Made by a program: the position numbers and the translations under genes
Source: Thalassobaculaceae bacterium
GTDB taxonomy: Bacteria > Pseudomonadota > Alphaproteobacteria > Thalassobaculales > Thalassobaculaceae
Length of the DNA stretch: 32,115 nt
NCBI GenBank assembly: GCA_029212785.1
Contig: JARGOG010000050.1
Location: 1 to 32,115, forward strand
Direction: 5' to 3'
Part shown: piece by piece, positions 1 to 32,115 of the stretch
Layout: each line of letters opens with the position of its first letter
Numbering within the stretch: the stretch's first letter is position 1
Notes under the pieces: generated by a model
The model's database searches: none
Told to the model about the DNA's origin: nothing
What the model saw: only the letters and a program-made list of their open reading frames with translations

Positions 1-54
1 GCCTACTACGCCACGCCGATCGAGGAGACGATCTTCCTGGAGCGCCCGCTGTAG
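1..54 (+). CDS. C-terminal end of an unidentified protein (cut by window start)
   Basis: An open frame enters from the left edge and ends at a TAG at 52-54. The last 17 residues read AYYATPIEETIFLERPL. The fragment is too short to assign to a family. It is called coding only because the frame is open with ordinary codon choice for this genome and because the next gene starts about 90 bases later on the same strand. It could be a chance open frame. Confidence 0.4.
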   Translation, partial: AYYATPIEETIFLERPL

Positions 55-70
55 CCGGTGCGGTCTGGAG

Positions 71-99
71 TTGGCGTTGCGCGCCCGGTCCCCTATTGT
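71..99 (+). promoter_or_regulatory. Candidate sigma-70 promoter for the YHS-domain gene
   Basis: TTGGCG (71-76) and TATTGT (94-99) are separated by exactly 17 bases, with four of six consensus matches in each box. Transcription would start near 106, about 35 bases before the ATG at 142. This is sequence matching only, and GC-rich alphaproteobacterial promoters match the consensus loosely. Confidence 0.35.
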
Positions 100-141
100 C
101 TGACATTCGGTCGGTAAGACCACCATTCGTCGAGTCGAAAC

Positions 142-654
142 ATGCAGAATGCAGCCCGCTCAACTCTGTTCAGGATCGCCCTGGTGGTCCTGCTCGCGAC
201 CGGCTCCGTCGGTCTCAACACCGGCGCGGCGCTCGCCGGGCACCTCGTCGACGTCAACCTGACCGAAGATGGTCTGGCGCTGAACGGCTACGATCCTGTC
301 GCCTATTTCACCGATGGCAGGCCGGTCCTGGGAAAGTCGACGTTCGAGTACGAACTGGACGGAGTGACCTACCGTTTCGCACGGGAGGATACCCGTCAGC
401 GTTTCATCGCCGACCCGCACCGTTATATGCCGGCCTATGGCGGGTTCTGCGCCTATGGTGTGCGTACTGGACGCAAGTTCGAGATCGACCCGAATGCCTG
501 GCGCATCGTCGAGGACCGGCTCTACCTGCTGCTCAATCCGGCGACCAAGGCGATCTGGGATCTGGAGCGCGCCGGCAATATCGAGATCGCCAATGCGATC
601 TGGCCGAAGATCCGGCCCTATACCGACGCGGAACTGGAGCGGCGGGCGCCCTGA
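142..654 (+). CDS. Exported YHS-domain protein
   Basis: A 170-residue protein. Residues 1-31 form a signal peptide: basic start, hydrophobic stretch LVVLLATGSVGL, and AALA before the predicted cut. The rest is one YHS domain, recognised by LNGYDPVAYF near residue 47 and YGGFCAYGV near residue 99. YHS domains are small modules found in metal-related and redox proteins; exported single-domain versions are common in proteobacteria and their exact role is not settled. I recall that some relatives carry selenocysteine in the YGG-x-C-A region; here the position is an ordinary TGC cysteine codon. The gene follows an unknown gene on the same strand and meets the histidine kinase tail to tail, only 4 bases apart. 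The Shine-Dalgarno before the ATG is weak. Family assignment is firm; function is open. Confidence 0.88.
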   Translation: MQNAARSTLFRIALVVLLATGSVGLNTGAALAGHLVDVNLTEDGLALNGYDPVAYFTDGRPVLGKSTFEYELDGVTYRFAREDTRQRFIADPHRYMPAYGGFCAYGVRTGRKFEIDPNAWRIVEDRLYLLLNPATKAIWDLERAGNIEIANAIWPKIRPYTDAELERRAP

Positions 655-658
655 GCGG

Positions 659-2224
659 TCAGGGTCTCTCGGGAGCCAGTGCGTTTGGCGGCAGCGCCCG
701 CCAGGGCGGCAGCGTCACCGTCACCCTCGTGCCCTCACCGAACTCGCTTTCCACGGTCAGCTGACCGCCATGGGCCTGGGCGATGGCGCGGCACAGCGGC
801 AGGCCGAGGCCGGCTCCGTGGTGCTCGCGGTGCAGACGGGTATCGAGCTGGGTGAACGGCTCCAGCACTTTCTCGAGCTGGTCCTTGGGGATGCCGATCC
901 CGGTATCGGCGACGTAGAGCGACACCGAGCGGCGTTCGTCGATGGTTGCGCCGATGGTGATCGTGCCGTCTGAACGGGTGAATTTCACGGCGTTGGTGAT
1001 CAGGTTGGACAGCAGCTGCAGGATCAGTCGCGCATCCGCCCGTACCGGCGGAACCTCGTCGTCGACCTCAATCTTCAGGTTCAACCGCGAGGCGTCGATC
1101 TCGCCGCGGCTCATATCGATGGCGCGGCTGATCTGGGCGTCGAGGGAAATTGTCGAATCCGCCGGGATCAAGCCGCCGGCCTCCGCCCGCGACAGGTCGA
1201 GCAGGTCGTTGATCAGGTCCAGCAGGTGGGTGCCGCTGGTCCGGACGATCTCGGCATAGCTGCTGTAGCGCTCGTCGCCCAGCGGGCCGAATTTCTGGTT
1301 CTTCAGGACTTCCGCGAAGCCGATGATCGCGTTCAGCGGCGTGCGCAGCTCGTGGCTCATGTTCGCCAGGAAGGCGCTCTTCGCCCGGTTGGCGGCGCGG
1401 GCCTCGTCGCGGGCGCGCTTAAGCTCGCTGGTGCGCTCCTCGACCCGGTGCTCCAGGTCGATCCGGGCGTCGTCGAGGGCACCCTCATAGGCGGTGTGCC
1501 GGCGCTGCATGCGGTTGAAGGCCTCGATCACCCGGGCAACCTCGTCCGTGCCGCTCCACTGAACCTCCTCGCGCGGGGCGCCGAGGCGGGTGCTGTCGAT
1601 CGCCCGCTGCAGGTCCTTGAGCGCCCGGCCGATGACCAGGTTGAAGGCGGTCTGGGCGGCAAAGACAATGGCGGCGGTCAGCAGGACCGCGAAGCCGATC
1701 AGGACCAGGATGCGGGATTTCGCCGAGGCCCGGATTCCGGCGTCGCTCATCACCAGAACCAGTTGGCCGGCATACTCAAGGTCGGCGCCGGCCGCGTAGC
1801 TGATCGGCGTGTCTCGGGTAATCGACATCCCCTCGGCCGTCGATTTCGAGCCGAATTCGGCCAGAGCCTGGCCGTCTCGGTCGTAGATGAAGATGCCGAT
1901 CAGGTCCGGGTCGATCAGGGCGGGTGCCGCGTGGGTGGCGATCAGGACGTCGTTACGCTCCCACACCGCGCGGGCGAGCATGACCGAATTGCTGGCCAGC
2001 ATCCGGTCAAGCTTGGCTTCCAGGCGGGCGACGGCGTCGGTATAGGTTTCGAACTCCAGGAGCACGAAGAACCCGCCGACGACGAGGAGGACCAGCGGCA
2101 GGGTGACGGCGAGAAACGCCATCCGCACCGAGCCGAACCGCAGCATGCGACCGATCCCGCGCGGCGGGCGGGCTGGTTGGCCCGCCCCGGCTGATGGTCC
2201 GTTTCTATCCTCCGAGGTCCCCAC
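659..2224 (-). CDS. Membrane sensor histidine kinase, no receiver domain
   Basis: A 521-residue sensor kinase read from a GTG at 2224. Transmembrane helices lie at about 34-56 and 171-195 and enclose a periplasmic sensor of roughly 115 residues. A HAMP-like segment (about 196-245) and a charged coiled coil (245-282) follow. The HisKA H-box is FLANMSHELRTPLNAIIGF with phospho-acceptor His291. The ATPase domain has an N-box (NLITNAVKF, 407-415), DTGIG (440-444) and GAGLGL (470-475), so the kinase looks intact. No response regulator is fused or adjacent. It begins 24 bases after rpoD on the same strand and is probably read through from dnaG-rpoD. An ATG at residue 27 is an alternative start that would still keep both helices. 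The signal and partner cannot be deduced. Confidence 0.9.
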   Translation of the reverse strand: MGTSEDRNGPSAGAGQPARPPRGIGRMLRFGSVRMAFLAVTLPLVLLVVGGFFVLLEFETYTDAVARLEAKLDRMLASNSVMLARAVWERNDVLIATHAAPALIDPDLIGIFIYDRDGQALAEFGSKSTAEGMSITRDTPISYAAGADLEYAGQLVLVMSDAGIRASAKSRILVLIGFAVLLTAAIVFAAQTAFNLVIGRALKDLQRAIDSTRLGAPREEVQWSGTDEVARVIEAFNRMQRRHTAYEGALDDARIDLEHRVEERTSELKRARDEARAANRAKSAFLANMSHELRTPLNAIIGFAEVLKNQKFGPLGDERYSSYAEIVRTSGTHLLDLINDLLDLSRAEAGGLIPADSTISLDAQISRAIDMSRGEIDASRLNLKIEVDDEVPPVRADARLILQLLSNLITNAVKFTRSDGTITIGATIDERRSVSLYVADTGIGIPKDQLEKVLEPFTQLDTRLHREHHGAGLGLPLCRAIAQAHGGQLTVESEFGEGTRVTVTLPPWRALPPNALAPERP

Positions 2225-2248
2225 CCCACACCGCCCGGCGAGCCGGAC

Positions 2249-4195
<1,947 letters not shown>

Positions 4196-4243
4196 GAGCC
4201 TTCGACCTCATCGTTGTCGCCGGTGTCGACCCCGGCTCCGTTC

Positions 4244-6142
4244 TCAGTTCGCGTCTTCCAGCGCCGACGCGGAGGTAATCGCCTGAAGTGTGCTCTGCAG
4301 GCTCAGCATTCGCTGCCAGCTCGCATCGCTAAATGTCTGTCCGTATTCCTGCTGCGCATCGAACAGCTGTTCTCGTAGCAGAGGGCCGGCGAATCGTCCA
4401 AGGAGTTCCGCCAAACCCTGTCGCGCGTCGGTATGACTCGCCCCTTTCCGCGCGAAGCCTGCGTGATGCAGCGCGTCGTCGGACAGCAAACCATCCACCG
4501 TGTCAGAATAACCTGACGACATGAGGTGGTCCCGAAGCCCCTCCGCGTCAAGCCCAGGATCGTCCGCGTTGATCTCTAGGATTTGCCGGCGAAGCTTGTC
4601 AAGGAACGGGTCGTCGAGGGCAAGGGTCGCCAGAACCTCGCCCAATTCGTCCAGAAGTCCCGGATGATGGACGAAGGTTGCGAGGATCACCTGCTGCTGG
4701 CGCCGGGGGAGTACGGCGCCGACCCGGGCCCGGGCCGTGCGGCTACCGACCGGCTCCGGCGGTGGCGGTGGCGCCCATCGCCCACCCCGTATCCGGTCGC
4801 CGGCCCGTCCGCGCTGCTGTCCGCCGTGGCTCTTGCCCCATCCCTGATTCCGCCCCTGATCGCGTCCCTGGGGCCGGCGCACCGCCTCGATCCGCGCCTC
4901 CATGTGGTCGCGATAGGTCAGCTGGACGGTCTGGTCGGCGACCTCGCGCACCAGGTCGCGCATGCGCTTGAAGAAGGCGGCGCGGCGCTCCGGCGTGTTG
5001 GTCGGGCTTGCTGTCAGCTCGCTCGCCCACAGGAAATCCGCCAGGCCGATGGCGGTGGCGATCAGGTCGCGCACGGCCTTCTTGCCCTCGCGCTTGATCA
5101 GATCGTCCGGATCCTGACCCTCGGGCAGGGTGACGAGCCGCAGCGAATGGCCGGGTTTCAGCAACGGCAGGGCCCGGTCGCAGGCCCGCCGGGCCGCCCG
5201 CTGGCCGGCGGTGTCGCCGTCGAAGCACAGGCTCGGCTCCGGGGTGATGCGCCAGAGCTCGGCGATCTGATCCTCGGTCAGCGCGGTGCCGAGCGGGGCG
5301 ACCGCCGGAAATCCGGCCTGAGCGAGCGCGATCACGTCCATGTAGCCTTCGGCCACCAGCAGTTCGCCGGACTTATGCGCCGGCTCGCGCGCCTGGGCGA
5401 GGCCGTAGAGGATGCGGCCCTTGTGGAACAGCGGCGTGTCCGGGGAGTTGAGATATTTCGGCTGGCCGTCGCCGAGCACCCGGCCGCCGAAGGCGATCAC
5501 CCGGCCGCGCCGGTCGGTGATCGGAAACAGCACCCGGCCGCGCATGTAGTCGACGGTCTCGCCGGCCCGCTCGCCCTCCTCGTAGCGTTTGACCAGCCCG
5601 GCTTCGACCAGCACGTCGGTTTCCACACCTTCCGCCTTCATCGCCCGCTGCAGGGCCTTGCGATCGTCCGGTGCCCAGCCGAGGCGAAAACTCTTCAGGG
5701 TTTCCTCGCTCAGCCCGCGCTCGCGCAGATAGCGCAGGCCCGGCTCGCCGGCGGAGGTGTGGAGTTGGCGCTCGTACCAGCGGCAGGCGAGATCGACCAC
5801 CTCCTGCAGCGAGCGGCGGCGTTCGGCGCGCTGCTGCTCCTCGGGGCTTTCCTTGGGGACTTCCAGTCCGGCCAGCGCGGCGACCTGCTCGACCGCCTCC
5901 ATGAACTTGAGGCCGTCATTCTCCATCAGGAACTTGAAGACGTCGCCATGCGCCCCGCAGGCGAAGCAGTGATAGAAGCCCTTGTCGTCGACGATCGACA
6001 ACGACGGTTTGCTGTCGTTGTGGAACGGGCAGAGCGACAGAAACTCCCGGCCCTTGCGCTCCAGCTTCAGCTTCCGGCCGATCACGCTGGAGACCGTCAC
6101 GCGGTCGCGCAGCTCATCGAGGAAATGCGGAGGAAGCGACAT
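4244..6142 (-). CDS. dnaG: DNA primase DnaG
   Basis: A 632-residue replicative primase that makes RNA primers for DNA polymerase and binds the DnaB helicase through its C-terminus. The N-terminal CHC2 zinc finger is complete (Cys38, His41, Cys59, Cys62). The RNA polymerase core has the TOPRIM motif LLVAEGYMDV (261-270; catalytic Glu265) and the acidic FDGD (307-310). Residues about 422-470 form an unusual Gly/Arg/Gln-rich then Pro-rich linker before the helicase-binding domain. The ATG at 6142 lacks a clear Shine-Dalgarno but sits about 30 bases after a good promoter. The gene is divergent from the HAD gene and leads into rpoD. Confidence 0.97.
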   Translation of the reverse strand: MSLPPHFLDELRDRVTVSSVIGRKLKLERKGREFLSLCPFHNDSKPSLSIVDDKGFYHCFACGAHGDVFKFLMENDGLKFMEAVEQVAALAGLEVPKESPEEQQRAERRRSLQEVVDLACRWYERQLHTSAGEPGLRYLRERGLSEETLKSFRLGWAPDDRKALQRAMKAEGVETDVLVEAGLVKRYEEGERAGETVDYMRGRVLFPITDRRGRVIAFGGRVLGDGQPKYLNSPDTPLFHKGRILYGLAQAREPAHKSGELLVAEGYMDVIALAQAGFPAVAPLGTALTEDQIAELWRITPEPSLCFDGDTAGQRAARRACDRALPLLKPGHSLRLVTLPEGQDPDDLIKREGKKAVRDLIATAIGLADFLWASELTASPTNTPERRAAFFKRMRDLVREVADQTVQLTYRDHMEARIEAVRRPQGRDQGRNQGWGKSHGGQQRGRAGDRIRGGRWAPPPPPEPVGSRTARARVGAVLPRRQQQVILATFVHHPGLLDELGEVLATLALDDPFLDKLRRQILEINADDPGLDAEGLRDHLMSSGYSDTVDGLLSDDALHHAGFARKGASHTDARQGLAELLGRFAGPLLREQLFDAQQEYGQTFSDASWQRMLSLQSTLQAITSASALEDAN

Positions 6143-6180
6143 GGGCGGGGCGACTCGGCATGGCTGTATGAGGGGCCGCG

Positions 6181-6209
6181 ATCATACGCCTCCCGCGCGC
6201 CGGAGTCAG
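6181..6209 (-). promoter_or_regulatory. Candidate sigma-70 promoter for dnaG-rpoD-kinase
   Basis: On the minus strand CTGACT (6204-6209) and TATGAT (6181-6186) are spaced by 17 bases. The -10 matches five of six consensus bases and the -35 four. Transcription would begin near 6174, about 30 bases before the dnaG ATG. This is the best promoter match in the dnaG/HAD divergent region. It predicts one transcript covering dnaG, rpoD and possibly the kinase. Confidence 0.55.
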
Positions 6210-6291
6210 GGGCGACTGTATCGACCCGCCGCAAGCTTGCCCGCCCTCGAACCCAACTATCCCGGCGAGGCATATTCGGCTAAGGGGAGCG

Positions 6292-6963
6292 ATGACATTT
6301 CCTCGCACTATTCACGCCGTCGTGTTCGACATGGATGGCTTGCTGATCGATACGGAAGCCGGCTTCCGTGACGCGCTGCTCGCCGCCGCCGCCGACCGTG
6401 GCCACGAACTGCCGCTTTCGCTTTTCAATCAGCTACTCGGCGTCCCGAATGCCGAAAGTGTCGGGACGCTGCTGGCGCATTACGGCGCGGATTTCGACGC
6501 CGAAGGCCTGTATGCCGCCTGCTGGACCCGCTTCCACGAAACCGTCGACCTGGAGAATCTGCTGAAGACCGGGGTCACGGAGCTTCTCGATCATCTCGAC
6601 GACCGGAGCATCCCCAGAGCGATCGCGACGTCGTCGCCCCGCGACTCCGTCGACCGCCATCTGGGTCCGAGCGGAATTGTCGGACGTTTCGACGCCATCG
6701 TCACCAAGGGCGACTACATCCGCTCGAAGCCCGCCGCCGATCCGTATCTGGTGGCGGCAAAGAGGTTGGGAGTCGATCCCGCCGATTGTCTGGCGCTTGA
6801 GGATTCCCACAACGGCGTTCGGGCGGCGCACGCCGCCGGCATGATGACGATCATGGTGCCGGATCTTCTTGAGCCGACCGACGAGATGCACGCCATGTGC
6901 GTCCATATCGCTCCGACATTGCACGACGTTCGCGCCCTGATTCTCGCCGGGCAGGCGGGTTAG
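6292..6963 (+). CDS. HAD-superfamily phosphatase, phosphoglycolate phosphatase / beta-phosphoglucomutase-like
   Basis: A 223-residue soluble HAD hydrolase. Motif I is VVFDMDGLLIDTE with nucleophile Asp13 and acid/base Asp15. A helical cap fills about residues 20-88. Motif II is ATSSP (112-116), motif III uses Lys146 in RSKPAADPY, and motif IV is LEDSHNG (169-175). All catalytic residues are present, so it should be active on a small phosphorylated metabolite, but the substrate cannot be read from sequence. AAGGGGAGCG before the ATG supplies a ribosome binding site. It is divergent from dnaG and ends 6 bases from the oppositely oriented hydrolase. Assignment to the family is firm; a sugar-phosphatase role is only an inference. 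Confidence 0.92.
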   Translation: MTFPRTIHAVVFDMDGLLIDTEAGFRDALLAAAADRGHELPLSLFNQLLGVPNAESVGTLLAHYGADFDAEGLYAACWTRFHETVDLENLLKTGVTELLDHLDDRSIPRAIATSSPRDSVDRHLGPSGIVGRFDAIVTKGDYIRSKPAADPYLVAAKRLGVDPADCLALEDSHNGVRAAHAAGMMTIMVPDLLEPTDEMHAMCVHIAPTLHDVRALILAGQAG

Positions 6964-6969
6964 CGTCGC

Positions 6970-8124
6970 TCACAGCCCGTTCAGGAAAGCCTTCAGCGCG
7001 GCGATCACCGCCGCCGGCTGTTCCTGCTGCACCCAGTGGCCCGCCCCCTCGACCAGGTGCGTGCCGCGCCAGTCAGGGCAGACCGCGTCGCTTGCCATGG
7101 TCTCGATCGCACCGGGGAACTGATAGATGCCCCAGTCCTGGGCGCCGGCGATGAAGGTCGCCGGCACGTCGATGGTGCGGCCCGAGAACACCTCCTGCTC
7201 GGCCAGGAAGGCGCCGGTCGTGTTGCAGCGGTACCATTGCAGACCGCCCTGGAATCCGGTGCGGCCGTATTCGCCGGCATAGACCGCCAGATCGGACTCC
7301 GGCAGCCAGGTATTGGCGGCGATCTCGGCGGCGGACGGCATCTCCTTGGCCACGGTCTCGGCCATCGTCTCGTGCAGATCCATGATGTAGTAGGTCGGCA
7401 TCTGCGCCAGGGCCTCGGCCGTCCAGCCGGCGAGGCGGAACGGTCGGTTCGCGGGCCAGTCGGCACTCTTGTGGTGGTAATAGGCGCGCAGGAAGGCGTG
7501 CAGGCCCTGCGGACACTGGGTCATGTCGGCATTGGCGGGACGGGTCGCGTAGTACCATTGGTAATGTTTGCGCGGCCGGGACAGGGCGGCGAGATCGGCA
7601 TGGACATCCGCCTTGGCTTCCGGCGTCTCGAAGGGGGTCTTCGGCGGACCCGGAAAGGGCGAGCTCATCATCGCCAGCGCCCGGAACACATCGGGGCGGA
7701 CCAGCGCGCAGGTCGCGGCGATCGGCGAGCCGAAATCATGGCCGATCACCGCGTCCACATGGCGGCGCCCGAGGGCGGCGAGCAGGCCCAGAATGTCGCG
7801 CAGCAGGTTGAGTGGGCGGAACGGGGTGAGCGGGCCGTCATAGTCCGGGTCCCAGCCGGTGGTCCGGCCATAGCCGCGCTGATCGGGCGCCACCACGTGA
7901 TAACCGGCGTCGGCCAGCGCCGGCATCACCTTGCGCCAGCTGAAGGCCAGTTCGGGGAAGCCGTGCAGCAGCAGCAGGCAGGGCTTGTCCGCCGCGTTCT
8001 GCCATCCCGCCTCCAGGATATGCAGGCGCAGCCCGTTGACGCCGTCGATGAAACGCGAGCGCACGCCGGCGGGAAGAACGGCGGCGTCCAGCGGGTCATG
8101 GGGGATGCTGGCGGGATGTGTCAT
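6970..8124 (-). CDS. Alpha/beta hydrolase, soluble epoxide hydrolase-like
   Basis: A 384-residue cytoplasmic alpha/beta hydrolase. The oxyanion-hole motif HGFPE is at 54-58. The nucleophile elbow is GHDFG with Asp130; an aspartate nucleophile points to epoxide hydrolases or dehalogenases rather than esterases. The likely acid is Asp330 (GAQDWG) and the base His363 (GAGHWVQQEQP). The lid region contains tyrosines typical of epoxide hydrolases (around 287-298). These families hydrolyse epoxides to diols, but the natural substrate here is unknown. GGAG lies just before the ATG. The gene is divergent from the MFS gene at 8225 and convergent with the HAD gene. Haloalkane dehalogenase is the main alternative. 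Confidence 0.88.
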   Translation of the reverse strand: MTHPASIPHDPLDAAVLPAGVRSRFIDGVNGLRLHILEAGWQNAADKPCLLLLHGFPELAFSWRKVMPALADAGYHVVAPDQRGYGRTTGWDPDYDGPLTPFRPLNLLRDILGLLAALGRRHVDAVIGHDFGSPIAATCALVRPDVFRALAMMSSPFPGPPKTPFETPEAKADVHADLAALSRPRKHYQWYYATRPANADMTQCPQGLHAFLRAYYHHKSADWPANRPFRLAGWTAEALAQMPTYYIMDLHETMAETVAKEMPSAAEIAANTWLPESDLAVYAGEYGRTGFQGGLQWYRCNTTGAFLAEQEVFSGRTIDVPATFIAGAQDWGIYQFPGAIETMASDAVCPDWRGTHLVEGAGHWVQQEQPAAVIAALKAFLNGL

Positions 8125-8155
8125 AGGGCGTCTCCAAGTGTCCCGGGCTGCTCAT

Positions 8156-8185
8156 TTGCCCGGTGTGTCGTTGAACCCCTATCCT
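8156..8185 (+). promoter_or_regulatory. Candidate promoter for the MFS gene at 8225
   Basis: TTGCCC (8156-8161) and TATCCT (8180-8185) are 18 bases apart, each matching four of six consensus bases. They lie in the 100-base divergent region between the hydrolase and MFS genes. The predicted leader is about 33 bases. Confidence 0.35.
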
Positions 8186-8224
8186 AGGGCGACGCCCGCC
8201 CGCCGCAACACCGCACAGGTCGAT

Positions 8225-9499
8225 ATGATCGCCTCCGTCTCCGCCCTGCTCACCAGCCTTGCCCTGCTGCTCGCGGGCAACGGGCTGCTGACCCTGCTGC
8301 TGCCGACCCGGGCGGCACTTGGCGGCATGGCCACGGCGTCGATCGGTCTCGCCATGTCGGGGTATTTCGCCGGATACGTGATCGGCTGCCTTCTGACCCC
8401 GCGGATCGTTCAGCGGGTCGGTCATATCCGCAGCTTCTCGGCGCTGGGGGCGCTGGCGGCGGCGACGGCGCTTGCCTATGCGCTGGCGGGCGATCCGATC
8501 GCCTGGTTCATGCTGCGCGTGCTCTCCGGCATCGCCATGTCCGGCCTGACCATGATCGTCGAGAGCTGGCTGAACGACCGGGCGACCGACGAAACGCGGG
8601 GACGGATCATCTCGGTCTACCGGATCGTCGACCTGAGCGCGGTGTCGGTCGGCCAGTTGCTGCTCAGCGTCGCCCCGCCGGCCGGGTTCGAACTGTTCAG
8701 TCTGTCCGCCATCCTGATCGTGCTCGCCCTGGTGCCGACGGCGGTGTCGACCGCCCAGGCCCCGACGCCGATCCAGAATGTGCGGATCCGGCTGTTCTAT
8801 CTCTGGAAGATCTCGCCGCTCGGACTTGCCGCGGCGCTCGCGGTCGGAGTCGGCAATGGCGCCTTCTGGGCGCTGGGCGCGGTGTTCGGCCAGAAGACCG
8901 GGCTCGACACCTTCGGCATCTCGCTGTTCATGACCGCCGTCGTCATCGGCGGGGCGGTGATGCAGGTACCGATTGCGGCGCTCGACCGCATCTTCGACCG
9001 CCGCCGGGTGCTGATCGGCGCGGCACTCGCCACCTCGATCGCCAGCGCGGCGGCGGCGTATCTGGCACCGATTTCCGTCACCTGGGCGGTGATCTCCGGA
9101 TTCATCCTGGGCGGCCTGTTCCTGCCGATCTACGGCCTGGCGCTCGCCCATGCCAATGACCGGCTGGAGGCGGGAGATTTCGTGGTGATGAGCGGCGGGT
9201 TGCTGCTGACCTACGGCATGGGCGCCATCGTCGGCCCGCCGATCGCCTCGCTCCTGATGGAAGGCATCGGTCCGCGCGCCCTGTTCCTGCACGTCTCCGC
9301 CGTCTGGTTCGTGCTGTTCCTGTTCGGCCTGTGGCGTCTGCGGGCCCGTCCGCCGGTGGCGATGGAGGAGCAGGCGGCCCTGGTGCCGACCCCGCGCGGC
9401 GGTACCATCATGTTCGAACTCGACCCCCGCACCGAGGATGCGGGCGACGATCCGGAGGCGTCGCAGGACGGCAGGCCCGGGGCCGACGCCGCCCAGTAG
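8225..9499 (+). CDS. MFS transporter, YcaD-like
   Basis: A 424-residue inner-membrane protein with about twelve hydrophobic segments, starting MIASVSALLTSLALLLAGNG. The first half has the MFS pattern with GCLLTPRIVQRVGHIR after helix 2 in place of the classical loop signature. It resembles the YcaD group of uncharacterised transporters. The substrate is unknown. I chose the ATG at 8225 because the first membrane helix begins right after it; the longer open frame upstream (from 7931) has no membrane character and overlaps the divergent hydrolase gene. The C-terminal 40 residues are polar and acidic. The gene ends 6 bases from the ABC permease stop on the other strand. Confidence 0.85.
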   Translation: MIASVSALLTSLALLLAGNGLLTLLLPTRAALGGMATASIGLAMSGYFAGYVIGCLLTPRIVQRVGHIRSFSALGALAAATALAYALAGDPIAWFMLRVLSGIAMSGLTMIVESWLNDRATDETRGRIISVYRIVDLSAVSVGQLLLSVAPPAGFELFSLSAILIVLALVPTAVSTAQAPTPIQNVRIRLFYLWKISPLGLAAALAVGVGNGAFWALGAVFGQKTGLDTFGISLFMTAVVIGGAVMQVPIAALDRIFDRRRVLIGAALATSIASAAAAYLAPISVTWAVISGFILGGLFLPIYGLALAHANDRLEAGDFVVMSGGLLLTYGMGAIVGPPIASLLMEGIGPRALFLHVSAVWFVLFLFGLWRLRARPPVAMEEQAALVPTPRGGTIMFELDPRTEDAGDDPEASQDGRPGADAAQ

Positions 9500-9505
9500 A
9501 GGCGG

Positions 9506-10327
9506 TTATCTCCGCCAGGCCAGCAGGGCCCGCTCCGCCCGGCCGATCGCCCAGTTCACGATCAATCCGATGCCGGAGAGGATGGCGACGCCGGCGATCA
9601 GCTCGTCGGTCGCCATCAGGCTGCCGGCCAGCAGGATATAAGCGCCGATCCCGTATTCCGCGCCGATCATCTCGGCGGCGACCAGCAGCACGATGGCGAT
9701 GGCGGCGGAGATCCGGAAGCCCGGCAGGATCGCCGGCAGCGCTCCCGGCAGGATGATCTTGCGCACGATGGAGAACCAGGAGAGGCCGAAGGACTGGCCC
9801 ATGCGGATCAGGGTGCGGTCGACATTGTCGACCCCGCCATACGTGGCGACAACGGTCGGGAAGAAGGTGCCGAACAGGATGGTGGCGACCTTGGAGCCTT
9901 CGCCGATGCCGAACCAGATCACGAAGAGCGGCAGCAGCGCGATCTTCGGCACCGGGAACAGGGCGGCGACGATCGGCGCCAATCCACCCCGGGCCAGCGA
10001 GAACAGGCCGATGCTCAGCCCGACGGCGATGCCGAGCAGCGTGCCCAGGCTCCAGCCGAGGATCAGACGCTGGAGCGAGGCGCCGAGATGGACCCAGATC
10101 AACCCGGTCTCGACCAGGGCCGCGAGGGCGGCATAGACCTCCGACGGGGCCGGCAGCACCAACGGCGAGATTACCCCGGTGCGGCAACCGATCTCCCACA
10201 CTGCGACGGTGGCGGCGAAGACCAGGGGACCGACGATGCCGAGCCGGCGGGCGGTGAATCCGCCGCCGCGGAACGGCACCGGGCGCGCGGCGGTCTCGGG
10301 TGCCGGATCCTGCTGGCTCTCAGCCAT
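9506..10327 (-). CDS. ABC transporter permease, SsuC/TauC type
   Basis: A 273-residue membrane protein with about six helices. The cytoplasmic EAA loop is near residues 178-197 (GQSFGLSWFSIVRKIILPGA), which docks on the ATPase. It belongs to the BPD_transp_1 permeases of the nitrate/sulfonate/taurine/thiamine-precursor importers. It is the last gene of the importer operon, and its start overlaps the ATPase gene by 8 bases, which suggests translational coupling. The substrate is not deducible. Assignment to this subfamily rests on length, the N-terminal layout and the partner genes. Confidence 0.93.
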   Translation of the reverse strand: MAESQQDPAPETAARPVPFRGGGFTARRLGIVGPLVFAATVAVWEIGCRTGVISPLVLPAPSEVYAALAALVETGLIWVHLGASLQRLILGWSLGTLLGIAVGLSIGLFSLARGGLAPIVAALFPVPKIALLPLFVIWFGIGEGSKVATILFGTFFPTVVATYGGVDNVDRTLIRMGQSFGLSWFSIVRKIILPGALPAILPGFRISAAIAIVLLVAAEMIGAEYGIGAYILLAGSLMATDELIAGVAILSGIGLIVNWAIGRAERALLAWRR

Positions 10328-11087
10328 CGACCAGTTCCTTCTCCGCCGCCTCGGCCTCGTCGCGGATCAGCGCCCACAACCGCGCCTGATGCGCCTCGAG
10401 TTCGGCCATCCGGGCCGGCCGCTCGCCGAGCGGCATGTCGATATCGACGATCTCGCGGATGCGGCCGGGCCGGCGCGACAGCACGATCACCCGGTGGCCG
10501 AGCCGGACCGCTTCGGCAAGATTATGGGTGACGTAGACCGCCGAAAACCGCTCGCGCTCCCACAAGGCGACGAGATCGGCCATGAGCAGTTCGCGGGTCT
10601 GGGCGTCGAGTGCAGAGAGCGGCTCGTCCATCAGCAGAACCGCGGGCGAGACGGCAAGCGCCCGAGCGATGGCGACGCGCTGGCGCATGCCGCCGGAGAG
10701 CTGGCGCGGCCAGGCCCGGCGGAATTCGGAGAGGTTGGTGCGGGCGAGCACGTCGGCGACGATCCGCTCGATCGCCACCGCCCCCAGCCGGTGATCTTCC
10801 AGCACCAGACGGATATTGCCCTCCACGCTGCGCCAGGGCAGCAGGGCGAAATCCTGGAAGATGTAGGTGAGCGGGTTGAGACTGGCGGCGGGCGGTGTGC
10901 CGACCTGCAGGATCTCGCCCACATCCGGCCGCTCCAGCCCGCCGATCATGCGCAGCAGCGTGGATTTTCCGCACCCGGACGGGCCGACGATGCAGACGAT
11001 GCGGCCGGCGGGAACCTCGAAGTCGATGCCGTCGAGCACGGTGAGCGGGCCGTAGGCGTGGCCGACGCCACGGATGCGCAAGTCCAC
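10320..11087 (-). CDS. ABC transporter ATP-binding protein, SsuB/TauB type
   Basis: A 255-residue ABC ATPase powering the importer. Walker A is GPSGCGKST (34-42), the signature is LSGGMRQRVAIARAL, and Walker B with catalytic Glu is VLLMDEPLSALD, followed by the H-loop THNLAEA. All key residues are intact. The start is a GTG at 11087, preceded by a GC-rich GGGGCGGG that may serve as Shine-Dalgarno; no ATG fits before the first beta strand. It lies 20 bases after the binding-protein gene and overlaps the permease gene by 8 bases. Confidence 0.94.
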   Translation of the reverse strand: MDLRIRGVGHAYGPLTVLDGIDFEVPAGRIVCIVGPSGCGKSTLLRMIGGLERPDVGEILQVGTPPAASLNPLTYIFQDFALLPWRSVEGNIRLVLEDHRLGAVAIERIVADVLARTNLSEFRRAWPRQLSGGMRQRVAIARALAVSPAVLLMDEPLSALDAQTRELLMADLVALWERERFSAVYVTHNLAEAVRLGHRVIVLSRRPGRIREIVDIDMPLGERPARMAELEAHQARLWALIRDEAEAAEKELVDG

Positions 11088-11107
11088 CGGCCCGCCCCGG
11101 GTTTCGG

Positions 11108-12145
11108 TCAGTAGGTCTCGACGTAGCTGGAATCGACCAGCCCATCGATACCGATATCGCTCTTCACCAGCCCCTCGGCCTTGAACCAGGCGAGCTGGGC
11201 GGCGACGTTGGTGACGTTCAGCTTAGCTCCCTCGTTCAGCCGGATCGCACCGTTGCGGATCGACACCGACGCCTTCTCGTAGGGCTGGGTGGTGTAGACG
11301 TATTTGTGGATCAGCTGAGTGACCGACTCGGCCTCCGCCTCGCCGGCGGTCTTGTCGACCAGGGCCGCGTTGAAATCGGCCGCCCCCTTGGCGAAGGCGG
11401 ACAGGAACCGCTCGGTCTGGTCCCGCTTGTTGGCGGCGGTATCGGCCGAGGTGAAGACGGTGGTCACCTGATAATCCGGGGCGTAGTCGTTGACCCAGCC
11501 GATAATGTGCACGGCCCCGCCCTTGGCCAGCGCCTTGGCGATGTGCGGCACGATGGCCCAGGCATCGACCTGGCCCGACTTCAGGGCGGCGATGATGTTC
11601 GGCACCTTCTGCAGCGGGGTCAGTTTCAGCTCGGCGATCGGGAAGCCTTCCTTCTCGGCGATGCGGGCGGCCATGTAGTGGAAGGAGGAGCCCGCCTGGG
11701 TGATGGCGAAGCTGTGCCCCTTGAGCTTGTCGGGGGAGGTCACACCGGCCTTGAAGGCGGCGTCGGAGACCACGATGGCGGAGCCGTCGATCCCCTTCTC
11801 CTCATGCATGACGCCGCCGATCACCTTGATCGCGCCCTTGTCGGCCAGATTGATCAGGCCGCCGGTGATCGCGGTGATGCCGTAGTCGATGTCGCCGGAC
11901 GCGATCGCCACCGACATCGGCTGGGCCGCCTGGAAGAACTCGAACTCGACGTCGAGGCCGGCATCCTTGAAGTAGCCGCGCTCGAAGGCGATGAAGCTGG
12001 CGGCGTGGGAGGCGAAGCGCAGCGCGCCGACCTTGATCGTGTCGGCGGCGGCGAGGCCGGCGGTGGTCAGGGCCGGCACGGCGATCAGGGCCGCGAGAAC
12101 GGCGCGGCGCGCAACGGCGCCGAAAGCTGAAGGGGTTGCCCGCAT
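11108..12145 (-). CDS. ABC transporter substrate-binding protein, NMT1/SsuA-like
   Basis: A 345-residue periplasmic binding protein. Residues 1-34 form a signal peptide (Arg-rich start, hydrophobic core ending GLAAA before DTIKVGALRF). The mature part follows the NMT1/SsuA fold: an opening strand, then FIAFERGYFKDAGLDVEF, typical of binding proteins for aliphatic sulfonates, taurine, nitrate or thiamine precursors. A later AAQPMSVAIASGDIDYGI and a long hinge-spanning C-terminal half complete it. The ligand cannot be named from sequence. It leads the importer operon, which contains no sulfonatase or thiamine gene to suggest a substrate. Confidence 0.92.
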   Translation of the reverse strand: MRATPSAFGAVARRAVLAALIAVPALTTAGLAAADTIKVGALRFASHAASFIAFERGYFKDAGLDVEFEFFQAAQPMSVAIASGDIDYGITAITGGLINLADKGAIKVIGGVMHEEKGIDGSAIVVSDAAFKAGVTSPDKLKGHSFAITQAGSSFHYMAARIAEKEGFPIAELKLTPLQKVPNIIAALKSGQVDAWAIVPHIAKALAKGGAVHIIGWVNDYAPDYQVTTVFTSADTAANKRDQTERFLSAFAKGAADFNAALVDKTAGEAEAESVTQLIHKYVYTTQPYEKASVSIRNGAIRLNEGAKLNVTNVAAQLAWFKAEGLVKSDIGIDGLVDSSYVETY

Positions 12146-12198
12146 CTGTCGTTTCCTCTGGTGGGTATCCGTCCGCCCCTCGACGGGGGCTTGGTGCG

Positions 12199-12227
12199 AT
12201 CATAGCCCGATGGGCGGCGGCCGCCAG
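12199..12227 (-). promoter_or_regulatory. Candidate promoter for the ABC importer operon
   Basis: On the minus strand CTGGCG (12222-12227) and TATGAT (12199-12204) are 17 bases apart. The -10 is strong (five of six) and the -35 weak (three of six), which would suit an activated promoter. The start near 12192 gives a leader of about 47 bases. It would separate the importer from asnB, whose stop is at 12233. Confidence 0.4.
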
Positions 12228-12232
12228 GGCTC

Positions 12233-14071
12233 TCAGCCTGCCGGCTCGACCCCCATGCGTTCGGCCCAGATCTGGGTGATCATCATCAGCCAGAGACGCC
12301 AGCCGAACATCGGCCGGTTCTGGTCGAAGAGCTGCGGCAGGTGGGTCATGGTGCCCGGATGCATGACGCCGGTCTTCGCCACCCGTTCCGGGCGCAGCAC
12401 GTCGAGCACCAGATCCTTCAGCGGGCCGTTGAGCCAGATACCCAGCGGCATCGCGAACCCCCGCTTCGGCACATCGTCGAACCCCTTGGGCAGTAGCGGC
12501 CGGGCGACATCGATCAGGATCCGTTTGATGCCGCTCTCCTGGTAGCTGTCCTTCATCGGATTGAGCGGCGCGCCCCGGGCCAGGATAGCGTCCTGCGGCA
12601 GCGACAGGCCGACATCGATCACATGCGGGTCGAGATACGGCACCCGGACCTCCAGCGAGTGCGCCATGGACATGGCGTCTATATCGCGCAGGAGCTGGTT
12701 GTTGGTGTAGCCGCGCAACGTCAGTGCGGTCATCCGGGCGATCGGATCGGCGCCGTGCAACTCGTCGATGGCGGCGTAGGTCACTCCCTTGCCCATCGGC
12801 CGGCGCCGTGCCAGCAGCGGGTGGATCAGATGGCCGATATCGCCCGGATCGAAGGTCTGGTGAAAGCGGCCGTTGCACTCGGCGAAGGCGTCCAGGAAGT
12901 TCGGTGCGTCCGCGTGGTGCCTCAGCATGCGGGCGTGCCAGGGATAGCCCATGAACAGGTCGTCGGCTCCGGTGCCGGAGAGGGCGACCTTGACGTCGGC
13001 CCCGGCCGCCTTGGAGACAAAATAGGTGTTCAGCCCGTCGATCGAGGGCTGGTCGATGCCGTCGACGATCCGGTCGATGTCATTGCGGATCTGCTCCGGC
13101 GTGATCTCGATGCGGGTGTGATCGGTGCCGAGATGGGCGGCGAACTCGCCGGAGAGTTCGGTCTCGTCGATGATCGCGAGCTCCGGTTGGAAGCCGACGG
13201 AGAAGGTCTTCACGCGGGCGCCGGCCTCGGCTGCCATCAGCGCGGTCAGCGTGGCGCTGTCGACGCCGCCGGACAGGAAGGCGCCGACCGGCACGTCGCC
13301 GATCATCTGCGCCTTCACGGTCTCCCGCAGTGCCGCGTCCATGGCGGCGACCTGATCCCCGTAGTCGGCCTGGCGCAGTCCCTGGACCCGGTCGACGCCG
13401 AGTCTCCAATACCGCTCCACGGCGACTTTCTCGCCCTGGACCCGCACGAAATGGGCCGGCGGAATCGAGAAGACGCCGTTGATCATGGTGTCCGGCTGGA
13501 ACACCGCGCCGTGGCGGAACAGGGCAGCCAGCGCGCGTGGATTGATCTCCGGCGGTACAATGCCGCTGGCGACCATCGATTTCAGCTCGGAGGCGAAGAC
13601 CGCGCCCTCGGAGGTGCGGGCGAACAGCAGGGGTTTCACGCCCAGCGGATCGCGGGCCAGGAACACCACCGGCTCGCCCGGGTTCTCGCGCAGGTCGACC
13701 ACGGCGAAGGCGAAGATGCCCCGGATGCGCTGGACGCAGGACGATCCGTAGTGGCGGTAGAGGGTGAGAATGACCTCGGTGTCGGAGGTCGAGCGGAAGC
13801 TGTAGCCGAGTTGCTCGAGATGGGCGCGCTGTTCCGGCGCGTTGTACATCTCGCCGTTATAGACGATCCAGACGTCCTTCTCGGGCGCGGCCATGGGCTG
13901 GTGACCGCCGGGGCCGAGATCCTGGATGGCGAGCCGGGTCATGCCGACGGCGACGCCCGGATGCAGGGAGGTGCCCCTGTCGTCGGGGCCGCGGTGATGC
14001 ATCGCCGCGACCATGCGGTCGACTGTCTCCTGGTCGGCCCGTCGCCCGATGATGCCGCAGATACCGCACAT
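12233..14071 (-). CDS. asnB: Glutamine-hydrolysing asparagine synthase-family amidotransferase
   Basis: A 612-residue two-domain enzyme. The N-terminal class II glutaminase begins MCGICGIIG with nucleophile Cys2 exposed once Met1 is removed; RGPDD (27-31) and YNGEMYN (71-77) shape the glutamine site. The synthase domain has the ATP pyrophosphatase motif SGGVDS (267-272) and later LSGTGADDLFMGYPWH. Both halves look active. The classical reaction is aspartate + glutamine + ATP to asparagine. Relatives in surface-polysaccharide loci instead amidate sugar carboxylates. Here the gene starts 6 bases after wzt in the wzm-wzt-asnB operon, which favours, but does not prove, a glycan role. No glycosyltransferase is adjacent. 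Confidence 0.93.
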   Translation of the reverse strand: MCGICGIIGRRADQETVDRMVAAMHHRGPDDRGTSLHPGVAVGMTRLAIQDLGPGGHQPMAAPEKDVWIVYNGEMYNAPEQRAHLEQLGYSFRSTSDTEVILTLYRHYGSSCVQRIRGIFAFAVVDLRENPGEPVVFLARDPLGVKPLLFARTSEGAVFASELKSMVASGIVPPEINPRALAALFRHGAVFQPDTMINGVFSIPPAHFVRVQGEKVAVERYWRLGVDRVQGLRQADYGDQVAAMDAALRETVKAQMIGDVPVGAFLSGGVDSATLTALMAAEAGARVKTFSVGFQPELAIIDETELSGEFAAHLGTDHTRIEITPEQIRNDIDRIVDGIDQPSIDGLNTYFVSKAAGADVKVALSGTGADDLFMGYPWHARMLRHHADAPNFLDAFAECNGRFHQTFDPGDIGHLIHPLLARRRPMGKGVTYAAIDELHGADPIARMTALTLRGYTNNQLLRDIDAMSMAHSLEVRVPYLDPHVIDVGLSLPQDAILARGAPLNPMKDSYQESGIKRILIDVARPLLPKGFDDVPKRGFAMPLGIWLNGPLKDLVLDVLRPERVAKTGVMHPGTMTHLPQLFDQNRPMFGWRLWLMMITQIWAERMGVEPAG

Positions 14072-14077
14072 GGCCGC

Positions 14078-15454
14078 TTAGGCCCTGTCGTCCGCCGCCG
14101 GCGTGTCGGGCCCGGCCGTGTGCCGATCGACCGACGGAATCATCCCGAGATCGACGATGCCGACGACGCTGTCGTCCGGGTCGGGCAGCACCTGGAACAT
14201 CAGCGCGTCCAGGATCCGATGCAGGGATTCCCGCTCGCCGTTCACCATGCCGTTGACGCCGGTATTGGCGAAATAGGTTCCCGGCATCAGGGCGCAGGTG
14301 AACTCGAAGGCGATCGAGACCCGCTCGCCCGGCTCGAAGTCCGGCAGATCGTCGGCCAGGCGCTGGGTCGCGCGGCCGCCGATCTCGACGCCGGTCTTGG
14401 TCTTGAACAGGGTGGCGAAACGGACCTTCCGACCGACACCGTCGAAGATCACGTCATAGCGCAGGATGTAGGAGCGCCCGCGCACCAGCAGATTGACCCG
14501 CTGGCCGTTCACCGTCTCGATCCGGGGATCGGTGATGGTGGCGCCGTTGCCGCCATGCTCAACCCGGCTTTCGCTGACAAAGGTCACGTCCATGCCGGAC
14601 TCGACCTCCTTGCCCGGCCGGTTCTCGCGCGACGGATGGAGGCGGCCGAGGATCTCGGCACGGATGCGCTCGCGGTCGCTGCCCGGCGCGTGGGTCAGCC
14701 GGTAATAGTTGGAGGCGACTTCCTTGGGATCGCCGTCGATCAGAACCTCGCCCCGGTCCATCAGGATCGCCCGGTCGCAGAGCTGGGTGATCATCGCCAT
14801 GGCATGGCTGACGAACAGGATCGTCGCCCCGGCATCCCGCATCGCCTCGATCCGGGCCAGACACTTGCGCTGAAAGGCCTCGTCGCCGACCGCCAGGGCC
14901 TCGTCGACGATCAGGATGTCCGGATCGACGCTGACCGCGATCGAGAAGGCGAGGCGGACATACATGCCGCTGGAATAGGTGTTCACCGCCCGGTCGATGA
15001 ACTCGGCCAGGCCGGAGAATTCGACGATGCTCTCGAAGCGGGCGTCGATCTCCTCCTGGGTCAGGCCGAGGATGGCGGCGTTCAGGTAGATGTTCTCGCG
15101 TCCGGTGAATTCGGGATTGAAGCCGGCACCCAGTTCCAGCAGCGCCGCCGGACGGCCATGCACCGCGACCGAACCGCCGTTCGGCTGCAGCAGGCCGGCA
15201 ATGACCTGCAGCAGGGTCGACTTGCCGGAGCCGTTGGAGCCGACGATGCCGACGGTCTCGCCGCGGTTGACCGTCAGGGACACGCCCTTGAGCGCCATGA
15301 AGACGTCGTAGTAGCGCCCTCTGCCCATCGACAGCATCTGCAGCAACCGGTCGGCCGGGCGCTTGAAAATCGAGAACGCCTTGGAGACGTCCTCGATGAT
15401 GATCGCCGGGCCTGTCGCGGCCGACTGGTCGGCGCGGTTCGCCTCAGACGACAT
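14078..15454 (-). CDS. wzt: Polysaccharide export ABC ATPase, Wzt-like, with C-terminal glycan-binding domain
   Basis: A 458-residue ATPase that drives export of lipid-linked O-antigen or similar glycan through Wzm. Walker A is GSNGSGKST (72-80), the signature is YSSGMYVRLAF (160-170), and Walker B is ILIVDEALAVGDEAF (180-194). These are characteristic of the Wzt/KpsT/TagH group. Residues about 290-440 form a beta-rich Wzt_C-like domain, which in O-antigen exporters recognises the decorated end of the chain. The start is the ATG at 15454: it overlaps wzm by 11 bases and begins MSSEAN directly before the ABC fold. A longer reading to 15520 would lie inside wzm. An exporter of capsule or teichoic-acid type is the alternative. 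Confidence 0.92.
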   Translation of the reverse strand: MSSEANRADQSAATGPAIIIEDVSKAFSIFKRPADRLLQMLSMGRGRYYDVFMALKGVSLTVNRGETVGIVGSNGSGKSTLLQVIAGLLQPNGGSVAVHGRPAALLELGAGFNPEFTGRENIYLNAAILGLTQEEIDARFESIVEFSGLAEFIDRAVNTYSSGMYVRLAFSIAVSVDPDILIVDEALAVGDEAFQRKCLARIEAMRDAGATILFVSHAMAMITQLCDRAILMDRGEVLIDGDPKEVASNYYRLTHAPGSDRERIRAEILGRLHPSRENRPGKEVESGMDVTFVSESRVEHGGNGATITDPRIETVNGQRVNLLVRGRSYILRYDVIFDGVGRKVRFATLFKTKTGVEIGGRATQRLADDLPDFEPGERVSIAFEFTCALMPGTYFANTGVNGMVNGERESLHRILDALMFQVLPDPDDSVVGIVDLGMIPSVDRHTAGPDTPAADDRA

Positions 15455-16274
15455 CGGCGAACCCCCTCTTGGTACGTTGGAACCAGAAGGCACCGAACCA
15501 GAGGAAGACCACCGACACACCGGTATAGATCGCCAGATGCTCCAGATTCGGCATCACCCCCCACAGCGCCAGGTCGCGGGTCGCGTGGACCGGGATCGAG
15601 AGCGGGTTGAACCAGATCAGCATTTTCAGGAAATCCGGCAGCGTCTCCGGCGGAAACAGGATCGGGCTGCCGAACAGCAGGACCGTGGACAGGATGCCGA
15701 CGATATGGCCGATGTCGCGCAGATACACGCCGAGTGACGCGAAGATCCAGGAAATGCCGACGACGATGGCGAAGAACGGCAGCCAGACCACCGGGACCAG
15801 GATCGTGGTCACCGGCAGCGCGCCGTTGAAGAACAGGATCGCGGCGATCAGCACGATGAAGTTGAAGCCCAGGGTGACCGCCGCCGATCCGGTCGCCACC
15901 AGCGACAGCATCTCCAGCGGAAACACCACCTTCTTCACGAAGTTGACGTTCTCCAGCACCAGCATCGGCGACCGGGTCAGCACTTCGGTGATGAAGAAAT
16001 GCAGCATCAGGCCCGAAAACAGGATGATGCCGTAATTGTACTCCACATCGGGCACCCGCGACGGGAAGCGCACCTTCAGGATCGCGCTGAACACGTAGGC
16101 GTACACCACGAAGGTGAGCAGCGGCGTCAACAGGGCCCAGAGGATGCCGAGCGCGGATTTGCGGTAGCGCGACAGGATATCGCGTCGGACGAGCTGGCGC
16201 AGAATCAGGCGATTGGTGATCAGGGAGCGGTAGATGTCCGCTGGCGTGGTGAGAAATCGGGGCGCTGGCGTCAT
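15444..16274 (-). CDS. wzm: Polysaccharide export ABC permease, Wzm-like (ABC-2 family)
   Basis: A 276-residue membrane protein with about six helices and the ABC-2 export fold. The cytoplasmic N-terminus carries LRQLVRRDILSRYRKSALGI, the amphipathic interface segment typical of Wzm/KpsM/TagG. Helices lie near 43-66, 81-103, 117-142, 150-177, 185-205 and 240-262. With Wzt it forms the channel for a lipid-linked glycan at the inner membrane. It is the first gene of the operon and shares 11 bases with wzt. A 176-base region separates it from the divergent methyltransferase. Glycan type is unknown. Confidence 0.92.
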   Translation of the reverse strand: MTPAPRFLTTPADIYRSLITNRLILRQLVRRDILSRYRKSALGILWALLTPLLTFVVYAYVFSAILKVRFPSRVPDVEYNYGIILFSGLMLHFFITEVLTRSPMLVLENVNFVKKVVFPLEMLSLVATGSAAVTLGFNFIVLIAAILFFNGALPVTTILVPVVWLPFFAIVVGISWIFASLGVYLRDIGHIVGILSTVLLFGSPILFPPETLPDFLKMLIWFNPLSIPVHATRDLALWGVMPNLEHLAIYTGVSVVFLWFGAFWFQRTKRGFADVV

Positions 16275-16333
16275 TGCGATCTGGTCACGGGCTCCGGCCG
16301 AGCCGTCGGCGGCTATCCGTCGGCACTAGGCGC

Positions 16334-16362
16334 GGTGTACCCGATCGTTCCGGGTATGGCAA
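16334..16362 (-). promoter_or_regulatory. Candidate wzm promoter with an inverted repeat in the spacer
   Basis: On the minus strand TTGCCA (16357-16362, five of six) and TACACC (16334-16339, three of six) are 17 bases apart. The perfect 6-bp inverted repeat TACCCG/CGGGTA (16338-16343 and 16351-16356, loop of 7) fills the spacer, where a repressor or activator could act. The leader to the wzm ATG would be about 55 bases. Confidence 0.35.
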
Positions 16363-16395
16363 ATGCGGCCCAACGCCACCCCTTGGGGCTTTTCC

Positions 16396-16423
16396 TTTCC
16401 AGTTCGCCGGAGCGGGATATTCT
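16396..16423 (+). promoter_or_regulatory. Weak candidate promoter for the methyltransferase gene
   Basis: TTTCCA (16396-16401) and TATTCT (16418-16423) are 16 bases apart, each with four of six matches. The start near 16430 would leave about 20 bases before the ATG at 16451, just enough for the ribosome site GGAGAGAGA. Confidence 0.25.
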
Positions 16424-16450
16424 GGCGCCGCGGTGCGATACGGAGAGAGA

Positions 16451-17101
16451 ATGATGACAGACGAGACGCCGGCCATCGAAGGAGCGTTGGATTTCACCAA
16501 TGACTGGTTCAAGCCGGAGCGTCGTCGGGAGTGGATGCAGCTTTTCGAGCGGATTCCGGGACGGCGGCTGCTTGAGATCGGCTCCTATGAAGGGGCGAGC
16601 GCCTGCTTCCTGATCGAGCATCTCGGCGGGCGCCATCCGATCGAGCTGCACTGCGTCGATACCTGGGAGGGCGGCGTCGAGCACCAGACCGTCCGCACGG
16701 ATATGTCGGAGGTCGAGGCCCGATTCGACGCGAATATCGGCCGTGCCACGGCGGCGGCGGGCCATCCCGTTCGGTTCTTCAAGCACAAGGGGCTGTCGCG
16801 GCTCTGGCTCGCCCGACTGATCGCCAGCGGTCTCTCCAACCGGTTCGACTTCATTTATGTCGACGGCTCCCATCAGGCGCCGGATGTCCTGACCGATGCG
16901 GTGATGGCCTTCGAGCTGCTTCGAGTCGGTGGCGTGATGGTGTTCGACGATTATCTCTGGGCCGAACAGTTGCCCCAGGGCCGCGACCCGCTGCGCTGTC
17001 CGAAACCCGCGATCGACGCCTTCGTCAACCTGAACTTCCGACGCTGTCGGCCGATGATGGCGCCGCTGTACCAGTTCTACGTTCAGAAGACGGCGCATTA
17101 G
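16451..17101 (+). CDS. Class I SAM-dependent methyltransferase (Methyltransf_24-like)
   Basis: A 216-residue cytoplasmic methyltransferase. The SAM-binding motif I is LLEIGSYEGASACFL (about 40-54), with the acidic strand-2 end in LHCVDTWEGG. The strand-4 motif is FIYVDGSHQAPDVLTDA and the following strand is GGVMVFDDYLW. The DGSH and DDY residues are typical of Methyltransf_24/TylF-like enzymes, several of which O-methylate sugars. The ATG at 16451 is chosen because GGAGAGAGA lies directly before it; the long upstream extension has no protein character. It is divergent from wzm-wzt-asnB, so a glycan or lipid substrate is a reasonable but unproven guess. Confidence 0.85.
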   Translation: MMTDETPAIEGALDFTNDWFKPERRREWMQLFERIPGRRLLEIGSYEGASACFLIEHLGGRHPIELHCVDTWEGGVEHQTVRTDMSEVEARFDANIGRATAAAGHPVRFFKHKGLSRLWLARLIASGLSNRFDFIYVDGSHQAPDVLTDAVMAFELLRVGGVMVFDDYLWAEQLPQGRDPLRCPKPAIDAFVNLNFRRCRPMMAPLYQFYVQKTAH

Positions 17102-17125
17102 CCCTGGCGGCCGGCACGCCGCGTC

Positions 17126-17995
17126 TCAGCGCGTCGGGATTGGCTTCTCGGAATGGTAGTCGTAGAAGCCGCGCTTGGTCTTGCGGCCGAGCCAGCCGGC
17201 CTCGACGTATTTCACCAGCAGCGGGCAGGGCTGGTACTTGGCGTCGGCCAGGCCGGTATGCAGCGAGTGCATGATCGCCAGGCAGGTGTCGAGGCCGATG
17301 AAATCCGCCAGCTCGAGCGGGCCCATAGGATGGTTGGCGCCGAGCTTCATGGCGGTGTCGATGCTGTCCACCGAGCCGACGCCGGCATAGAGCGTGTAGA
17401 TCGCCTCGTTGATCATCGGCATCAGGATGCGGTTGACGATGAAGGCGGGGAAATCCTCCGCCACACTCACCGTCTTGCCGAGGGATTCCGCGAGGCGGCG
17501 CACCGCGTCGAAGGTCGGCTGCTCGGTCTGGATGGCGCGGATCAGCTCGACCAGCTGCATCACCGGAACCGGGTTCATGAAATGCATGCCGACGAACTTG
17601 CCGGGCCGGTCGGTAGCGGCGGCGAGCCGGGTGATGGAGATCGACGACGTGTTGGTGGCGATGATCGCGTCCGGCGACAGGTGCGGTATCAATGATTTGA
17701 GGACGTCGCGCTTGACCTCCTCGTCCTCGCTGGCAGCCTCGATGACGAGGTCGCAATCGCCGAACAGAGCGAAATCGTTGCCGGTGACGACGCGTTGCTG
17801 GGCGATCTCGGCGGCTTCGACCGAGAGCCGGCCGCGGGCGACCTGACGGGAGAGGTTCTGTTCGATGGTCGCGAGCGAGGCGGCGATGACCTCGTCCTTG
17901 ACGTCGATCATCCGGACGTCATAGCCGGCAACCGCACAGATCTGTGCGATTCCGCTGCCCATCTGACCGGCGCCGATGATGCCGATCCGTTCCAT
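17126..17995 (-). CDS. hbd: 3-hydroxybutyryl-CoA dehydrogenase
   Basis: A 289-residue NAD(P)-dependent dehydrogenase that interconverts 3-hydroxybutyryl-CoA and acetoacetyl-CoA. The Rossmann motif is [15 protein letters not shown] (4-18), with Asp31 ending strand 2 (MIDVKDEV). The catalytic region has NTSSIS (115-120) and [15 protein letters not shown] with catalytic His138 and Glu150. The C-terminal domain covers about 185-285 ([31 protein letters not shown]). Length and motifs fit the short-chain Hbd/PaaH family. It is last in the run behind etfB-etfA, an arrangement I recall as common in alphaproteobacteria. A strong hairpin lies between it and etfA. It converges with the methyltransferase gene. 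Confidence 0.95.
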
Positions 17996-18023
17996 GACCC
18001 CTCCGGGCGCCCTCTAGGGCGTG

Positions 18024-18069
18024 TCCGGCCTCCGCGCCCTGCCGGGGTGGCAGCAGCGCGGAGGCCGGA
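18024..18069 (-). other. Strong intercistronic hairpin between etfA and hbd
   Basis: TCCGGCCTCCGCGC (18024-18037) and its exact reverse complement (18056-18069) can form a perfect 14-bp stem. Inside the 18-base loop CTGCC/GGCAG adds a second 5-bp stem. It begins 5 bases after the etfA stop. No U-run follows on the minus strand (CACGCCC), so it is not a classical terminator. It may protect the upstream etfBA message from 3' decay or lower expression of hbd. Confidence 0.75.
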
Positions 18070-18074
18070 TCGGT

Positions 18075-19013
18075 TTAGGCGTTGTCCAGAGCCTCGCTGA
18101 GCTCCGGCACCGCCTTGAACAGGTCCGCCACCAGGCCGTAATCGGCAACCTGGAAGATCGGCGCCTCCTCGTCCTTGTTGATGGCGACGATGACCTTGCT
18201 GTCCTTCATGCCGGCCAGATGCTGGATGGCACCGGAAATGCCGACCGCGATGTACAGGTCGGGCGCCACCACCTTGCCGGTCTGGCCGACCTGGTAGTCG
18301 TTCGGCACGAAACCGGCATCGACCGCCGCGCGCGAGGCGCCGACGGCGGCCCCGAGCTTGTCGGCGACCTCTTCCAGCATCTTAAAGTTCTCGCCGTTCT
18401 GCATGCCGCGGCCGCCGGAGATGACAACGCGGGCCGAGGTCAGTTCCGGACGATCGGACTTGGACAGTTCCTGACCGACGAAGCTCGACAGGCCCTTGTC
18501 GCCGTCCGCGCCACCGTCCTCGACGCTGGCCGAACCACCCTCGGTGGCGGCCGGGTCGAAGTTGGTGCCACGCACGGTGATCACCTTGGTGGCGTCCGAG
18601 GATTTCACCGTGGCCAGCGCGTTACCGGCATAGATCGGCCGCACGAAGGTGTCGGCATCGACCACGTCGATGATGTCCGACACCTGGGCGACGTCCAGCA
18701 GGGCGGCCACGCGCGGCATGATGTTCTTGCCGACGGTGGTCGCGGTCGCCAGCACGTGGCTGTGACCCTCGGCCAGCTTGGCGATCAGCGGGGCCAGGTT
18801 CTCGGCCAGCGTGTGTGCGTACTCCGCACTGTCGACCTTGACGACCTTGGTGACACCCGCGACTTTCGCCGCGGCTTCAGCCGCACCGGCACAGCCGGAA
18901 CCCGCGATCAGCACGACCACGTCGCCACCGATCTCGGTGGCGGCGGTGACCGCGTGCAGGCTGGCGGCGGAGATGGCGTCGTTCGTATGTTCGAAGAAGA
19001 CCAGCGTGCTCAT
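18075..19013 (-). CDS. etfA: Electron transfer flavoprotein alpha subunit
   Basis: A 312-residue FAD-binding subunit of ETF, which collects electrons from acyl-CoA dehydrogenases and passes them to ETF-quinone oxidoreductase. The N-terminal domain starts [12 protein letters not shown]. The C-terminal FAD domain has [29 protein letters not shown] and [20 protein letters not shown], ending with [19 protein letters not shown], all diagnostic for EtfA. Length is normal. Its ATG lies one base after the etfB stop, so the two are co-translated. Confidence 0.98.
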
Positions 19014-19014
19014 G

Positions 19015-19764
19015 TCAGATCACCTTCGCTTCGTTCTTCAACTTCGCGACCAGTTCGGCGACGTCGGCCACCTTGGTCCCACCTTCGCGCTTCGCCGGTT
19101 CGACCACCTTCAGCGTCTGCAGACGGGGGGCCGGATCGACACCGAGATCGGCCGGGCTCGTCTGGTCGATCGGCTTCTTCTTCGCCTTCATGATGTTCGG
19201 CAGCGAAGCGTAGCGCGGCTCGTTCAGGCGCAGGTCGGTGGTGACGATCGCCGGGGCCTTGACCTTGATGGTCTCCAGGCCGCCATCGACTTCGCGGGTC
19301 ACGCTCAGCTCGCCGTCGCCGATTTCGATCTTCGAGGCGAAGGTCGCCTGACTCCAGCCGAGCAGGGCCGACAGCATCTGGCCGGTCTGGTTGCAATCGT
19401 CGTCGATCGCCTGCTTGCCGAGGATGCAGAGATCCGGGCTTTCCTTCTCGACGATGGCCTTGAGCATCTTGGCAACCGCCAACGGCTCGACCTCGCCGTC
19501 ATGGACGACGTGGATGCCGCGATCGGCGCCCATCGCGAGCGCGGTCCGGATGGTCTCCTGCGCCTGGGCCGGGCCGATGGAGACGGCGATGACCTCGGTG
19601 GCCTTGCCGGCTTCCTTCATCCGAATCGCCTCTTCGACGGCGATCTCGTCGAACGGGTTCATCGACATCTTCACATTCGCGAGCTCGACACCGCTCTGGT
19701 CTGCCTTGACGCGGACCTTAACGTTGTAGTCGATCACCCGCTTGACGGGGACGAGTACCTTCAT
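19015..19764 (-). CDS. etfB: Electron transfer flavoprotein beta subunit
   Basis: A 249-residue AMP-binding subunit of ETF. The start [20 protein letters not shown] is the standard EtfB N-terminus, so I use the ATG at 19764 and not the in-frame one five codons earlier. [17 protein letters not shown] (34-50), [16 protein letters not shown] and the C-terminal basic segment [10 protein letters not shown] are family hallmarks. The gene is followed by etfA after one base. A good promoter lies about 70 bases upstream, so etfBA can be expressed apart from the adenosyltransferase gene. Confidence 0.98.
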
Positions 19765-19832
19765 GGCTCCCTCGAACAATTTCGAATCTGGCGGTCTATG
19801 GGACCGAGCGCCGTCATTTCAGGCGACCCCGC

Positions 19833-19861
19833 TCTTTAGAAAGCGCCCGGTCCCGAGTCAA
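19833..19861 (-). promoter_or_regulatory. Candidate sigma-70 promoter for etfBA-hbd
   Basis: On the minus strand TTGACT (19856-19861, five of six) and TAAAGA (19833-19838, three of six) are 17 bases apart. Transcription would start near 19826, about 60 bases before the etfB ATG. It lies just downstream of the triple CTGTTTC repeat. Confidence 0.45.
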
Positions 19862-19901
19862 CCCGGCCCCAGCCCGGGGGCGGCGGATTTCGGAGGATTT
19901 G

Positions 19902-19931
19902 CTGTTTCCAGCCTGTTTCGGCCTCTGTTTC
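19902..19931. repeat. Three direct CTGTTTC repeats at helical-turn spacing
   Basis: CTGTTTC occurs at 19902-19908, 19913-19919 and 19925-19931, so starts are 11 and 12 bases apart. Flanks are partly shared (GC or GCC before copies one and two). The copies would face one side of the helix, about 40-75 bases upstream of the etfB -35 box. This geometry fits an activator or response-regulator site; chance recurrence cannot be excluded. Confidence 0.55.
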
Positions 19932-19935
19932 TTCG

Positions 19936-20511
19936 TTATCGGTTTGCGCCGGGCACCCAGAGAACATCCGTCGCACCGCGGTCATTGACCCAGCGCGCCA
20001 TCACGAACAGGTGGTCCGACAGCCGATTCATATACTTTACGACCTCGGCACCGATCGGTTCCAGCGTTGCCGTATGGGTGATCTCGCGTTCGGCCCGGCG
20101 GGCGACCGTCCGCGCCAGATGCAGCTGCGCCGCCGTCGGTTTTCCGCCGGGCAGAATGAAGGAATTCAGAGGCGCCAGTTCGGCGTTCATCGCATCGATC
20201 TCCGCCTCCAGGCGGGCGACCTGGCCGGCGGTGATGCGCAGTGGCGGGTATTTCGGATTCTCGACTTCCGGCGTGCAGAGATCGGCCCCCAGGTCGAACA
20301 GGTCGTTCTGGATGCGCGCGAGCATGGCATCCGCGCTGTCGCCGCCATCGGCGACGGCGGTCAGGCGCGCGATGCCGATCACCGCGTTGGTCTCGTCCAC
20401 GGTACCGTAGGCGGTTGGCCGAGCCGAATGCTTGGCCACGCGGGTCCCGTCGCCGAGCGAGGTCTCGCCCGCATCGCCGCCGCGGGTGTAGATCCGGGTA
20501 AGCTTCACCAT
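19936..20511 (-). CDS. Cob(I)alamin adenosyltransferase, PduO type
   Basis: A 191-residue ATP:cob(I)alamin adenosyltransferase that makes adenosylcobalamin, the cofactor of methylmalonyl-CoA and ethylmalonyl-CoA mutases. The N-terminal ATP loop is YTRGGDAGETSLGDGTRVAK (8-27). The helical bundle contains YGTVDETNA, IQNDLFDLGADL, FILPGG and HLARTVARRAER, ending YMNRLSDHLFVMARW, all typical of the PduO/MMAB family and unlike CobA/BtuR. It sits between the HIG1 gene (15 bases upstream) and etfBA, linking B12 cofactor supply to acyl-CoA metabolism. Gene names vary between annotations (pduO, cobO, mmaB), so none is given. Confidence 0.95.
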   Translation of the reverse strand: MVKLTRIYTRGGDAGETSLGDGTRVAKHSARPTAYGTVDETNAVIGIARLTAVADGGDSADAMLARIQNDLFDLGADLCTPEVENPKYPPLRITAGQVARLEAEIDAMNAELAPLNSFILPGGKPTAAQLHLARTVARRAEREITHTATLEPIGAEVVKYMNRLSDHLFVMARWVNDRGATDVLWVPGANR

Positions 20512-20526
20512 GGTCCGCGCGTCCCC

Positions 20527-20727
20527 TCAGCCCTTACCGATCAGCGTGAGCAACAGCATGAAGACGCAGATCGCGATGAACTGGAACAGGATGCGGTAGC
20601 GCATCATTTTGTTGGACCACTTGGCGTTGAAGTCGCCGCCGCGGGCCATGGCGATCACGCCCCAGACCAGGGCGCCGACGGTGGCGGCCATGGCCAGAAG
20701 CATCAGAATGAAGAGAACCGTGTTCAT
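20527..20727 (-). CDS. Small twin-transmembrane protein of the HIG1 domain family
   Basis: A 66-residue inner-membrane protein with two helices (about 4-26 and 47-64) joined by a positively charged loop. The loop and second helix, NKMMRYRILFQFIAI, match the HIG1 signature of hypoxia-induced small membrane proteins; mitochondrial members associate with respiratory supercomplexes. The bacterial function is not established, but a respiratory link fits the ETF genes downstream. It starts the run HIG1-adenosyltransferase-etfBA-hbd and lies 15 bases before the adenosyltransferase gene. Confidence 0.88.
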   Translation of the reverse strand: MNTVLFILMLLAMAATVGALVWGVIAMARGGDFNAKWSNKMMRYRILFQFIAICVFMLLLTLIGKG

Positions 20728-20834
20728 ACCCGTCCATATAGCGGGTCCGGGGCCGGCTTCGATACCGAAAGCGACATCACTGTGTGACGGATCGACGCGA
20801 GCAGAGGCCAGCGCCCCGGATTTCCCGGCGTTGC

Positions 20835-21788
20835 CTATTCGGTGAACTCGAAGCCCATGGTTCGGGCGTAGTAGTGCCAGCCGCCGTCCTGGACGATCAG
20901 GAAACGGGCCGGCGAGCCGCCGCCGTTATGGTGGCTGTGCACCTCGGCCGGCGGGGTGATCATGGTCGCGAACGGCGACCAGTCGATCCGATGCCCGTCG
21001 ATCATCGAGAAACAGCCGGGCCCGTCGACGCAGAGCGTGATGGCGGCGGCGTTGTGCTTGTGCGGGCGCTGGTGATGCCCGGGTGCCAGCGTGTTCATCG
21101 CCAGGGTCATCGACGGCATCGCGTTGCGGCTGTCGGCGGTGCGCTCGGAGGAGAAGATCAGGGCGACGCCCGCCTGGTTCTCTTTTTCCGGCATGCTGGT
21201 CAGCACGTCGATCTGGCGGGCGATCTCGGCGGCCGGATAATGCACCGGATCGATCAGCGCGGTCCCGGGCGCCGGTGCGCGCAGTCCTTCGAAGGCGAGC
21301 GCCGGCTCGTTGGTGACGACCCAGAGTATGGCGGGCCGGTCGCTGGTGGCGGTGTGGGAGACGTCCTGCCCGCCCGGCAGCACCAGCACGTCGCCCTGAT
21401 CCCAGGTCAGCGTCTCGCCGCCGATCACCGTGGAGCCGCTGCCCGCGATGGCGTAGATCACCTCGCCGCTGGCGGTGAAGCGGGTGGTCAGCGTGTCGCC
21501 GGCGGTCACCCGCAGGTAGCGCGCCAGCACCAGCGGCGTGGTCGCCGGGAACGGGCAGCCGATCACCGCCGACTGATCCATCGGATGCAGGCCGCTCGGC
21601 GCGCCGTCGGCGAAGGCGGCGTCGCGGGCCTCGTCGAAGCGGGCGCGCGGCACGGCCGGGAGCTTCAGATTGAAGGCGTTGCCGGAATTGAAGAACCGGG
21701 CGCGGCGCTGGGCCTCGGTCGCGGCCTCGATCGGCGGATCCCCGTCCAGGGTGGCGGCGCTGTCGGCATTTCTGACGGCGGTCGACAT
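20835..21788 (-). CDS. Bicupin protein related to gentisate 1,2-dioxygenase
   Basis: A 317-residue protein with two cupin barrels (about 85-160 and 225-305), laid out like gentisate or 1-hydroxy-2-naphthoate dioxygenases. The C-terminal barrel holds a full set of metal-ligand candidates: PHKHN (His243, His245) and VHSHHN (His284, His286, His287). The N-terminal barrel has no HxH in its first motif (SGEVIYAIAGSGST) and only His145 later. In classical gentisate dioxygenases the iron sits in the N-terminal barrel, so activity on gentisate is doubtful. A ring-cleaving or other Fe(II) oxygenase is the inference. No other aromatic catabolism genes are nearby. It follows arsR on the same strand after 88 bases. 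Confidence 0.82.
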   Translation of the reverse strand: MSTAVRNADSAATLDGDPPIEAATEAQRRARFFNSGNAFNLKLPAVPRARFDEARDAAFADGAPSGLHPMDQSAVIGCPFPATTPLVLARYLRVTAGDTLTTRFTASGEVIYAIAGSGSTVIGGETLTWDQGDVLVLPGGQDVSHTATSDRPAILWVVTNEPALAFEGLRAPAPGTALIDPVHYPAAEIARQIDVLTSMPEKENQAGVALIFSSERTADSRNAMPSMTLAMNTLAPGHHQRPHKHNAAAITLCVDGPGCFSMIDGHRIDWSPFATMITPPAEVHSHHNGGGSPARFLIVQDGGWHYYARTMGFEFTE

Positions 21789-21876
21789 GGCGGCAATCTC
21801 CTGGCGTGAACGGACCCCACCACCATGCTGCCCGAAGGACCGCAGGGGTACTAGACTCAGACTTTCGAACCCATCT

Positions 21877-22581
21877 TCAGCCGATCCCGGCGATGCCGAA
21901 GCGGTCGCGCAGCGCCTGGTGGCCTTTCGGGGTGATGCTGAGCGCCCGGCTGCCGGCGACCCGGGTCACCCAATGGCGGTCGAGGAAATGGCGGCACACC
22001 GCTGCCCCCAGGCGCCCCGCCAGATGCGGCCGCCGCTCGCTCCAGTCGAGGCAGGGTCGGCACAGAGGCCGGGTGGTCCGCTTCGGCGGCGCATCGACGG
22101 CGATGCCGAGATCCGACAGCCGCGCCAGCCCGTCGGCCGCGACGATGCCCGCTCCGTCGTCGAAGGCGATCACGCCATGGGCGACCAGCGCATCGGTCAC
22201 CGCCACGCCGAGGCCGCCGGCGAGATGGTCGTAGCAGGTGCGGGCGAGGCGCATCTGGGCATCCCGCGGCCCGGTGACCGGCGGGTGGACCGGCGCCGGC
22301 AGGGTGACCGCGGCGATCCGCATCACGCTCTCGATCAGCTCCGCCACCTCAAGGGAGGCGAGGCGGTGATAGCGGTGGCGCCCCTGGCGCTCGACCGCCA
22401 GCAGGTTGGCCTCTGAAAGCCGGGAAAGATGACCGCTCGCGGTCTGCGGTGTGATGCCCGCGACGCCCGCCAGCTCGCTCGCCGTCAGCGCCCGTCCATC
22501 CATCAGGGCGCCGAGCATGGCCGCCCGCGCCGGCTCGCCGATCAGCAGGCCGATCTCGGCCATGCGGTTGGTATTGACCAT
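21877..22581 (-). CDS. ArsR-family winged-helix repressor
   Basis: A 234-residue transcription regulator. Residues about 10-80 form a winged helix: IGEPARAAMLGALMDGRALT, helix-turn-helix LAGVAGITPQTASGHLSRL and wing RQGRHRYHRL. The C-terminal 140 residues are longer than in classical metal sensors and contain LCRPCLDWSERRPHLAG (about 173-189), two cysteines and a histidine that might sense a ligand or metal. No classical ArsR CxC site is seen. It is divergent from a NIPSNAP gene, with a 20-bp palindrome between them, so autoregulation and control of that gene are likely. Confidence 0.9.
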   Translation of the reverse strand: MVNTNRMAEIGLLIGEPARAAMLGALMDGRALTASELAGVAGITPQTASGHLSRLSEANLLAVERQGRHRYHRLASLEVAELIESVMRIAAVTLPAPVHPPVTGPRDAQMRLARTCYDHLAGGLGVAVTDALVAHGVIAFDDGAGIVAADGLARLSDLGIAVDAPPKRTTRPLCRPCLDWSERRPHLAGRLGAAVCRHFLDRHWVTRVAGSRALSITPKGHQALRDRFGIAGIG

Positions 22582-22644
22582 GATGCCCTCCGGGTTGGCG
22601 TCGTTTCGGCGTGACCGGAACCGTAAACCCGCACCGGCATCGAC

Positions 22645-22664
22645 GCTACGGCCCGGGCCGTAGC
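22645..22664. promoter_or_regulatory. Perfect 20-bp palindrome, probable ArsR operator
   Basis: GCTACGGCCCGGGCCGTAGC is an exact inverted repeat with no loop, placed between the divergent arsR (ATG 22581) and NIPSNAP (ATG 22718) genes. ArsR-family dimers bind palindromes of this kind in their own promoter regions. Position and symmetry make it the best operator candidate in the window. Confidence 0.65.
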
Positions 22665-22717
22665 ATTGAGCCGGGCGGCGGGGGCATCACTGGGTCACCA
22701 CGACCGAGGAGACCGCC

Positions 22718-23047
22718 ATGATCACGTGTGTCATCGAATATGAGATCGACCCCTACAAGCGCGCCGCGTTCGAGGCCTATGCCCGCACCTGGGGCCAGGC
22801 GATTCCGCGCTGCGGCGCCGACCTGATCGGCTATTTCGCGCCGCATGAGGGCTCGGCGACCCGGGCCTACGGCATCTATTCGCTGGAGAACCTGGCGGCC
22901 TATGAGGCATATCGGGCCCGGCTCGCGGCCGATCCGCTGGGCCGCCGGAACTATGAGTTCGCCAAGGCCGAGCGCTTCATCGTGAAGGAGAACCGCACGT
23001 TCCTCACATTGGCCTCAGCCCCTCATGCCGCGGCGGTGAAACCATGA
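22718..23047 (+). CDS. NIPSNAP-family protein
   Basis: A 109-residue dimeric alpha-beta barrel protein. The start MITCVIEYEIDPYKRAAFEAYARTW, the central LIGYFAPHEG and the closing YEFAKAERFIVKENRTFL fit the NIPSNAP family, whose bacterial members have no well-defined activity, although the ferredoxin-like fold resembles small monooxygenases. GAGGAG lies 8 bases before the ATG. It is divergent from arsR and presumably under its control. The stop overlaps the ATG of a doubtful small frame (ATGA). Confidence 0.88.
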   Translation: MITCVIEYEIDPYKRAAFEAYARTWGQAIPRCGADLIGYFAPHEGSATRAYGIYSLENLAAYEAYRARLAADPLGRRNYEFAKAERFIVKENRTFLTLASAPHAAAVKP

Positions 23048-23232
23048 CCGACATCCTCTTCGAACCGGCGCCGCTGGCGGGTAGGGGCACCGCCTATCTG
23101 GCGATTGCGGCATGCACGCCCGCGCCCAGGCGCCGGCTGATATGCAGGCCGTCGACGCGGCCATTCACGCCCGCGGTTGAGGGGACCATTTCGCAGTTGC
23201 GAGATTGTCGACGCCCCAGGGTGGGTCTATAG
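23044..23232 (+). pseudogene. Doubtful small frame after the NIPSNAP gene, possibly a frameshifted remnant
   Basis: A 62-codon frame starts with ATGA overlap at the NIPSNAP stop, which normally signals real translational coupling. Its first 23 residues (MTDILFEPAPLAG...) look protein-like, but the rest is arginine- and proline-rich (PAPRRR). In another frame, 23112-23180 encodes the more natural MHARAQAPADMQAVDAAIHA before a stop. One frameshift near 23110 would join the two into about 45 residues. No family is recognised. It may be a decayed gene, a real small protein, or noise. Confidence 0.25.
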
Positions 23233-23261
23233 CGGGGTGATCAACTTTCACGGATCCCTTC

Positions 23262-24539
23262 ATGACATCGAGCACGCCCTCCCCTGGGGCATTCGTGGCC
23301 ACGCGGCCAGGCTCTATCGCGCTGCTTACCTTCATGGTCGCCCTCGGGCAGATGTCGCTCGGCCTGTACCTGCCGTCGCTGCCGTCGCTCGCCCATTCGA
23401 TCGGCGCCACCCGGGCGGAGGCGCAGCTCACCCTGACGGTCTTCCTCGGTGGTTTCGCGGTCAGCCAGCTGTTCTGGGGGCCGCTGGCCGACCGGCTCGG
23501 CCGCCGGATCACCCTGCTGATCGGCCTGGTGATCTATGCCGCCGCCGGACTGGCCTGTGCCCAGGCCGACACGATCCACGAGCTCATCGTCTTCCGTTTC
23601 TTCCAGGCGCTCGGTGCCTGCTCCGGCCAGGTGGTGGCCCGGGCGATGGTGCGCGACAGCACCGAAGGGGCCGCGACGGCGGTGGTGATGAGCTACATCG
23701 CCATGTCCATGTCGCTGGCACCGGCGATCACCCCGGCGCTTGGTGGTTTCCTGGAGACCCATTTCGGCTGGCGGGCGAATTTCGTGGCGCTGGGCGCGAT
23801 CGGCGCCACCCTGTTCACCCTGACCCTGCTGCGGGTGCCGGAGACCCTGCAGACGCGGGTCTACGACGCCCTGTCGCCGTTCCGGATCGTGCGCAACTAC
23901 GGCACCCTGCTCGGTGACCGCACCTATGTCTGCTACATCGTGACGGTCGGCGGCAGCTTCGGCGCCTATATGGCCTACACCACGGCGACCCCCTTCGTGC
24001 TGATGGAGATGCTCGGCTGGACGCCCCAGACCTTCGGCTTCCTGATCCTCTTCAACGTGGTCGCCTTCCTGTCCGGCAGCATCCTGGCCGGCCGGCTGGC
24101 GCCGATCTACGGCCCGCGCCGGATGGCCCGGATCGGCGCGACCATCTGCTTCGCGGGTGGGGTGGCGATGATCGCTTCGCCCCTGGTGGGGCACCTCTCG
24201 ACCCCGGCGGTGATCGGCCCGGCCATGCTGCTGCTTGTCGGCATGGCCTTCGCGATCCCCAATGCCATGGCCGGGGCGATGCAGAACTTCCCCTACATCG
24301 CCGGCTCGGCCTCGGCCTTTCTCGGCTTCAGCCAGATGGCCCAGGCGATGATCGCGTCCTTCGTCGTCGGCGCGATCGGCGGCAATATTCACCTGACCAT
24401 GGCCGGCGCCACCCTGGCCTGCACGGTCGCCAGCCTGACCGCCGCGCTGCTTCTGCCCCGGCCCGTCCAGACACAGCCCATGCCCGTCCCGACCCCTGCT
24501 GACACCGCCGCGAATCAGGTAGACTCAGCTGCACCATGA
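23262..24539 (+). CDS. MFS drug-efflux transporter, Bcr/CflA family (first copy)
   Basis: A 425-residue, twelve-helix inner-membrane proton antiporter. LGLYLPSLPSLA in helix 1 and GPLADRLGRRITLLIG after helix 2 are Bcr/CflA hallmarks, as is FRFFQALGACSGQVVARAMVRD (helix 4, motif with Arg). Known members export chloramphenicol, bicyclomycin, sulfonamides or dipeptides; the substrate here is unknown. It shares overall layout with the second Bcr-like gene at 25896 and is probably a paralogue. The stop overlaps the metalloprotease start by four bases (ATGA). Confidence 0.92.
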   Translation: MTSSTPSPGAFVATRPGSIALLTFMVALGQMSLGLYLPSLPSLAHSIGATRAEAQLTLTVFLGGFAVSQLFWGPLADRLGRRITLLIGLVIYAAAGLACAQADTIHELIVFRFFQALGACSGQVVARAMVRDSTEGAATAVVMSYIAMSMSLAPAITPALGGFLETHFGWRANFVALGAIGATLFTLTLLRVPETLQTRVYDALSPFRIVRNYGTLLGDRTYVCYIVTVGGSFGAYMAYTTATPFVLMEMLGWTPQTFGFLILFNVVAFLSGSILAGRLAPIYGPRRMARIGATICFAGGVAMIASPLVGHLSTPAVIGPAMLLLVGMAFAIPNAMAGAMQNFPYIAGSASAFLGFSQMAQAMIASFVVGAIGGNIHLTMAGATLACTVASLTAALLLPRPVQTQPMPVPTPADTAANQVDSAAP

Positions 24540-25270
24540 CCCGCAGCGCGCCGCTAGAGCAGGATGTCCTGCTGCTGACCGACAACGACGGGACCGAGAT
24601 TCCGGTCCCGATGCGGCGCAGCGCCCGTGCCCGACGCATGTTGCTTCGGGTCGATCCGGTGCGCGGCGGCCCGGAACTGGTGCTGCCTGCCGGTGTGAAG
24701 GTCGAGGCCGCGCAGGCATTCGCGGTGAAGAATCTGGGTTGGCTGCGCGCCCGTCTCGCCCATCTGCCGGCGCGGGTCACGTTCGAGCATGGCGCGGTGG
24801 TGCCGATCCTGGGGCGCGATCATCTGATCCGCCACCGCCCGGACCAGCGCGGCGGCGTTTGGCGGGTCGAGGACCCGGACGGGTCGGTCGAACTGCATGT
24901 CTCCGGCGCGGGCGAGCACCTGACGCGTCGGGTCAACGATTTCCTGAAGAGCGAGGCGCGCCGGACCGTCGGTCCCCGTGCCAAGCAGCATGCCGCGTCC
25001 CTCGGCCGCCGGGTCGGCCGGGTGACGGTGCGCGACACCGCGACCCGCTGGGGCAGCTGTTCGTCGCGGGGCGACCTCTCGTTCTCCTGGCGGCTGGTCC
25101 TGGCACCGGAAGAGGTGCTCGACTATGTCGTCGCTCATGAGGCGGCGCATCTGGTCGAGATGAACCATTCCGATCGGTTCTGGCGGCTGGTCGAGCGCCT
25201 GATGCCCGATTACCGGCGGCCGCGCGCCTGGTTGAAGCGGCATGGGGCAAAGCTGCACGCCTTCGGGTGA
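24536..25270 (+). CDS. YgjP/WLM-type zinc metalloprotease (M48-like, DUF45)
   Basis: A 244-residue cytoplasmic protein. The zinc site is VAHEAAHLVEMNHSDRFW, with His201, Glu202, His205 and third ligand His211. The upstream RWGSCSSRGDLSFSWRLVLA (171-190) is the signature of the YgjP-like (DUF45) family, which usually measures 230-250 residues. The biological substrate of this widespread family is not well established. It is joined to the MFS gene and the GNAT gene by 4-base overlaps (ATGA and GTGA), so the three are translationally coupled. Confidence 0.92.
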   Translation: MTRSAPLEQDVLLLTDNDGTEIPVPMRRSARARRMLLRVDPVRGGPELVLPAGVKVEAAQAFAVKNLGWLRARLAHLPARVTFEHGAVVPILGRDHLIRHRPDQRGGVWRVEDPDGSVELHVSGAGEHLTRRVNDFLKSEARRTVGPRAKQHAASLGRRVGRVTVRDTATRWGSCSSRGDLSFSWRLVLAPEEVLDYVVAHEAAHLVEMNHSDRFWRLVERLMPDYRRPRAWLKRHGAKLHAFG

Positions 25271-25833
25271 CCGCCGTGACCGGGTCCTCCTTTGGTCCGG
25301 TGATCGACACGCGGCGCCTGCGTCTTCGGCCCTGGTGCGACGGAGATCTGCCGGTCTTCGCCGCTCTCCACGCCGATTCCGAGGTGATGAGGGATCTCGG
25401 TGGGCCGGTCGATGAAGCGGCGAGCCGGGCCAAGCTCACCCGCTATCGTACCGCCTTCGTCACCCACGGCGTCTGCCGCTGGGCGGTCGAGACCCGGGAT
25501 GGCGTTTTCGTGGGGTATGCAGGGGTGATGCCGTCGTCACCGGGTCATCCCCTCGGCGAGCATTTCGATATCGGCTGGCGTCTGTGCCGCGGCGCCTGGG
25601 GCGAGGGCTATGCGACAGAGGCGGCGGCGGCGGCGTTGGCGGATGTGTTCGCCCGGTCCGCTCCGACGGAAGTGCTGGCCTATACGGCAGCCGACAATTG
25701 GCGCTCCCAGGCGGTGATGACGCGACTCGGTCTGGTGCGCGAGCCCACGCGCGATTTCACGCTGCCCGACGGGACGGACGACGGCTGGCACGGCCTGGTC
25801 TGGTCGATCCGGCGCCACGAGGATGACGGCTGA
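25267..25833 (+). CDS. GNAT acetyltransferase, RimJ/RimL-like (Acetyltransf_3)
   Basis: A 188-residue acetyl-CoA-dependent N-acetyltransferase. It opens with the typical DTRRLRLRPWCDGDL. The acetyl-CoA loop is CRGAWGEGYATEAAAAAL (Arg/Gln-x-x-Gly-x-Gly pattern) and the closing motif is NWRSQAVMTRLGL. Such enzymes acetylate protein N-termini, ribosomal proteins or small molecules. The GTG at 25267 overlaps the protease stop (GTGA); a second GTG three codons later is possible. It lies 62 bases before the second MFS gene. Confidence 0.9.
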   Translation: MTAVTGSSFGPVIDTRRLRLRPWCDGDLPVFAALHADSEVMRDLGGPVDEAASRAKLTRYRTAFVTHGVCRWAVETRDGVFVGYAGVMPSSPGHPLGEHFDIGWRLCRGAWGEGYATEAAAAALADVFARSAPTEVLAYTAADNWRSQAVMTRLGLVREPTRDFTLPDGTDDGWHGLVWSIRRHEDDG

Positions 25834-25895
25834 TCTTGTCGCGCGCCCTGCGGCGTCGTAAGTCGGAGCATCGCATCCGCAACGAAGGCATCCCC

Positions 25896-27095
25896 ATGGC
25901 CCGCCCTAGGCCCGACAGCTTCGCGGTCGCCGCGCTTCTGACCGCGTTGGTTGCCTTCGGTCCGATCTCGACCGACATGTACCTGCCGTCGCTGCCGGCC
26001 CTGGTCGCGGATTTCGAGACCGACGTGCCGACCGTGCAGTTGACTCTCAGCGCCTTCATGGTCGCCTTCGCGCTGGCCATGCTGGTCTACGGCCCGCTGT
26101 CCGACCGGTTCGGGCGACGTCCGGTGCTGCTGGGTGCGGTGATCCTCTACGTGGTGTCGTCGATCGCCTGCATCTTCGCGCCGACGATCGAGGCGTTGGT
26201 GATCGCCCGGGTGTTCCAGGCCATGGGCTGCTGCGCCGGGCCTGTGCTCGGCCGAGCGGTGGTGCGCGACGTCTATGGACGCGAACGGGCCGCCCAGGTG
26301 CTGTCCTATATGGGCACGGCGATGGCGCTGGCGCCGGCCATTGGGCCGATCGCCGGCGGCTGGCTCCAGGTCGCCTTCGGCTGGCACGCGGTGTTCGTGG
26401 TGCTGAGCGTGTTCGCGCTGATCGCGCTGATCGGCACCTATTTCATGCTGGACGAGACCAACCCGCACCGAAATCCCTACGCGACCTCGCCCCGGGGCAT
26501 CGTCGCCAACTACGCCGCCCTGCTGTCGCACCGGGTCTATGTCGGATACATGCTGACGATCTCGGCCTGCTATTGCGTGATCTTCAGCTTCATCTCCGGC
26601 TCTTCCTTCGTGTTGATCGAGGTCGTCGGCCTGTCGCCGGATCTCTACGGCTACTGTTTCGCCACCATCGTGATCGGCTACATGACCGGGACGTTCATCT
26701 CCGGGCGGTTCGGCCGCAGGGTGGGCGGCGAGAGGCTGATCCTGATCGGCGCCACGCTCGGGATGCTCGGCGGGGCGACCATGGCGTTCTGTGCCTGGAC
26801 CGATCAGGTGAGTGTACTCACCATCGTGCTGCCGCAGATGTTGGCCATGGTGGGGGTCGGCCTGGTCTTTCCGAACAGTCAGGCCGGCGCCATCGGTCCG
26901 TTCCCGCAGATGGCGGGGGCGGCATCGGCCCTGGTCGGGTTTTTCCAGATGGGAGTGGCCTCGGTGGTCGGTCTCGCCATCGGTCACGCCTTCGACGGCA
27001 CGGCCCGACCGTTGGCGACCGGCGTGGCGGTGTCGGGAGCCCTGATGTTGGTATTCTTCCTGGCCCTGGTCTGGCCGGTGCGGCACCGGACGTAG
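25896..27095 (+). CDS. MFS drug-efflux transporter, Bcr/CflA family (second copy)
   Basis: A 399-residue, twelve-helix transporter. STDMYLPSLPALVADF and GPLSDRFGRRPVLLG are classical Bcr/CflA motifs, with ARVFQAMGCCAGPVLGRAVVRD in helix 4. I start it at ATG 25896, which has GAAGG eight bases upstream; a TTG at 25836 would add 20 arginine-rich residues without membrane character. It is a paralogue of the gene at 23262 and like it is followed by a GNAT gene. Specificity is unknown. Confidence 0.92.
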   Translation: MARPRPDSFAVAALLTALVAFGPISTDMYLPSLPALVADFETDVPTVQLTLSAFMVAFALAMLVYGPLSDRFGRRPVLLGAVILYVVSSIACIFAPTIEALVIARVFQAMGCCAGPVLGRAVVRDVYGRERAAQVLSYMGTAMALAPAIGPIAGGWLQVAFGWHAVFVVLSVFALIALIGTYFMLDETNPHRNPYATSPRGIVANYAALLSHRVYVGYMLTISACYCVIFSFISGSSFVLIEVVGLSPDLYGYCFATIVIGYMTGTFISGRFGRRVGGERLILIGATLGMLGGATMAFCAWTDQVSVLTIVLPQMLAMVGVGLVFPNSQAGAIGPFPQMAGAASALVGFFQMGVASVVGLAIGHAFDGTARPLATGVAVSGALMLVFFLALVWPVRHRT

Positions 27096-27103
27096 GAGGG
27101 GCC

Positions 27104-27601
27104 ATGGCGACGACGCTCTGGATCCGACCGCCCAAGATCGCGGAGGCCCGCCCGATCTCGCGGGTGGTACGCCGTTCGATCGTCGAGCTCTGTGCTGAAG
27201 ATCACGACGACGACCGGCACCAGATCGCCGACTGGCTGGCGAACAAGTCGCCGCAGCAAGTCGCCCGGTGGATCGCCGACCGGAACCAGCTGTGGTGCGT
27301 CGCCGGCCGGGAGGAGATCCAGGGCGCCGGCGCGGTGCGGCGGGATGGCCAGTTGCTGCTGCTCTATGTCGATCCGGCCGCCCGGTTCACCGGAATCAGC
27401 CGCGCCCTGCTCGACCAGTTGGAGCTCGACGCGTTCCAGGCCGGCGCCAACCGCATCACGCTTAAGAGCACGCGGACCGCTCGGCGGTTCTATCTGGAGG
27501 CGGGCTATGTCCCGGTCGCCGCCGGCAGCGACGAGCTGGTGAAGTCGATGGGCCGGATGACGGAGCTGACCCAGAAAACCAAGAAGCCGACGGTCGGCTG
27601 A
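27104..27601 (+). CDS. GNAT acetyltransferase (Acetyltransf_1)
   Basis: A 165-residue GNAT protein. The core strand LLLLYVDPAARFTGISRALL carries the acetyl-CoA-binding loop (RFTGIS, a loose form of R/Q-x-x-G-x-G/A). TRTARRFYLEAGYVPV is the usual C-terminal strand and helix. The N-terminal part (WIRPPKIAEARPISRVVRRS) also matches the family. An excellent Shine-Dalgarno (GGAGG) precedes the ATG, and it lies 8 bases after the MFS gene. Its last codons form the left arm of the terminator. The substrate is unknown. Confidence 0.88.
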   Translation: MATTLWIRPPKIAEARPISRVVRRSIVELCAEDHDDDRHQIADWLANKSPQQVARWIADRNQLWCVAGREEIQGAGAVRRDGQLLLLYVDPAARFTGISRALLDQLELDAFQAGANRITLKSTRTARRFYLEAGYVPVAAGSDELVKSMGRMTELTQKTKKPTVG

Positions 27602-27614
27602 GACTGTCGGCTTC
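27583..27614. terminator. Bidirectional intrinsic terminator between GNAT and infC
   Basis: GAAGCCGAC (27583-27591) pairs perfectly with GTCGGCTTC (27606-27614) over a 14-base loop. On the plus strand it is followed by CTTTCTTA; on the minus strand by TTGGTTTT. Both sides therefore end in T-rich runs, so it can stop the MFS/GNAT operon and thrS-infC. The left arm lies inside the last codons of the GNAT gene. Confidence 0.8.
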
Positions 27615-27652
27615 CTTTCTTACGGCGTTTTATCGACCCGCTGCGCTACCGC

Positions 27653-28192
27653 TCAACGCGGCGCGACCACCATGATCATCTGGCGGCCTTCAAGCTTCGG
27701 ATGGGCTTCCACCTTGGCGATCTCAGCAAGCTCACCTTGAATACGCTTGAGCACATTCAGACCGATTTCCTGGTGCGCCATCTCGCGGCCCCGGAAGCGC
27801 ATGGTCAGCTTCACCTTATCCCCGTCGCTGAGGAACCGGTTCACGTTGCGCATCTTGGTCTGGTAATCGTGCTCATCGATATTCGGGCGCATCTTGATCT
27901 CTTTGACCTCGATGACCTTCTGCTTTTTCTTGGCTTCGTTCTTTTTCTTCTGAGCCTCGTACTTGAACTTGCCGTAGTCCAGAATTTTGCAGACCGGCGG
28001 ATCGGCGTTCGGTGACACCTCGACCAGGTCGAGACCGAATCCCTCAGCCTGCGAAATCGCGTCCTCGACGCCCATCACGCCGAGCATGTCGCCGTCGGGA
28101 CCGACGCAACGTACCTTCGGCACGCGGATGTCACGGTTGACCCGAGGGCCGTCCTTTTGCGGCGGGGTCGTATTAAAAGGTGGTCTGGCGAT
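27653..28192 (-). CDS. infC: Translation initiation factor IF-3, starting at an AUC codon
   Basis: IF-3 binds the 30S subunit and checks start codon and initiator tRNA. The conserved [21 protein letters not shown], the basic linker [22 protein letters not shown] and the C-domain [16 protein letters not shown] are diagnostic. The first usual codon is a GTG at 28123, which gives a shortened protein of 156 residues. Upstream the frame stays open with IF-3-like sequence ([20 protein letters not shown]) up to ATC at 28190-28192, before which it meets an in-frame TAA. AGGAGG lies exactly 6 bases before that ATC. Starting there gives 179 residues, the normal IF-3 length. E. coli infC uses AUU for autoregulation, so an AUC start is biologically sensible. 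Confidence 0.95.
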
Positions 28193-28198
28193 AGGTTA

Positions 28199-28204
28199 CC
28201 TCCT
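28199..28204 (-). promoter_or_regulatory. Shine-Dalgarno that defines the AUC start of infC
   Basis: On the minus strand AGGAGG, within CAGGAGGTAACCT, ends 6 bases before ATC 28192-28190. It is one of the best ribosome sites in the window. There is no ATG, GTG or TTG at the right distance, so it strongly supports non-canonical initiation. Confidence 0.85.
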
Positions 28205-28209
28205 GTTTT

Positions 28210-30147
28210 TCATTCGGCCGAATGGCGCGGGACACGGTCCGGGGCCATCGCCTCATCCTTTAGTCTATGAACGGCGTCGTCGAGAGCAAGGATTTCCTGC
28301 GCCTTGCCGCCCAGACGACGGACCGCGACTTGTTTTCCTTCAGCTTCGCGGGCGCCGACGACAAGCAGAGCCGGCACCTTCGCCTCGGAATGTTCGCGGA
28401 CCTTGTAGTTGATCTTTTCGTTCCGTAAATCCAGAGCGACACGCAATCCCGCGGCCTTGCAGGCGGCGGCGACGTCACGGGCGTAATCGTCCGCGGCATC
28501 GGTGATCGTCGCCACCACGACCTGGACCGGCGACAGCCACATCGGGAACCGACCGGCGAACTGCTCGACCAGGATGCCGATCCAGCGTTCCATGGAGCCG
28601 AGGATCGCACGGTGCAGCATGACCGGGCGCTTGCGCTCGCCGCTTTCGGACACATAGACGGCGTCGAGCCGCTCCGGCAGGACGAAATCGACCTGCAGCG
28701 TCCCGCATTGCCAGTCACGGCCGATGGCGTCCCGCAGCACGAATTCGAGTTTCGGGCCGTAGAACGCGCCTTCGCCCGGGTTCAGCGTCGTGTCGAGCTT
28801 GGCGGCGTCGCAGGCCTCGCGCAGCGCCCCCTCGGCCCGGTCCCAGACCGCGTCCTCGCCGGCCCGGACCTCGGGGCGGTCGGAGAACTTGATGCGGATG
28901 TCCTGGAAACCGAAATCCGCATAGATCGACTTCAGCAGGTCGCAGAACTTGATGCTCTCTTCGGTGATCTGATCTTCCGTGCAGAAGATATGGGCGTCGT
29001 CCTGGGTGAAGGCGCGCACGCGCATGATGCCGTGCAGGGCGCCCGACGGCTCGTTGCGGTGGCACGACCCGAACTCGGCGAGGCGCAGCGGCAGATCGCG
29101 GTAGGATTTCAGGCCCTGCTTATAGACCTGTACATGGCCCGGGCAGTTCATCGGCTTCAGCGCCAGGATCCGGTCGTCCTCGGCATTGGCCGTGAACATG
29201 TTCTCGCGGAACTTGTCCCAATGGCCCGAGGCCTCCCACAGCGCCCGGTCGATCAGTTGCGGCGTTTTGATCTCCTGATACCCGGCCGCGTCAAGACGGC
29301 GGCGGACATACATCTCGATCTCGCGGTACAGCGTCCAGCCCTTGGGGTGCCAGAACACCGAGCCGACCGCCTCCTCCTGGATATGGAACAGGTCGAGCTC
29401 GCGGCCGAGGCGTCGGTGGTCGCGCTTCTCCGCCTCCTCGATCATCGTCAGGTGGGCCTGCAGGGCCTTGTCGTCGGCAAAGGCCGTGCCGTAGATGCGC
29501 TGCAGCACCTCGCGGTCGCTGTCGCCGCGCCAGTAGGCGCCGGCCACTCGCATCAGCTTGAACGCATGGCCCACACCCTTGGTCGACGGCCCGTGCGGTC
29601 CGCGGCACAGGTCGAGGAAGTTGCCCTGGCGGTAGAAGCTGATCGTCTCGCCCTGGGGAATGGCGTCGGTCAGCTCGACCTTGAAGGGTTCGTTCGTCGC
29701 CTTGTAATGCGCGACCGCCTGATCGCGCGTCCATTCCTCGCGCACGATCTTCTCGTCGCGGTCGACGATCGCATGCATGCGTTGCTCGATCGTCTCCAGA
29801 TCGTCCGGCGTGAACGGCTGCTCGCGGTAGAAATCGTAGTAGAAGCCGTTCTCGATCGACGGTCCGATGGTGACCTGGGTCTCCGGATAGAGCTCCAGCA
29901 CCGCCTCGGCCAGCACATGGGCACAGTCATGGCGGATATGCGCGAGCGCCTTGTCGTCCTTGCGGGTGATCAGCGCCAGCCTGGCATCGGCTTCGATCAC
30001 GTGGTCGAGATCGACCGGCTTGCCGTCCACTTCGGCGATGAAGGCGGCCTTGGCGAGGCCGGGACCGATATCGGCGGCAACGGCCGCGGGCGTGACTGGC
30101 GCGTCATAGGAACGGACGGATCCGTCAGGGAGCGTGATGGCAGGCAT
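28210..30147 (-). CDS. thrS: Threonyl-tRNA synthetase
   Basis: A 645-residue class II synthetase charging tRNA-Thr. The TGS domain covers 1-63. The editing domain holds HDCAH (His73, His77) and the later histidine/cysteine set. The catalytic core contains [15 protein letters not shown] (zinc Cys), [20 protein letters not shown] (motif 2 and second zinc ligand) and [15 protein letters not shown] (third zinc ligand and motif 3). The anticodon-binding domain forms the last 110 residues. Length matches the family. infC follows 17 bases after the stop, as in E. coli thrS-infC, but rpmI-rplT are not downstream here. The Shine-Dalgarno is weak (GAAGAG), and an unusual structured leader lies upstream. 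Confidence 0.98.
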
Positions 30148-30222
30148 GGAATAACTCTTCAGTCGAAACCGGAGGCAGAACTAGCGGAGGCGGGCCGGCC
30201 TGATGGGGCCGCCGCTCAGGCG

Positions 30223-30312
30223 TTATGCCGCCTCGGACGCGCGCGCGTTCGCGCTGGCCGTCCGAGACGGCCAGATAGTCAGCGTCAGAGTATCGATGCG
30301 CAGGCGGCGCAT
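30223..30312 (-). CDS. Possible thrS leader peptide (29 codons)
   Basis: ATG 30312 to TAA at 30223-30225 encodes MRRLRIDTLTLTIWPSRTA followed by SANARASEAA. Three of five consecutive residues are threonine (TLTLT) and a fourth follows, a modest enrichment that fits the amino acid of the downstream synthetase. The frame also runs through the hairpin at 30254-30274, as attenuator leader frames do. No good Shine-Dalgarno precedes it, and GC-rich DNA yields such frames by chance, so this is a hypothesis. The same frame continues upstream to a GTG at 30405 with less natural sequence. Confidence 0.25.
   Translation of the reverse strand: MRRLRIDTLTLTIWPSRTASANARASEAA
30254..30274 (-). other. Perfect 9-bp hairpin in the thrS leader
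   Basis: CTGGCCGTC (30254-30262) pairs exactly with GACGGCCAG (30266-30274) over a 3-base loop. One competing pairing uses TCGGACG (30233-30239) with CGTCCGA (30259-30265); another uses CGGACGC (30234-30240) with GCGTCCG (30317-30323). Mutually exclusive stems are a mark of attenuators or operators. No U-run follows the 9-bp stem on the minus strand, so it is not a simple terminator. Confidence 0.5.
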
Positions 30313-30462
30313 GGGAGCGTCCGGTTTCGTTGCGGTGGTCCGGGTTTTACGCGCCTCGCGAGGGCGAAGCAAGGGGCTGGCGGGCGGAGAGCGTTCTTGC
30401 GCCACCGGAAGCGAACAGGTTCACTCGCTCACCACTTCGACTGGACAGCACCGAGACGCCCG

Positions 30463-31524
30463 ATGACGACTCAGATGAAACCGCCCCCGCCCGCGCTCGC
30501 CGTCGGCGACATCGTGCCGAAATGGCCGCTGCGGCGGCGCAATGGCGAGCCGTTCGATGTCCATGCCGACGCCGAGTCCGGAAACATTCATGTGCTGGTG
30601 TTCCTGGCCGACCCGTCATCGGCGGACAGTCGGGCGGCGGTGGATACCTTCGCCGCCCGGCGTGACGACCTCGACGCGCTCGGCGCCCGGGTTCGGCTCG
30701 TTTGTCCTGGCGACGCGAAGGGTGAATTCCCGTTCCCAATCGTCACCGATCCGGACGGGGTGGCTTCGCGGATGGCTGGGCTTGCCGGCGCGATGGGGAA
30801 GGCCACCGGCGGCGGATCCGCCGTTGTGGTCGTCGCTCCCAATCAGCATGTGGCCGCCCGTATCGGCCCGGACGACGGCAATCCGGCCGAGGCGGTGCTC
30901 GCTGTCATCCGGCCGCTGGCCGAGCGCCGCCGCGCGGGTCTGGTGCCGGTGATGCATCCGCCGGTCCTGATCGTGCCCGACGTGTTCAACGACGCCGACT
31001 GCAAGCGGCTGATCAACATCTACGCCATGACGGGCAACGAGTTCGTCGAGCCTGGCCACAACCAGCTCCAGGGCCGCACCACCGACTGCAAGATGCGGAT
31101 CCCCGATTACGGCCGCGACGACCGGATCGACCACTGGGTCTGTGCGGCCGAGACCAACAACGTGATCGACTCCCGGATCGGCCCGCGCCTGATCCCGGAG
31201 ATCCAGCGCGCCTTCAACTATCGGGTCACCCGGCACGAGCGGTATCGCATCGCCCGCTACGAGGGCGCGCAGAAGGGCTCGAAGCACGGCCATCGCGACA
31301 ACACCCAGCCGGTGGTCGCGCATCGGCGCTTCGCGGTGACCATCAACCTGAACAGCGACGAGTACGAGGGCGCGGAGATCCGGTTCCCGGAGTTTTCCGA
31401 GGCGATCTACAAGCCGCCGGCGGGGGCGGCGATCGTATTCTCCTGCTCGCTGCTGCACGAGGTGATGCCGATGCTGTCCGGCCGCCGCTTCGCCTTGCTG
31501 GCCTTCCTGTTCGGCGAGACCTGA
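30463..31524 (+). CDS. 2OG-Fe(II) oxygenase with an N-terminal redoxin-like domain
   Basis: A 353-residue two-domain protein. Residues 10-152 resemble an AhpC/redoxin fold (GDIVPKWPLRRRNGEPFDVH, then HVLVFLADPSSADSRAAVD), but the place of the peroxidatic cysteine reads ADPSSADS without cysteine. Residues 165-353 are a prolyl-4-hydroxylase-like oxygenase: iron ligands His277, Asp279 (GHRDN) and His332 (LLHEVMP), and 2-oxoglutarate-binding Arg341 or Arg342 (SGRRFALL). The oxygenase half looks active; its substrate is unknown. I start it at ATG 30463, just before the redoxin strand. The open frame extends far upstream antisense to thrS but has no domain content there. It is divergent from thrS and ends 22 bases from the lysozyme-like gene. 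Confidence 0.87.
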   Translation: MTTQMKPPPPALAVGDIVPKWPLRRRNGEPFDVHADAESGNIHVLVFLADPSSADSRAAVDTFAARRDDLDALGARVRLVCPGDAKGEFPFPIVTDPDGVASRMAGLAGAMGKATGGGSAVVVVAPNQHVAARIGPDDGNPAEAVLAVIRPLAERRRAGLVPVMHPPVLIVPDVFNDADCKRLINIYAMTGNEFVEPGHNQLQGRTTDCKMRIPDYGRDDRIDHWVCAAETNNVIDSRIGPRLIPEIQRAFNYRVTRHERYRIARYEGAQKGSKHGHRDNTQPVVAHRRFAVTINLNSDEYEGAEIRFPEFSEAIYKPPAGAAIVFSCSLLHEVMPMLSGRRFALLAFLFGET

Positions 31525-31528
31525 GGCC

Positions 31529-31564
31529 CCGAAAGCGGACTCCGGACTAGGAGTCCGGCTTCGG
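31529..31564. terminator. Terminator-like hairpin between convergent genes
   Basis: Arms of 15 bases (31529-31543 and 31550-31564) pair at 13 positions around a 6-base loop GGACTA. The hairpin spans the stop codon of the minus-strand gene and lies just after the stop of the plus-strand oxygenase. No T-run follows on either side, so efficiency as an intrinsic terminator is doubtful. Confidence 0.45.
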
Positions 31565-32115
31565 CGCGCGCGCCTCCTGGGCGGCCGCCTCGAACTGGTC
31601 GCGGGTCCACATGTGTCGCGCCGGAGCCGGGCCGATGCGCCGGCACTCCTCCGCGCAGATGGCGTAGTCCCGGACCGCCAGACCTTTGCTGCGGAAGCTC
31701 GGAAAACCGCCATAGAGCCCCTGTGGGCCGAGATTGTAGGCCATGTCGAAGGTCGCGAGCTGGACCCGCTTCGGCCAGGCTTCGAAGCCACCGCCGACAT
31801 CCGCGAAGAGACGCCGTGCCGTCGCGAAGATCTCGGCGAACTTGCCCCGGAACAGCGCGGCGGATTGCTCCGGGGTGATTCGCAGGTCCGTCAGGTCCTG
31901 GAACGCGCCTGCCCCATGGAAGGCGTGGTCGGTGGCGGCGGAGACGACCGCGTAGCCAGCCCGGATTGTGTCCGCGCTTGCCGGCTGTCCGCCCTTCTCA
32001 AGCGGGATCGCGGCGGCGGCATCGGCATCGGGGATCAGATGGCCGATGCCGATGGTCACCATGCTGCGGGTGTCCAGGTAGAGCCAGGGGATGTCGCCTT
32101 CGAACCGGCGGGCGA
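31547..32115 (-). CDS. GH24/T4-type lysozyme-like protein (N-terminus beyond the window)
   Basis: 189 residues are visible; the frame runs off the right edge without a certain start. The visible start, ARRFEGDIPWLYLDTRSMVT followed by IGIGHLIPD, aligns with T4/P22 lysozymes. Glu in FEG is the likely catalytic acid, Asp in LDT and Thr in VTIG the partners. The second half has LATFDMAYNLGPQGLYGGFPSF, the second conserved block of GH24-type proteins. It would cleave the glycan strands of peptidoglycan. An insertion between the two blocks (about residues 28-85) lengthens it relative to phage enzymes. No holin or phage genes are seen in the window, but the right side is unseen. An internal ATG at 32062 is too late to be the start, because it would drop the catalytic Glu. 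Confidence 0.8.
   Translation of the reverse strand, partial: ARRFEGDIPWLYLDTRSMVTIGIGHLIPDADAAAAIPLEKGGQPASADTIRAGYAVVSAATDHAFHGAGAFQDLTDLRITPEQSAALFRGKFAEIFATARRLFADVGGGFEAWPKRVQLATFDMAYNLGPQGLYGGFPSFRSKGLAVRDYAICAEECRRIGPAPARHMWTRDQFEAAAQEARAPKPDS

Follow-up and report, generated by a model that had tools for sequence, protein, structure and literature searches.

A pseudo-peroxiredoxin domain fixed to a P4H/PKHD-like 2OG-Fe(II) oxygenase in a family widespread among Alphaproteobacteria

The locus and its two-domain protein

The window, that is, the whole stretch of 32,115 nucleotides of Thalassobaculaceae contig JARGOG010000050.1 that was analysed, carries towards its end an ORF in which a redoxin-like part precedes a 2OG-Fe(II) oxygenase. 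The ORF is a genuine gene, with a strong coding signature (GC of 0.695, 0.472, and 0.876 at the three codon positions) and relatives in two other records that are 81% and 83% identical to it. The features are listed below.

30463..31524, + strand: CDS, pseudo-peroxiredoxin plus 2OG-Fe(II) oxygenase, 353 aa (ORF, Pfam, and relatives)
30490..30933, + strand: predicted peroxiredoxin (BCP/PrxQ-type) fold domain without peroxidatic Cys, residues 10-157 (AlphaFold2, Foldseek/VIA-align, and family profile)
30604..30633, + strand: LADPSSADSR, residues 48-57, at the position of the BCP peroxidatic loop (alignment with 18 stand-alone peroxiredoxins)
30703..30705, + strand: Cys81, the sole Cys of the redoxin part, in a column that is Cys in 3/79 members (sequence and alignment)
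30955..31521, + strand: P4H-like 2OG-Fe(II) oxygenase domain (PF13640), residues 165-353 (Pfam E 1.3e-9; VIA-align Z 16-17 to 3dkq, 4j25, and PiuC)
31258..31260, + strand: Tyr266, expected 2OG-pocket tyrosine, 79/79 (alignment; role from P4H family knowledge)
31291..31299, + strand: H277-R-D279, first two iron ligands, 79/79 each (alignment)
31456..31458, + strand: H332, third iron ligand, 78/79 (alignment)
31486..31488, + strand: R342, expected basic residue for the 2OG carboxylate, 79/79 (alignment; role from P4H family knowledge)

The divergent neighbours on the - strand are taken here, from their translations, to be thrS and infC; when 15 contexts were compared, this thrS/infC neighbourhood was common to the window and to loci L013 and L014. 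At the window locus, there was no Rfam match at gathering score and no promoter-like site, and two terminator-like sites were seen where 1.1 would be expected. A further ORF (31547-32113, - strand) runs off the window edge and resembles a phage-type lysozyme by eye, with no Pfam match for 31550-32062.

The oxygenase half is clearly recognized by Pfam, with 2OG-FeII_Oxy_3 (PF13640) covering residues 263-348 at 39.3 bits, over the cut-off of 27. The initial annotation had credited it with all of its iron and 2OG ligands, and this is borne out: the HxD...H triad and the basic 2OG residue (H277, D279, H332, and R342) are present in 78-79 of 79 members, their roles, and that of Y266, being presumably those in P4H-type enzymes in general. 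In the predicted model, this part has the double-stranded beta-helix fold when compared using Foldseek and VIA-align with 3dkq, 4j25, and 9qn4; VIA-align gave a Z of 17.2 over 164 residues for 3dkq, 16.9 for Pseudomonas putida P4H, and 16.5 for PiuC. A profile of 40 C-domains matched lysyl hydroxylases (E 5e-9), PiuC (5e-8), 3dkq (7e-8), and prolyl 4-hydroxylases (2.5e-5).

Each of these enzyme groups differs from the window protein in some respect. Bacterial prolyl 4-hydroxylases (P. putida P4H, 4j25/4iw3; PF13640 superfamily) share the oxygenase fold, the HxD...H motif, and the Arg and Tyr (Z 16.9 and 16.6), but they match over the oxygenase part only, and the window protein has a redoxin domain in front. 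The PKHD-type hydroxylases (YbiX/PiuC, 3dkq, 9qn4) are similar in fold and sequence profile, yet the window protein stays far under the NCBIfam equivalog cut-off (PRK05467; the best of four models reached 29.1 bits against 143). The oxygenase domain of LH3 and the mimivirus lysyl hydroxylase is the best PDB profile match of the C-domain, although identity in structural alignments is about 20% or less and a redoxin domain replaces the rest of LH3.

The N-terminal part is harder to recognize from one sequence. Searched alone, the window protein matches AhpC-TSA over residues 14-131 (E 0.015) with 15.6 bits, under the Pfam cut-off of 26, and it is absent among the matches listed for this family in the source genome. 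PF00578 is matched at E<=0.01 by 48/79 family members, and the family profile (79-row alignment) finds PDB peroxiredoxins, with 5epf at E 7e-17. AlphaFold2 was run twice: with three sequences, residues ~10-157 were fairly good and the remainder (the C-domain) poor, whereas 12 rows gave a mean pLDDT of 78 for the whole chain (pTM 0.58). Per ten-residue block over residues 11-160, the pLDDT was 50-94 and 57-95 in the two runs, respectively.

The N-domain of the first model led to BCP/PrxQ structures in Foldseek, the best match by VIA-align being M. tuberculosis BcpB (Z 18.5, rmsd 2.2 over 142 residues of the predicted model). The roughly 150 N-terminal residues had been called redoxin-like, with comparison of a predicted structure against AhpC/TSA as the suggested check; that comparison upholds the call, in that residues 10-157 are predicted to adopt the peroxiredoxin variant of the thioredoxin fold. 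A chance resemblance to AhpC-TSA is ruled out by the family profile together with the fold. The domain is therefore like BCP/PrxQ peroxiredoxins (AhpC-TSA, PF00578) in fold and sequence profile, but unlike them in lacking the peroxidatic Cys and the PxxxT/SxxC motif and in being fused to an oxygenase.

Loss of the peroxidatic site and divergence of the domain

The active site was assessed by aligning 115 distinct two-domain members with 18 stand-alone peroxiredoxins encoded in the same loci, the latter being chosen by profile coverage without use of the motif. LADPSSADSR had been read as the active-site segment, and it does align at the peroxidatic loop. The PxxxT/SxxC motif is found in 18/18 stand-alone peroxiredoxins, each with the P, T, and Cys columns as expected, versus 0/115 members, so that the Cys-free loop, whose conservation the initial annotation had proposed to check, is shared by most relatives, and none of those examined contradicts it with an intact site. 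Likewise, the catalytic Arg (before the TFLID-type strand) is present in 14/115 members versus 18/18 peroxiredoxins; at the corresponding place the window protein, by reading, has GGGSAVVVV and no such Arg.

A lone Cys occupies the peroxidatic column in 3/115 members (L038, L109, and L139), which a quick maximum-likelihood tree places in three different regions. L038 reads TQKDPGC where its relatives L170 and L171 (66-67% identical) read TQKDPGA, and this trio looks like a BCP-type site in decay. The Cys is also missing in L147, the sister of L139, and in L042, the sister of L109. The statement that Cys81 is the only cysteine holds for the redoxin part, not for the whole protein, which has five (81, 180, 209, 227, and 328), the last four all in the oxygenase part. 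Judged by these alignments, the redoxin half is predicted to be unable to reduce peroxides in the manner of peroxiredoxins.

Across the 3081 pairs of 79 rows, mean pairwise identity is 22% for residues 10-157 versus 45% for residues 163-353, and the N-domain is the more similar of the two in 2/3081 pairs. Columns at >=55% identity number 19/162 in the N-domain versus 94/191 in the C-domain; by reading, the conserved N-domain columns appear to be fold-core positions and would thus mark no common binding surface. For four distinct sequences of the genus Thalassobaculum (within the compared codons, L013 equals L144 and L014 equals L137), dN/dS is 0.20-0.38 in the N-domain versus 0.04-0.10 in the C-domain, ratios that should be treated as rough since the N-domain dS (~0.5-1.1 within the genus) is high and above that of the C-domain. 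Against the more distant L015, where dS is high, the values are 0.41-0.69 and 0.20-0.26, which suggests weaker N-domain constraint in that direction. Overall, the ratios point to an N-domain retained, loosely, under selection, and the substrate-binding or structural role that had been suggested for it fits this pattern of constraint.

The source genome holds five copies of the architecture, on four tree branches. Three branches hold one copy each (the window gene, L004, or L005), in every case beside copies found elsewhere in the taxonomic family, and the fourth holds both L002 and L003, again with copies from the family, which argues that most copies predate the genus. At L132 10421-11491, paralogue L005 has a ferrochelatase gene 123 nt downstream of it; at L131 9012-9419, an ATPase inhibitor zeta gene is found 42 nt upstream of paralogue L004.

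Spread and gene neighbourhoods

In this family, which is widespread among the Alphaproteobacteria, a P4H/PKHD-like oxygenase carries a pseudo-peroxiredoxin domain as a fixed part. Within the class, 57/289 sampled genomes have a match at E<=1e-10, and a full-length two-domain member is confirmed by profile in 53 of them; of the other four, two (G139 and G205) show only a member truncated at the edge of a contig, and two (G099 and G124) are counted on their matches. Four match rows were left out (G122:C98, G099:C584, G124:C7, and G255:C3). The 115 members are samples of relatives and no census, and they exclude fragments or split matches from L041, L142, L028, L074, L166, L176, L124, and L006. 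Alignment A2 omits L001, which is the window gene, and L062, which has a masked run and is kept among the 115.

Of 13 genomes in the taxonomic family, 11 yield one to five matches at E<=1e-30, and the two without are genomes of 1.5 Mb; three of the matches listed have one internal stop codon each. Named carriers include Thalassobaculum litoreum. In the same genus, each of four larger genomes has two to five copies, and two small ones have none. The latter (G212 and G566) are each 1.5 Mb in one contig and 99% complete, against 4.7-5.6 Mb for three further relatives in the genus.

A sample of the phylum (299 genomes of Pseudomonadota, six candidates scored per genome) gave 21 rows with E<=8.4e-82, all of which span both domains and belong to the same class. 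Outside the class, each row among the matches listed covers one domain only (best 1.8e-20), and a hand count of the phylum matches listed gives at least 164 such genomes with some match. Matches that cover the second half of the query also occur on plasmids of Niveispirillum cyanobacteriorum and Rhizobium leguminosarum, where the genes carry the plain annotation "2OG-Fe(II) oxygenase". At L035, the neighbours are 100% identical to Niveispirillum plasmid genes, and the family profile matches L035 over both domains.

A viral or phage origin was considered and rejected, as the viral and phage matches are nearly all partial and cover the oxygenase part only. Among 53 viral_contigs loci, there is one full-length member (L177) and one match over residues 138-352 (L178); the other 51 are confined to residues 212-353, and three phage records match residues 243-351 only. 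One relative, L235 (4594-5268), is an oxygenase that has no redoxin domain and immediately follows a LeuA-like gene, which shows that not every member requires the redoxin half. The G124 match, in a 231-aa frame that covers the oxygenase part only, is a second candidate of this kind. No description of a redoxin plus 2OG oxygenase fusion was found in the open-licence literature, as covered by titles and abstract openings, large result sets being covered in part.

Close same-strand neighbours (gap <150 nt, >=100 aa) number 35 upstream and 23 downstream, with Pfam run on 26/35 and 5/23, respectively. No operon partner common to the family was found among those scanned, which are mostly unrelated genes; those that the scan or clustering showed to repeat (Mfd, DnaJ, and acyl-CoA dehydrogenase, each twice) do so in each case within a single taxonomic family. 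One neighbourhood pattern does extend beyond a taxonomic family, an ECF-type sigma factor with an anti-sigma-like protein upstream, seen in 7/62 contexts (L130, L134, L135, L136, L230, L262, and L266) from three taxonomic families; L014 and L137 are the same gene among the 62.

The second protein of the pair is related either to an annotated Niveispirillum anti-sigma factor or to the gene in the like position of the source genome, and once, in Niveispirillum, an OpgC gene lies in between. Pfam confirmed the sigma factors in the four loci scanned (L130, L134, L262, and L266) and assigned the second proteins there to no anti-sigma family. When the trait is placed on the tree against other labelled rows, it needs three changes, and 23/500 shuffles gave a number as low. 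In the source genome, one paralogue stands in a row with its sigma pair (L130 7593-10034, contig C19), and the window gene has none. The sigma-pair context is a functional lead for that line only.

Possible role of the fused domain

The nearest solved relatives of the oxygenase, by profile and by fold, are prolyl and lysyl hydroxylases and PKHD-type enzymes, from which we infer that the substrate is a protein side chain. The oxygenase half would bind Fe(II) and 2OG and then hydroxylate this substrate. The family members are probably intracellular protein hydroxylases of Alphaproteobacteria, and the dead domain probably helps the hydroxylase to locate its protein target. The fold is retained, catalysis is lost, divergence is fast, and the source genome has several paralogues of old standing; together these fit a docking module that would have its own partner in each paralogue. 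The redoxin domain would be a pseudoenzyme whose divergence would match each paralogue to its own partner or substrate. We therefore lean, with moderate confidence, towards a protein hydroxylase with the pseudo-peroxiredoxin as its recognition or assembly module.

There are precedents for parts of this arrangement. A Pseudomonas 2OG oxygenase is reported to hydroxylate EF-Tu (PMC4682802), and collagen P4H is described as working together with PDI, a protein with domains of the thioredoxin fold (PMC9676403). The collagen enzyme is comparable in that a thioredoxin-fold protein is coupled to a P4H-type oxygenase, but the PDI beta-subunit is a separate subunit, is not a peroxiredoxin, and works in the animal endoplasmic reticulum, so that the pairing is an analogy and not homologous.

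Some of the evidence counts against a recognition module: L235 does without the redoxin part, few N-domain columns are conserved, the N-domain looks less constrained in comparisons with L015, and the neighbours indicate no common pathway. Peroxiredoxins dimerise readily, and a passive scaffold that stabilises or dimerises the oxygenase without any say in substrate choice is a less likely alternative. High divergence is what one would expect if the fold alone matters, and the few conserved positions do look like fold core; retention in nearly all members over such divergence is not obviously expected of a scaffold, yet L235 again manages without it. Metabolic genes adjoin members at several loci, as they might if the substrate of the oxygenase were a small molecule or a nucleic acid, with the redoxin domain being incidental. 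We regard this as unlikely, given that the closest relatives by profile and by fold belong to the protein hydroxylases or the PKHD-type enzymes and that no metabolic partner among the neighbours scanned recurs beyond one taxonomic family.

The sigma/anti-sigma-like pairs beside some relatives provide a signal-response setting, in which the redoxin domain might sense a ligand or redox state and thereby switch the hydroxylase, responding to peroxide or a thioredoxin-like partner without Cys chemistry of its own. With the peroxiredoxin pocket residues (P, T/S, and Cys) lost and no sigma pair at the window gene, a sensor seems unlikely. Still active peroxidase chemistry through another cysteine is scarcely credible: Cys81 does lie within the redoxin part, but its column is rarely Cys, the most Cys-rich N-domain column is Cys in 11/79 members, and 35/115 members have no Cys within their first ~165 residues. 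An active redoxin of this type was rejected on these counts.

To our knowledge, targets have been identified for few bacterial protein hydroxylases. A family present in two to five copies per larger genome of the genus, with what looks like a targeting pseudoenzyme, gives a starting point in the search for hydroxylated proteins and a possible link between oxygen, iron, or 2OG status and cell control. It also represents a peroxiredoxin fold turned into a non-peroxidase domain across a bacterial class. The recognition-module reading could be carried further, into a conjecture to which we attach only slight probability: the dead peroxiredoxin domains of these paralogous hydroxylases would be interchangeable targeting modules, one protein per paralogue, possibly docking on live peroxiredoxins, or on the partners of these, through the old dimer interface, and the line with ECF sigma and anti-sigma-like proteins would be an oxygen-, iron-, or 2OG-dependent transcription switch.

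Three loci may be recorded for their arrangement. At G525:C42:151211-153264, there is a tandem pair of family genes. L176 has a family gene with an in-frame stop and, at the same locus, another full-length family match. At L041, an ORF for a 1-Cys-type peroxiredoxin lies on the opposite strand at the same locus as a family member that is cut by the contig end.
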